Shown piece by piece: positions 1 through 50,491 of a stretch of DNA of 50,491 nucleotides. Positions within the stretch are counted from its first letter, which is position 1. Each line of letters opens with the position of its first letter. The notes below the pieces were generated by a model, which searched no databases, was not told the DNA's origin, and was given only the letters and a program-made list of their open reading frames with translations. Made by a program: the position numbers and the translations under genes. The DNA comes from an uncultured Clostridia bacterium (lineage in GTDB: Bacteria; Bacillota; Clostridia; TANB77; CAG-508), in NCBI GenBank assembly GCA_944391965.1, contig CALXVH010000010.1, positions 1 through 50,491 on the forward strand, given 5' to 3'.

Positions 1-306
1 GATAATGCTAGGAAAGAGTTAACAGTAAATACATTAGGAGTTACAGTAATTGCAATAGGGATACCAACAGTTGTAGAAACTGCAGTTGTGGTAAATGATT
101 GTTTAGATGTTTTTATAGAAAAATTACAAGAAAAAGCAGAATCTAATGAATATTTAAATAAATTAAAAGAAGAGGATAATTATTTAGAAATAAAAGAAGC
201 ATTAATACCAAAAGATTTTAATTTTATAGTTACACCAAAAGAAATAGATTCATTAGTAGAAAACATGAAAGATGTAGTTGCAAGAGGTATTAATATGAGT
301 CTATAG
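1..306 (+). CDS. gpr: Germination protease GPR, C-terminal part (5' end outside window)
   Basis: Frame 1 is open from base 1 and ends with TAG at 304-306, giving the last 101 residues of a protein that begins upstream. GPR is the peptidase (family A25) that degrades small acid-soluble spore proteins during germination. The family-typical stretch NTLGVTVIAIGIPTVVE is encoded at about 28-78, and the closing FIVTPKEIDSLVENM segment matches the conserved C-terminus, followed by a short ARGINMSL end. The protein stops a few residues earlier than the Bacillus subtilis form. The G of the stop codon is also the first base of a repeat copy (306-330), so the repeat boundary sets the end of the gene. 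Identification is by recalled family motifs; the catalytic region is not in view. Confidence 0.9.
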   Translation, partial: DNARKELTVNTLGVTVIAIGIPTVVETAVVVNDCLDVFIEKLQEKAESNEYLNKLKEEDNYLEIKEALIPKDFNFIVTPKEIDSLVENMKDVVARGINMSL

Positions 307-330
307 GGATTATGAAAATGGAGACGTTCC
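306..330 (+). repeat. REP-like repeat copy, degenerate, abutting gpr stop
   Basis: GGGATTATG, then a short A-rich spacer, then GAGACGTTCC. This is a variant of the GGGAT-N-GGGGACGTTC half-element found elsewhere in the window. It begins within the gpr stop codon. No matching right arm follows; a T-run comes directly after it. Confidence 0.6.
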
Positions 331-356
331 TTTTTTTCACTCTTTGTTTTAGGTAC

Positions 357-398
357 AAGAAAAAATAAAGCAAATTGGCTTAATTGTCAATTTGCTTT
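357..398 (-). terminator. Intrinsic terminator downstream of ytxC
   Basis: A perfect 11-bp inverted repeat (AAAGCAAATTG at 367-377, CAATTTGCTTT at 388-398) with a 10-nt loop. Read on the minus strand it is followed by a T-rich stretch (TTTATTTTTT), as expected for a rho-independent terminator of ytxC. On the plus strand it lacks a T-run but could still act weakly for gpr. Confidence 0.75.
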
Positions 399-400
399 AA

Positions 401-446
401 AAATCCCTATTTGAAATAGGGATTTTTAGGAACGTCCCTTGATCCC
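401..446 (-). repeat. REP-like repeat copy overlapping the 3' end of ytxC
   Basis: On the minus strand it reads GGGATCAAGGGACGTTCCT, then AAAAATCCCTA, followed by a second TAGGGATTTTT arm. The last residues of YtxC and its TAG stop are read from this element. Confidence 0.75.
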
Positions 447-1237
447 GATAAAAGTTCTATCCTATTTTCAAAAATACATATTAGGGTTTTTATAAATTCA
501 TCAGATTCTTTAACAAGATGAATTATTATCTTTTGAGGCAAAAGAGTAAGTAATGTATTTAAAGAAATATCATTCTCTGAAAAAGAAACATCAGAAATAT
601 AATTTAAGTTAGCTATATCATCTGTAAATGGAATTTTTTTATAATTACTATCAAGTATAACAGAATCTGTATTTTTATAGATGAAATGTACAGTATTAAT
701 ATTAGATGGTTTAGAATTTACGTAGGATTTTAATAAATTAATGAATTCTTTATATTCTCTATCTACAACTAATTCGTTTACAAATGTGTCTACAATGTAA
801 TCTAAAATCTTCATATAATTTGAAAGCCTAAAATTAATAAAACCAGTTAAAATCATAGATTTATTATTTGTTATATATTTAAGTGTAGCAATATATATAT
901 GTTCAATCCTTACTTGATATTCAACAGAAGATGTATCTTTAAGGTAAGTTAAACATTTATCTAACACAATATCCTGTTCAGATTCTGAAAAATAAAAATA
1001 ATTAGATTTTATAATTGATTTTAACAATTTTTCTTCATAAAAATTTAATATTAATGAAACTAAATTATTTGAAAGTTCATTGAAAAAGGTAGAACTATTT
1101 TCACCAGTGTAATGGATAATTACATTTTCATATATTTTAAATTTTCTTATGGAAATATATGTGTTAGGAAAAGAAAAGTTATTTAGTAGATATTTTATTA
1201 TCTTTTTATTATTTGTCTTGATACAAAATGATTTCAT
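407..1237 (-). CDS. ytxC: YtxC-family putative sporulation protein
   Basis: 276 aa. Resembles the YtxC-like sporulation family (PF08812): the centre contains the typical GFINFRLSNYMKILDYIVD segment (about residues 133-151) and EYKEFINLLKSYV, followed by an NxVHFIY-like block and a LNTLLTLLPQKIIIHL segment. Function is unknown; members are sporulation-associated. The start is ATG at 1235-1237 because AGGAG lies 8 nt upstream; a GTG 18 nt further up would put that site inside the gene. The last dozen or so residues (SGSRDVPKNPYFK) and the stop are encoded by a REP-like repeat, so the family's usual Cys-containing tail appears to have been replaced. The neighbour gpr is also sporulation-related. 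Confidence 0.75.
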   Translation of the reverse strand: MKSFCIKTNNKKIIKYLLNNFSFPNTYISIRKFKIYENVIIHYTGENSSTFFNELSNNLVSLILNFYEEKLLKSIIKSNYFYFSESEQDIVLDKCLTYLKDTSSVEYQVRIEHIYIATLKYITNNKSMILTGFINFRLSNYMKILDYIVDTFVNELVVDREYKEFINLLKSYVNSKPSNINTVHFIYKNTDSVILDSNYKKIPFTDDIANLNYISDVSFSENDISLNTLLTLLPQKIIIHLVKESDEFIKTLICIFENRIELLSGSRDVPKNPYFK

Positions 1238-1333
1238 AAAAAAATCTCCTTTCACATATATGTAATATTATCTACTAAATAAAGTATCATTATACATATA
1301 ATATGAAAGAAGAATTGTTTTGCAACTTGTATT

Positions 1334-2926
1334 TTAATAATAAATCATATAATCAATTTCATCAAAGATTTTATCCTTTTTATAAATTTCTTCTAGATAT
1401 TCTTTGTCAATTTTATCATTTTTTATTTGATAATATAGTTTAGTAAATCTACCAATATGATCCTTAATTCGCTTTTTAGCATAATCGACCATTGTCTGAT
1501 TTGTAATAATAAATAACCAATCACTACTTTGAGCAAGTAATAATTCTCTTGCACATTGATTTAAAGCAAATCTTTTTAGTTCATCTTGTTCATTAGGAAA
1601 TAGGTGAGCAAGTTCAACCATTCTATCTCCAGCTTTATGAAGATGTCTATGTACATAATCATTTAATGGATTAAGCCATACATAATTATATCCATTTGCA
1701 CCCCAACTAGATCTACAAGGAGATGCTACTTGAATATTTGGATATTTGTCTATATATTCACCAGGTGTAATAAGTTTAAAATTACAATCATCATAATAGA
1801 TTTTTTTGAATAAGATATATAACCAATCTGGACCTTCATACCACCAATGACCATATAGTTCTGCATCATATGGGCATAAGATAATAGGTGGGTGATCCAT
1901 ATATGGTGCAATATCATTTATTTGTTTTACTCTGCTGTCAAAGAAATGACCAGTTTGTTTATAAATAGAGTCTTGAGCCCATTGTAAATTATAATAATCT
2001 TTTTGGTCTGTTTTTCCAGTAATTCTATAATATTTAATACCTGTATTAACTCGTACTCCGTCATGAGCAATATATGGTTTTATATAGTCATAATCAGCTT
2101 CGTAACCAATATCTCTGTAGAACTCTCTGTAATTATAATCACCAGGATATCCATTTATAGAGCTCCAAACTTGTCTTGAAGATTCCATATCACGTCCAAA
2201 TGCAATTAAACCACCAGGTGATACTATTGGGGCATATGTACCATATATTGGTGTAGGGTCCGCATATAAAATTCCATGAGATTCGACAATAGCATATTCT
2301 ATACCGAATTCTTTTAAGTATTTATCTGCTTCTGGAACATAGCCACATTCTGGAAGCCAAATTCCTCTAGGTTGTCTTCCAAAATATTTTTTATATGTTT
2401 GAACACCAACAGCTATTTGTGCTCTTACAGTTTTTTCGTTAACATATAAAATAGGGAAGAACCCATGTGTGGCACCACAAGTTATTATTTCTAATACACC
2501 AATATCTTGAAAATGTTTAAATGCTTGGATTAAATTACAATTAAAAACTTCTTCAAATAAATATAAATCGTTAGAATATCTATTTAAATAATATTTAGAT
2601 AGCTCATTTAATCTTGAATCATAAGCTGTTCTTTTTACTTCTTTTTCACAAAGTTCAATATGTTCTTTTAAATAATGAATATATTTTTTTTGCAATAACT
2701 TGTTATCTAACATCCAAAGTAAAGGTGGTGTCATAGACATTGTTATTCTAAATTCGACTTTTTCATCTACTAATTTTTTGAAATTTCTAAGAAGAGGAAT
2801 ATATGTTTCTGATATTGCTTCGAATAACCATTGTTCCTCTAAATAGTCATCACTTTCAGGATGATGTATAAAAGGTAAGTGTGCATGTAGTACAAAACTT
2901 ACATATCCTTTTACGTTTTTGCTCAT
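1334..2926 (-). CDS. GH57-family 1,4-alpha-glucan branching enzyme (DUF1957 type)
   Basis: 530 aa, usual length for the family. Glycoside hydrolase family 57 enzymes of this type create alpha-1,6 branches in glycogen-like glucan. The conserved motifs are in order: HAHLPF (residues 14-19), GATHGFFP (151-158), GIWLPECGY (188-196, nucleophile Glu193) and YDAELYGHWWYEGP (353-366, acid/base Asp354). The C-terminal helical domain (residues ~400-530) contains aromatic residues typical of branching enzymes (SSWGANGYNYVWLN). AAAGGAG stands 9 nt before ATG. It lies directly downstream of a DUF4912 gene and opposite an alpha-glucan phosphorylase, consistent with intracellular storage-glucan metabolism. 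An alternative is another GH57 activity such as 4-alpha-glucanotransferase, but the motif set favours branching. Confidence 0.85.
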   Translation of the reverse strand: MSKNVKGYVSFVLHAHLPFIHHPESDDYLEEQWLFEAISETYIPLLRNFKKLVDEKVEFRITMSMTPPLLWMLDNKLLQKKYIHYLKEHIELCEKEVKRTAYDSRLNELSKYYLNRYSNDLYLFEEVFNCNLIQAFKHFQDIGVLEIITCGATHGFFPILYVNEKTVRAQIAVGVQTYKKYFGRQPRGIWLPECGYVPEADKYLKEFGIEYAIVESHGILYADPTPIYGTYAPIVSPGGLIAFGRDMESSRQVWSSINGYPGDYNYREFYRDIGYEADYDYIKPYIAHDGVRVNTGIKYYRITGKTDQKDYYNLQWAQDSIYKQTGHFFDSRVKQINDIAPYMDHPPIILCPYDAELYGHWWYEGPDWLYILFKKIYYDDCNFKLITPGEYIDKYPNIQVASPCRSSWGANGYNYVWLNPLNDYVHRHLHKAGDRMVELAHLFPNEQDELKRFALNQCARELLLAQSSDWLFIITNQTMVDYAKKRIKDHIGRFTKLYYQIKNDKIDKEYLEEIYKKDKIFDEIDYMIYY

Positions 2927-2964
2927 TTTAATACTCCTTTAAATTATTATTTTCGTATAAACAT

Positions 2965-3003
2965 TAATATCACCTATAAGAATTTTTCTTAAAGGTGATA
3001 TTA
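2965..3003 (-). other. Hairpin between DUF4912 gene and GH57 gene
   Basis: A perfect 11-bp stem (TAATATCACCT at 2965-2975 with AGGTGATATTA at 2993-3003). On the minus strand it lies just after the stop of the DUF4912 gene, but no clear T-run follows, so it may be a partial terminator or an RNA-processing/stability element rather than a full stop before the GH57 gene. Confidence 0.6.
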
Positions 3004-3010
3004 AAAAATT

Positions 3011-3964
3011 CTATTTAAATCTTGAAGAACTTAAACTATTTGATGATGGATTCTGTATTTTATCAAAAGAGTCCAAATCTTCATCTTTATAAAACTTCTT
3101 ATAGAAATCATTAACTTTATATACTTTTCCAATACTTTTAACAAAATTAAGACTAGCTATATTTTTTGCAGTTACTGTATTGTCTTTTACATTCTTAAAA
3201 TAAACCATTTCTTGTGTTTTCTCGAAAAGAATATGATCATTAGGAGATTCTACTTCGTTAGATGATGTTATAGGAATATAATTTTGAGTTATTTTAGGCG
3301 TTGTTTTAACTTCTGTAACTTCGCCATTATACATAACTTCGAAAGGCTTTCTTCCTAATTCTATTTTATATTTACATTTACTATCATTAACATTTAAATA
3401 CCAACAATTAGCAAAATCATTAATTTCAACTTCAAAACTATAACCTTTAGTTTCATTATGAACTACAAGTACAGGTTTTGTTTTTTCGAAAAAATCTTCA
3501 CCATAAGTTTCTTTGAATTTTTCTCTATCTTCATCAGAAATATCCCAATAAATAAATAAAGTTGTAGGTGTTTGATAAAGTAATTTTACAATTGTTTGAT
3601 TATATCTATATGGTAAATCATAATATTCGGCTATAGAGAACTTTTCACCACTTATAGTAGCTGGCTTTTTTACTGTCTCTTCTTTTTCTGTACTCTTTAT
3701 AGATTCTTTAGTTAACGTTTTTACAGCCTTTTTAGTTGCTTTTGTAGCAGTTTTCTTTGCTGGAGTTTTCTTCTTTTTTGGAGCAATGGAATCTACTACT
3801 TTTTTTATAATTGTAGAATTTTTGGTTGATTTTGTAGCTGCCTTTTTTGCAGTTATTGTTTTTGTAGATGCTTTTTTAGTAGTTGTTTTTGTTGCTTTAG
3901 GAGCTACTTTACTTGCTTGTTTTACTTCTATATCATTTTTTTCTTCTTTTGCTTTTCTTGGCAT
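3011..3964 (-). CDS. DUF4912 domain protein with Lys/Thr/Ala-rich N-terminal tail
   Basis: 317 aa. Residues 1 to about 105 are low-complexity, rich in Lys, Thr and Ala with KKA/TKK/PKK patterns like histone-H1 tails. From about 110 the DUF4912 fold starts: YDLPYRYNQTIVKLLYQTP, then LFIYWDISDEDRE, then a strand-rich part ending near PFEV. The remaining ~100 residues are unassigned. The function of DUF4912 is not established; members often sit beside GH57 and glycogen genes, as here. ATG has AGGAGG upstream, and a TTGAAT-17-TAGTAT promoter precedes it. No signal peptide, so probably cytoplasmic; the basic tail could bind nucleic acid or polyanionic partners (inference). Confidence 0.75.
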   Translation of the reverse strand: MPRKAKEEKNDIEVKQASKVAPKATKTTTKKASTKTITAKKAATKSTKNSTIIKKVVDSIAPKKKKTPAKKTATKATKKAVKTLTKESIKSTEKEETVKKPATISGEKFSIAEYYDLPYRYNQTIVKLLYQTPTTLFIYWDISDEDREKFKETYGEDFFEKTKPVLVVHNETKGYSFEVEINDFANCWYLNVNDSKCKYKIELGRKPFEVMYNGEVTEVKTTPKITQNYIPITSSNEVESPNDHILFEKTQEMVYFKNVKDNTVTAKNIASLNFVKSIGKVYKVNDFYKKFYKDEDLDSFDKIQNPSSNSLSSSRFK

Positions 3965-4002
3965 TTAATTTCCTCCTTTGTGTCAAACCATAATTAATAT
4001 AT

Positions 4003-4031
4003 ATACTATATCAAAATGGAAATAAATTCAA
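4003..4031 (-). promoter_or_regulatory. Predicted sigma-A promoter for the DUF4912-GH57 genes
   Basis: On the minus strand: TTGAAT (4026-4031), 17-bp spacer, TAGTAT (4003-4008), about 40 nt before the DUF4912 start. Confidence 0.55.
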
Positions 4032-4069
4032 TAGAAAAAAGACAAAAAATTAAAGTATAAAGAAGTGAA

Positions 4070-4109
4070 AAAAGAAAAAGCAGGAAATATATATCATATA
4101 CTTCCTGCC
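4070..4109 (-). terminator. Intrinsic terminator of the 4137-4493 gene
   Basis: On the minus strand GCAGGAA pairs with TTCCTGC (4080-4086 and 4102-4108), with further A/T pairing inside, followed by a TTTTTC-rich tract. Confidence 0.75.
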
Positions 4110-4136
4110 AAATAGAATTTGAATTAAGAATGGTAG

Positions 4137-4493
4137 TTACATTGATTCGAAAATGTGTAAAGCGTTTTCAAAATCTTGCATGTCAGCTTTGGATAAAAAG
4201 ACAAAAGAACATTTAAAGACTTTCTTTCCATATAATTCTGTGAGTTCGTCAAAATCTGTGATAGATACTGCATTATATAGTATTGCTAGTCTAACTATTG
4301 CGAGTAGCGTTTGTGAGTTTTCTTTTGTTCCAATATAGCTTTTCTGAAAATTTTGTTCAGCTTGATAAATATCGTTACTAAGTAATGATGTTGAAATTGA
4401 ACATTTTCCTTTTAAAGGAATTGCAATAGTTATCCTGTAATCAGACACAACTATTTTACAGGGATTTTCAATCCGAAAATCTTTCTTATTCAT
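4137..4493 (-). CDS. Small orphan protein, function unknown
   Basis: 118 aa; I do not recognise a family. No membrane segment or signal peptide is evident. It opens with a short basic region, then a beta-rich stretch (KIVVSDYRITIAIPL), and the C-terminal half looks helical. GGAGG lies upstream of ATG with usual spacing. It is a single-gene unit: a TTGACA-17-TAAAGT promoter with a TG dinucleotide before the -10 lies upstream and a strong hairpin terminator downstream. Composition is slightly less AT-rich than the flanking glycogen genes, like the other orphan units in this window. Confidence 0.65.
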   Translation of the reverse strand: MNKKDFRIENPCKIVVSDYRITIAIPLKGKCSISTSLLSNDIYQAEQNFQKSYIGTKENSQTLLAIVRLAILYNAVSITDFDELTELYGKKVFKCSFVFLSKADMQDFENALHIFESM

Positions 4494-4527
4494 AATTCAT
4501 ACCTCCAACTAAGTTTATAATTCTAAA

Positions 4528-4556
4528 ACTTTAACATGGTTCACATAAAATGTCAA
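4528..4556 (-). promoter_or_regulatory. Predicted promoter for the 4137-4493 orphan gene
   Basis: Minus strand: TTGACA (4551-4556), 17-bp spacer ending in TGT, TAAAGT (4528-4533). The -35 is consensus and the -10 has an extended TGn. Confidence 0.65.
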
Positions 4557-4596
4557 TGCTTGTATAAAAAATATATAAATAAATACTAAAAATTAT

Positions 4597-4625
4597 TTGA
4601 CAAAAATAAAACTATAATAGATAAT
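4597..4625 (+). promoter_or_regulatory. Predicted sigma-A promoter for alpha-glucan phosphorylase
   Basis: TTGACA (4597-4602), 17-bp spacer, GATAAT (4620-4625), 55 nt before the phosphorylase ATG. Divergent from the promoter of the orphan gene at 4528-4556. Confidence 0.6.
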
Positions 4626-4679
4626 ATAATAAGTTAAGTACGACAGATAAAACACGAAGAAACTAAGGAGGAAATATTA

Positions 4680-7250
4680 ATGTATATATTTAATAAAATT
4701 ACGGTAAATCCACAATTACCAAAAAGAGTAGGAGAATTATTAGATATTGCAAACAATTTATGGTGGTCTTGGAATTCAGAATTTTTAAGACTATTTAAAG
4801 AAATTGATTCTGACTTATGGGAAACAGTTGGAAAAAATCCAGTTAAATTTTTAAAACTAGTTTCTCAGGATAAATTAGAAGATATAGCAAAGGACGAAGA
4901 ATTCTTAGCTAAATATGATGAAGTTGTAAATAACTTTAATTCATACATGCAAACAAAAGAAACATGGTTTTCTAAAAATTATCCTAATAATGCAAATGAT
5001 TTAATTGCATATTTTTCAGCAGAATATGGTATAGATGAAATAATACCAATATATTCAGGTGGATTGGGAATACTTTCTGGAGATCATTTAAAATCTGCAA
5101 GTGATTTAGGCTTGCCTTTTGTTGCTGTAGGTTTATTATATAAAAATGGATATTTTAATCAAAAAATAGATGGATACGGAACACAAAAAACAGAATATAC
5201 AAATATAGATTTAGATAATCTACCAATTTTACCAGTAAAAGATGAGAATGGTGAAGACTTAATAATAGATGTAGATTTTCCAGACAGAAAATTATATTTA
5301 AAGATATGGAAAATTGTTGTAGGTAGAATTTCTTTATATTTAATGGATTCAGATATAGATCAAAACATAGCAGAAGATAGAGTTGTTACATTAAGACTAT
5401 ATGGTGGAGATCAAGAAATGAGAATAAGACAAGAAATTGTCTTAGGAATGGCTGGTATCAAATTATTAAGACGTTTAGGTTTAAAACCAAGTGTATACCA
5501 TATGAATGAAGGTCACTCTGCATTTTTAACATTAGAAGTGATAAAGGATGTAATGGAGGAAAAGCAAGTATCATTTGAAGTTGCAAAATCAATGTGTTCA
5601 GCTAAGACTGTATTTACAACACATACACCAGTTCCAGCTGGAAATGATATATTCCCAATAGAATTAATGGATAAATATTTTTCTAATTTCTGGCCAAAAC
5701 TTGGAATTTCTCGTGAAGATTTCTTAAGATTAGGTATGAAAAATAGCCAAGGCTTAGAGCAAGGATTTAATATGGGAATGCTTGCATTAAGAATAGCTGG
5801 TAAAAAGAATGGTGTAAGTAAATTACATGGTGCAGTATCAAGAAGATTATTCTCTGATGTATGGCCAAACATAGCACCAGACGAATCACCAATAGAATAT
5901 GTAACGAACGGAATTCATACATGTTCATGGCTTGCACCATCAATGAAAAAATTATTTAATCAATATTTAAAACCTTATTGGCAAGATAATATTCAAGATG
6001 ATGAAACATGGAATGATATTAAAAATATTCCAAATAAAGAATTATGGGATACACATACAGATAGAAAGAAAAAATTATGTGCTCTAGTAAAGAATAATAT
6101 AACAACTAGATTAAAATCTAGTGGATATAATTATGAAGAAATAAATGAAATAGTTTCTAAATTAAATCCAAATGCATTAACAATCGGTTTTGCACGAAGA
6201 TTTGCTACATATAAAAGAGCAACATTAATATTTAGAGATTTAGAAAGATTAACACAATTACTAAATAATCCAGAAAGACCTGTTCAATTAATTTTTGCTG
6301 GTAAAGCACATCCAGCAGATAAAGAAGGTCAAGATTTAATAAAATATATTCATGAAGTTTCTATGAAACCTCAATTTAAAGGAAAAATCTTCTTATTAGA
6401 AAATTATAATATAGCAATGTCAAGATATCTAATAAGTGGTGTTGATGTATGGCTTAATAATCCAAGAAGACCAATGGAAGCTTCTGGTACAAGTGGTCAA
6501 AAAGCATCTGTAAATGGTGTAATTAACTTTAGTGTACTAGATGGTTGGTGGGCAGAAGGATACAACCAAAAGAATGGTTGGACAATAGGAGATAATACAG
6601 AATATCAATCTTATGAAGAACAAGATATTGCTGATAGCGAAAGCTTATATAATACTTTGGAAAATAAAATTATTCCATTATATTATGAAAATAAGAAAGA
6701 AGATGGAGTATCTGACAAATGGATGGAAATGTTTAAAAACTCAATAATTTCTACAGGTGGAAGATATTCAACTTCAAGAATGGTAATAGATTATACAAGA
6801 GATTACTACATGGAACTTGCTAATTTATCTAAAAATCATTATCAAAATTTAGATGAAGTAATTGATTTTACTAACTGGAAAAAGAATCTTTATGCAAGTT
6901 GGAAAGACATAAAGATTACTCAAAATAATAATTTAGATAATATAACAATAGATGCAGGTAACCAAATAGAAGTGCATTGTATAGTAAATTTACCAGAAAA
7001 TATAGATTATAATTCAATTAGAACAGAAGTATATTATGGAAAAATATTAGAAAATGGAATAATGGAGCAAATCCAAACTGTTCCAATGAATTTAATAGAA
7101 CAAGATGACGAAAATAGAGTATATAAATATTCTGCTAAGATAGAATTAAAAACAGGTGGTAACTATGGTTATACTTTCAGAGTTATGCCACAAACAGATA
7201 TGATGCTAGATACAGCTAACTTAGATTTAATACAATGGGTAACAAGATAG
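4680..7250 (+). CDS. glgP: Alpha-glucan (glycogen) phosphorylase, GT35
   Basis: 856 aa, the short bacterial/archaeal type. Uses pyridoxal phosphate to release glucose-1-phosphate from alpha-1,4-glucan. Residues ~8-110 form the DUF3417 leader common in this subtype (LPKRVGELLDIANNLWWSWN). The catalytic body contains YSGGLGILSGDHLKSASDLG, the HMNEGHSAF motif and the PLP site GTSGQKASVNG with the Schiff-base lysine at about residue 608. The C-terminal ~100 residues are a beta-rich extension ending GYTFRVMP. AAGGAGG precedes ATG by a good distance. With the GH57 branching enzyme and glucose-6-phosphate isomerase nearby, it fits mobilisation of stored glucan into glycolysis; no glgA or glgC is in this window. 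Confidence 0.93.
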   Translation: MYIFNKITVNPQLPKRVGELLDIANNLWWSWNSEFLRLFKEIDSDLWETVGKNPVKFLKLVSQDKLEDIAKDEEFLAKYDEVVNNFNSYMQTKETWFSKNYPNNANDLIAYFSAEYGIDEIIPIYSGGLGILSGDHLKSASDLGLPFVAVGLLYKNGYFNQKIDGYGTQKTEYTNIDLDNLPILPVKDENGEDLIIDVDFPDRKLYLKIWKIVVGRISLYLMDSDIDQNIAEDRVVTLRLYGGDQEMRIRQEIVLGMAGIKLLRRLGLKPSVYHMNEGHSAFLTLEVIKDVMEEKQVSFEVAKSMCSAKTVFTTHTPVPAGNDIFPIELMDKYFSNFWPKLGISREDFLRLGMKNSQGLEQGFNMGMLALRIAGKKNGVSKLHGAVSRRLFSDVWPNIAPDESPIEYVTNGIHTCSWLAPSMKKLFNQYLKPYWQDNIQDDETWNDIKNIPNKELWDTHTDRKKKLCALVKNNITTRLKSSGYNYEEINEIVSKLNPNALTIGFARRFATYKRATLIFRDLERLTQLLNNPERPVQLIFAGKAHPADKEGQDLIKYIHEVSMKPQFKGKIFLLENYNIAMSRYLISGVDVWLNNPRRPMEASGTSGQKASVNGVINFSVLDGWWAEGYNQKNGWTIGDNTEYQSYEEQDIADSESLYNTLENKIIPLYYENKKEDGVSDKWMEMFKNSIISTGGRYSTSRMVIDYTRDYYMELANLSKNHYQNLDEVIDFTNWKKNLYASWKDIKITQNNNLDNITIDAGNQIEVHCIVNLPENIDYNSIRTEVYYGKILENGIMEQIQTVPMNLIEQDDENRVYKYSAKIELKTGGNYGYTFRVMPQTDMMLDTANLDLIQWVTR

Positions 7251-7255
7251 AATTA

Positions 7256-7304
7256 GGGATTATGAGACGTTCCCACAGGGATTTGGGGACGTTCTTAAAA
7301 TCCC
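7256..7304 (+). repeat. Two adjacent REP-like repeat units after glgP
   Basis: A short unit GGGATTATGAGACGTTCCC (7256-7274) is followed by a full unit at 7278-7304: GGGATTTGGGGACGTTC with right arm AAAATCCC. It starts five bases after the glgP stop. Confidence 0.8.
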
Positions 7305-7320
7305 GATATAATATTAAAAT

Positions 7321-7372
7321 AACCTTCAAACTGTTAAACAAAAGTTTTTAATTTGGAGGTTGTTTTTTGTTT
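7321..7372 (+). terminator. Intrinsic terminator downstream of glgP
   Basis: AACCTTCAAA (7321-7330) pairs with TTTGGAGGTT (7352-7361, one G-T pair), followed by GTTTTTTGTTTT. The rest of the 336-nt gap to pgi (7373-7524) shows no gene or repeat that I can support. Confidence 0.75.
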
Positions 7373-7524
7373 TAATATATAAGTTTTTTTAAATTCCATT
7401 TTTATAATTAAAACTATTATTTCATATTTTTGTGTTTTACGAATTAGGCCATTAAATTGTATAGATTTATTATATTAGGCTTCAAAGAAGTGTCGACATT
7501 CATAAAATAACAATGTTAAAATCC

Positions 7525-7553
7525 TTGCATAAAATACTAATATGATATAGAAT
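7525..7553 (+). promoter_or_regulatory. Predicted sigma-A promoter for pgi
   Basis: TTGCAT (7525-7530), 17-bp spacer, TAGAAT (7548-7553), 33 nt upstream of the pgi ATG. Confidence 0.55.
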
Positions 7554-7586
7554 AAATTCATAAAAAAGGAAAAGAGGTATTGCCAT

Positions 7587-8900
7587 ATGAAAGATTTAAA
7601 AATAGACTTAAAAAATACTAATTTAAATGAAGAAGAAATTTTAAAATATTCAAAAAAAGTAACAGATATACATAATGAATTATATAAAAAAGCAGATGAT
7701 GAAAAAGAATTTTTAGGCTGGCTTAAACTTCCAACTGATTATGATAAAAAAGAATTTAAAAGAATAGAAAAAGCTGCTAAAAAAGTACAAAGAGATTCTG
7801 ATGTATTCCTAGTAATAGGAATTGGAGGATCATATTTAGGTGCAAGAGCAGTAATAGAAGCTATGAATAGTAATTTTGCAAATGCTGTACCAGATGAAAA
7901 ATCAAAATATCCAAAAGTAATATTTGCAGGAAATAATTTAAATCCTGATTATATAAATGATATTATAGAATTTATAGGTGATAGAGATTTATCTATAAAT
8001 GTAATATCTAAATCTGGAACAACTACAGAACCAGCAATTGCATTTAGAATATTTAGAGAGTTTTTAGAGAATAAATATGGAATAGATGAAGCAAGAAGCA
8101 GAATTTATGTTACAACAGATAAGAAAAAAGGAGCATTAAAACAACTTGCAGATAAAGAAGGGTATGAAGAATTTGTTATACCAGACAATGTAGGTGGAAG
8201 ATATTCTGTTCTAACAGCTGTAGGTTTACTTCCTATAGCAGTAGCAGGAATTGATATAGATAAATTAATGCAAGGAGCATTATCTGCACAAAACAAATAT
8301 GCAGAAGAAAATCTAAAATATAATGACTGCTATAAATATGCAGTTGCAAGAAATATCTTGTACGAAAATAAAAAAGATATTGAATTATTAGTAGATTATG
8401 AACCAAAATTACACTATTTTATAGAATGGTGGAAACAATTATATGGAGAAAGTGAAGGAAAAGATTTAAAAGGAATTTTCCCAGCAGGAGTAGAATTTAC
8501 AACAGACTTACATTCTATGGGGCAATATATTCAACAAGGAAGACGTAATTTATTTGAAACTGTATTAAATGTAGAAAAATCAAAAACAGATATAAAAATA
8601 GAAACAGATGAAGATAATTTAGATGGCTTAAATTATCTTGTAGGAAAAACATTGGACTATGTAAACAAAAAAGCTATGGAAGCAACAATTGCAGCACATG
8701 TTGATGGTGATGTTCCAAACATTTTAATAACAATGGAAAAATTAGATGAAGAAAACTTAGGACAATTAATATATTTCTTCGAACTTGCATGTGCAATGTC
8801 TGGTAAGTTATTAGGTGTAAATCCATTTAATCAACCAGGTGTAGAAGCATATAAAAAGAATATGTTTACATTGCTTGGAAAACCAGGATATGAAAAATAA
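7587..8900 (+). CDS. pgi: Glucose-6-phosphate isomerase
   Basis: 437 aa, the shorter Bacillus/Clostridium-type enzyme that interconverts glucose-6-phosphate and fructose-6-phosphate in glycolysis. Sugar-phosphate-binding SIS motifs are visible: [13 protein letters not shown] (about 77-88) and [10 protein letters not shown] (141-150). The [14 protein letters not shown] block and [12 protein letters not shown] carry active-site residues, and [10 protein letters not shown] at the C-terminus contains the catalytic-region lysine. AAGAGG lies about 10 nt before ATG. Monocistronic: promoter upstream, terminator directly downstream. Together with GlgP (via phosphoglucomutase, not seen here) it routes stored glucan to glycolysis. 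Confidence 0.95.
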
Positions 8901-8919
8901 TAGTAATTAATATAAAAAT

Positions 8920-8951
8920 AGGGTACATATTTTAAAATGTACTCTTTTTTT
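8920..8951 (+). terminator. Intrinsic terminator of pgi
   Basis: GTACAT (8923-8928) pairs with ATGTAC (8937-8942), with flanking A/T pairs, followed by an uninterrupted T-run at 8944-8951. Confidence 0.75.
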
Positions 8952-9033
8952 ACTATATAACAAGTTTAAGCTACTTATATTCGTGCAATTGAAAAGTAAT
9001 TTGCACATGTAACAAGCCACTTTTTTCTATGAA

Positions 9034-9066
9034 TAAAAAAAGCCAGACAATGGTCTGGCTAAAAAA
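9034..9066 (-). terminator. Intrinsic terminator of the 9087-9407 membrane protein gene
   Basis: Perfect stem AGCCAGAC (9041-9048) / GTCTGGCT (9053-9060) with a 4-nt loop, flanked by A-runs on the left and right, so it can stop transcription from both sides; on the minus strand it ends with TTTTTTT. Confidence 0.85.
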
Positions 9067-9086
9067 CTTCTTGTTTGTTGCGGTGG

Positions 9087-9407
9087 TTAACGAGTTACAA
9101 ATTTTTTAAAATGTGTTTGTATTCTTTGTTTTATTACTGGAATAATAGAAAAAAATAACATCCCAGTTCCTCCAAAGCATACACATGCCAGGTATTTTCC
9201 TATTGATGAATTAGATTCCTGCGCAAATAATATACTTGAGCTTGTTAAAAACAGGCAAACTAAAACTTGTACGAAAATTTTTTTGTAATTTTTTTTGTTA
9301 ATGTTATTTGTAATGTTTTGGCCAAATCTTGATAAGAAGCCCATTGTAATTAGTGGGATAAGTACAGCAAAAACATCTGCACCTTCCATAAATTTGAAAT
9401 AATTCAT
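9087..9407 (-). CDS. Small membrane protein, function unknown
   Basis: 106 aa with three likely membrane spans: roughly VFAVLIPLITMGFLS (residues 10-27), KIFVQVLVCLFLTSSSILF (about 44-63) and YLACVCFGGTGMLFFSIIPVI (about 72-93), then a basic tail. The layout recalls small holin-like or integral inner-membrane proteins, but I cannot assign a family. The start is ATG at 9405-9407, where GGAG lies 5 nt upstream; a longer frame starting at 9446 has no ribosome binding site. It is a single-gene unit with an extended -10 promoter (ATGCTATAAT) and a strong terminator, and its composition is less AT-rich than the neighbours. Confidence 0.6.
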   Translation of the reverse strand: MNYFKFMEGADVFAVLIPLITMGFLSRFGQNITNNINKKNYKKIFVQVLVCLFLTSSSILFAQESNSSIGKYLACVCFGGTGMLFFSIIPVIKQRIQTHFKKFVTR

Positions 9408-9482
9408 ATGTTCTCCATTTTCTAAGAAGTTTTTTATAAAGCACATAGTGTAGAGATTGTATGAAGCGCTTTTGCAAACTTA

Positions 9483-9510
9483 ATTATAGCATAATTTACA
9501 TAAAAATCAA
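9483..9510 (-). promoter_or_regulatory. Predicted extended -10 promoter for the 9087-9407 gene
   Basis: Minus strand: TTGATT (9505-9510), 16-bp spacer ending TGC, TATAAT (9483-9488). About 75 nt of leader precede the preferred start. Confidence 0.6.
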
Positions 9511-9534
9511 ATTAGCACTAATTGTATAATATAA

Positions 9535-9563
9535 TTGAAAACAGAAAAATAATGAGGTATAAT
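9535..9563 (+). promoter_or_regulatory. Predicted sigma-A promoter for the ATPase-cmk-plsC operon
   Basis: TTGAAA (9535-9540), 17-bp spacer, TATAAT (9558-9563), 52 nt before the ATG at 9616. Confidence 0.65.
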
Positions 9564-9615
9564 ATACAAGAATTAAGTATAAATATTAATAAGAAGAAAA
9601 ATAAGAGGAGTAACT

Positions 9616-10455
9616 ATGAATAATATTAAAGTGTATGCTTTTGTAGGACCATCTGGAACTGGTAAAAGCTATAGAGCACAAATGGTTGCGAATGAAAATA
9701 ATATTCATTATATAATAGATGATGGGCTTTTTATAAATGATAATGAAATAATCGCAGGTGAATCTGCTAAAAAAGCACCAACTAAAATAGAGACTGTAAA
9801 AAAAGCATTATTTTTAAAGCAAGAACAAAAAGATGAAATAAGGAAAGCGATAGAAAAATATAAGCCTAAGTCAATTCTAATATTAGGAACATCTGATGGG
9901 ATGGTAAATAAAATAGCTGCCAATATAGGTTTACCACCAATAGAAAAAATTATATACATAGATGAAATTGCAACTCCAGAAGAAATTCAAGAAGCTAGAA
10001 GAAGTAGGGTAACAGAGGGAAAACATGTTATACCTGTTCCAACATTTGAGATAAAAAAAGATTTTTCGGGATTTATATTAGATCCACTTCAAATATTTAA
10101 ATTTAAAGGTAGAAATGATAAACCATACATATCTGAAAAATCAATAATAAGACCAACTTTTAGTTATTTAGGAAATTTTACAATATCAGATACAGTATTT
10201 AGACAAATTATAGAATATATAGCAAAAAAAGATCCAAATATATACAATATAATAAGAACAAGAATAGATAATCAGCCAGAAGGTCCATATGTATATATAG
10301 AGCTAAGTGTTGAATATGGTGGAAATGTTAGAAATATTGTAGATAATTTTAAAAATAAAATAATAAAAGAAATTGAAAAATTAACAACGATGAGAGTACA
10401 AACAATTAAGATAATAATAAAGGAAATACATATTAATAAAGAAGAAATTAATTAG
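9616..10455 (+). CDS. P-loop ATPase with C-terminal Asp23/Gls24-like domain
   Basis: 279 aa. Residues 8-16 form a clear Walker A motif, GPSGTGKSY. The following domain contains ILILGTSDG and a basic helix (EEIQEARRSRVTEGKHVIPVP), consistent with a nucleotide-binding protein. From about 170 the tail PTFSYLGNFTISDTVFRQIIEYIAKK...YVYIELSVEYGGNVRNIVDNFKNKI resembles the alkaline-shock Asp23/Gls24 fold. Such two-domain proteins occur in Clostridia without a known function. AGAGGAG precedes ATG. It is first in an operon with cmk, whose upstream region overlaps its last codons. It may link nucleotide sensing to envelope or phospholipid genes downstream, but this is only inference. Confidence 0.7.
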   Translation: MNNIKVYAFVGPSGTGKSYRAQMVANENNIHYIIDDGLFINDNEIIAGESAKKAPTKIETVKKALFLKQEQKDEIRKAIEKYKPKSILILGTSDGMVNKIAANIGLPPIEKIIYIDEIATPEEIQEARRSRVTEGKHVIPVPTFEIKKDFSGFILDPLQIFKFKGRNDKPYISEKSIIRPTFSYLGNFTISDTVFRQIIEYIAKKDPNIYNIIRTRIDNQPEGPYVYIELSVEYGGNVRNIVDNFKNKIIKEIEKLTTMRVQTIKIIIKEIHINKEEIN

Positions 10456-10472
10456 TGGAAGGTAGAATAAAT

Positions 10473-11201
10473 ATGTCATATATAGTTGCAATAGATGGAC
10501 CAGCAGGTTCAGGAAAAGGCACAATAACCAAATTAGTTGCTAAAGATTTAGGGTTAGTAAGCATAGATACAGGAATGTTATACAGATGCCATGCTTTAGC
10601 TGTACTTAAAAATAATATTGATGTTTCTGATGAAGAAAAAGTAGAAGAAATATTAGAAAAAATAGATATTAATTTAAAGAATAAAAATAATAGGCAGTCA
10701 GTATTTTTAAATGGAGAAGATGTAACTGACCAAATTAGAACACCAGAAGTAACAGGCATAGTTTCTAAAACATCTAGTATTTTTGGAGTTAGAGAGAAAA
10801 TAACAAGGTTAGAAAGAAAAATTGGTTATGAATGGCTAAAAGAAGGCAAAAATATTATAATGGAAGGACGAGATATTACTACTGTAGTTTTTCCAGAGGC
10901 AAAAGTAAAAATATATTTGGATGCAACACCAATAGAGCGAGCTAAAAGAAGATGCAGACAAAATAAAAGAAATGGAATTAATCAATCATTTGAAGAAGTC
11001 TTACAATCAATAATGGAAAGAGACAAGAATGATATGAATAAAAAAGTAGGAGCATTAAAAAAAGCTCCAGATGCAATATATGTAGATTCAAGTAAATCAA
11101 GCGTAAATAAAATTAAGCATAAAATAATAAAAATAATAAAACAAAAAACTAAGGAGAATAGAAATGAACATTATAAAAAGAATATTAAGAGTAATAGTTA
11201 G
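10473..11201 (+). CDS. cmk: Cytidylate kinase
   Basis: 242 aa. Phosphorylates CMP/dCMP. The N-terminal P-loop IDGPAGSGKGT (about 7-17) is followed by SIDTGMLYRCHAL (the substrate-binding DTGAMYR-type element) and GRDITTVVFPEAKVKIYLDATPIERAKRR, all diagnostic. I chose ATG at 10473, which has GGAAGG about 10 nt upstream; a GTG at 10455 lies inside the previous stop region. Its last 38 nt overlap the start of plsC, so the two are translationally coupled. The order cmk-plsC-S1 protein is typical of Clostridia. Confidence 0.93.
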   Translation: MSYIVAIDGPAGSGKGTITKLVAKDLGLVSIDTGMLYRCHALAVLKNNIDVSDEEKVEEILEKIDINLKNKNNRQSVFLNGEDVTDQIRTPEVTGIVSKTSSIFGVREKITRLERKIGYEWLKEGKNIIMEGRDITTVVFPEAKVKIYLDATPIERAKRRCRQNKRNGINQSFEEVLQSIMERDKNDMNKKVGALKKAPDAIYVDSSKSSVNKIKHKIIKIIKQKTKENRNEHYKKNIKSNS

Positions 11202-11769
11202 AACAGCAATATATTTATATTGCAAAGTTGTATATAGGTTAAAAGTTATAGGAAAAGAAAATATTCCAAAGGAAGGTCCAGTAATATATTGTGGAAACCA
11301 TAGAAGTTATTTGGATCCGCCTTTAATTGTAGTAACAGCAGGAAGACATGTTAGGTTTATGGCAAAAGAGGAATTAACTAAAAATAAATTTTTAAAATTT
11401 TTAGGTTATGTATTTGATGCTATATATGTTAAAAGAGATAATAAAGAAATAGCAGCTTTAAAAACAACATTAAAAGCTCTAAAAAATAAAGAAAGTATAG
11501 CTATGTTCCCAGAAGGAACAAGAAATGGACTAGAAAAAGGAGAAAGTGTAAAAGAAGGAGTAGCATTTTTTGTATTACAAACAGGTGCAAAGGTGCAACC
11601 AGTTGGAATAGTAGGAGGAGAAAAGCCTTTTAAAAAGGTATATGTTAATTATGGAAAGCCATTAGATTATAGTGATAGAGTTACTAAAAAGCCTTCAAAA
11701 GAGGAGCTAGAGCAAGTAAGTAAAGAGATAATGGATAACATAATTATGTTGACAAATATCAAACAATAA
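11164..11769 (+). CDS. plsC: 1-acyl-sn-glycerol-3-phosphate acyltransferase
   Basis: 201 aa. Transfers an acyl group to lysophosphatidate to give phosphatidate in membrane phospholipid synthesis. Acyltransferase motif I NHRSYLD (residues 45-51, His46 and Asp51) and motif III FPEGTR (115-120) are present, together with VQPVGIVG near the end. An N-terminal hydrophobic/basic helix (residues 5-27) probably anchors it to the membrane. AAGGAG lies within the end of cmk, which it overlaps by 38 nt. Confidence 0.92.
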   Translation: MNIIKRILRVIVRTAIYLYCKVVYRLKVIGKENIPKEGPVIYCGNHRSYLDPPLIVVTAGRHVRFMAKEELTKNKFLKFLGYVFDAIYVKRDNKEIAALKTTLKALKNKESIAMFPEGTRNGLEKGESVKEGVAFFVLQTGAKVQPVGIVGGEKPFKKVYVNYGKPLDYSDRVTKKPSKEELEQVSKEIMDNIIMLTNIKQ

Positions 11770-11798
11770 TATATAATATTGTCAGTTTACTGCGAATA

Positions 11799-11824
11799 GG
11801 CGTTTTTCAGTTATGAAAAACGCC
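11799..11824 (+). other. Perfect hairpin between plsC and the S1-protein gene
   Basis: GGCGTTTTTCA (11799-11809), loop GTTA, TGAAAAACGCC (11814-11824). No T-run follows on the plus strand, so it is a poor terminator and may instead be a leader or mRNA-stability element. A 13-bp dyad GTTACAATGTAAC (11856-11868) follows shortly before the S1 gene. Confidence 0.6.
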
Positions 11825-11890
11825 ATTTATAAAGATAAACCAAACGAAAGAGAATGTTACAATGTAACAAAGATTTAGGAAGGTGAAATT

Positions 11891-12976
11891 ATGTCAGAAC
11901 AATTAAATTTTGAACAAATGATAGAAGAATCAATGAAAAATATAGCAGTTAAAGAAATAATAGAAGGTACAATTATAAATATAAATAGAAAAGGTGAAGT
12001 TGTTATAGATATTGGGTATAAAGCAGACGGAATAATTCCTAGAGATGAATATTCATATAATGAAGCTGCAGACCCTAGTAAAGAATTAAAAGTTGGAGAT
12101 AAAATAACAGCAGAAGTAATTAAAATGAATGATGGTGAAGGTAATGTGTTGCTTTCTACCAAAAGATATAAAATGAAAGAAGCTCAAAAAGAGTTAGAAG
12201 AAAAATTTAAAAATAATGAAGTTTTAGAGGAAAAGATTACAGAAATCACAGACAAAGGATTTATAATTTCAAAAGAAGGATACAATATATTTATTCCAAT
12301 TTCTTTATCAGGAATAACAAGAAGTGAAAATATAAAAGATTATAAAGATAAAGTAGTTAGATTTAGATTAATAGAATGTAAATTTAGACCTAGAAGAATA
12401 ATAGGCTCAATAAAAGCGATTTTAGATGAAGAGAAAAATAAAAAAATAGACGAATTTTGGAACGAAGCAGAAGTAGGTAAAAAATATAAAGGTAAAGTTA
12501 CAAGTATAAGTACATATGGTGCTTTTGTAGATTTAGGAGCAGTACAAGGTTTATTACATATTTCAGAAATTACATGGAATAGAAATACACCACCTAACGA
12601 GATTTTAAAAGTAGGACAAGTAATCGATGTAATAGCAATAGATGTAGATAAAGAAAATAAAAGAATTAAATTATCTTATGCAGAAAAGGGGCCAGATCCT
12701 TGGAAATCTGTAGAAGGTAAATATAATATAAATGATATTTTAACAGTAAAAGTAGTTAAAATGATGCCTTTTGGAGCTTTTGTAGAACTAGAGCCAGGAA
12801 TTGAAGGGTTAGTACATCTTTCTCAAATATGTGAAAGAAAAATAACAAAACCAGAAGAAGAATTAAGAATAGGACAAAAAGTAAATGCAAAAATAATTGA
12901 TATGGATTTAGCAAATAAAAGAATCGAATTATCAATAAGAGAATTAGAAAATACATCAAACGAATATAAAGAATAA
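11891..12976 (+). CDS. S1-domain RNA-binding protein (ribosomal protein S1-like)
   Basis: 361 aa, essentially a string of S1/OB-fold domains: approximately 18-88 (EGTIININRKGEVVIDIGYKADG), a divergent one at about 105-165, 192-262 (GKVTSISTYGAFVDLGAVQG) and 277-347 (VVKMMPFGAFVELEPGIEG). The last two carry the classic YGAFVDLG/FGAFVEL signature. It is shorter than the six-domain proteobacterial S1, as usual in Firmicutes, where such proteins bind mRNA and may associate with the ribosome. In many Clostridia the S1 repeats are fused to IspH after cmk-plsC; here no IspH part is present. AGGAAGGTG lies 6 nt from ATG. typA follows after 13 nt. Confidence 0.85.
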   Translation: MSEQLNFEQMIEESMKNIAVKEIIEGTIININRKGEVVIDIGYKADGIIPRDEYSYNEAADPSKELKVGDKITAEVIKMNDGEGNVLLSTKRYKMKEAQKELEEKFKNNEVLEEKITEITDKGFIISKEGYNIFIPISLSGITRSENIKDYKDKVVRFRLIECKFRPRRIIGSIKAILDEEKNKKIDEFWNEAEVGKKYKGKVTSISTYGAFVDLGAVQGLLHISEITWNRNTPPNEILKVGQVIDVIAIDVDKENKRIKLSYAEKGPDPWKSVEGKYNINDILTVKVVKMMPFGAFVELEPGIEGLVHLSQICERKITKPEEELRIGQKVNAKIIDMDLANKRIELSIRELENTSNEYKE

Positions 12977-12989
12977 AGGAGTAATAAAA

Positions 12990-14816
12990 ATGATAAACGA
13001 AAATATTAGAAACATAGCAATCATAGCACACGTAGACCATGGTAAAACAACATTAGTAGATGCATTATTAAAACAAAGCCATGTATTTAGAGACAACGAA
13101 AAAGTTGACGAGAGAATTATGGATTCTAATGCATTAGAAAAAGAAAGAGGAATAACAATTCTTTCTAAGAATACAGCAGTTATGTATAACGGTGTAAAAA
13201 TAAATATAGTAGATACACCAGGACATGCTGACTTCGGTGGAGAAGTAGAAAGAGTTTTAAAAACTGTTGATGGAGTTTTATTATTAGTTGATGCGTTCGA
13301 AGGACCAATGCCTCAAACAAGAGAGGTTTTAAAGAAAGCGTTATCTTTAAATTTAAAACCAATAGTTGTAATAAATAAAATAGATAGACCAGGAGCAAAC
13401 CCATCAAAAGTATTAGACCAAGTACTAGAATTATTTATAGAATTAGATGCAACAGATGAACAATTAGAATTTCCAGTAATTTATGCTTCAGCTAAAAATG
13501 GAATTGCTAAAATGAACATGGAAGACAGCAGTGATAATATAAATTGTATATTTGAAACAATTATAAAAGAAATAAATCCCCCTGCTTGTGATGAAGAAGG
13601 AACTGTTCAAATGCTAGTATCTAATATTGACTATGATGAATTCATAGGAAGAATGGCTATAGGTAGACTAGAAAGAGGAATATTAAAAGTTAATGATCCA
13701 GTAGTTATTTGTAAAAAAGATGGAAAAATGGAAAATGCAAGAATTGGAAAAATTTACACACATATGGGACTTAAAAAAGTAGAAGTTCAAGAAATAGGTG
13801 CTGGTGATATTATCGAATTATCTGGTATACCAGACATTAATATTGGTGAAACAATATGTGATATAGAACATCCAGAAAAGATAGAATTTGTAGATATAGA
13901 TGAACCTACAGTTACTATGACATTTAGTGTAAATGATGGACCTTTAGCTGGTAAAGAAGGTAAATTTATTACTTCAAGACATTTAAGAGATAGATTGTTT
14001 AAAGAACTTGAAAGAAATGTAAGTTTGCGTGTAAGCGAAACAGATTCAGCAGATTCATTTGAAGTAGCTGGTCGTGGAGAATTACATTTATCTGTATTAA
14101 TAGAAACTATGAGAAGAGAAGGATATGAATTCTTAGTATCTAGACCAAAAGTTATTATAAAAGAAATAAATGGTGTAAAATGTGAACCAATCGAAAGACT
14201 AGTAGTAAATGTACCTGATGATTGCATTGGTAGTGTTATAGAAAAATTAGGAAAAAGAAAAGCAGAAATGATAAATATGGAACCAGCAGAAGCAGGTCAT
14301 ACTAAAGTAGAATTTAAAATACCTTCAAGAGGTTTAATCGGTTATAGAACTGAATTTATGACAGATACAAAAGGTAATGGTGTTATGAACCATGTATTCG
14401 AAGACTATGAACCATACAAAGGAACAGTTGTTGCAAGAACAAGAGGAACAATTGTAGCTTTCGAAGCAGGAACATCTATAACATATGGACTATATAATGC
14501 ACAAGATAAAGGTGATTTATTCATAGGACCAGGTGTAGAAGTATACGAGGGTATGATTGTTGGTATAAACTCAAGACCAGAAGATTTATCTATAAATGTA
14601 TGTAAAGAAAAACATTTAACAAATACAAGAGCTTCAGGTTCAGATGATGCTTTAAGATTAGTACCACCAATTCAAATGTCATTAGAAAAATCTATAGAAT
14701 TTATACAAGATGATGAATTAGTTGAAGTAACACCAAAGAGCATCAGATTAAGAAAGAAAATATTAGACACAAAAACTAGAGAAAGAGAAGCAAGAAGAAA
14801 AGTTAAAGAAGACTAA
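12990..14816 (+). CDS. typA: Ribosome-associated GTPase TypA/BipA
   Basis: 608 aa, family-typical length. Translational GTPase involved in ribosome assembly and stress adaptation. G1 is AHVDHGKTT (residues 13-21), switch I is ERGITILSKNTA, G3 is DTPGHADFGGEVER and G4 is NKIDRPGA. EF-G-like domains follow, and the C-terminal domain has the TypA-specific GTSITYGLYNAQDKG and ASGSDDALRLVPP blocks. AAAGGAG precedes ATG; spacing to the S1-protein gene suggests co-transcription. Confidence 0.96.
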   Translation: MINENIRNIAIIAHVDHGKTTLVDALLKQSHVFRDNEKVDERIMDSNALEKERGITILSKNTAVMYNGVKINIVDTPGHADFGGEVERVLKTVDGVLLLVDAFEGPMPQTREVLKKALSLNLKPIVVINKIDRPGANPSKVLDQVLELFIELDATDEQLEFPVIYASAKNGIAKMNMEDSSDNINCIFETIIKEINPPACDEEGTVQMLVSNIDYDEFIGRMAIGRLERGILKVNDPVVICKKDGKMENARIGKIYTHMGLKKVEVQEIGAGDIIELSGIPDINIGETICDIEHPEKIEFVDIDEPTVTMTFSVNDGPLAGKEGKFITSRHLRDRLFKELERNVSLRVSETDSADSFEVAGRGELHLSVLIETMRREGYEFLVSRPKVIIKEINGVKCEPIERLVVNVPDDCIGSVIEKLGKRKAEMINMEPAEAGHTKVEFKIPSRGLIGYRTEFMTDTKGNGVMNHVFEDYEPYKGTVVARTRGTIVAFEAGTSITYGLYNAQDKGDLFIGPGVEVYEGMIVGINSRPEDLSINVCKEKHLTNTRASGSDDALRLVPPIQMSLEKSIEFIQDDELVEVTPKSIRLRKKILDTKTREREARRKVKED

Positions 14817-14826
14817 AAATAAGATA

Positions 14827-14861
14827 AAAAGGGATTTGGGGACGTTCTTAAAATCCCTTTT
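14827..14861 (+). repeat. REP-like repeat, complete hairpin, after typA
   Basis: GGGATTTGGGGACGTTC followed by TTAAAATCCC (14831-14857). Arms AAAAGGGATTT and AAATCCCTTTT form an 11-bp perfect stem with the GGGGACGTTC core in the loop. The trailing T-rich tract means it could also serve as the typA terminator. Confidence 0.85.
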
Positions 14862-14888
14862 CTTGGTTGTATCAAAGGGAGAAGTTAT

Positions 14889-15473
14889 ATGAACGAAGTA
14901 GAGTTAAAAAAAATAAAAGAAAAGGCTTTAGAAGACCATATTCCAATAATTATGGATGATACTTTAGAAGTAATTGATGAAATTTTAAAAGAAGCTAAAC
15001 CAAAAGCAATATTAGAGATAGGAACTGCTGTTGGATATTCTGCTATGTGTTTTTCAAGATATTTAGCTGAAGATGGAAAAATAGATACGATAGAAAGAGA
15101 ACATGACAGAGTAGAAGAGGCAAAGATAAATATACAAAAAGTAGGAGTAGCAGACAAGATAAATATTATAGAAGGAGATGCTGTAGAAATATTGCCTACA
15201 TTAGACAAAAAATATGATGTAGTATTTATAGATGCTGCAAAGGGAAAATATCCATTTTTCTTAGAACAAGCTAAAAGGATGCTAAATAAAAATGGAATAA
15301 TTTTTGCTGACAATATTTTATATAAAGGTTATGTTATGAGTGATTATAATAAGCATAAGCAAAGAACTGCTGTAAGAAATTTACGTGAATACATAAAAGA
15401 AGTGACAGAGGATGAAACTTGCACAACAGAAATACTAGAAGTAGGAGATGGTCTTGCAATAAGTAGATTTTAA
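14889..15473 (+). CDS. Class I SAM-dependent O-methyltransferase (YrrM/TrmR-like)
   Basis: 194 aa. The SAM-binding motif AILEIGTAVGYSAMCFSRYL (about residues 39-58), the acidic post-motif IDTIEREHDR and VVFIDAAKGKYPFFLEQA are characteristic of the COMT-like methyltransferase family. Bacillus TrmR (YrrM), which methylates 5-hydroxyuridine in tRNA anticodons, belongs to this group and is similar in size (217 aa); a small-molecule O-methyltransferase is the alternative. GGGAGAAG precedes ATG. A repeat hairpin lies between it and typA, and a strong bidirectional terminator follows. Confidence 0.8.
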   Translation: MNEVELKKIKEKALEDHIPIIMDDTLEVIDEILKEAKPKAILEIGTAVGYSAMCFSRYLAEDGKIDTIEREHDRVEEAKINIQKVGVADKINIIEGDAVEILPTLDKKYDVVFIDAAKGKYPFFLEQAKRMLNKNGIIFADNILYKGYVMSDYNKHKQRTAVRNLREYIKEVTEDETCTTEILEVGDGLAISRF

Positions 15474-15487
15474 GAATATAGTGTTAG

Positions 15488-15526
15488 CAAAAAAAGACGT
15501 GATTAAAATTTAAATCACGTCTTTTT
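15488..15526. terminator. Bidirectional terminator between convergent genes
   Basis: AAAAAGACGTGATT (15491-15504) pairs with AATCACGTCTTTTT (15513-15526 region), with an A-run on the left and T-run on the right. It serves the methyltransferase gene on the plus strand and the RelA/SpoT-domain gene on the minus strand. Confidence 0.85.
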
Positions 15527-15528
15527 CA

Positions 15529-16347
15529 TTATCTTAATTGTATTGCTCTCATTTGCATAAATTCATCAAAATTAATACCAAAGTAATATTTAAAATTAGA
15601 TTCGAAACTGTCAAGAACAACAATATCTTTTCTGGATTTTTTGTCAAATTCAAAATGCATATATTGAGGCAAAAAGAATTTAGCAGAATTTATACTTTCT
15701 ATTTTTTCTAAAAATAAGTCCCTATTATTTTTATATACAGAGGAATGACCTGCTGTACCAGTTTTTTCAGTTTCCCTCATTCTAAATGTTTTTATCTGTG
15801 TTTCACGATAAAATTTAATATCTTCATTTGGAACATATACAACACGAGTTGTATGTAATGAGGAATAACCATTTTCTTTAGGCTCTACTATATAATCCTT
15901 CCTTTTTCTAGAAAGTTCAGTTATATTTGGGTCATGTGTAACTAAAAAATTTTCCATTTCGTATGCTGTTTGAATTAATAAATCTTCATCTGTTTTGCCA
16001 TCTACAGCTAGGATAATTATTTTGTCTCCAAATATATCTAAAGCTTCACCTTTTTTATCTAGTTTTTCCATATAGTTATGCTTAGATTTTACCCTAGACA
16101 TTATATAAAAATCTACGTTTTTAAAAGCAGCTTGTAAACTTGCGTTTTCTGCTTCTAAGTTTTGTATATAATATTGAAGATAATCATTTACATATGTATC
16201 ATATAACCTTACTAGATTATTTCTATTTTCTAAAGCTGTCCTGTGTTCTGGACTTAAAATAAATTGAGCAAGTCCAACTCTTTGCGCGGGAACAGCAAGA
16301 ATCTCACTACTTTTATCAGATTCTAATGAGTTTGTCTTTTGAGACAA
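15529..16347 (-). CDS. RelA/SpoT-domain nucleotidyltransferase-like protein
   Basis: 272 aa. Elements of the (p)ppGpp synthetase fold are visible: RVKSKHNYMEKL, DIFGDKIIIL (usually D-x-x-G-x-R; the Arg is Lys here), YIVEPKENGYSSLHTT and the EtQIKTFRM helix, followed by a His (AGHSSVYK). Other alarmone-synthetase parts (HD hydrolase, TGS, ACT) are absent, so it is a stand-alone synthetase-type domain with N- and C-terminal extensions. Because one usual arginine is replaced, activity is uncertain. The start is TTG at 16345-16347, because GAGGTGAT lies just upstream; a GTG three codons earlier overlaps that site. GCGCGC-rich bases precede it at about 16376-16383. Confidence 0.75.
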   Translation of the reverse strand: MSQKTNSLESDKSSEILAVPAQRVGLAQFILSPEHRTALENRNNLVRLYDTYVNDYLQYYIQNLEAENASLQAAFKNVDFYIMSRVKSKHNYMEKLDKKGEALDIFGDKIIILAVDGKTDEDLLIQTAYEMENFLVTHDPNITELSRKRKDYIVEPKENGYSSLHTTRVVYVPNEDIKFYRETQIKTFRMRETEKTGTAGHSSVYKNNRDLFLEKIESINSAKFFLPQYMHFEFDKKSRKDIVVLDSFESNFKYYFGINFDEFMQMRAIQLR

Positions 16348-16419
16348 TGATATCACCTCTATAATAAAGTATATTTGCGCGCGAAGAATATTATACCAAA
16401 TTTTACTAAAAAGAGCAAT

Positions 16420-16452
16420 AAAAAAGGGTATAAATCGTTCGACCTATACCTT
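16420..16452 (-). terminator. Intrinsic terminator of the 16465-17025 gene
   Basis: TATACC and GGTATA arms (16445-16450 and 16427-16432) with a 12-nt loop; on the minus strand a CCCTTTTTTATTG tract follows. Confidence 0.7.
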
Positions 16453-16464
16453 CAAAATTCGACA

Positions 16465-17025
16465 TTATAATTTACCTAAATATTTTAAACTAGAAAAAAT
16501 AGTATCTACAATTAAAATTATTGGCATTAAGTATATTAGGACTTTTAAAATATAGGTAGGAATAGCTGTTAATGATTTTTCTATTTTTTTAGAGAAAAAT
16601 GGATGAATATGATTAATAAATAATAATCCGATAAATCCCCATACTATTGTGTAAAAGATACTAATTCTACCATTTAAATTAAAAAAGTCATATGTATAAT
16701 CCCACCATTTAGCAGCAAAAATTGCATCTAGTGCAAAACCTACTACATATTCAAATGCGGAGAAAATAAAAGCCGAAGCAAAAAACAATTTAATAGAATT
16801 CTTCTTATATTTACTAATAAACAAAATCATTAAAATTGCTCCAAACCCATAAATAGGACAAATAGGACCAAATAGAAAACCTCGATTTGTAAAATGTCCA
16901 AGTACTAGTAATGAATATAATGTTTCCATTAGCCATCCAATGAAGGAATATAGGAAAAAGTATAATATTATATATTGTATATCTGTTAATTTCTTTTTTA
17001 CAATTAAAGCCTTTGACGCTTCCAT
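16465..17025 (-). CDS. PF06541-type (putative ABC-transporter type IV) membrane protein
   Basis: 186 aa, five to six likely membrane spans. Family signature blocks are clear: FLYSFIGWLMETLYSL (about residues 25-40), NRGFLFGPICPIYGFGA (about 47-63), AKWWDYTYDFFNLNGRISIFY and the following WGFIGLL. Members of this family (also called DUF1113) have no proven biochemical role. A second, longer member lies at 23996. Its GGGGG ribosome binding site is the 3' arm of the terminator hairpin behind the dehydrogenase gene, so transcription or translation of this gene may depend on read-through. Confidence 0.8.
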   Translation of the reverse strand: MEASKALIVKKKLTDIQYIILYFFLYSFIGWLMETLYSLLVLGHFTNRGFLFGPICPIYGFGAILMILFISKYKKNSIKLFFASAFIFSAFEYVVGFALDAIFAAKWWDYTYDFFNLNGRISIFYTIVWGFIGLLFINHIHPFFSKKIEKSLTAIPTYILKVLIYLMPIILIVDTIFSSLKYLGKL

Positions 17026-17056
17026 AAAAAAACCCCCTATAACAAATGTAGGAGGT
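17026..17056 (-). terminator. Terminator hairpin of the dehydrogenase gene overlapping the next RBS
   Basis: Minus strand: ACCTCCTA pairs with TAGGGGGT (17056-17049 and 17039-17032, one mismatch), then seven Ts, then the ATG of the next gene at 17025. Confidence 0.75.
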
Positions 17057-17063
17057 AATATAT

Positions 17064-17972
17064 TTAAATTTCATTAATAGCATTTCGTATAATATTTGCA
17101 GAATTTTCAAATTTATGAATTTCTTCTTCACTTAAAGACATTATTCCAGTTTTTTCGACACCATTTATTCCAATAACAGAAGGTGTACTTATAAATATTT
17201 TTTGAACTGGGTCATAAGAAGAAACACATATAATTGCTTTTTCGTCCTCTATAATTGCACTAGTAATTCTTGTTAAAGCAGAAGCTATTCCAAAACAAGT
17301 GTAATTTTTCTTCTGAGCAATTTTAAAACCAAAGTTTCTAGTTTCATCTTCTATATTTATCATATCTTCGTTTGATAAATAATTAGAGATAGGTTCTAAC
17401 CCAATCTTTGCATTGCTCCATGGAACGAATTGACTATTTCCATGTTCACCGATTACATAAGCATGTACACTTTTTGGTGAAATATCAAGTTTATCTGCAA
17501 TAATATTTTTGAGTCTTGCAGAATCTAATGATGTTCCAGAACCAATAATTTTGTTTGAATTTATTCCTGAATATTGCCAAGTGATATATGTCATAACGTC
17601 TAAAGGATTTCCTGCAACAAGTATGATTCCATTAAATTTTGTAGTTGCAATATTTTTAACGATATCTTTAAAAATATTACCAGCATTATGCAAATCTTCC
17701 ATTCTAGATGAAATGGTTGCTCTTTGGCTAACACCAGCTGTTATACATATAATTGATGCATCATTACATTCTTCATATGTTCCAAATTTGATTTTTGAAG
17801 AAGAGTTAGTAAGTGGAATACAATTTAGTAAATCCAAAGCTTCTCCTTCTGCTTTTTGCATATTAATGTCTATTAATACAATTTCATGTATATTTATATT
17901 TGAACTTAAAAGTGAATAGGCATAACTAACTCCAACGTTACCAGTACCTATTATAACTACTTTATTTTTCAT
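17064..17972 (-). CDS. ldh: L-lactate / L-2-hydroxyacid dehydrogenase
   Basis: 302 aa, LDH/MDH superfamily. NAD-binding GTGNVG (9-14), Asp at the end of strand 2 (LIDIN), GNPLDV (about 121-126), SLDSARL (148-154) and the catalytic His in GEHGNS (about His177). At the substrate-specificity loop there is Gln (AGVSQR), as in lactate dehydrogenases, not the Arg of malate dehydrogenases. However, the loop to the substrate-binding Arg90 is one residue longer than usual, and GEHGNS replaces GEHGDS, both features I associate with L-2-hydroxyisocaproate dehydrogenases. Substrate could thus be pyruvate or a larger 2-oxoacid. AGGAGG lies upstream of ATG; promoter and terminator make it monocistronic or weakly linked to the next gene. 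Confidence 0.82.
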   Translation of the reverse strand: MKNKVVIIGTGNVGVSYAYSLLSSNINIHEIVLIDINMQKAEGEALDLLNCIPLTNSSSKIKFGTYEECNDASIICITAGVSQRATISSRMEDLHNAGNIFKDIVKNIATTKFNGIILVAGNPLDVMTYITWQYSGINSNKIIGSGTSLDSARLKNIIADKLDISPKSVHAYVIGEHGNSQFVPWSNAKIGLEPISNYLSNEDMINIEDETRNFGFKIAQKKNYTCFGIASALTRITSAIIEDEKAIICVSSYDPVQKIFISTPSVIGINGVEKTGIMSLSEEEIHKFENSANIIRNAINEI

Positions 17973-18008
17973 TTGTAAGAGACCTCCTAATAATTTGTCT
18001 GCCTATAT

Positions 18009-18037
18009 AGTATATAGCAAAAAGCCTTTGCTGTAAA
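18009..18037 (-). promoter_or_regulatory. Predicted dehydrogenase promoter with a dyad in its spacer
   Basis: Minus strand: TTTACA (18032-18037), 17-bp spacer, TATACT (18009-18014). The spacer holds the inverted repeat AGCAAA-N5-TTTGCT (18016-18032), a possible operator. Confidence 0.55.
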
Positions 18038-18059
18038 GATATTAAGATAATTTTAATAA

Positions 18060-18088
18060 TTGATATATTAATAATTAATAAATAGTAT
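18060..18088 (+). promoter_or_regulatory. Possible promoter for the ABC exporter operon
   Basis: TTGATA (18060-18065), 17-bp spacer, TAGTAT (18083-18088), 57 nt before the ATP-binding subunit start. Confidence 0.45.
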
Positions 18089-18144
18089 TGCTAATAGGAT
18101 AAAAAAATTGTACAATCATGAAAAAATAAAAAAGGAGGATAACA

Positions 18145-18870
18145 ATGATTAAACTTGAAAATATTTCTAAGTCATATGTAAAAGGAAAAAAATCAGTAGA
18201 TTCATTAAACTTGGAAATAAAAGATGGAGAGATTTTTGGTTTTTTAGGACCAAATGGTGCAGGAAAAACAACAACTATTAAGATGATTACAGGCATATTA
18301 AATGCCGATGAGGGAAAAATATTGGTAGATGATAAAGATATAAAAAAGGATAGTATTTCTGCTAAGAAAACTATAGGATTTGTACCAGACACACCAGATA
18401 TATTCTTAAAACTTAAAGGAATAGAATACTTAAACTTTATGGGAGATATTTATGAGGTTCCAAAAGAAATAAGAAAACAAAGAATAGAAGAGTTAACAAA
18501 GAAATTTGAGATATATGATAATTTAAATGAAGAGATGCAAGGCTATTCACACGGAATGCGTCAAAAAATAATATTATGTGGTGCTCTTTTAAATAATCCA
18601 AAAAATTGGATATTAGATGAGCCAATGACTGGGTTGGATCCAAAGGCATCTTATGACTTAAAAGAAATGATGAGGAAACACGCAAAGGAAGGTAATTGTG
18701 TTTTCTTTTCTACACATGTTTTAGAAGTTGCAGAAAAATTATGTGACAGAGTAGGAATTATAAATAAGGGGAAATTAATTTTTGTTGGAACATTTGAAGA
18801 AATGAAGACAAAACTAAAAGACAATGGAACATTAGAAGAACTATTCTTGGAGATTACACAAGATGAATAA
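18145..18870 (+). CDS. ABC transporter ATP-binding protein
   Basis: 241 aa. Walker A GPNGAGKTT (about 35-43), signature YSHGMRQK (about 137-144) and Walker B WILDEPMTGLDP, then the H-loop STHVLE. The SHGMRQ form of the signature is common in exporters of the multidrug/antibiotic (CcmA/BcrA-like) group. GGAGG precedes ATG. The stop region overlaps the start of the permease gene by 8 nt, so the two form one exporter; substrate unknown. Confidence 0.93.
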   Translation: MIKLENISKSYVKGKKSVDSLNLEIKDGEIFGFLGPNGAGKTTTIKMITGILNADEGKILVDDKDIKKDSISAKKTIGFVPDTPDIFLKLKGIEYLNFMGDIYEVPKEIRKQRIEELTKKFEIYDNLNEEMQGYSHGMRQKIILCGALLNNPKNWILDEPMTGLDPKASYDLKEMMRKHAKEGNCVFFSTHVLEVAEKLCDRVGIINKGKLIFVGTFEEMKTKLKDNGTLEELFLEITQDE

Positions 18871-20503
18871 GATAATTTCACTTACAAAAGTTCTCCTTAA
18901 AAATTCCTTCCAAAAATATAGTGAAAATAATAAAAAAACAAGCAAAGTAGGAAAAATAATACTTTATGGGATTTTACTAGTATATTTAATGGGAATATTT
19001 GGATTCCTTTCATATGGATTAATTACAACACTACAGCAAGTGCATCAAGAAGCAATGTTTATTGGAATATTTTTATTAGGGTTAGCACTACTTACAATAA
19101 TACAATCAATTATATCAGCAACAAATGTATTCTATTTTTCAAAAGATTTGGATTACATTTTGCCATTACCATTAAAGCCTAGAGAAATATTAATTTCAAA
19201 ATTAAATGTAATATTAGTAACAGAGTATGTAATGGAATTAATATTTGCAGTAGCACCAATAATTGTTTATGGAATTCTTACATCAGCAGGGGCAATGTTC
19301 TATATAGTTTCATTATTGGTATTAATAATATTTCCAATAATTCCAATACTTATTGCAACTTTTATAATAATGGTAATAATGAGTTTTTCAAAGGGTGTAA
19401 AAAATAAAGATAGATTTAAATTAATAGCACCATTATTAGGAATTACATTAGCACTTGTACTTTCATTTGCTTTTTCGGGAACATCAGAATTAAGTGAAGC
19501 AGATTTATTAAATGCATTAACACAGGCTAATAGTATGGTGGAAATGGTTAGTGATAGTTTACCTATTATAAAACCAGGAATTAATGCGATAGTAAATTCA
19601 AGTTTTATTGAATTTTTAAAATTACTAGGAATTACAGCAATATGTTATATAGTATTTATATTAATAGGAAATAAACTTTATTTTAGAGGGGCAGTAGGCA
19701 ATTTAGATTCAGGAGCAAAGAAAGGAAAAAACATTACTGGTAAAGATATAAAAATAAATTCAGTAGGGAAATCATATGTTGCTAAAGAATTTAAAATATT
19801 ATTTAAAAACCCGATATTCTTTGTGCAATGCATATTGCCATCTATATTAATGCCAGTAGTATTTTTTGGAATATTTATTTTAAGTATAAATAGCAATAAT
19901 TCACAAGAAGCAATAAATGAATTCAAAAATGTATTAAGTGGTTTTATAGAGACTCCAATTGGATTAGCAGCAATTCTTACGATTACAGAATTTTTAACAA
20001 GTATGCTTTATATTGCTCCAACAGCTATATCAAGAGATGGACGAAATGCAATATTTATGAAATATATACCTGTTCCATATCATAAACAATTAGTTTATAA
20101 AGGAATTCCTAATGTAGTTTTTGGAACTATAACATCAATAATTGTTTTAATATTTGTTTATGTAGTAGCCAAAACATCAATTTTATTTTTATTAACAGCT
20201 TTTGTATTAAATTTAGTTTTATTAATTTTACAAACAATATTAATGGAATTAGTTGATTTAAGAAAACCAAAATTAGAATGGTCAACCGAATATGCAGTTG
20301 TAAAACAAAATATGAATTTATTATGGCCTTTTGTATTAAATTTATTAGAAATTGGAATAATATTTATAGTGTCTATACCATTAAGCTTTACAAATTATTC
20401 TATAACAGCTGGTATTTTATTGGTTTTACATATTATAATTACTTATTTTGCAAATAAATATATGTATAAAAATCAAGATAAATTATTTGAAAAAGTAAGT
20501 TAG
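18863..20503 (+). CDS. ABC exporter permease
   Basis: 546 aa with about 12 hydrophobic segments, e.g. near residues 32-55, 64-85, 115-145, 148-170, 188-206, 252-272, 313-335, 362-385, 415-470 and two at the C-terminus. It resembles the large putative ABC-exporter membrane subunits (ABC_tran_2-like) that pair with CcmA-type ATPases. Overlap with the upstream ATPase gene supports a stoichiometric pair. Substrate cannot be deduced. Confidence 0.82.
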   Translation: MNKIISLTKVLLKNSFQKYSENNKKTSKVGKIILYGILLVYLMGIFGFLSYGLITTLQQVHQEAMFIGIFLLGLALLTIIQSIISATNVFYFSKDLDYILPLPLKPREILISKLNVILVTEYVMELIFAVAPIIVYGILTSAGAMFYIVSLLVLIIFPIIPILIATFIIMVIMSFSKGVKNKDRFKLIAPLLGITLALVLSFAFSGTSELSEADLLNALTQANSMVEMVSDSLPIIKPGINAIVNSSFIEFLKLLGITAICYIVFILIGNKLYFRGAVGNLDSGAKKGKNITGKDIKINSVGKSYVAKEFKILFKNPIFFVQCILPSILMPVVFFGIFILSINSNNSQEAINEFKNVLSGFIETPIGLAAILTITEFLTSMLYIAPTAISRDGRNAIFMKYIPVPYHKQLVYKGIPNVVFGTITSIIVLIFVYVVAKTSILFLLTAFVLNLVLLILQTILMELVDLRKPKLEWSTEYAVVKQNMNLLWPFVLNLLEIGIIFIVSIPLSFTNYSITAGILLVLHIIITYFANKYMYKNQDKLFEKVS

Positions 20504-20522
20504 TAAACTAAGGAGGAAAAGA

Positions 20523-21125
20523 ATGAATATAGGAATTGATCTTGATGGAGTATTAACTAATTTTAATGAATTTTGTATGAGCTATGGAACAAAATATGCT
20601 TCTGAAATAGGAAAAGGAAAGATTATTAATTCTAAGGGCTATGAGAGTATAGAAATTTTTAGTTGGGATAGACAAACTGACATAAAATTTTGGGAAAAAT
20701 ATAACTTACATTATGCTGTAGAAGAAAAGCCTAGACCATTTGCAAAAGAAGTATTAGATAAACTTAAAGCAGATGGACATAAAATATATATTATTACAGC
20801 TAGAGCTAGTGAATTTGAAGATATAGAAGCACAAAGTAAGATGCAGGATATGGTTAGAAATTGGTTTAAAAACAATGAATTATATTATGATGAATTAATT
20901 TTTTCTACAGTTAATAAATTAGAAAAGTGTAGGGCAAATAACATAGATATAATGATAGAGGATAGTCCATATAACATAAAACAACTTTCTGAATTTTTAC
21001 CAATTATGTGTTTTGATACAAGATATAATAAAGATTGCGAAGGTGAGAATATAATTAGAGTATATAGTTTTTATGATATTTATGAAAAAATAAAAGAATT
21101 TGAAAAACAAAAAAAATCCAACTGA
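20523..21125 (+). CDS. HAD-family 5' nucleotidase-like phosphatase
   Basis: 200 aa. HAD motif I is DLDGVLTN (residues 6-13, nucleophile Asp6 and Asp8); motif II lies in IYIITARASE; motif III/IV is around MIEDSPYNI. The architecture matches the 5'(3')-deoxyribonucleotidase / YqfW-like group that dephosphorylates nucleoside monophosphates. AAGGAGG precedes ATG; it follows the permease by 19 nt and may be co-transcribed. A bidirectional terminator starts inside its last codons. Confidence 0.78.
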   Translation: MNIGIDLDGVLTNFNEFCMSYGTKYASEIGKGKIINSKGYESIEIFSWDRQTDIKFWEKYNLHYAVEEKPRPFAKEVLDKLKADGHKIYIITARASEFEDIEAQSKMQDMVRNWFKNNELYYDELIFSTVNKLEKCRANNIDIMIEDSPYNIKQLSEFLPIMCFDTRYNKDCEGENIIRVYSFYDIYEKIKEFEKQKKSN

Positions 21126-21141
21126 TTAAGTTGGATTTTTT
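21111..21141. terminator. Bidirectional terminator between convergent genes
   Basis: Perfect 13-bp stem AAAAAATCCAACT (21111-21123) / AGTTGGATTTTTT (21129-21141) with a 5-nt loop. It overlaps the last codons of both flanking genes. Confidence 0.9.
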
Positions 21142-23788
21142 AAATAATAGTTAGTTTAAATTTTCTTTTTATAAATTTAGTTAGTTCTACTAAAATAACA
21201 GGTAAAATAGATAAGCAAATTGTTATAGCCCATTCTATTGGCTTTAAAATAGTCAAACTAAAAATACTTCTAATAAATGGAACAAATAAAATAATTAATA
21301 ATAATACAAATGAAGAGGCAAGCGCAAAAAATAGATATTTATTATGTCCATTTCCTTTAGTAAAAATAGAGTCTGTATGAGAACGCTGGTTAAATGCATG
21401 TAACATTTGTGAAATGGCTAAAACACAAAATGCCATAGTTTGCCCAACGACGTAACTATCTGTATTATATCCTATTAGAAAAGCAGAAATTGTCGCAATT
21501 GTTATAAAAATACCATGTAAAACGACTCTGGCAACTAATGACTTTTCAAAAAGTGTACCAGATTTTACCGGTTTTTCTTTCATTATATTTTTACTTGCGG
21601 GGTCAACGCCTAATGCTAAAGCAGGAAGTGAATCTGTTGCAAGATTTATACATAAAATGTGTATTGCAAGAATTGGTGGATCCCAATTTAATATGGTTGC
21701 AATAAATAATGTTAAAATTTCTGCAATATTACCAGCTAGTAAAAATTGAATTACCTTTTGAATATTTTTATAAACTCTACGTCCTTCTTTTATTGCATAA
21801 ACAATAGTAGTAAAATCATCATCTAACAAAATCATATCTGAAGCGTCTTTGGCAACATCTGTACCATTAATCCCCATTGATATACCAATATCAGCTTTAT
21901 TAAGTGCAGGAGCATCATTTACACCGTCTCCAGTCATAGCAACGATTTCACCATTTCTTTTTAAAGAATTTACAATTCTTAATTTATGGTTAGGTGATAC
22001 TCTAGCAAAAACAGAAGTATTTTCGACGATTTTGTCTAATTCATCATCAGTCATGTTATCTAATTCTATTCCAGTAATTGCTTTGCTGTTTTCTTCATAT
22101 ATTCCAAGCTCTTTTGCAATAGCCTTTGCTGTAATTACATGGTCACCTGTGATCATAATAGTTCTAATTCCTGCTTCTTTACAAGTTTTTATGGAATTTG
22201 GAACTTCAAGTCTTGGAGGATCAATCATACCTACAATACCAATAAAAGTTAGATTATTTTCTATATTTTCTCCTTCGCTTGGAACTTTATTAAGAATTTT
22301 TTTGGCAAAACCTAAAACTCTTAAAGCTTCAGAAGATAGAGAGGTATTTAAATTAAGTATTTTTTCTTTATATTCAGCTGTTAAAGGCTGTATACCATTA
22401 GTTGTAAGAACATTATCACACACATTCAAAAGTTCATCTAAGGCACCTTTTACATATGCTGTTATATTGCCTTCTATATTGTGAACTGTAGTCATACGTT
22501 TTCTGTCAGAATCAAAAGGTTGTTCATAAAGTCTTTCATAGTTCCTTTCTAGTTCTTCTTGATTAATTTTAAAATAATCTCTACCAAGAAGTAAAAGGGC
22601 ACCTTCTGTTGGATCACCAATAAGCATATTGTTATTTTTCTTGTCAAATGTTGCATCATTACATAAAAGACTAGAATATATTAACTCTTTATACGTTTCT
22701 TTATTTTGGATATGAGTTACTGTAATTGCAGAACCATTTAAAATGTCATCCATGTTTGCTATTTTTTTAACTACCATTCTGTTTTGAGTAAGAGTACCTG
22801 TCTTGTCTGAACAAATAACAGTACTACTACCAAGTGTTTCAACAGCAGGAAGTTTCCTAATTAATGCATTTTCTTTTGCCATACGTTTTACACCAAGAGC
22901 CATAACTATTGTAGCAGTTGCAGGTAGCCCTTCTGGAATAATAGAAATTGCAAGTGAAATTGCAGTCATAAATAAAGGTAGAATAGGTCTTTTATAAAGT
23001 AAACCAATTACAAATATAATTACACAAACTATTAAACCAACAATACTTAATGCTTTACCAACAGCGGAAAGTTTTCTTTTTAAAGGTGTATCAAATTCAT
23101 CATTATTGTTAAGAAGAGAGGCAATATGTCCAACTTCTGTATTCATACCTGTAGCAGTAACAACACCAATACCTCTACCATAAGTAATAAGAGAAGATGT
23201 ATATGCCATGTTAATTCTATCTGCTAAAAAACAATCAGCTTTTAAAACTTCATCAGCATTTTTTTCTACAGGAACAGTCTCACCTGTTAAAGCAGATTCT
23301 TGAATTTTTAAATTTGCACTTTCTAGAAGTCTCATGTCAGCTGGTACTACGCTTCCCGCATCTAAAATTACAATATCTCCAACAACAATTTCAGAAGCTG
23401 GAATAATAACTTCTGCGTTATTTCTAATAACATGTGCTGTAGGTGAACTCATACTTTTTAATGCTTCTATAGAAGCTTCAGCCTTTTTCTGTTGTACAAC
23501 ACTAATTATAGCATTTAAGAAAACTATGAATATAATGACATATCCTTCTATAAATTCATCTAAGAAGAAAGATAAAATACTTGCTAAAATAAGAATTATA
23601 ATCATAGGATCTTTTAATTCATATAAAATTAATTTTAATATACTTTTACTTTTCTTTTTAGAAAGTTCATTAAGCCCATAAATTTTTTGTCTGCTACGAA
23701 TTTCTTCTTCACTTAATCCATAGTCTGAAGTCCTTAATTTTTCTAATACTTCTGACGAAGAAAGCGAATGCCAATTTTCTTGTTCCAA
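21140..23788 (-). CDS. Cation-transporting P-type ATPase (calcium type, P2)
   Basis: 882 aa. Phosphorylation site DKTGTLT (Asp at about residue 328), [18 protein letters not shown] hinge motif, TGE in the actuator ([12 protein letters not shown]) and the P2-type transmembrane motif IPEGLPA in span 4. About ten membrane spans in a 2+2+6 layout; the N-terminal cation-ATPase domain [12 protein letters not shown] is present. Closest in character to bacterial Ca2+ pumps such as Bacillus YloB. TTG at 23788 is chosen because AAAGGAG lies about 10 nt upstream; an in-frame TTG 12 codons earlier is upstream of that site. Confidence 0.92.
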
Positions 23789-23918
23789 GTAAGAAACACT
23801 CCTTTCATAAATAAGTATATCCAAATTATAACAATACTAACAAAAAAATAAAATAAATATTGCAATTTAGTCAATTTATTATTAAGATAGGTGAAAAGGG
23901 AAAAAGAAAAAGAGAAAG

Positions 23919-23938
23919 AGGGACGTTCTTAAAATCCC
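23919..23938 (+). repeat. Partial REP-like repeat
   Basis: GGGACGTTCTTAAAATCCC, i.e. core plus right arm without the left GGGATTT arm; a purine-rich stretch precedes it. Lies in the intergenic gap between divergent genes. Confidence 0.7.
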
Positions 23939-23995
23939 GACATGGTAAACAAGTTATTGATATACAAAATTAAGTAATAGTTAACGGAGGAATTA

Positions 23996-24841
23996 ATGAA
24001 AATTAAAAAGGACAAAGTAAAGAAAAAATTTACGATTTTAGGAATGAGCATTTGGAGAGTACTAGCATATTTTATCATTTATAGTATTTTGGGATATATA
24101 ATTGAAACACTCTTCGGACTAGTTACCAAAGGTGTTATAGAAAGTAGACAGAGCTTTTTATATGGACCATTTTGTGCTATATATGGGTTAGGAGCAGTCA
24201 TAATGATTGGACTTCTACAATATTTTAAGAAAAACAATTTTACATTGTTTTTTGGTGGTTTTTTAATTGGATCTGTAGTTGAATATTTAGTAAGCTTATT
24301 TGGAGAAATGATGCTTCATGTAAAGTGGTGGGATTATTCTAATATGCCACTTAATATAAATGGTAGAATATGTGTGTACTTCTCTATATTTTGGGGAATC
24401 CTTGCAATCTTTTTAATGACATATATTAATAAAAAGGTAGATAAAGTATTAATTTGGTTAAAAGAAAAAATAAATATAAAAGTTTTAAAGACAGTAACTA
24501 TACTAACAATTATTTTTATGGCTGTTGATTGTATATATACAGGAGTTGCATTAAGAATGTTTTATGCGAGAATTGAACATAGTGGTTTAATTAAAATGCA
24601 AAACGGAGAACAATATTTGTTAGATTATGAAGAAATACAAAACAGGCCTGGTGTAAAAGAATTTATGGAAAAATATTTAAGTGACGAAAAAATGCTTAAG
24701 ACATTTCCAAACTTAAAAGTTACAGATATTAATGGAAATATTGTGCTTGTAAAGGATGTTTTTCCAGATATACAACCTTATTATGTAAGATTGTTTACTC
24801 CAAAGCCTATACAGAGAATTAATGTGGAACAACAAAATTAG
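23996..24841 (+). CDS. PF06541-type membrane protein with C-terminal extension
   Basis: 281 aa. The first ~185 residues repeat the family pattern: IYSILGYIIETLFGL, FLYGPFCAIYGLGAV, VKWWDYSNMPLNINGRICVYFSIFWG, with five to six membrane spans. The remaining ~90 residues are hydrophilic, beginning after a last span near 160-185 (VTILTIIFMAVDCIYTGVALRMF), with no family I recognise. It is a longer paralogue of the 16465 gene product. CGGAGG precedes ATG. The methyltransferase gene follows after 22 nt and is probably co-transcribed. Confidence 0.8.
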   Translation: MKIKKDKVKKKFTILGMSIWRVLAYFIIYSILGYIIETLFGLVTKGVIESRQSFLYGPFCAIYGLGAVIMIGLLQYFKKNNFTLFFGGFLIGSVVEYLVSLFGEMMLHVKWWDYSNMPLNINGRICVYFSIFWGILAIFLMTYINKKVDKVLIWLKEKINIKVLKTVTILTIIFMAVDCIYTGVALRMFYARIEHSGLIKMQNGEQYLLDYEEIQNRPGVKEFMEKYLSDEKMLKTFPNLKVTDINGNIVLVKDVFPDIQPYYVRLFTPKPIQRINVEQQN

Positions 24842-24863
24842 CAATTTTTTTAAGGAGATATAT

Positions 24864-25610
24864 ATGGGTGAAAAAGAAATAATAGAGATAAATAAAAATG
24901 GATGGAACGAATTAGTAAGAAGTGGAAAGAATTACTCTAATACATCATTACCAGAATATGGCCCATTTATGAGAAATGAAGAATATTTTAATATATTTAA
25001 AGATGTAAAAAATAAAAAAGTTTTAGAGTTAGGTTGTGCTAAAGGCGAAAGCTTAAAATACTTACAAACTAAAGGTGCAAGCGAAGTTTGGGGAATAGAT
25101 ATATCAGAAGAACAGATAAAATATGCAAAAAATAATGTGCCAACTGGAAAATTTTTTGTTTCAGCAATGGAAAATAATCCAGGAATTCCAGAGAATTATT
25201 TTGATTATTGTTTATCTTTATATAGTATAGGTTTTTCATCAAGTTTAGAAAAAACACTAGCACTTGTTTCAAGCTACTTAAATAAAGACGGAAAATTTGT
25301 GTTCTGTTGGACACATCCATTCTTTAACTGTTTAGGGATAGCTGAGGATAAAGTTGTAATAAGGAAATCATATAATAATGAAGCTCTTGCTAATATAACA
25401 AAAGGTGAAGACAAAATTCCTATGGTACAATATAATTTTAAAATTTCTACAATTATAAATGCAATGATTAAATCAGGATTAACAATCGAAAAAATGATAG
25501 AAGATAAGCCAATTCAAGAAAATTATATTGGAAATTATAAAAGTAATTTTTGGGATAAACGAAAAATAGACAGTGCTCCAACTACGTTAATAATTATTGC
25601 TAAGAAATAA
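24864..25610 (+). CDS. Class I SAM-dependent methyltransferase
   Basis: 248 aa. SAM motif I VLELGCAKGESLKYLQ (about residues 53-68), motif II acidic end VWGIDISEEQIKYAKNN, and a YCLSLYSIGF motif-IV region. Substrate unknown. ATG at 24864 with AAGGAG upstream is preferred to a frame extension starting within the previous gene. It belongs to a run of closely spaced genes (23996-26866). Confidence 0.85.
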   Translation: MGEKEIIEINKNGWNELVRSGKNYSNTSLPEYGPFMRNEEYFNIFKDVKNKKVLELGCAKGESLKYLQTKGASEVWGIDISEEQIKYAKNNVPTGKFFVSAMENNPGIPENYFDYCLSLYSIGFSSSLEKTLALVSSYLNKDGKFVFCWTHPFFNCLGIAEDKVVIRKSYNNEALANITKGEDKIPMVQYNFKISTIINAMIKSGLTIEKMIEDKPIQENYIGNYKSNFWDKRKIDSAPTTLIIIAKK

Positions 25611-25621
25611 AGAGGTGTAAA

Positions 25622-26398
25622 ATGGAAAAGATTGCATTAATAGCAGATATACATTCAAATATAGTAGCATTAAAAGCGGTATTAGAAGATATAGAAAGTA
25701 GAGGCATAACAAGAATATTTTGTTTGGGAGATATTGTACTAAAAGGTTCATCACCATGCGAAACATTGGATTTAATAAGAAACAAATGCGAAGTAGTTAT
25801 AAAAGGAAATTGTGACAACTATGCAGTAAATCCTAATTATAAAAATCCGAATGAAAACCATTTATATCATAGAAGATGGTATAATAATATTTTAGGTGAA
25901 GAAAGAATAGAATATTTAAGAAATTTACCTATGTATAAGGATTTATATGTAAGTGGAACTTTAGTAAGAATGTTTCATGCTAGTAAAAATGATTTAGATT
26001 ATAGAGTGTTCGATATTTCAAGTGTAGAAGAAAAGATGAAATTATTCGAAGATGAATCAAATATTCCAGACATTGTATTTTATGCTGATATTCACAAGCA
26101 GTATTTACAAAAAATTGTAAATAAAACTTTAATAAATGTTGGAAGTGTAGGAAATGCTTTAGAAATATCAATTCCGAATGATGAAGCTATAGACATGCAA
26201 GAGATTACCCAAGCACATTACTGCATTATTGAAGGTGAAGTAGGAGCTAAAGAGAAGAAGGCTTTATCAATTCAATTTGTAAGAGTGCCATATGATATAA
26301 ATAAAGAGCTAGAATTAGCTAGAAAAGCTAATTCACCAAGTTTAGAAAAATATGAGTTGGAATTAACTAAAGCAAAATATAGAGGAAAAAATAAATAA
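25622..26398 (+). CDS. Metallophosphoesterase (calcineurin-like)
   Basis: 258 aa. Metal-binding motifs: ADIHSN (residues 8-13), GDIV (33-36), KGNCDNY (about 62-68), and a later His in ADIHKQ, with NVGSVGNA in the C-terminal part. This is the YfcE/Mre11-like phosphoesterase fold (Metallophos_2). The substrate is unknown. AGAGGTG stands a few bases before ATG; the next gene begins immediately after its stop. Confidence 0.85.
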   Translation: MEKIALIADIHSNIVALKAVLEDIESRGITRIFCLGDIVLKGSSPCETLDLIRNKCEVVIKGNCDNYAVNPNYKNPNENHLYHRRWYNNILGEERIEYLRNLPMYKDLYVSGTLVRMFHASKNDLDYRVFDISSVEEKMKLFEDESNIPDIVFYADIHKQYLQKIVNKTLINVGSVGNALEISIPNDEAIDMQEITQAHYCIIEGEVGAKEKKALSIQFVRVPYDINKELELARKANSPSLEKYELELTKAKYRGKNK

Positions 26399-26866
26399 TT
26401 GAAATTGGGAAAAGAAAATATGGAATTTAATGAACTTAGAGAAGAAGCAAATAAAAAAGTTTTAGAAATTATGAGCATAATAAATACAGGTATTAATTTT
26501 GAGTATTTTATGGGTTTAGATTCTATCCAGTATAGAATAAAATCAAATAGTAGCATTATTGCTAAAATGAAAAAGGTCGGAGATAACATATATAATGTAT
26601 ATGATCTTATTGGAATAAGATATATTTTTCATGATTTAACTAATTACAAACAGCTAAAAGATTATATAGTAAATAATTCTAACTTCGAAATAGTAGAAAT
26701 AAAAAACTATTTAGAAGATGGACATCCAGAAGATCCAAATTATAAAGCTTTACATATTAGAATGAAATATCAGAAGTTTCCATGCGAAGTAGAATTTATG
26801 GACGTTAAAATGGCTGAACATGTTGTAAGAACTCATGATGATTATAAAAAAGGCTTACTAAAATAA
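26399..26866 (+). CDS. Divergent RelA/SpoT-fold protein
   Basis: 155 aa if started at TTG 26399 directly after the previous stop, or 148 aa from ATG at 26420; neither has a strong ribosome binding site (AGAGG 12 nt before the TTG). Synthetase-fold features: QYRIKSNSSIIAKMKK, YDLIGIRYIF (canonical D-x-x-G-x-R), then NYKALHIRMKYQ and CEVEFMD. In active alarmone synthetases the latter two are normally GYxSxH and ExQIRT, so substrate-binding residues differ. Likely co-transcribed with the phosphoesterase. It may be a degenerate or re-purposed alarmone synthetase. Confidence 0.65.
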   Translation: MKLGKENMEFNELREEANKKVLEIMSIINTGINFEYFMGLDSIQYRIKSNSSIIAKMKKVGDNIYNVYDLIGIRYIFHDLTNYKQLKDYIVNNSNFEIVEIKNYLEDGHPEDPNYKALHIRMKYQKFPCEVEFMDVKMAEHVVRTHDDYKKGLLK

Positions 26867-26942
26867 TTTATGATGACTATATGAAAATGTATATTAGAAA
26901 TTTAAGAGCTTGTGATTATGAAAATGAATTATATAAATTCAA

Positions 26943-26971
26943 TAGACAAATTCACATAAACTTGCTATAAT
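26943..26971 (+). promoter_or_regulatory. Promoter of the 27013 orphan gene
   Basis: TAGACA (26943-26948), 17-bp spacer ending in TGC, consensus TATAAT (26966-26971): an extended -10 promoter 41 nt before the ATG. Confidence 0.7.
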
Positions 26972-27012
26972 ATGATTTGATTAATTTTTTGATATAAACG
27001 GAGGATTTTATC

Positions 27013-27429
27013 ATGGATGTACGGAAATTTGTAGGAACATCTCTTGAAGATGTAGCAAAGGAGTTTTCCAAGATGGTCAAAGAAGAATATATCAATCACT
27101 TGGAATTCTTAAGAGATAATTCTATTACAGACAGAAGTGAACTCGATTATTGGGAAAAGCGACTTGAAAATGAGCCAAAAATTGTATACGAACGGGTATA
27201 CAGCAAGATACTTATGGTTATGAAAAATCTAAGCCAGTATGAGGAACTATTAAAGAAAAGATTTCCTTGGAGTAGGCCAATAATTAGGATTACAAGGGTA
27301 TCTAGTTTCTTTGAGGGGATTTCCCCTGGACCGCAAAACCCAATTCCGCGAAATGTGGAATGGTTAATAGACACAAAAAAGATGTCTATCAAAAAAAAGG
27401 TGTACTCAAAGTACACCAATTGTAACTAG
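27013..27429 (+). CDS. Orphan protein, function unknown
   Basis: 138 aa, mostly charged and probably helical in the first ~85 residues (LEDVAKEFSKMVKEEYINHLEF, LMVMKNLSQYEELLKKR), then PWSRPIIRITRVSSFFEGISPGPQNPIPRN and a Lys-rich tail. No domain recognised, no membrane segment. CGGAGG precedes ATG. Its base composition is visibly richer in G+C than flanking genes. The final codons contain a hairpin (27399-27417) whose T-run lies on the opposite strand, so the natural C-terminus may be slightly altered. Own promoter and terminator. Confidence 0.6.
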   Translation: MDVRKFVGTSLEDVAKEFSKMVKEEYINHLEFLRDNSITDRSELDYWEKRLENEPKIVYERVYSKILMVMKNLSQYEELLKKRFPWSRPIIRITRVSSFFEGISPGPQNPIPRNVEWLIDTKKMSIKKKVYSKYTNCN

Positions 27430-27467
27430 TAAATCGTCCAAAAGCCAATTCGTTGGCAATATTCTAG

Positions 27468-27514
27468 ACAAAGAAGCTTTTTAGCAGAATGCTATAGGCT
27501 TCTTTGTTGTTTTA
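27468..27514 (+). terminator. Intrinsic terminator of the 27013 gene
   Basis: Perfect 10-bp stem ACAAAGAAGC (27468-27477) / GCTTCTTTGT (27498-27507), then TGTTTT. Confidence 0.8.
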
Positions 27515-27526
27515 GAATGAAGTGCA

Positions 27527-27555
27527 TTGATTTTAAAAATACATATTGATATAAT
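27527..27555 (+). promoter_or_regulatory. Predicted sigma-A promoter for pepF
   Basis: TTGATT (27527-27532), 17-bp spacer, TATAAT (27550-27555), 22 nt before the pepF ATG. Confidence 0.65.
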
Positions 27556-27577
27556 AATCCAAACAAAGGAGGGTATT

Positions 27578-29344
27578 ATGGAAAATAAATTCGAATGGAA
27601 ATTTACAGATATTTATAAAACAAAGGAAGATTATAAAACAGATATAAACAAGGTAAAAGAAAAATTAGAAGAAATTGTTAAATATAAAGGAAAATTAAAA
27701 GATTCATCAGAAAATATATACAAATGCTACAAAATATATGAAGAAATAGTAGAAATGGATTGTAAAATATATGCTTATGGAATGTTACAATATCATAAAA
27801 ATATGACAGATCAAGAAGCAACAGAGCTATTTAAAGAAGCAGAAGAATTAGACAACAAAATTGATGAAAAGACAGCATTTATGGTACCAGAGCTTACAGA
27901 TATGGACACAGATACATTGGAAAAATATATGAAAGAAGATAAAAGCTTACAAAGATATTCAAGGAGAATAAATGAAATTATAGAAAATAAAAAACATATA
28001 TTAAGTAAAGAAATAGAAGAAGTGTTATCAAAATTTTCTGATACATTTAATGGATGTGAAAATGCATATAGTGTATTAACAAATGCAGAAATTAAATTTC
28101 CATCTATTAAAGATTCAGACGGAAATGAACTAGAAGTAAATGAAGCTGAATATTCTAAATTATTAGAAAATAAAGATAGAGAAGTAAGAAGAAAGGGAGC
28201 TACAACACTAGTATCAGAATATGGTAAATATATAAATACAATAACAGAACTATATTTAAATACAGTAAAACAAGATACAAAGATTGCTAAATTAAGGAAT
28301 TATAAAAGTTCATTAGAAAAAGCAGTAATAGATGACGAGGCAACAGTAAAAGTTTATGAAACTTTATTAAAAACAATTAATGAACATATAGGACTAAATC
28401 ATGAATATACATCGTTAAAGAAGAAACTTTTAAACTTACCAGATATTCATATGTATGATATGAGCATAAATCCATTTAATCAAACAGATACTACAATGGA
28501 TATAGAAGATGCAGAAGAATTAGTACTAAAGGCACTAGCACCGTTAGGAACAGAATATGTAAATAAATTAAAAGAAGCGTTTAATTCAAATTGGATGGAT
28601 GCATATCAATCTCCAAACAAAAGAGGAGGAGCATATAATATGCCAGTATATGGAGTTCATCCATATGTACTTTTAAATTATACTGGAACAAATTTTGATG
28701 TATCATCAATCGCCCATGAATTTGGACATGCAATGCATTCATATTATTCTGACAAAAATCAAAATGTGTTAGAACATAGCTATACTCTTTTATTAGCAGA
28801 GATAGCCTCAACAGTAAATGAAATTCTACTTGCACAATATAGACTAGATAATTCAACAGATAAACAAGAAAAAATAGCACTATTATATGACAGAATAGAA
28901 ACTGTAAAAAGTACATTATTTACACAAGCTATGTTTGCAGAATTTGAACAAGAAGTACACTCAAGAATAGAAAATGGAGAAATATTAAATGCAGAAAAAC
29001 TAGGAAATATATATGTTGATTTATGCAGAAAGTATTATGGTGAAGACCTAGTTATAGACGAATATAACAAATACAATTGGACTAGAGTAAATCATTTCTT
29101 TAGATGTTTTTATGTATATAAATATGCAACAGGTATATCTTGTGCAATAGACATAGCAAGTAGAATTTTATCAGGAGAAGAAGGCTTAGTAGAAAAATAT
29201 ATTAATATGCTAAAAATGGGAGGAAGTAAAAAATCATTAGATATTTTAAAAACAGTAGGAATAGATTTAGAAGATAGCAGAACATATGAAAATGCACTTA
29301 AATTTTACAAAAACGATATAGAAAAATTAGAAGAATTAATATAG
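27578..29344 (+). CDS. pepF: Oligoendopeptidase F (M3B metallopeptidase)
   Basis: 588 aa. Cytoplasmic zinc peptidase of family M3B that cleaves short peptides. Zinc-binding HEFGHAMHS is present, with the downstream Glu in LLLAEIASTVNE, and the C-terminal YKYATGISCAIDIASRIL block is typical. ATG at 27578 has AAAGGAGGG upstream; an in-frame start at 27527 lies inside the promoter. The stop codon (ataTAGGGAA) merges into a compound REP-like repeat that separates it from addA. Confidence 0.93.
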   Translation: MENKFEWKFTDIYKTKEDYKTDINKVKEKLEEIVKYKGKLKDSSENIYKCYKIYEEIVEMDCKIYAYGMLQYHKNMTDQEATELFKEAEELDNKIDEKTAFMVPELTDMDTDTLEKYMKEDKSLQRYSRRINEIIENKKHILSKEIEEVLSKFSDTFNGCENAYSVLTNAEIKFPSIKDSDGNELEVNEAEYSKLLENKDREVRRKGATTLVSEYGKYINTITELYLNTVKQDTKIAKLRNYKSSLEKAVIDDEATVKVYETLLKTINEHIGLNHEYTSLKKKLLNLPDIHMYDMSINPFNQTDTTMDIEDAEELVLKALAPLGTEYVNKLKEAFNSNWMDAYQSPNKRGGAYNMPVYGVHPYVLLNYTGTNFDVSSIAHEFGHAMHSYYSDKNQNVLEHSYTLLLAEIASTVNEILLAQYRLDNSTDKQEKIALLYDRIETVKSTLFTQAMFAEFEQEVHSRIENGEILNAEKLGNIYVDLCRKYYGEDLVIDEYNKYNWTRVNHFFRCFYVYKYATGISCAIDIASRILSGEEGLVEKYINMLKMGGSKKSLDILKTVGIDLEDSRTYENALKFYKNDIEKLEELI

Positions 29345-29446
29345 GGAAAAGAGAAATGTCTTCAAATCCCCGAAGAGGGAAAAAAGGACCGTCCCCAAAT
29401 CCCGAGGAATGTCCTAAAATCCCGATGTTTCTAAATCCCGAAGGAG
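29342..29446 (-). repeat. Compound REP-like repeat between pepF and addA
   Basis: Several units in tandem, mainly in minus orientation: GGGATTTGGGGACGGTCC (complement of about 29385-29404), GGGATTTTAGGACATTCC (complement of about 29406-29425) and shorter CCCGA-ended pieces near 29372 and 29436. The last CCCG is followed directly by AAGGAG, the addA ribosome binding site. Confidence 0.75.
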
Positions 29447-29451
29447 AAAAA

Positions 29452-32400
29452 ATGAGCGAAGTTAAATGGACAGAGGAGCAAAGTCAAGCTATACACGAAA
29501 AGGGTTCTAATATATTGGTTGCTGCAGCAGCAGGTAGTGGTAAGACGGCTGTTTTAGTAGAGCGAATAATTAATAAAATAATTGAAGAAGAAATTGATAT
29601 AGATAAATTATTGGTTGTGACTTTTACAAATGCTGCTGCAAGTGAGATGAGAGAAAGAATATTAAATGCAATTTATAAGAAGATAGAAGAGGAGCCAACT
29701 AATTTACGTCTACAAAAGCAAATTACACTTTTAAATAAATCAAATATTTGTACAATACATTCTTTTTGCTTAGATGTAATAAGAAATAATTTTTACGAAA
29801 TAAACATCTCACCAAACTTTAGAATTGGTGATACTGCAGAAATAGAACTTCTAAAAGAAGAGGTGCTAGATGAACTTTTTGAAGATTTGTATTTAAAAGA
29901 AGATGAAGGATTTTTAAAACTTTTAGAAATTTATACGAGTTATAAAGATGATGAGCCTCTAAAAGATATAGTTAAAAGTATATATAATTTTATTCAAAGT
30001 GCACCATTCCCAGAAAAATGGTTAGCTGAAAAAGTAAAACTATTTGATATAGATATCGAAAATACTGATTTCGCAGAGACAGTATGGGGAAAAATTATTT
30101 TAAATAATTATAAAGAATGTATTGAAGAAAATATTTTAGGTTTAAAGAAAATAAAAAAAGAATTAGACGCAGAAAATGAATTAGAAAAATTTTCGCAAGC
30201 AATAAGATTAGACATAGAAAACTTAGAAAGTCTATTAGCGAACTTAAATTCATGGGATAAATCATATGAACTTGCAAAGAACTTTTCTTTTGTTAGATGG
30301 CCAAGTAGTAAAAAAATAAATTCAGAAATACCTGCGCTTGTAAAAGAAAAAAGAGATATGATAAATGCAAAATTTAAGAAATTAAAAGATAGCATTTTTA
30401 TATATAGTTCAGCTGAGGTATTAGCAGATTTAAAAGATATGTACGAAGTCTTAAAGCTACTACAAGCAATAATGTTAAAATTTAATGAAAATTATAAAAA
30501 GGCAAAATTAGAAAGAAATATAATAGATTTTAATGACATAGAACATTTAGCCTTAAAAATATTGATTAAGGACGAAGATGGAAAATATGTACCTTCAGAG
30601 ATTGCAAAAAAATACCAAAATAAGTTCGAAGAAATTGCGATTGATGAATATCAAGATAGTAATATGGTTCAAGAATACATATTAACCTCAATCTCTAAAG
30701 GCAACAACATATTTATGGTAGGAGATGTAAAACAAAGTATATATAAATTTAGACAAGCAATGCCAGAACTATTTTTAAATAAATACAAAACATATAAATT
30801 AAAGAAGGAAAAAACAAAAGTTGATGATTTAAAAATACAATTATTTAAAAATTTTAGAAGTAGAAAAAATATACTAGATACAACTAATATCATCTTCCAA
30901 GAAATTATGAGCAAAGATTTAGGTGATGTTGATTATAATGAAGATGAATATTTAAACTTAGGAGCAAATTATGAAAAGCCTCAATTGGAAAATATAGATT
31001 TTGCAGGGAAAACGGAAATAAATATAATTAATTTGGAAGACACTACAAAAGACTCACAAGAAGATGAAGAAGATAATGTAAAAACAGAAAGAATTGAAAA
31101 CTCTATTTTAGAAGCAAGGTATGTAGCCCAAAAGATTAATGAGCTCATAAATAGCAATTATTATGTGCTAGATAAAAAAGAAGGCTATAGAAAAATTACA
31201 TATAAAGATATAGTTGTTTTGTTAAGATCAACAACAGAATTATCACCAATATATGAAAAAGAAATTTCAGATTTAGGTATGCCAGTATATAGTGAAACAT
31301 CTACAGAATATTTAAACTCGGTAGAAATTCAAATAATTATGTCATGCTTAAAAATAATAGATAATCCAATGCAAGACATACCATTAGTTACTGTTATGAG
31401 GTCAATGATTGGTGGATTTACAGATAATGATTTAATAGAAATTAGATTAGCAGATAAATATGAAAACTTTTATGAAAGTGTTGTGAAGTCAAGAATTCAA
31501 GTAAATGAAGAATTGCGTAACAAAATTGATTCTTTCTTAGATCTTATAAATAACTGGAGAGAAGAAAGTGAGTTTTTAGCATTAGATGAGTTGATCTGGA
31601 AAATTTATATGGATACAGGTTATTACAATTATGTTGGACTAATGCAAAATGGAAAATTAAGACAAGCAAACTTAAAAATGCTTTTTGAAAGAGCAAAACA
31701 GTATGAGAGTGCATCATTTAAAGGTGTATTTAACTTTATAAACTTCATAGATAAATTAAAACTTCGTAATAATGATTTAGGAGCTGCTAAGATAATTGGT
31801 GAAAACGAAAATGTAATTAGAATTATGAGTATTCATAAAAGTAAAGGTTTGGAATTTCCAGTGGTATTTTTAAGTAGTACAGGAAAAAACTTTAACTTAA
31901 AAGATTTAAGAGAAAAAATATTAATACACCAAGAAATTGGCTTTGGACCAAATTATGAAAATAGTGAGTTAAAAATAGAATATCCAACACTTGCCAAAGA
32001 AGCAATAAAAATGGTAAGCAAAAGAGAAAGCATTTCCGAAGAAATGAGAGTGTTATATGTTGCTTTAACAAGGGCTAAGGAAAAATTGATTATTACTGGA
32101 ATAGAAAAGGACTTACAAAAATCTTTAGAGAGTAAAGAAAAAGAACTACAAATTTATGAAACAGAAGATAATGCAAAAATAAATCCTAAAATACTAGAAG
32201 ACTATAAATCATATTTGGATTGGATAGAATTAGTTTATCTAAAAAACAAGATAAAAAATTCAGAAATATTTGAATTTAATATGATAACTAAGGCTGAAAT
32301 ATTAGGTACAAATACAGCAAGTGAAACAGAGAGAAAAGATGTATTAACAGATATTGCAAACAGAAAAGAATCTAAAGAAAATTTAGAAAAAATAAAAAAC

Positions 32401-33063
32401 ATTTTAGAATGGGAATACAAATATAAAGATTCTACAGAAATGCCAAGCGAACTTTCTGTTTCTAAAATTAAAGAACTATCAAAAGATAAGGCAGAGGAAA
32501 AATTTGGAGTAACATTAAAAAAGCCAAATTTCTTAGTAGAAAAAACAGAATTAACAGCAGCAGAAAAAGGTACAATAATGCACTTGTGTTTACAAAAACT
32601 AAATTATAAAGAAGAATATAATTTAGAAAAATTAAAGAACATGGTTAATAATTTAGTAGAACAAGAAATAATCTTACCAAAAGAAGCAGAAAGTGTAAAT
32701 TATAATAAAATACTAGCTTTTCTAAAATCAAATATATGGAAAGAAATGCAAACTGCCAAAGTAGTAGAACAGGAAAAAGCATTTTATCTAAATTTAAAAG
32801 CAAAGGAAATATATAAAAATAATGCAGAGGATGAAATATTAGTTCAAGGTATTATAGATTTGTATTATATAACTAACAATGACGAATTAGTTTTAGTGGA
32901 CTATAAGACAGATTATGTGGAAAATAATAATGAACAAAGCTTAAAAGACAAATATAATATACAATTAGATATTTATAAAAAAGCTTTAGAAGAATCCTTA
33001 AATAGAAAAGTAGATAAGGTATACATATATTCAACATGGCTTAATAAAGAAATAGAGATTTAG
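29452..33063 (+). CDS. addA: ATP-dependent helicase-nuclease subunit A
   Basis: 1203 aa. UvrD-like helicase plus RecB-type nuclease, the A subunit of the AddAB double-strand break repair enzyme. Walker A AAAAGSGKT (about 24-32), TFTNAAASEMRERI (motif Ia), IDEYQDSN (motif II), GDVKQSIYKFRQA (motif III), SIHKSKGLEFPVVF (motif V), VLYVALTRAKEKL (motif VI), and the C-terminal nuclease GIIDLYY...LVLVDYKTD. ATG at 29452 with AAGGAG is the likely start; an in-frame extension back to 29356 would translate the repeat. The partner gene addB usually lies next to addA but is not in this window. Confidence 0.94.
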   Translation: MSEVKWTEEQSQAIHEKGSNILVAAAAGSGKTAVLVERIINKIIEEEIDIDKLLVVTFTNAAASEMRERILNAIYKKIEEEPTNLRLQKQITLLNKSNICTIHSFCLDVIRNNFYEINISPNFRIGDTAEIELLKEEVLDELFEDLYLKEDEGFLKLLEIYTSYKDDEPLKDIVKSIYNFIQSAPFPEKWLAEKVKLFDIDIENTDFAETVWGKIILNNYKECIEENILGLKKIKKELDAENELEKFSQAIRLDIENLESLLANLNSWDKSYELAKNFSFVRWPSSKKINSEIPALVKEKRDMINAKFKKLKDSIFIYSSAEVLADLKDMYEVLKLLQAIMLKFNENYKKAKLERNIIDFNDIEHLALKILIKDEDGKYVPSEIAKKYQNKFEEIAIDEYQDSNMVQEYILTSISKGNNIFMVGDVKQSIYKFRQAMPELFLNKYKTYKLKKEKTKVDDLKIQLFKNFRSRKNILDTTNIIFQEIMSKDLGDVDYNEDEYLNLGANYEKPQLENIDFAGKTEINIINLEDTTKDSQEDEEDNVKTERIENSILEARYVAQKINELINSNYYVLDKKEGYRKITYKDIVVLLRSTTELSPIYEKEISDLGMPVYSETSTEYLNSVEIQIIMSCLKIIDNPMQDIPLVTVMRSMIGGFTDNDLIEIRLADKYENFYESVVKSRIQVNEELRNKIDSFLDLINNWREESEFLALDELIWKIYMDTGYYNYVGLMQNGKLRQANLKMLFERAKQYESASFKGVFNFINFIDKLKLRNNDLGAAKIIGENENVIRIMSIHKSKGLEFPVVFLSSTGKNFNLKDLREKILIHQEIGFGPNYENSELKIEYPTLAKEAIKMVSKRESISEEMRVLYVALTRAKEKLIITGIEKDLQKSLESKEKELQIYETEDNAKINPKILEDYKSYLDWIELVYLKNKIKNSEIFEFNMITKAEILGTNTASETERKDVLTDIANRKESKENLEKIKNILEWEYKYKDSTEMPSELSVSKIKELSKDKAEEKFGVTLKKPNFLVEKTELTAAEKGTIMHLCLQKLNYKEEYNLEKLKNMVNNLVEQEIILPKEAESVNYNKILAFLKSNIWKEMQTAKVVEQEKAFYLNLKAKEIYKNNAEDEILVQGIIDLYYITNNDELVLVDYKTDYVENNNEQSLKDKYNIQLDIYKKALEESLNRKVDKVYIYSTWLNKEIEI

Positions 33064-33067
33064 GAGG

Positions 33068-33098
33068 TAGGGATTTGGGGACGTTCCTAAAATCCCTA
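33068..33098 (+). repeat. REP-like repeat, complete unit, after addA
   Basis: TAGGGATTTGGGGACGTTC followed by CTAAAATCCCTA. The ends TAGGGATTT/AAATCCCTA are perfectly complementary. Begins five bases after the addA stop. Confidence 0.85.
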
Positions 33099-33112
33099 TA
33101 AGAAGTAATTAT

Positions 33113-33156
33113 AAAAGCGGTAGCATATAGCTTTTAGCTACCGTTTCTGTTTTTCG
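33113..33156 (+). terminator. Intrinsic terminator of addA
   Basis: CGGTAGC (33118-33124) pairs with GCTACCG (33137-33143), extended by A/T pairs across a one-base bulge, followed by TTTCTGTTTTT. Confidence 0.75.
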
Positions 33157-33163
33157 TATTTTA

Positions 33164-33195
33164 TAGGGAAAACGAGGAACGTCCTCATATCTCGA
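33164..33195 (-). repeat. REP-like repeat, diverged copy
   Basis: On the minus strand GAGATATGAGGACGTTCCTCG then TTTTCCCTA in two parts: core GAGGACGTTCC retained, left arm changed from GGGAT to GAGAT. Confidence 0.65.
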
Positions 33196-33214
33196 AAAAA
33201 TATCGCTGTAAACC

Positions 33215-33243
33215 TTGATTTTTGGAAATATATGTTATATAAT
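33215..33243 (+). promoter_or_regulatory. Predicted sigma-A promoter of the rimP-nusA-infB operon
   Basis: TTGATT (33215-33220), 17-bp spacer, consensus TATAAT (33238-33243). Transcription would start near 33250, leaving a leader of about 70 nt. Confidence 0.7.
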
Positions 33244-33268
33244 ACGCATATAGCAAAATACATTACAT

Positions 33269-33295
33269 AAGGAGTGGGAACAAATCCCACTCCTT
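33269..33295 (+). promoter_or_regulatory. Leader hairpin upstream of rimP
   Basis: Perfect 11-bp stem AAGGAGTGGGA / TCCCACTCCTT with a 5-nt loop ACAAA in the leader of the operon, 24 nt before the TTG start. No T-run follows, so it is not a simple terminator. The left arm contains a second Shine-Dalgarno-like AAGGAG. Confidence 0.65.
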
Positions 33296-33319
33296 ATGAG
33301 TGTAAAGGGAGGTAAAATC

Positions 33320-33763
33320 TTGTCTAAGATAGAAAAAAATGTAGAAGAATTAATAAATCCTATAGTAACAAATTTAGGATATAAACTTTATGATGTCATT
33401 TACGAAAAAGAAGCAAAAGACTATTATTTAAGAATTTTTATAGATAACGAAAATGGCATAAGTTTAGAAGATTGCGAAAAAGTGAATAATGCTATTACAG
33501 AGATTCTAGATGAGAAAGACTATATTAAGGATCAATACTTTTTAGAAGTATCATCACCTGGAATAGAAAGAGTATTAAGAAAAGATTGGCAATTAGAAGA
33601 AAACATAGGGCAAGAAGTAGAATTAAAATTATTTAAACCATTTAATGGCGAAAAATTAATAACAGGAATTTTAAACGGATTTAATGAAGAAACAATAAAT
33701 ATAGATGAACAAGAAATACCTAGAAAAGATATTTCATTAATAAAAATAAAATATAATTGGTAA
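33320..33763 (+). CDS. rimP: Ribosome maturation factor RimP
   Basis: 147 aa. Needed for late 30S subunit maturation. Recognisable features are NLGYKLYDVIYEKE, LRIFIDNENGISLEDCEKVN, the YFLEVSSPGIERVLRK block typical of the family, and a C-terminal SH3-like part (VELKLFKPFNGEKLITGIL). The start is TTG at 33320 because AGGGAGGT lies 6 nt upstream; an ATG 24 nt earlier overlaps that site. First gene of the conserved nusA-infB operon; nusA follows 14 nt downstream. Confidence 0.93.
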   Translation: MSKIEKNVEELINPIVTNLGYKLYDVIYEKEAKDYYLRIFIDNENGISLEDCEKVNNAITEILDEKDYIKDQYFLEVSSPGIERVLRKDWQLEENIGQEVELKLFKPFNGEKLITGILNGFNEETINIDEQEIPRKDISLIKIKYNW

Positions 33764-33777
33764 AAGGAGTGTAAGTA

Positions 33778-34902
33778 ATGATAGAGGAAGGAATAGACAA
33801 TAAACAATTAATAGTTGCAATACAAGAATTAGAAAAGGAAAAAGGAATCAAAAAAGATTATTTATTAGATTCTATAGAATCAGCATTATTAACAGCATAT
33901 AAAAGAAATTATAATTCACAAGAAAATGTTAAAGTAGTAGTAGACAGAGAAACAGGAGCATCACACTTATATTCTGTAAAAGAAGTTGTAGAACATGCAG
34001 AAAATCCAATTTTACAAATATCATTAGAAGAAGCAAGAAAAATAGATAAAGAAGCACAAATTGGTTCAACAGTTGATGTAGAATTAGTTCCAAAGAACTT
34101 TGGAAGAATTGCAGCACAAACTGCAAAACAAGTAATTATTCAAAAATTAAGAGAAGCAGAAAGAGAAATTATATATAGCGAATATAGCGAAAGAAAAGGT
34201 GAAATCGTTTCTGGAATAATTCAAAAGGCAGATCAAAATATCGTAGTTATGGATTTAGGTAAAGTAGAAGGAGTTATGCCAGCAAAAGAACAAATACCAA
34301 CAGAGAAATATCATGTAAACGATAAAATAAAAGGATATATACTAGATGTAGAAAAAGGAGCAAAAGGTGTTCCACAAGTTATAATTTCAAGAGCATGTCC
34401 AGAATTTGTTAAGAAATTATTCGAATTCGAGATACCAGAAATTTATGAAGGTGTAATAGAAATAAAAGCTGTATCTAGGGATGCAGGTAGCAGAAGTAAA
34501 GTTGCTGTATATTCACCAAACGAAAATATAGATCCAGTTGGTTCTTGTGTAGGACAAAAGGGAGTAAGAATTCAAAATATAATTAATGAATTAAATGGTG
34601 AAAAAATAGATGTAATAGAATGGAATGCAGATTTATCTATTTATATATCTTCAGCTTTATTGCCAGCACAAGTAATGGCTGTAGATATAGATGAAGAAAA
34701 CAGAATTGCACAAGTAATTGTACCAGATGACCAATTATCATTAGCAATTGGTAAATCAGGACAGAATGCAAGACTTGCTGCTAAACTAACAGGATTATCA
34801 GATTGGAGAATAGATATAAAATCTGAAACTCAATTTAGAAATATATTAATGGAAAAACAAGCTGAGATGGAAAATGCTAACGAAGATAATGATGCAGAAT
34901 AA
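33778..34902 (+). CDS. nusA: Transcription termination/antitermination factor NusA
   Basis: 374 aa, typical Firmicute length without the C-terminal acidic repeats. RNA-polymerase-binding N-terminal domain (residues 1-~125, [15 protein letters not shown]), S1 domain (~135-205, [26 protein letters not shown]) and two KH domains, with [25 protein letters not shown] and [29 protein letters not shown] precedes ATG. Confidence 0.96.
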
Positions 34903-34950
34903 TAAACATATAAATAGGCAAAAGCAAGTATAATATAAGGAAGTGTTAGA

Positions 34951-35211
34951 ATGAAAAAAATACCACAAAGAACTTGCATAGGATGTAAAGAAAAAAAAGA
35001 TAAAAAAGATTTAATTCGTATAGTAAAAGATAAAGATGGTAACATTACATTAGATAGAACTGGAAGAGCAAATGGCAGAGGAGCATATATTTGCGACAAT
35101 ATTCAATGTTTAGAAAAAGCAATAAAAACTAAAGCTTTAGCAAGAACTTTTGAAATGAATATAGATGAAACAGTTTATGATGAATTAAGAGGTGTAATTA
35201 GTGAAAAATAA
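34951..35211 (+). CDS. rnpM: YlxR/RnpM family RNA-binding protein
   Basis: 86 aa, DUF448. CxxC (RTCIGCKEKK, Cys9 and Cys12), DLIRIVK, the GRGAYIC motif and a further Cys (NIQCLEKA) define the family. In Bacillus the product modulates RNase P; it always lies between nusA and infB, as here. GGAAGTG precedes ATG. Its last codons overlap the start of ylxQ by 11 nt. Confidence 0.92.
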   Translation: MKKIPQRTCIGCKEKKDKKDLIRIVKDKDGNITLDRTGRANGRGAYICDNIQCLEKAIKTKALARTFEMNIDETVYDELRGVISEK

Positions 35212-35518
35212 AATTTTAAATTTACTTGGGTTAGCAACAAGAGCTGGGAATATAGTTGCCGGGAATAATGCATGCGAGAATGCACTAAAAATGAAGAAGA
35301 TAAAAATGCTAGTAATATCTGAGGAAGCCTCAGATAAAACCAAGAAAAATTATAAATTTTATGCGGAAAAATATAATATTCCAATTATTTTTATAGGAAC
35401 CATAGAAGAATTAAGTAAAGTAATAGGTCAGAAGAACAAAGCAATAATAGGAATTAAAGATATAAATATAGTAAAAGGAATACAAAAATTAATTAACGGG
35501 GGTGAAGCTATTGGGTAA
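35201..35518 (+). CDS. ylxQ: L7Ae-family ribosomal-type protein YlxQ
   Basis: 105 aa. L7Ae/L30e-like kink-turn binding protein: [26 protein letters not shown] is the family signature, followed by [16 protein letters not shown] and [17 protein letters not shown] start at 35201 overlaps the rnpM stop, with AGAGGTG upstream. Its end overlaps infB by 8 nt. Exact role unknown; a K-turn RNA ligand is likely by family. Confidence 0.9.
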
Positions 35519-38384
35519 AATAAAAATACATGAAATAGCAAAGAAGTTGGGGCTTACAAGTAAGGAAGTTTTGGAAAAAGCTAAATCTTTAAATTTTGAT
35601 GTAAAAAGTCATTTAAGTGCAGTAACAGATGAAGAAGCTAAAAAATTAGAAGAAGAATTAAAAAAAGGTAATCAAAAAAATAAACCTGCCAAAAAGCAAC
35701 AAGCATCAAATAAAAAAGATGAACCTGTAATAATAAGAAGAGAAGTTATTATTTCTGACGAAGAAATAGTAAAAAAGGAAGAAGAAGAAAAACAAAAAAG
35801 ACAAAAGGAAAGAGAAAAACAGTTAGGTTTTGTAGAAAGAAATAAAAGCAAAGATTTTAATATTGTTTATAGAAATAAACAAACAAAACCACTTACTGTA
35901 GAAGAATTATTTGGATTAAAGAAAAAAGAAGAACCAAAGAAAGAAACTCCAAAAGTGGAAGAAAAGGTAGAAGAAAAACAAGAGCCTAAAACAGAAGAGG
36001 TAAAAGAAATAGTAAAACCAGAACAAAAAATAGAAAATAAAAAAATAGAAAAAAGTGAAAGAGAGAATATGATAGGGGTACAAAACAGCAAAACAACAAA
36101 ACAAATTGAATCAAATAAGAATGAAGAAAGAGACTTTTCAAAGAGAAACAATAATTTTAATAATAGAAAAGATAATAAAAACTTCAGAAATAACAATAAT
36201 AATAGAGATGGTTATAGAAATAATAATTATAAAAATAACAATAATAACTTTAGAAACAATAATTATTCTAAAGGTCCTAGACCAATGGATGAAAGAACTA
36301 TCGAAAAGAATATAAAAAATATAATGTCTTCAGAAGTACCAGAAAAAGAAGTTATAAGAGAATATAGCAAATCAATGGAAAAACAAAAAAATAATAAATA
36401 TGAAGAGAACAAAACAAGAAAATCTGCAAAAGCAAGTAAAAGATTTAGCGATGAAGATATAAATGAGAAAAAATTACAAGACTTAAAACAAACTAATAGC
36501 TTATCTACAATGTTTTCTGACCAAGATGGTGGAATGTTAGATTATTATGACCTATCTACAAGAAGAGGAAAGAAGAATAAAAAGAAAAATGCTAAAAATC
36601 AAAAGCCAACTGAATCAAAGCAAAAGATATTTAAACTTACAGAAATTACAATACCAGAAACAATTTCAGTTAAAGATTTAGCAGCAGAATTAAAGAAAAC
36701 AAGTAGCGAAGTAATAAAGAAATTATTAGGTTATGGTATCATGGCAACAATAAATAATGATATAGACTTTGATACAGCTTACTTAATAGCTCAGGAATTT
36801 GGAGTAACTGCTAAAAAGAAAAATGTTGTTAAAGAAGAAGATATTTTATTTGATGAATCAGAAGATAAAGCAGAAGATTTAGTACCAAGAGCACCAGTTA
36901 TTGTAGTAATGGGACACGTAGACCATGGTAAAACATCATTACTTGATGCAATACGTTCAACTAATGTTATAGAAGGAGAAGCAGGAGGAATTACACAACA
37001 TATAGGTGCATATCAAGTAAAAGTTAATGGAAGAGATATTACATTCTTAGATACACCAGGACACGAAGCTTTTACAAGTATGCGTGCAAGAGGAGCTCAA
37101 ATTACAGATATAGCTATATTAGTTGTTGCTGCAAATGATGGTGTTATGCCACAAACAGTAGAAGCTATAAACCATGCCAAAGCTGCAAATATACCAATAA
37201 TTGTGGCAATAAATAAAATCGATTTACCGGGTGCAAATGTAGAAAAAGTTAAAGAAGAGTTAATGAAATATGAATTAGTTCCAGAAGAATGGGGAGGGGA
37301 CACAATATATGTTCCAATATCTGCTAAAACACATCAAAATATAGACCAACTATTAGAGATGGTATTATTAGAAGCAGATATGCTAGATTTAAAAGTAAAT
37401 CCTCATAAACAAGCTAAGGGTGCTGTAATTGAGGCTAGACTTGATAAATCAAAAGGTCCAATTGCATCATTATTAGTACAAAGAGGAACTTTAGATGTTG
37501 GAGACACAATAGTTGTAGGTTCTTCTATAGGAAGAATTAGAGCTATGAAAAATTATAAAGGACAAAAAGTTAAAAAAGCTGGTCCTTCAATGCCAGTAGA
37601 AGTTATGGGACTTACAGAAGTTCCTGTAGCAGGTGAAACATTCTACGAGGTAAAAGATGAAAAAATGGCTAAACACTTAATAGAAAGAAGAAAGAGACAA
37701 GAAAGAGAAAAATCAATAAATAATGTAAATAAAGTTACATTAGATAACTTATTTAGCCAAATGGAAGAAGGAAAATTAAAACAATTAAACTTAATTATAA
37801 AAGCAGATGTACAAGGTACAGTAGAAGCTGTAAAACAATCATTAGAAAAATTATCTAATGAAGAAGTTAGAGTTAAAGTAATACATTCAGCAGTTGGTGC
37901 TGTTACAGAATCTGATGTTACACTTGCAAATGTATCTAATGCTATTATAATTGCATTTAATGTAAGACCTGTACCAACAGCAAAAGCAGAAGCAGAAAAA
38001 GATAATGTAGAAATAAAACAATATTCAATTATTTATCAAGCTATAGAAGATGTAGAAACAGCCATGAAAGGTATGTTAGATCCTAAATATGTAGAAAGAA
38101 TTATAGGAACAGCAGAGATAAGACAAACATTTAGAATTTCAAGCGTTGGAACAATAGGTGGAGCTTTTGTACTAACAGGAAAAATAGAAAGAAATGCAGG
38201 AGTTCGTGTAATACGTGATGAAGTAGTAATTCACGAAGGCAAGCTAGCTTCATTAAAGAGATTTAAAGATGATGCAAAAGAAGTTAACAAAGGCTTCGAA
38301 TGTGGTATGCAAATAGAAAATTACAATGATATAAAAGAAGGAGATATTATAGAAGCATTCGTAATGGATGAGGTAAAAAGATAA
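35511..38384 (+). CDS. infB: Translation initiation factor IF-2
   Basis: 957 aa. IF2_N domain ([22 protein letters not shown]), a long charged linker, a second IF2_N-type segment ([25 protein letters not shown]), then the G domain: GHVDHGKTS (about 468-476), [19 protein letters not shown], and domains II-IV with the initiator-tRNA-binding C-terminus. The linker contains an Asn/Arg-rich low-complexity stretch (about 36140-36266, NNNFNN/FRNNN units). TTG at 35511 is chosen because GGGGGTG lies 6 nt upstream; a GTG three codons earlier overlaps it. Confidence 0.95.
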
Positions 38385-38402
38385 TATCCAAAGGAGGTAT
38401 AT

Positions 38403-38780
38403 ATGCCTAAAAAAGACTCAAACAGATTAAATAGAATTGATGAAGAAATGAAAAAGGAAATAAGTCATATTATAACATATGACTTAAAAGATCCTAATAT
38501 AACTGGATTAATAAGTGTAACAAAGGTAAAAGTTAGTGGTGATTTAAAATATGCTAAAGTTTATGTAAGTATGCTAAATGCAAAAGACAATAAACAAGTG
38601 CTAGCAGCATTAAAAAAATCAGCAGGTTTTGTAAGAACAGAAGTTGCAAAACGAATTAATTTACGTACAACTCCAGAAATTATATTTATATTTGATGATT
38701 CAATAGAATATGGTGCAAGAATTGATGCAATTTTAAAAAATGTTATAAAAGACATTAAGCCAGAAAATAAAGGAGAATAG
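38403..38780 (+). CDS. rbfA: Ribosome-binding factor A
   Basis: 125 aa. 30S maturation factor with a KH-like fold: RLNRIDEEMKKEISHII, DPNITGLISVTKVKVSGDLKYAKVYVS and the closing LRTTPEIIFIFDDSIEYGARID are diagnostic. AAGGAGG precedes ATG by 6-7 nt. In the canonical place after infB. Confidence 0.95.
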   Translation: MPKKDSNRLNRIDEEMKKEISHIITYDLKDPNITGLISVTKVKVSGDLKYAKVYVSMLNAKDNKQVLAALKKSAGFVRTEVAKRINLRTTPEIIFIFDDSIEYGARIDAILKNVIKDIKPENKGE

Positions 38781-38782
38781 TT

Positions 38783-39739
38783 ATGACAACATTAGATAAT
38801 ATTGTAGAAGAGATAAAAAAAGCAGAAAGTATAGTTGTTTTAACACACGAAACACCAGATGGTGATGCGATAGGAAGTAGTTTAGCAATGTACAACGCTT
38901 TAAAACAAATTGGAAAAAATGTAGATGTTATAATTCCAGAATGTCCTAGAAATTTTGATTTCTTAGCAGGAGCAAAAGATGTAAAAAAAGAAGGCAAAAC
39001 AGATAATTATGATTTAGCTATTGCTTTAGATTGTGCAACAATAGATAGATTAAATGGTTGGAAAAATTATTTAGACGAAGCAAATGTAACTATTAATATT
39101 GACCATCATACAAAAAATGGAATGTTTGCAGATTATAACTATGTTAATCCTGCAGCTCCTGCTTGTGCACAAATATTAATAATAGTACTAGAAGCATTAA
39201 ATATAAAGATAACAAAAGACATAGGTTCATGTTTATTAGCAGGAATTATAACAGATACAGGAGGATTTAAAAATCAAGGGGTATCAGCAGAGACATTTCA
39301 ATTTGTTGCTTGGCTTTTACAAACAGGAGTAAATGTTTCAGAAGTATATAAGCATGCATATCAAGTACGTACAAGATCTAGTTTTGAATTATCAAAGAAA
39401 GCAATGGATAGGCTAGAATTTTTAGAAGATGGTAAAATAGCATTTACATATATAACAAAACAAGATGAATTAGAAGTAAATGCAGAACCAGGAGACCATG
39501 AAGGAATAGTAGAAAAAGGTAGAGACATTGAAGGAGTTGAAGTTTCTGTATTTTTACGCCAAAGAGATGACAAAACATTTAAAGTATCATTACGTTCTAA
39601 TGACTATGTAAATGTATCAGATGTTGCAATAGTATTTGGTGGTGGAGGTCATGTAAAAGCAGCAGGTTGTAGAATATCTGGAACACCAGAACAAATAAAA
39701 TCTACATTAGTAGGTATAATAGAGAAATATTTAAAATAG
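38783..39739 (+). CDS. nrnA: DHH-family oligoribonuclease / pAp phosphatase NrnA
   Basis: 318 aa. DHH phosphoesterase: HETPDGDAIGSS (residues 22-33), LDCATIDR, IDHHTKNG (106-113) and the DHHA1 glycine-rich GGGGHVKAAGCRISG near the C-terminus. It degrades nanoRNAs and 3'-phosphoadenosine 5'-phosphate. AAAGGAG lies in the end of rbfA, 2 nt from it. The TAG stop (39737-39739) is the first part of a TAGGGAT repeat boundary. Confidence 0.94.
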   Translation: MTTLDNIVEEIKKAESIVVLTHETPDGDAIGSSLAMYNALKQIGKNVDVIIPECPRNFDFLAGAKDVKKEGKTDNYDLAIALDCATIDRLNGWKNYLDEANVTINIDHHTKNGMFADYNYVNPAAPACAQILIIVLEALNIKITKDIGSCLLAGIITDTGGFKNQGVSAETFQFVAWLLQTGVNVSEVYKHAYQVRTRSSFELSKKAMDRLEFLEDGKIAFTYITKQDELEVNAEPGDHEGIVEKGRDIEGVEVSVFLRQRDDKTFKVSLRSNDYVNVSDVAIVFGGGGHVKAAGCRISGTPEQIKSTLVGIIEKYLK

Positions 39740-39810
39740 GGATTAGAGGACATTCCTTTTTTCCCTATTCAAGATAGGGGATTGAGGGACGTTCCTTAAA
39801 ATTCCTATTT
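39737..39810 (+). repeat. Two REP-like repeat units after nrnA
   Basis: Unit 1 at 39737-39768: TAGGGATTAGAGGACATTCC, then CCCTA. Unit 2 at about 39775-39808: TAGGGGATTGAGGGACGTTCC... with right arm AAAATTCCTA. The nrnA stop codon is formed by the TAGGG end of unit 1. Confidence 0.8.
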
Positions 39811-39845
39811 GAACTTTAGGGATTGTCTTTAAAGTTCATTTTTTT
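39810..39845 (+). terminator. Intrinsic terminator of the rimP-nrnA operon
   Basis: TGAACTTTA (39810-39818) pairs with TAAAGTTCA (39830-39838), followed by seven Ts. Confidence 0.85.
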
Positions 39846-39893
39846 ATTGTATAGGAAAATAATCTAATCTTATAAATAATAAAGAGGTCAGAT

Positions 39894-40745
39894 ATGGATG
39901 GAATTATAGTAATAAACAAAGAAAAAGAATATACATCACATGATGTAGTAGCAAAATTAAAGAAAAAATTAAATATATCAAAAGTTGGGCACACAGGAAC
40001 TTTAGATCCAAATGCTACAGGTGTTTTGCCAATCCTAATAGGTAAGGGAACAAAGTTTTCTAAGTATCTAATTAATCATGATAAAATATATGAAGTACAA
40101 TTGGAGCTTGGGAAAAAAACTGACACTGCAGATGTAGAGGGAAAAATAATAGAAGAAAAAAAAGTGGATGAAAAATATATAAAAGAAAATTTATTACAAG
40201 TTTTAGCAAGCTTTGTAGGAAAACAAGAACAGATTCCACCAATGTATTCTGCAATAAAAAAGAATGGCAAAAAACTTTATGAATATGCTCGTGCAGGAGA
40301 AAAAGTTGAGCTAGAAGCAAGGAAAATAGAGATTTATAAAATAGATTTAAATAAATATGACAAAAATATTATAAGTTTTATTGTAAGCTGTTCAAAAGGT
40401 ACATATATTAGAAGTTTGTGTGAAGATATTGCAGAAAAATTGAATACAGTAGGATATATGAAAAACTTAAAAAGGCTACAAGTAGGAGAGTTTAATATTA
40501 AAGATGCAGTTTATATAGATGATATAAACTTAGAGAATGTTGATGAACATTTAATTACTTTAGAAGAATTATTAAAAAGAACTGAAAGTATAAGCTTAAA
40601 TGAAAAGAAACTTAAATTATTTTTGAATGGAGTACAATTAACTTGTAATAACAACGATGGGCTTTATAAAATATATGTAGCTAACAAATTTATAGGAACA
40701 GGAACAATAAAAAAAGGATTATTAAAAAGGGATATTATATTATAA
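39894..40745 (+). CDS. truB: tRNA pseudouridine(55) synthase
   Basis: 283 aa. Makes pseudouridine 55 in the T-loop of tRNA. GIIVINKEKEYTSHDVVAKLK and the catalytic GHTGTLDPNATGVLP (Asp38) are clear, with YEVQLELGKKTDTADVEG, PPMYSAIKKNGKKLYEYAR and CSKGTYIRSLCEDI. AGAGGTC is the probable ribosome binding site. A terminator separates it from nrnA; a possible TTGTAT / TATAAA promoter lies at 39846-39875. birA follows 22 nt downstream. Confidence 0.95.
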   Translation: MDGIIVINKEKEYTSHDVVAKLKKKLNISKVGHTGTLDPNATGVLPILIGKGTKFSKYLINHDKIYEVQLELGKKTDTADVEGKIIEEKKVDEKYIKENLLQVLASFVGKQEQIPPMYSAIKKNGKKLYEYARAGEKVELEARKIEIYKIDLNKYDKNIISFIVSCSKGTYIRSLCEDIAEKLNTVGYMKNLKRLQVGEFNIKDAVYIDDINLENVDEHLITLEELLKRTESISLNEKKLKLFLNGVQLTCNNNDGLYKIYVANKFIGTGTIKKGLLKRDIIL

Positions 40746-40767
40746 TTTCGAAAGAGGTATGCTAGTA

Positions 40768-41340
40768 GTGGATATAGAAAAAATTAAAAGAGCAAAAACA
40801 AAGTATATTGGAAAGCAACTAAAATTTTTTGATGAAATAGATTCAACACAAACAGAAGCAAAAAGAAATGTAGAAAAATATGAAAATGGGACAGTAATTA
40901 TAGCAGAATTGCAAACAGCCGGAAAAGGGACACATGGTAGAGTGTGGCATACTAAAGCAGATAATATTGCAATGACTTTAATATTAAAACCAGAAATTAA
41001 TATAAACAAATTAGAAGGCTTTACTGTTGCAATTGCAGAAAATATACAACAAGCAATTAAAGAATTATATGGAATAGAATTAGAAATAAAATTACCAAAT
41101 GATTTATTATTAAATAAGAAAAAAATATGTGGAATATTAACAGAAGTTATAACAATAAAAGAGCAGGTTAAAGAAATTTTTATTGGAATAGGATTTAATG
41201 TTAATGAAAAAGAATTTTCAAGTGATATTTCTGATATTGCCACATCACTTTATAAAGAAACAAAACAAGTTTATTGCAGAGAAGATATTATTTGTAAAGT
41301 TTTAGAAAACATAGAGCTAGAATTAGAAAAAAGAATATAA
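40768..41340 (+). CDS. birA: Biotin-[acetyl-CoA-carboxylase] ligase (without DNA-binding domain)
   Basis: About 190 aa. Joins biotin to the carboxyl carrier protein of acetyl-CoA carboxylase. DSTQTEAKRNVE, the ligase loop TAGKGTHGRVWHT and KLPNDLLLNKKKICGILTE carry the biotin/ATP-binding elements. The N-terminal helix-turn-helix found in repressor-type BirA is missing, so it should not regulate biotin genes itself. GTG at 40768 suits the AAAGAGGT site better than the ATG at 40759, which directly abuts that site. It provides the biotinylation needed by acetyl-CoA carboxylase, whose genes probably follow the fab operon. Confidence 0.88.
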   Translation: MDIEKIKRAKTKYIGKQLKFFDEIDSTQTEAKRNVEKYENGTVIIAELQTAGKGTHGRVWHTKADNIAMTLILKPEININKLEGFTVAIAENIQQAIKELYGIELEIKLPNDLLLNKKKICGILTEVITIKEQVKEIFIGIGFNVNEKEFSSDISDIATSLYKETKQVYCREDIICKVLENIELELEKRI

Positions 41341-41353
41341 GAATAGTTTTAGC

Positions 41354-41389
41354 ATTCCTTCATAATATGAAATATGGAGGAATTTTTTA
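41354..41389 (+). terminator. Intrinsic terminator of truB-birA
   Basis: ATTCCTTCATA (41354-41364) pairs with TATGGAGGAAT (41373-41383; one G-U pair), followed by TTTTTT. Confidence 0.85.
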
Positions 41390-41430
41390 TGATTAAGAAA
41401 ATAAAAAACGAACAAAATTTCATATTTATA

Positions 41431-41459
41431 TTGACAACTTATAAGGCAAAATATAAAAT
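41431..41459 (+). promoter_or_regulatory. Predicted sigma-A promoter of the pyrophosphohydrolase gene
   Basis: Consensus TTGACA (41431-41436), 17-bp spacer, TAAAAT (41454-41459), 21 nt before ATG at 41481, giving a short leader. Confidence 0.65.
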
Positions 41460-41480
41460 GGCAAAAATGAGGTGGTAAGT

Positions 41481-42191
41481 ATGATATATAAATATAATAA
41501 ACTAGTAAGAGATAAAATTCCAGAAGAAATAGAAAAAGCAGGGAAAGAATGTAAATATGAAATTTTGGATGATGAAAAATATAGTAAAGAATTAGATAAG
41601 AAGTTATTAGAAGAAGTTAATGAATATATATCAGACCACAGTGAAAAAGAAATGGCAGATGTACAAGAGGTATTAAAAGCAATTATTAAATATAGAAAAA
41701 TAGATGAAACTAAAGTTGAAGAATTGCGAAAGGATAAAGAATTAAAAAAGGGCGGATTTTATAATAAAATATATTTGACAGAAGTAATTGAAGGTAAGAA
41801 TGATATGCAAGAGCAAAACAAAAGAAATACACAGGAAGGATTGCTTGCAAATATAGATAAAACCAGTACTTTAAATGAATTACAGGAGTATATTAGAAGT
41901 GTAATTAGAATTAGAGGGTTTGAAAAACAAGAGATAGAAAAAACAATGCTTTTATTATTAGAAGAAACAGGTGAACTTGCAAAAGCCATAAGAAAAGATT
42001 ATACAGATATGAGAATAGATTATAAAAAATTAAATCATTATACAAATATTGAAAATGAAATAGCTGATGTATTCATAGTACTTACTTGCATATGCAATAA
42101 ATTAAATATTAATTTATTTGATGCTGTGTATAAAAAAGAAACAGAGAATGTAACTAGAAATTGGGATAAAAAGGAGAATAAAAATGGATAA
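41481..42191 (+). CDS. Double MazG-type NTP pyrophosphohydrolase (fusion)
   Basis: 236 aa with two all-alpha NTP-pyrophosphatase domains. Domain 1 (residues ~1-105): YNKLVRDKIPEEIEKAGK, LLEEVNEYI, KEMADVQEVLKAI, matching the small house-cleaning PRA-PH-like proteins that are normally stand-alone. Domain 2 (~120-236): LLLEETGELAKAIRKDY and ENEIADVFIVLTCIC, the MazG ExxE...ExxD metal sites. They probably hydrolyse non-canonical or excess NTPs to NMP and pyrophosphate. GAGGTG precedes ATG at 41481. The next gene overlaps by 8 nt. Confidence 0.82.
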   Translation: MIYKYNKLVRDKIPEEIEKAGKECKYEILDDEKYSKELDKKLLEEVNEYISDHSEKEMADVQEVLKAIIKYRKIDETKVEELRKDKELKKGGFYNKIYLTEVIEGKNDMQEQNKRNTQEGLLANIDKTSTLNELQEYIRSVIRIRGFEKQEIEKTMLLLLEETGELAKAIRKDYTDMRIDYKKLNHYTNIENEIADVFIVLTCICNKLNINLFDAVYKKETENVTRNWDKKENKNG

Positions 42192-42975
42192 TGTACAAAG
42201 TATTCTAAATAATTATTATAATGAATATGACGAAGATGGAAGACTAGAAAAAGACAAGGCACATAGTATAGAATTTATAACAACAACAAAATATATTGAA
42301 CAATATTTAAATGAAGGAGATAAAATATTAGAGATAGGAGCTGGCACAGGTAGATATACCTTGTATTATGCTAAAAAGGGCTTTGATGTAAGTGCAGTAG
42401 AATTAATAGATAGTAATTTAGATAAATTAAAAAGTAAAATAGAAGAAGGGATGTGCGTAAAAGCAGTACAGGGAAATGCAATGGATTTAAGTTTGTTTGA
42501 AGATAATACATTTGATATAACATTATCTTTAGGACCTTTATACCATTTATTTACTGAAGAAGATGTAAATAAAGCTGTAAGTGAAGCAATAAGAGTAACA
42601 AAACCAGGTGGAAAAATATTTTTCGCATATATTACTAATGAAGCTGTAATTTTTAATTATGGTTTAAAAAAAGGTCACTTAAAAGAAATAGAAGAAATGT
42701 GTGATGATAATTTTAAAGTTCCAAATATTCCAGAAGAAATTTTTGCTGTAAGATATATAAAAGATTTTAATAAAACAATGTCAAATTATAAAAATATTAA
42801 GAAACTTAAAGAACTTGCAACAGACGGAATTGCTGGAGGTATTGGTGCTATATATGTATATGAATTATCTGATGAAGAATTTAAAATATGGATAAACTAT
42901 CATCTAGCAACTTGTGAAAGAGAAGATTTAATGGGTTGTAGTAATCATATTTTATATATTGCAGAAAAAATATAA
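42184..42975 (+). CDS. Class I SAM-dependent methyltransferase
   Basis: 263 aa. SAM motif I ILEIGAGTGRYTLYYAKKG (about residues 48-66), VSAVELIDSNLDKLKSK, VQGNAMDLSLFEDNTFDITLSLGPLYHL and VTKPGGKIFFAY are the classical motifs of small-molecule methyltransferases (UbiE-like). Substrate unknown. AAGGAG lies within the end of the preceding gene, with which it overlaps. Confidence 0.88.
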   Translation: MDNVQSILNNYYNEYDEDGRLEKDKAHSIEFITTTKYIEQYLNEGDKILEIGAGTGRYTLYYAKKGFDVSAVELIDSNLDKLKSKIEEGMCVKAVQGNAMDLSLFEDNTFDITLSLGPLYHLFTEEDVNKAVSEAIRVTKPGGKIFFAYITNEAVIFNYGLKKGHLKEIEEMCDDNFKVPNIPEEIFAVRYIKDFNKTMSNYKNIKKLKELATDGIAGGIGAIYVYELSDEEFKIWINYHLATCEREDLMGCSNHILYIAEKI

Positions 42976-42993
42976 AATTTAATAAAACATAAA

Positions 42994-43025
42994 ATGAGGC
43001 ATAACTTTAATCTGTTATGCCTCAT
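42994..43025. terminator. Bidirectional terminator between convergent genes
   Basis: Perfect 12-bp stem ATGAGGCATAAC (42994-43005) / GTTATGCCTCAT (43014-43025). The stop codon of the radical SAM gene lies inside the right arm. Confidence 0.8.
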
Positions 43026-43935
43026 AAAATTTTCCTTGCCATAAATCTTGTTCTACTAAACGTTTTTCAAATCCATTTAAAACCCATTTTTTATGCAAAT
43101 TCCATTCTGGTGCAACGAGTAAGTCCTTTGGAGCATCACCAGAAATTCTATGTATAATTAAATCTGGTCTTACATGTGTTATAACATATGTAAGACCATC
43201 TAGATAATAGTCTAATGTGATTGGTTCATATTCTTTGTTATAGTACATATTTGCAAGTACAGTATTTTTTACAATATATGTTGAATGTATTTTTAGTCCT
43301 TGAATATCATGGCTATTTATAAATATAACTGTATCTTTTATATCTTCAAAACTTTCTTTAGGAAGCCCAATCATCATATGTGCGATAATCTCTATATTAT
43401 ATTTTCTTAAAATATTAACAGCTGTTGTAAATTGCAAGCTAGAATAACAACGGTTAATAATTTGACCAATATTGTTATTTGAAGTTTGTAGTCCGAGTTC
43501 AACAGATACGTCATATTTATTAGAGTATGATGCTATTAATTTTGCAATATCTTCTGTAATACAATCAGGTCTTGTCGCAATAGAAATCCCAACAATTTTA
43601 TTGCTAACATTTAAAGCGGAATCATATTTTTCTTTTAGATTTTCTAGTGTATCATATGTGTTAGTAAAATTTTGAAAATATGCGATAAATTTATTAGCTC
43701 GTTTTCCACGATAGCTATTTAAGAAATTAGTTACTTGATTTGCTATATGTTGATTAGCAAATTTGATTAATTCACCAGATCCTTTTTCACTACAAAAAAT
43801 ACAGCCAGAAGTACTTAAAGCTCCATCACGATTCGGACATGTAAAACCTGCGTCAATGCATATTTTTAATGTTCTCTCACCGAATTTATTTTTATAATAT
43901 TCATTTAAATGATTATATCTTTCTTGATTTTCCAT
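43015..43935 (-). CDS. Radical SAM protein, YhcC/YtqA (TIGR01212) family
   Basis: 306 aa from the preferred ATG at 43933-43935. Cluster-binding cysteines are in CIDAGFTCPNRDGA and GCIFCSEKG, a pattern of the TIGR01212 group, with YFQNFTNTYD, GISIATRPDC, VELGLQTSNN and HMMIGLPKE further on. The family has no proven reaction. No Shine-Dalgarno sequence is visible. A TTGTCT-17-TATAAT promoter ends only 9 nt before the ATG, so the mRNA may be leaderless. Longer frames upstream (to 43995) would run through the promoter. Confidence 0.88.
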   Translation of the reverse strand: MENQERYNHLNEYYKNKFGERTLKICIDAGFTCPNRDGALSTSGCIFCSEKGSGELIKFANQHIANQVTNFLNSYRGKRANKFIAYFQNFTNTYDTLENLKEKYDSALNVSNKIVGISIATRPDCITEDIAKLIASYSNKYDVSVELGLQTSNNNIGQIINRCYSSLQFTTAVNILRKYNIEIIAHMMIGLPKESFEDIKDTVIFINSHDIQGLKIHSTYIVKNTVLANMYYNKEYEPITLDYYLDGLTYVITHVRPDLIIHRISGDAPKDLLVAPEWNLHKKWVLNGFEKRLVEQDLWQGKFYEA

Positions 43936-43944
43936 AATGTACAT

Positions 43945-43973
43945 ATTATAACAAATATGACAGAATAAGACAA
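43945..43973 (-). promoter_or_regulatory. Promoter of the radical SAM gene, probably giving a leaderless mRNA
   Basis: Minus strand: TTGTCT (43968-43973), 17-bp spacer, TATAAT (43945-43950). The expected transcription start (about 43938) is within 2-3 nt of the start codon. Confidence 0.65.
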
Positions 43974-43988
43974 ATAGTGACAGATTGA

Positions 43989-44018
43989 TTGACATAAAGT
44001 AAAGAAAAAGTGTATAAT
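43989..44018 (+). promoter_or_regulatory. Promoter of the 44064 orphan gene
   Basis: Consensus TTGACA (43989-43994), 18-bp spacer, consensus TATAAT (44013-44018). Back-to-back with the radical SAM promoter. Confidence 0.75.
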
Positions 44019-44063
44019 TATATTGAGACTGGAGTATTATAACTTTAAGGAGGGTATTAGCCT

Positions 44064-44288
44064 ATGAAACAGATTTTCATAAGAGGCAAAAGAACATCAT
44101 TGGAGCGGGCCAGACGAGTGGTAAAGCAGGTATATGCTTCAAATAACTTCCAAGCAAGATATAAAAGAGGTGAAGTACAGCTGTACTTCCCGAACTATAT
44201 TTCTGCTAAAAAGGTAGAAATAATTGCTGACAAACTGGAACTTAAGATAATTAGTCTGGGTACCAAAGCAATTTTAGATGTCGATTAA
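44064..44288 (+). CDS. Small basic orphan protein, function unknown
   Basis: 74 aa, strongly basic at the N-terminus (FIRGKRTSLERARRVVKQVY) with an alternating beta-like second half (GEVQLYFPNY, LELKIISLGTKAILDV). No known domain recognised; the net positive charge would suit nucleic-acid binding, but this is a guess. AAGGAGGG precedes ATG. Strong own promoter and terminator; more GC-rich than the flanking core genes. Confidence 0.65.
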   Translation: MKQIFIRGKRTSLERARRVVKQVYASNNFQARYKRGEVQLYFPNYISAKKVEIIADKLELKIISLGTKAILDVD

Positions 44289-44297
44289 CCCTTTGAA

Positions 44298-44343
44298 ACC
44301 CTTGGGATATGCAAGCAATAAGAGCATATCCTGAGGGATTTTT
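44298..44343 (+). terminator. Intrinsic terminator of the 44064 gene
   Basis: Long stem: ACCCTTGGGATATGC (44298-44312) against GCATATCCTGAGGGAT (44324-44339), with G-U pairs, then TTTTT. Confidence 0.85.
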
Positions 44344-44391
44344 CCTTATATAAGAAAATGAAATTGTGATTTTATGGTGGAGTAAGAAAAG

Positions 44392-44420
44392 TTGACTAAG
44401 GTAACATAATTTGATAAAAT
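44392..44420 (+). promoter_or_regulatory. Promoter of the interrupted kinase gene
   Basis: TTGACT (44392-44397), 17-bp spacer with TGA before the -10, TAAAAT (44415-44420). Confidence 0.6.
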
Positions 44421-44479
44421 ATAAGATGAAGTTTTTTGAATTTAGCAAATACTTGTTTAAAAGATGGGAGGACAACAAG

Positions 44480-45121
44480 ATGAATATATCAGATAAAACG
44501 TTTAAAACATTGGAAGAAGATTTACTAAAGGCTACAGCTAAATTACTAAATAAACGTAGCCGGTATTTTTATAAGAATGAAATAAAGATACCAAAAAAAT
44601 CTTTGGTTATGATGTGTGGCACACCTGGAGCTGGAAAGACCACTATTGCGCGAAAAATTTGTAGTCAATTGAAAGATTCAATCCATGTCGATATTGACTA
44701 TTTGTTTGATTGTGCAACAAAAACTCTTTATCCAAATGCTCAGTCTTTATCTGTAGAAGATATAGATTTAATTGCGAAAGAAGCTTATGATAAAGCATAG
44801 CGAAATGCAGAAGAAATTTTAGCAAATGGAAATACTGTAATATGGGATAATTTGGGAATATTCCCAACAGAAAGAGCAGAGGTGCTAACTAGACTGAAAG
44901 ATAAATATTATTCTGCAATACTGGTAATAATGAATTGTGATAAAATGCAGGCTATTATCCGGTCGATTGCTCGAGGTGACACGCAGAATAGAACCAACCT
45001 AATCTTAAGTACATATATGTATTTGCAGCCTCAACTTTATCAGCCAAGTAAATACTTTATTGGATTTGATGAAGTCTACATCATTGACGGGACACAAGAA
45101 GTAACAGTAAAGGAGCCATGA
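44480..45121 (+). pseudogene. P-loop kinase-like gene interrupted by one in-frame TAG
   Basis: The frame runs from ATG 44480 (GGGAGG upstream) to TGA at 45119-45121, 213 codons, with a single TAG at 44798-44800. Before it: Walker A GTPGAGKTT and HVDIDYLFD, as in AAA_33 / zeta-toxin-like kinases. After it the same frame continues with RNAEEILANGNTVIWDN and FPTERAEVLTRLKDKY...VIMNCDKMQAIIRSIARGD, which fits the second half of the same fold. A CAG to TAG change (Gln) would explain it. Alternatives are two separate polypeptides, nonsense suppression or a sequencing error. Own promoter and terminator. Confidence 0.75.
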
Positions 45122-45137
45122 GAGTGGCTCCTTTACT
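45106..45137 (+). terminator. Hairpin at the end of the interrupted kinase gene
   Basis: Perfect 13-bp stem AGTAAAGGAGCCA (45106-45118) / TGGCTCCTTTACT (45125-45137) with the TGA stop in the loop. The following T-tract is weak. Confidence 0.7.
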
Positions 45138-45263
45138 ATGTCAGATAATTTTTACGAAATGTAAGATAATTCTTGAAAGATTATGTAAAGTATGATGAAA
45201 TATACAAGTCGCAAAACAATGTTGAGTTTTAACTACCATAAGGTAGGGAAAGGAGTTGCCATA

Positions 45264-45671
45264 GTGATAAAAGTGGCGCTTACAAACGGATATAAAGTAT
45301 ATGGAAGACTTATAGAAGAGAATTCATCTTCCATAATACTTGTAGCACAGCGGGAGCTGATTCCAGAAATGAGAATTTCTCATATCCGTTGTTCAAAAGA
45401 CATCGGTGAGAAAATCGTCATTGACAGGACTCAGGTGGCAGAAACAGAGGAAGTTTCATATGATGAGATGGAATTTGTTGGTGAATCCGAGAAAGAGTGG
45501 TCTTTCTGGTTAGGTTTTAGCGAGCATTTACCTGCTGACCAGCTTGAACCAGGAATTACTCAATATGATGAGGGACCGGTCAATCCAATTAGCGAGGAAT
45601 TAAATCTGGAGCCAAAAGTTGAATTGGAGGAAGATCCAGAAGAAGAACTCGACGATGGGCTTGACATGTAA
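45264..45671 (+). CDS. Orphan protein, paralogue of the 45983 gene product
   Basis: 135 aa from GTG 45264, preferred because AAAGGAG ends 8 nt upstream and because the sequence then aligns with the paralogue; a longer frame to 45192 has no site. Pattern: beta-rich N-terminal half (VALTNGYKVYGRL, IILVAQRELIP), then HIRCSKDI, IDRTQ, EFVGESEKEWSFWLGF and ITQYDEG, ending in a strongly acidic tail (EEDPEEELDDGLDM). The V-x-x-x-x-G-x-x-x-x-G-R opening could be a small beta-barrel, but no family is recognised. Strong terminator downstream. Confidence 0.65.
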   Translation: MIKVALTNGYKVYGRLIEENSSSIILVAQRELIPEMRISHIRCSKDIGEKIVIDRTQVAETEEVSYDEMEFVGESEKEWSFWLGFSEHLPADQLEPGITQYDEGPVNPISEELNLEPKVELEEDPEEELDDGLDM

Positions 45672-45717
45672 AATAATGACCATAGTGCACGCACATGCAC
45701 TGTGGTCATTATTTTTT
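45671..45717 (+). terminator. Intrinsic terminator of the 45264 gene
   Basis: AAATAATGACCATAGTGCA (45671-45689) pairs with TGCACTGTGGTCATTATTT (45696-45714, one G-U) around a CGCACA loop, then a T-run. Confidence 0.9.
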
Positions 45718-45758
45718 ACTAAATATATGCTAGTTTAAAATATTGCTAATATCGTTTT

Positions 45759-45827
45759 TTAAAATTTCAAGATGGGTGTAAAATCTATTAAAACTCCTCC
45801 TAAATCAAATATAATATTTTTTATCGT
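45759..45827 (-). pseudogene. Remnant of a HAD-superfamily hydrolase 5' end
   Basis: On the minus strand 22 sense codons read IKNIIFDLGGVLIDFTPILKF after an ACG where ATG would be expected; AAGGAG lies 7 nt upstream of that ACG. IIFDLGGVLIDF is the textbook HAD motif I including both aspartates. The frame then meets TAA and no further HAD sequence is seen. I infer a truncated, start-mutated gene fragment. Confidence 0.6.
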
Positions 45828-45890
45828 AATTATTCTCCTTATCTAAGTCTAATTAACGTAGATTACAATATGTTATAGTTAATTAGCCAA

Positions 45891-45919
45891 TATACAAAAT
45901 GTAAATAATATGCTATAAT
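45891..45919 (+). promoter_or_regulatory. Extended -10 promoter of the 45983 gene
   Basis: ATGCTATAAT with TATAAT at 45914-45919; a weak -35, TATACA, lies at 45891-45896 with a 17-bp spacer. The element matches the extended -10 of the 9087 and 27013 orphan genes. Confidence 0.6.
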
Positions 45920-45982
45920 AACCGTGGTAACAAAAAGGCAGAGAGAACTTACAAAAAATATGTAAGGAAAAGGAGGTTCTTT

Positions 45983-46390
45983 ATGGATGCGAAAAAGGAT
46001 TCTATTATAAATGTATTTACCAAATCAGGTAAAAGTATTTGTGGTAGATATGTAGGAGAAAGGAATGGAGCTATACGGATAGCACTTCAGCAAAGGATTA
46101 TACCAGACGACAAATTGCTGGGAAAAGGCGTACATGACAGAACGCTTATAAGATGCTCACAGGACTTCAGAAATGCTATTAGCATTCCTAGAGCAGAACT
46201 CAAAGTATGGAGTTATGCAAGATACAATGAGATTTGCTTTATAGGAGAGCCTGAAGAGAAAGACTATTTCTGGCCATTTTTTCACTTTTACGATGCTCGG
46301 TATTTGAACATCGAAAACACTGTGATAACACAGTATAACTCAGCAGGGTACTTTAAGGGCAGAGAAAAAGAACCGCAGTTAGAAGAGTAA
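45983..46390 (+). CDS. Orphan protein, paralogue of the 45264 gene product
   Basis: 135 aa. Shares with the 45264 product, in the same order: a G-R-x-x-x-E/G turn (FTKSGKSICGRYVGER), QQRIIPDD, LIRCSQDF, SIPRAEL, a Tyr-x-Glu, CFIGEPEEKDYFW and VITQYN. It differs by an insert before IRCS and by lacking the long acidic tail. AAGGAGG stands directly before ATG, with an extended -10 promoter about 64 nt further up. Function unknown; cytoplasmic by absence of membrane or signal segments. Confidence 0.65.
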   Translation: MDAKKDSIINVFTKSGKSICGRYVGERNGAIRIALQQRIIPDDKLLGKGVHDRTLIRCSQDFRNAISIPRAELKVWSYARYNEICFIGEPEEKDYFWPFFHFYDARYLNIENTVITQYNSAGYFKGREKEPQLEE

Positions 46391-46409
46391 TGCTAACTGT
46401 AAAGCAAAC

Positions 46410-46486
46410 AGATTTTAATCATAGAGATGGAGTAATTAACAAGAAAGAAACGTTGTTGGTTTCTCCATCTCGATGAAAAAATCTGA
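46410..46486 (+). terminator. Long stem-loop after the 45983 gene
   Basis: Outer arms CAGATTTT / AAAAATCTG and a perfect inner GAGATGGAG (46424-46432) / CTCCATCTC (46463-46471), with a small AACAA / TTGTT helix inside. No T-run follows, so it may be a terminator for the orphan gene or a structured leader of the fab operon. Confidence 0.5.
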
Positions 46487-46495
46487 CCAGTCAGA
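46482..46495. promoter_or_regulatory. Dyad upstream of fabH, possible operator
   Basis: TCTGAC-CA-GTCAGA, 6-bp perfect arms, about 65 nt before the fabH start. Fatty-acid operons of Firmicutes are often controlled by FapR or FabT; this sequence does not match either consensus as I remember it, so only position and symmetry support it. Confidence 0.35.
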
Positions 46496-46560
46496 CTAAT
46501 TAAAAATAGGCTAAAAAACAGTAAAATATTATAGGGAAATATATAGGAATAGGAGCAAAT

Positions 46561-47478
46561 ATGAGCAATATACAAATAATTTCAAGCGGAAAATATATTC
46601 CTGAAATAAAAATAACAAATGAAGAATTAGAAAAAAAATATCAAGTAGAAGAAAATTATATTTTAAAAAGAACAGGAATAAAACAAAGATATTATACTAA
46701 TGAAGAAATAGAACAATTAGCAATTAAAGCTTCAAAAGAAGCGTTACATAACGTAAAAGAAAAGATAGATTTAATAATAGTAGCATCTATATCAGGAAGG
46801 TGCCAAATGCCAAGTATATCTTACGAGCTACAAAAATATTTCGACATAAAAAATTGTATGTGTATGGATATTCTAGCAGGATGCGCAGGTTTTATAAATG
46901 CTCTAGATATAGCAAAGTTATATATAGATAGTGGAAGAGCAAATACAGCATTGGTTGTAGGAGTAGAAAAATTATCAACACATCTTGATATAAATGATAT
47001 AAATACAGAGATTCTGCTTGCAGATGGTGCAGGTGCAATTGTTATAAAAAAGAGTAATGATGATAAATTATATGATTCATATATAGAAAGCAAAGGGCAA
47101 AAAGGCGAAATTCTAACATGTGTAAATAACGAAAAAATATATATGGATGGTAAAGAAATATATAAATATGCTGTAACAGATACAGTAAAAAATATAACTA
47201 AGCTTTTAGAAAAAAATGAAATAGCCATGGAAGAAATAACTTATGTAATTCCACATCAATCTAATAGCAGAATTTTGTCATCAATGGCAACTAAATTAAA
47301 ACTTCCAAGTGGCAAGATGTATTCAAATGTAGAAGAATACGGAAATACATTTTGTGCAAGTATTCCAATAGCACTAGATGACATGTTTAAACAAAATAAA
47401 TTAAAAGAAAATGATAAAGTAATTTTAATAGGATATGGTGGTGGATTAAACACAGGAAGTATCTTATTAGAACTATAA
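46561..47478 (+). CDS. fabH: 3-oxoacyl-ACP synthase III
   Basis: 305 aa. Starts fatty-acid chains by condensing acetyl-CoA with malonyl-ACP. Catalytic triad visible: Cys108 in DILAGCAGF, His232 in IPHQSNSRI and Asn262 in EYGNTFCAS. RTGIKQRYY and LLADGAGAIV support the KAS III subgroup. AGGAG precedes ATG. First gene of the fab operon; fabD follows after 21 nt. Confidence 0.93.
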   Translation: MSNIQIISSGKYIPEIKITNEELEKKYQVEENYILKRTGIKQRYYTNEEIEQLAIKASKEALHNVKEKIDLIIVASISGRCQMPSISYELQKYFDIKNCMCMDILAGCAGFINALDIAKLYIDSGRANTALVVGVEKLSTHLDINDINTEILLADGAGAIVIKKSNDDKLYDSYIESKGQKGEILTCVNNEKIYMDGKEIYKYAVTDTVKNITKLLEKNEIAMEEITYVIPHQSNSRILSSMATKLKLPSGKMYSNVEEYGNTFCASIPIALDDMFKQNKLKENDKVILIGYGGGLNTGSILLEL

Positions 47479-47499
47479 AACAAAGGAAGGAAGATAATA

Positions 47500-48438
47500 A
47501 TGAAAATAGCTTTTATGTTTCCAGGCCAAGGTGCACAAACAGTAGGAATGGGAAAAGATTTATATGATAAGTATGAAGAAATAAGAGAAGTATATAAAAA
47601 AGCTTCAGAAATATCTGGAAAAGATATAGCAGAATTAACATTTAATTCTACAATGGAAGAATTAAGTAAAACAGAAAATACACAACTTGCAATAGCAACA
47701 ATGAGTTTAGGTATTTTAAAAGTATTAGAAAATAATGGAATAAACCCAGAAATAACAGTAGGATTAAGCTTAGGAGAATATCCAGCATTAATAAGTGGAG
47801 GATACTTAAGTTTTGAGGATGGAATCACGTTATTAAAGCATCGTGGATATTTAATGGGAAATAAAGTAGAACCAGGAAATTATAGTATGGCTGCAATAAT
47901 AGGTTTAGATAGCAAAATCATAGAAGAAGTATGCTCAGAAATTGCAGCAAAAGGAATATTTATTTCACCTGCAAATTATAATTATTCTGGTCAAACAGTA
48001 ATTTCAGGAGAAGAAGAAGCTATTAATTTAGCAATAGAAGCTTTAAAAGAAAAAGGAGCAAAAAGAGCTTTAAAATTAGCAACAGGAGGACCTTTCCATA
48101 CAACAAAATTAAATGAAGCAAAAGAACTATATACAGAAAAATTAAAAGAAGTAAAATTTAATACACAAGCTCCAAAAGCAAAAGTAATAAAAAATCTAGA
48201 TGGAACATTTTATAATGAAAATGATGATATGGTAGATGTTTTATCAAGACATATCGTAAGTTCTGTAAGATTTGACAAAGCAATACAAACAATGCAAGAC
48301 AATGGAATAGATACATATGTAGAAATAGGACCAGGAAAAACACTAACAGGCTTTGTTAAAAAAGAAAACAAAGAAGCAAATGTTATTAATATTAATAGTG
48401 TAGAGTCACTAGAAGCATTTTTGGATAGTTTAAAATAA
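47500..48438 (+). CDS. fabD: Malonyl-CoA:ACP transacylase
   Basis: 312 aa. Loads malonyl groups onto ACP. FPGQGAQTVGMG (residues 7-18), nucleophile Ser90 in GLSLGEYPALISGG, and His200 in GGPFHT. The residue before the nucleophile is Leu rather than the common His (GHSxGE). AAGGAAGG precedes ATG. Confidence 0.94.
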   Translation: MKIAFMFPGQGAQTVGMGKDLYDKYEEIREVYKKASEISGKDIAELTFNSTMEELSKTENTQLAIATMSLGILKVLENNGINPEITVGLSLGEYPALISGGYLSFEDGITLLKHRGYLMGNKVEPGNYSMAAIIGLDSKIIEEVCSEIAAKGIFISPANYNYSGQTVISGEEEAINLAIEALKEKGAKRALKLATGGPFHTTKLNEAKELYTEKLKEVKFNTQAPKAKVIKNLDGTFYNENDDMVDVLSRHIVSSVRFDKAIQTMQDNGIDTYVEIGPGKTLTGFVKKENKEANVININSVESLEAFLDSLK

Positions 48439-48476
48439 TTTTTTTAAGTAAAAATTCAAATAAAGGAGAGAAAAAA

Positions 48477-49211
48477 ATGGAAAAGAAAGTAGCTTTAATT
48501 ACAGGTGGATCAAGAGGAATAGGAAAAGCAATTGCAGAAAAATTTGCTAAAAATGGATATGATTTAGTAATAAATTATGTTTCAGATAATACAGATTTAG
48601 AAGCAATAAAAGAAGAGTTTAAACAATATGGTTCAGAAGTATTAATGGAAAAAGCAGATGTAAGCAATTATGCAGAATGTGAAAAAATGGTAACATCAGC
48701 AATAGAAAAATTTGGAAGAATAGATGTATTAGTAAACAATGCTGGAGTTACAAGAGATAATTTATTAATGAGAATGAAAGAAGAAGACTTCGATAAAGTA
48801 ATTTCTATAAACTTAAAAGGAACATTTAATTTAACAAAATTAGTAACACCATATATGATGAAAAGAAGAGAAGGAAGAATAGTAAGTATTTCATCTGTAG
48901 TTGGAGTTATGGGAAATGCAGGACAATCAAATTATGCTGCATCAAAAGCTGGAATTATAGGATTTACAAAAAGTGTTGCAAAAGAACTTGCATCAAGAAA
49001 TATATTAGCAAATTGTGTAGCTCCTGGATTTATAGCTACAGATATGACAGCAGTATTAAATGATAAGGTAAAAGAAAGTATTAATGCACAAATTCCTTTA
49101 AAGAGAATGGGAACTGCAGAAGAGATAGCAAACGCAGTATACTTTTTAGGGGGAGAAGAAAATACATATATAACAGGTCAAACATTAAATATAGATGGGG
49201 GTATGATTTAG
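48477..49211 (+). CDS. fabG: 3-oxoacyl-ACP reductase
   Basis: 244 aa, short-chain dehydrogenase. NADP-binding GGSRGIGKAIA (10-20), NNAG (87-90), catalytic Ser140, Tyr153 and Lys157 in the S...YAASK motif, and the FabG-typical PGFIATDMT and GQTLNIDGGM ending. AAAGGAG lies 8-9 nt before ATG. fabF starts 1 nt after its stop. Confidence 0.95.
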   Translation: MEKKVALITGGSRGIGKAIAEKFAKNGYDLVINYVSDNTDLEAIKEEFKQYGSEVLMEKADVSNYAECEKMVTSAIEKFGRIDVLVNNAGVTRDNLLMRMKEEDFDKVISINLKGTFNLTKLVTPYMMKRREGRIVSISSVVGVMGNAGQSNYAASKAGIIGFTKSVAKELASRNILANCVAPGFIATDMTAVLNDKVKESINAQIPLKRMGTAEEIANAVYFLGGEENTYITGQTLNIDGGMI

Positions 49212-49212
49212 A

Positions 49213-50454
49213 ATGGAAAGAAGAGTTGTTGTTACAGGTATAGGAGCAGTTACACCAATAGGAAATACTGCAACAGATTTTTGGGCAGGAATTAAAGCAG
49301 GAAAATGTGGTATTGACGAGATAACAAAAGTTGATACTAGTGATTTAAAAGTAAAATTAGCAGCAGAAGTAAAAGATTTTAACCCAGAAGATTATTTTGA
49401 CAGAAGAACAGCAAGAAGAATGGATTTGTATTCACAATATGCTGTAGTAGCATCAAGAGAGGCTCTAAAAGATAGTGGAATTACAGAAGAAAATACTGAT
49501 ATGACAAGAGTAGGAACTGTTATAGGTTCTGGAATTGGTGGATTAAATACTATGGAAAAAGATATTGGAGCATGTGCATTAAAAGGACCAGATAGAGTAT
49601 CACCTATGTTTATTCCAATGGGAATACCAAATATGGCAGCAGGAAATGTAACAATAGACTTAGGACTAAAAGGAGAATCTGTTGCAATGGTAACTGCATG
49701 TGCAACTGGAACACATTCAATAGGAGAAAGCTATAGAATGATTAAACATGGTTATCAAGATGCAATACTTGCAGGAGGAACAGAAGCACCAATTACAAAA
49801 ACAGGGATAGCAGGTTTCCAAAATATAAAAGCATTAACACAAGCTACAGACAAAAACAGAGCAAGTATACCTTTCGACGCCGAGAGAAGCGGATTTGTTA
49901 TGGGTGAAGGTGCTGCAGTTATAGTTCTAGAAGAGTTAGAACATGCTAAAAAAAGAGGAGCACATATATACGCAGAAATAGTAGGATATGGAGCATCATC
50001 AGATGCATATCATATTACATCACCATCACCAGATGGTGAAGGCGCAGCAAGAGCAATGGTATCAGCAATGGAAGATGCTAAAATAAAACCAGAAGATGTT
50101 ACATATATAAATGCACATGGTACATCAACACATTTAAACGATGCTGGCGAGACTATGGCGATAAAAAAAGCATTAGGAGAAGAAGCAAGTAAAAAAGTTT
50201 TAGTAAGTTCTACAAAGAGTAACACAGGACATTTATTAGGAGCAGCTGGAGGAGTTGAAGCTATTGTTTGTGTTAAAGCAATAGAAGAAGGATATGTGCC
50301 AGCAACAATAAACTATAAAGTAGAAGACCCTGAATGTGATTTAGATATAGTTCCAAACGAAGGAAGAAATGTTGAAGTAAAATATGCAATGTCAAATTCA
50401 TTAGGATTTGGTGGACATAATGGATCAATAATATTTAAGAAATATGAAGACTAG
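49213..50454 (+). CDS. fabF: 3-oxoacyl-ACP synthase II
   Basis: 413 aa. Elongating condensing enzyme. Catalytic Cys163 in TACATGTHSIG, His302 in NAHGTST, His340 in NTGHLLGAAGG, and Lys335 of the KSNTGH motif. ATG directly follows the fabG stop; GGGGG in the end of fabG is its ribosome binding site. Confidence 0.96.
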   Translation: MERRVVVTGIGAVTPIGNTATDFWAGIKAGKCGIDEITKVDTSDLKVKLAAEVKDFNPEDYFDRRTARRMDLYSQYAVVASREALKDSGITEENTDMTRVGTVIGSGIGGLNTMEKDIGACALKGPDRVSPMFIPMGIPNMAAGNVTIDLGLKGESVAMVTACATGTHSIGESYRMIKHGYQDAILAGGTEAPITKTGIAGFQNIKALTQATDKNRASIPFDAERSGFVMGEGAAVIVLEELEHAKKRGAHIYAEIVGYGASSDAYHITSPSPDGEGAARAMVSAMEDAKIKPEDVTYINAHGTSTHLNDAGETMAIKKALGEEASKKVLVSSTKSNTGHLLGAAGGVEAIVCVKAIEEGYVPATINYKVEDPECDLDIVPNEGRNVEVKYAMSNSLGFGGHNGSIIFKKYED

Positions 50455-50465
50455 GGGGAATAAAA

Positions 50466-50491
50466 ATGGAATATTCAGATATTAAAAGATT
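50466..50491 (+). CDS. Start of a further fab-operon gene, probably accB (cut by window end)
   Basis: ATG at 50466 with GGGGGAA upstream opens MEYSDIKR and runs off the window. In Clostridia the gene after fabF is usually accB (biotin carboxyl carrier protein), whose N-terminus often looks like this. Too short to confirm. Confidence 0.4.

Follow-up and report, generated by a model that had tools for sequence, protein, structure and literature searches.

The window analyzed here, a stretch of 50,491 nucleotides corresponding to contig 10 of an uncultured Clostridia genome (G000; ~1.5 Mb, 27.6% GC), carries two neighboring genes, here called A and B, which encode diverged tandem paralogs. As far as sequence searches reach, they are the only two detectable copies in G000 of a protein family that has so far been found only in this genus. 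Modeling gives moderate support to the view that both proteins are small barrels, most like those of the Sm fold, and codon usage, slot contents and the mosaic of synonymous divergence indicate that A and B were imported and exchanged as single genes within a variable slot upstream of fabH. What the pair does is a more tentative matter, which is taken up after the evidence for its ancestry and predicted fold.

The gene pair and its variable slot

A and B are flanked by a divergent radical-SAM gene (43015-43995) on one side and by fabH (46561) on the other, and the two open reading frames of 135 residues that a preliminary description of this DNA had reported are present (Table 1). Both have good ribosome sites; the start codon of A, GTG in the window, is ATG at the same codon in sister genomes. 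The earlier view of the two as divergent tandem paralogs is upheld by BLASTP (29% identity over 93 aa, E=1e-12) and by a Smith-Waterman score of 111, against a maximum of 51 among 2,000 shuffles, a score that is the same after removal of the acidic tail of A. The shared motifs listed in that description are real and are kept in an alignment of nine A and B sequences from five genomes, in which the invariant columns are GR, Q, IR-x-S-x-D, Y, G, W..F and TQY, and the acidic tail that it ascribed to the first protein is both present and conserved. Since dN/dS lies between 0.07 and 0.31 for most A/B pairs with measurable dS, both genes are translated and under purifying selection.

Table 1. Features of the gene pair and its surroundings, in window coordinates unless residues are given
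Feature	Position	Strand	Remarks
Foreign-composition slot, whole	43996..46480	.	From the divergent radical-SAM gene to the fabH operator (candidate); GC3 0.34-0.36 for most genes
74-aa genus-restricted orphan	44064..44288	+	Same slot, foreign codon usage
P-loop gene (AAA_33/Zeta-toxin-like kinase fold)	44453..45121	+	Same slot; one in-frame stop in the window (translation)
Terminator-like hairpin after P-loop gene	45104..45139	.	
Promoter-like stretch of A	45172..45200 (approximate)	+	TTGAAA-N17-TGAAAT; conserved block
Protein A gene	45264..45671	+	135 aa; GTG start, preceded by AAAGGAG
Terminator hairpin of A	45670..45715	+	20-nt arms, T-run on 3' side; -29.5 kcal/mol, z=-7.75; kept in the two closest genomes
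Promoter of B	45891..45919	+	TATACA-17-TATAAT, TG before -10 (extended -10); -10 region kept in all five genomes
Protein B gene	45983..46390	+	135 aa; ATG start
Hairpin downstream of B	46414..46481	+	Strong, -33.4 kcal/mol
Protein A layout	Barrel, residues 1-65 (predicted, five-strand)		Middle block Y-DE-x-F-VGE...W-GF...TQY is conserved; highly acidic tail at the C terminus; pI 4.1 for the full protein
Protein B layout	Barrel, residues 8-78 (predicted, five-strand)		Basic, barrel pI 9-10; conserved block ARY-E...YFW-FFH-YDA-YL...TQYNSAG

Judged by the signals around it, each gene is its own transcription unit, as had been proposed from a clear promoter of one gene and a strong terminator of the other; we recover a promoter of B and a hairpin 3' of A. 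The same description overlooked a conserved promoter-like stretch of A, which reads TTGAAA-N17-TATAAT in G011 and is degenerate in the window. The hairpin downstream of B can be called only a possible terminator because no T-run follows it; it is absent in G011 and G007, where a canonical terminator-like sequence is found instead. An Rfam match to mir-3118 at the terminator of A falls far below the gathering threshold and is explained by the hairpin alone.

Relatives were found in only 4 of the 13 other genomes of the genus: G003, G005 and G011 each have orthologs of both proteins, and G007 has an ortholog of B but none of A. No genome was seen to carry A without B. The radical-SAM gene and fabH flank the family in all five genomes. 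An hmmsearch of all reading frames in 1.38 Mb of G000 gave no third copy, and profile searches of 390 genomes of the taxonomic family and 391 of the class gave no convincing relatives outside the genus at these sensitivities; matches there with E-values of 4e-4 to 0.009 were rejected, as they extend over short segments only and two of them fall within far longer open frames or run across stop codons. The impression that the proteins resemble no known family has held: neither A nor B matched a curated family, strongly or otherwise, in Pfam, NCBIfam, PHROG or PADLOC, and all nine members were without a match in Pfam and NCBIfam. Phage, plasmid and IMG/VR viral-contig collections contained no homolog of A or B, plasmid matches at E-values up to 10 being chance. 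A match to the bL21 profile (E=0.04) was rejected, as it takes in no more than a portion of the barrel, together with a large share of the acidic tail. PADLOC likewise had no model for the 74-aa gene of the slot and gave only generic P-loop matches for the P-loop neighbor, and neither of these neighbors matched phage records or IMG/VR.

The composition of the slot is foreign to the genome. GC3 is 0.34-0.36 (0.24-0.26 in the front half of the P-loop gene), compared with 0.135 at the median and 0.205 at the 95th percentile among genes 150 aa or longer, and since intergenic GC is 0.245 the slot values do not reflect local mutational equilibrium. Between G000 and G005, dS is 2.35 for B and 0.22 for A, 0.16 for the radical-SAM gene and 0.33 for fabH, while between G011 and G007 it is 0.02 for B and 0.37 for fabH; from this mosaic, single genes have most likely been replaced independently. 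The contents of the slot also vary among sister species. The P-loop gene is intact in G003 and G011 (loci L017 and L019), the 74-aa gene is found near the radical-SAM gene in G002 and G013, the slot of G010, G008 and G012 holds other orphans (GC3 0.33-0.57), and that of G004 holds a different gene. The edges of the slot showed no convincing short direct repeats such as an insertion would leave.

Two further observations concern this region. Within this slot or beside it, other genomes of the genus have different orphans (L054:2364-2960, L056:2398-2841 and L057:3174-3605; GC3 0.33-0.57), which at 19-28% identity may form one very divergent family. Just upstream of fabH lies a perfect dyad, TCTGACCAGTCAGA (46482-46495), which has a chance expectation of 0.01 occurrences in the window and is conserved in the other genomes, with a variant in G007. 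It looks like a candidate operator of a fatty-acid-synthesis regulator, in a placement that we take to be FabT/FapR-like.

A predicted small barrel

AlphaFold, run from the shallow alignment of nine sequences, predicts five strands in A (residues 2-6, 11-19, 23-30, 41-54 and 58-63) and five in B (8-13, 18-27, 30-38, 57-69 and 73-78); in both models strand 5 is preceded by a short helical turn. The pLDDT is mostly 80-90 in the two barrels and poor beyond them, and for B one of five models is confident (mean pLDDT 70; the others ~53). When these models were compared with the PDB by Foldseek, the top matches were nearly all Sm, Lsm or Hfq proteins, Sm/Lsm ranking first for B and Hfq for A, with probabilities of ~1.00 and TM-scores by target mostly of 0.43-0.66, but with E-values of 0.02-0.2, all above 0.01 (0.02-0.1 for B against Sm/Lsm structures; 0.05 or higher for A against Hfq structures, with a shallow alignment behind the model). 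Foldseek matches in BFVD include viral or phage proteins named Hfq-like or Sm-like. The predicted folds of A and B agree with each other, and with this ranking they support, short of proof, the earlier guess of an Sm- or SH3-like barrel. The outcomes that the preliminary description had named as refuting it, unrelated folds or a strong match to a known family, did not occur.

Profile-profile scores are negligible: hhalign of A and B against Hfq, Sm and RimP gave at most ~4% probability (below 1% for Hfq), and the best PDB sequence-profile match to an LSM domain has an E-value of 0.44-1. A search of G000 with the LSM profile (PF01423) gave no match, nor did the Hfq family profile (PF17209) match any of the nine members in a Pfam scan or any sequence of G000, with positive controls detected. 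By the sequence criteria of those families, A and B are not members of Hfq or Lsm. Read by eye, the alignment does not retain the nucleotide-pocket residues D-x-x-M-N of Sm1 and R-G/C of Sm2; most of the invariant residues (GR, Q, IR-x-S-x-D and TQY) are not known to contact RNA, and the barrel makes up only half of each protein. We rejected an equivalence between the IRC of A and B and that in Sm2 of SmF, as the following hydrophobic residue is out of register.

The proteins resemble several known systems in part. With Hfq they share the predicted small five-strand barrel, Hfq being the best Foldseek class for A, and the acidic C-terminal tail of A recalls that of E. coli Hfq (PMC5606850); they differ from it in having no sequence match, in the lack of an N-terminal helix in both models, in the greater length of the strand 3-4 loop of B, in a conserved extra C-terminal block, and in being two unequal paralogs. 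The likeness to Sm/Lsm proteins (PF01423) lies in the order of the predicted barrel, in a G-x-x-V-x-G-like strand 2 in A and a long strand 3-4 loop in B, and in unequal duplicated paralogs, comparable to those of hetero-oligomeric Lsm rings; unlike these proteins, A and B fall below every cut-off, lack the Sm1/Sm2 signature residues, and are bacterial and genus-restricted. The C-terminal SH3-like domain of RimP (window 33296-33763), another small barrel of G000, has a similar strand pattern, but profile-profile comparison shows no relation to A or B.

Charge and possible function

The two proteins differ in charge in the same way in every genome: A is acidic (pI 4.1-4.2), its tail having a net charge of -14 to -18 and its barrel being neutral to acidic, and the barrel of B is basic (net +4 to +10, pI 9-10). 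E. coli Hfq has an acidic tip at its C terminus that binds to the basic rim of the protein's own Sm ring, in competition with RNA (PMC5606850). By analogy, we tentatively suggest that B might be a nucleic-acid-binding small barrel and A its acidic partner or regulator. Each protein is predicted to combine an N-terminal Sm/Hfq-type small β-barrel with a family-specific C-terminal extension, and each gene arrived and has been exchanged as a single-gene unit, with its own promoter and terminator, in the variable slot upstream of fabH. B, with its strongly basic barrel, would oligomerize in the manner of Sm proteins and bind RNA or DNA, and A, with its acidic conserved tail, would either pair with B or compete against nucleic acid for binding to it. 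Hfq-type control would then have its basic and acidic halves divided between paralogs, an idea drawn from composition and from the Hfq precedent (PMC5606850). If both the fold and the acid/base pairing hold, the pair would represent a bacterial Sm-like family that sequence libraries fail to detect, and a natural instance of the “acidic mimic” control of a single Hfq chain being split between two paralogs.

The Sm fold is closely related to that of SH3 and has the same topology (PMC2650416), and A and B could instead be small barrels of the SH3-like kind, whose target is protein and not nucleic acid. They might, for instance, act as an inhibitor or adaptor that a phage or another mobile element has left behind, and the conserved aromatic block at the C terminus would then do the work. 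The absence of the nucleic-acid-pocket motifs would fit such a role, as would an aromatic/acidic C-terminal block conserved at least as well as the barrel and the occurrence of phage-like families (LysM/transglycosylase and a Tad4-like match) in the same compositional class. We consider it somewhat unlikely, since almost no SH3 domains appear among the top 50 Foldseek matches, Sm/Lsm/Hfq coming first for both models, the basic barrel of B is kept in all species, and the phage, plasmid and viral-contig searches yielded no relative. That A and B are non-essential selfish or decaying imports, with no settled host role, is less probable again: their foreign codon usage and variable slot are in keeping with it, as is the state of the neighboring P-loop gene, which carries a stop in the window and a truncation in G005 and was not seen in the slot of G007, but the purifying selection on the pair argues against this reading, and their promoter region, ribosome site and reading frame are kept across related genomes.

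Whole-genome searches, in which controls were detected, found Hfq (PF17209) in none of the 14 genomes of the genus and in neither of two other sampled genera of the taxonomic family; three genomes from a different family of the same order did contain it. Coupled with the predicted Hfq-like fold and a tail resembling that of Hfq, this absence could be taken to mean that the A/B pair has replaced a lost Hfq as the general sRNA chaperone of the lineage. We regard this as highly improbable. The family is present in only 5 of the 14 genomes and so is not a general Hfq substitute, many relatives without A and B are also without Hfq, and the genes sit in a variable slot, from which A is missing in G007.

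A genome-wide class of foreign-composition genes

By their composition, A and B belong to a class of about 49 genes spread across 1.38 Mb of G000 (49 ORFs, loci L060-L139 and the window), defined by GC3 and composition alone as ORFs of at least 70 aa with a GC3 of 0.285 or more. The median length is 146 aa and most members stand singly between core genes. A hairpin below -15 kcal/mol lies within 80 nt of the 3' end in 82% of the class, compared with 31% for the core genes (47% for those that have a gap after them), and an extended -10 lies upstream in 49%, compared with 15% of core genes; because the class was picked by GC3 and composition and the comparison is unmatched for length or expression, this enrichment in promoters and terminators is suggestive. 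Among 36 members scanned, there were few family matches (RelA/SpoT, LysM, cupin, DUF3419/methyltransferase and Tad4-like).

The nucleic-acid-binding reading of B could be extended to this setting, to give a new horizontally exchanged bacterial Sm-fold family in a lineage without Hfq, with an acidic/basic pair in which B binds nucleic acid and A is a dedicated paralogous inhibitor or hetero-ring partner, the whole being part of a genome-wide set of imported, self-terminated single-gene cassettes. Taken together, so much is doubtful. How a gut lineage with a small genome keeps acquiring and exchanging isolated, foreign-codon single genes at fixed places is a tractable question that this setting offers.

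A 138-aa orphan in the window (27013-27429; GC3 0.38) belongs to the same compositional class; its relatives, 30-81% identical to it, were found only within the genus, in five further genomes. An isolated gene with a RelA/SpoT domain (L105:6661-7647) is also of foreign composition, and a second RelA/SpoT-like ORF, recognized by eye only, lies at 15529-16356 of the window.
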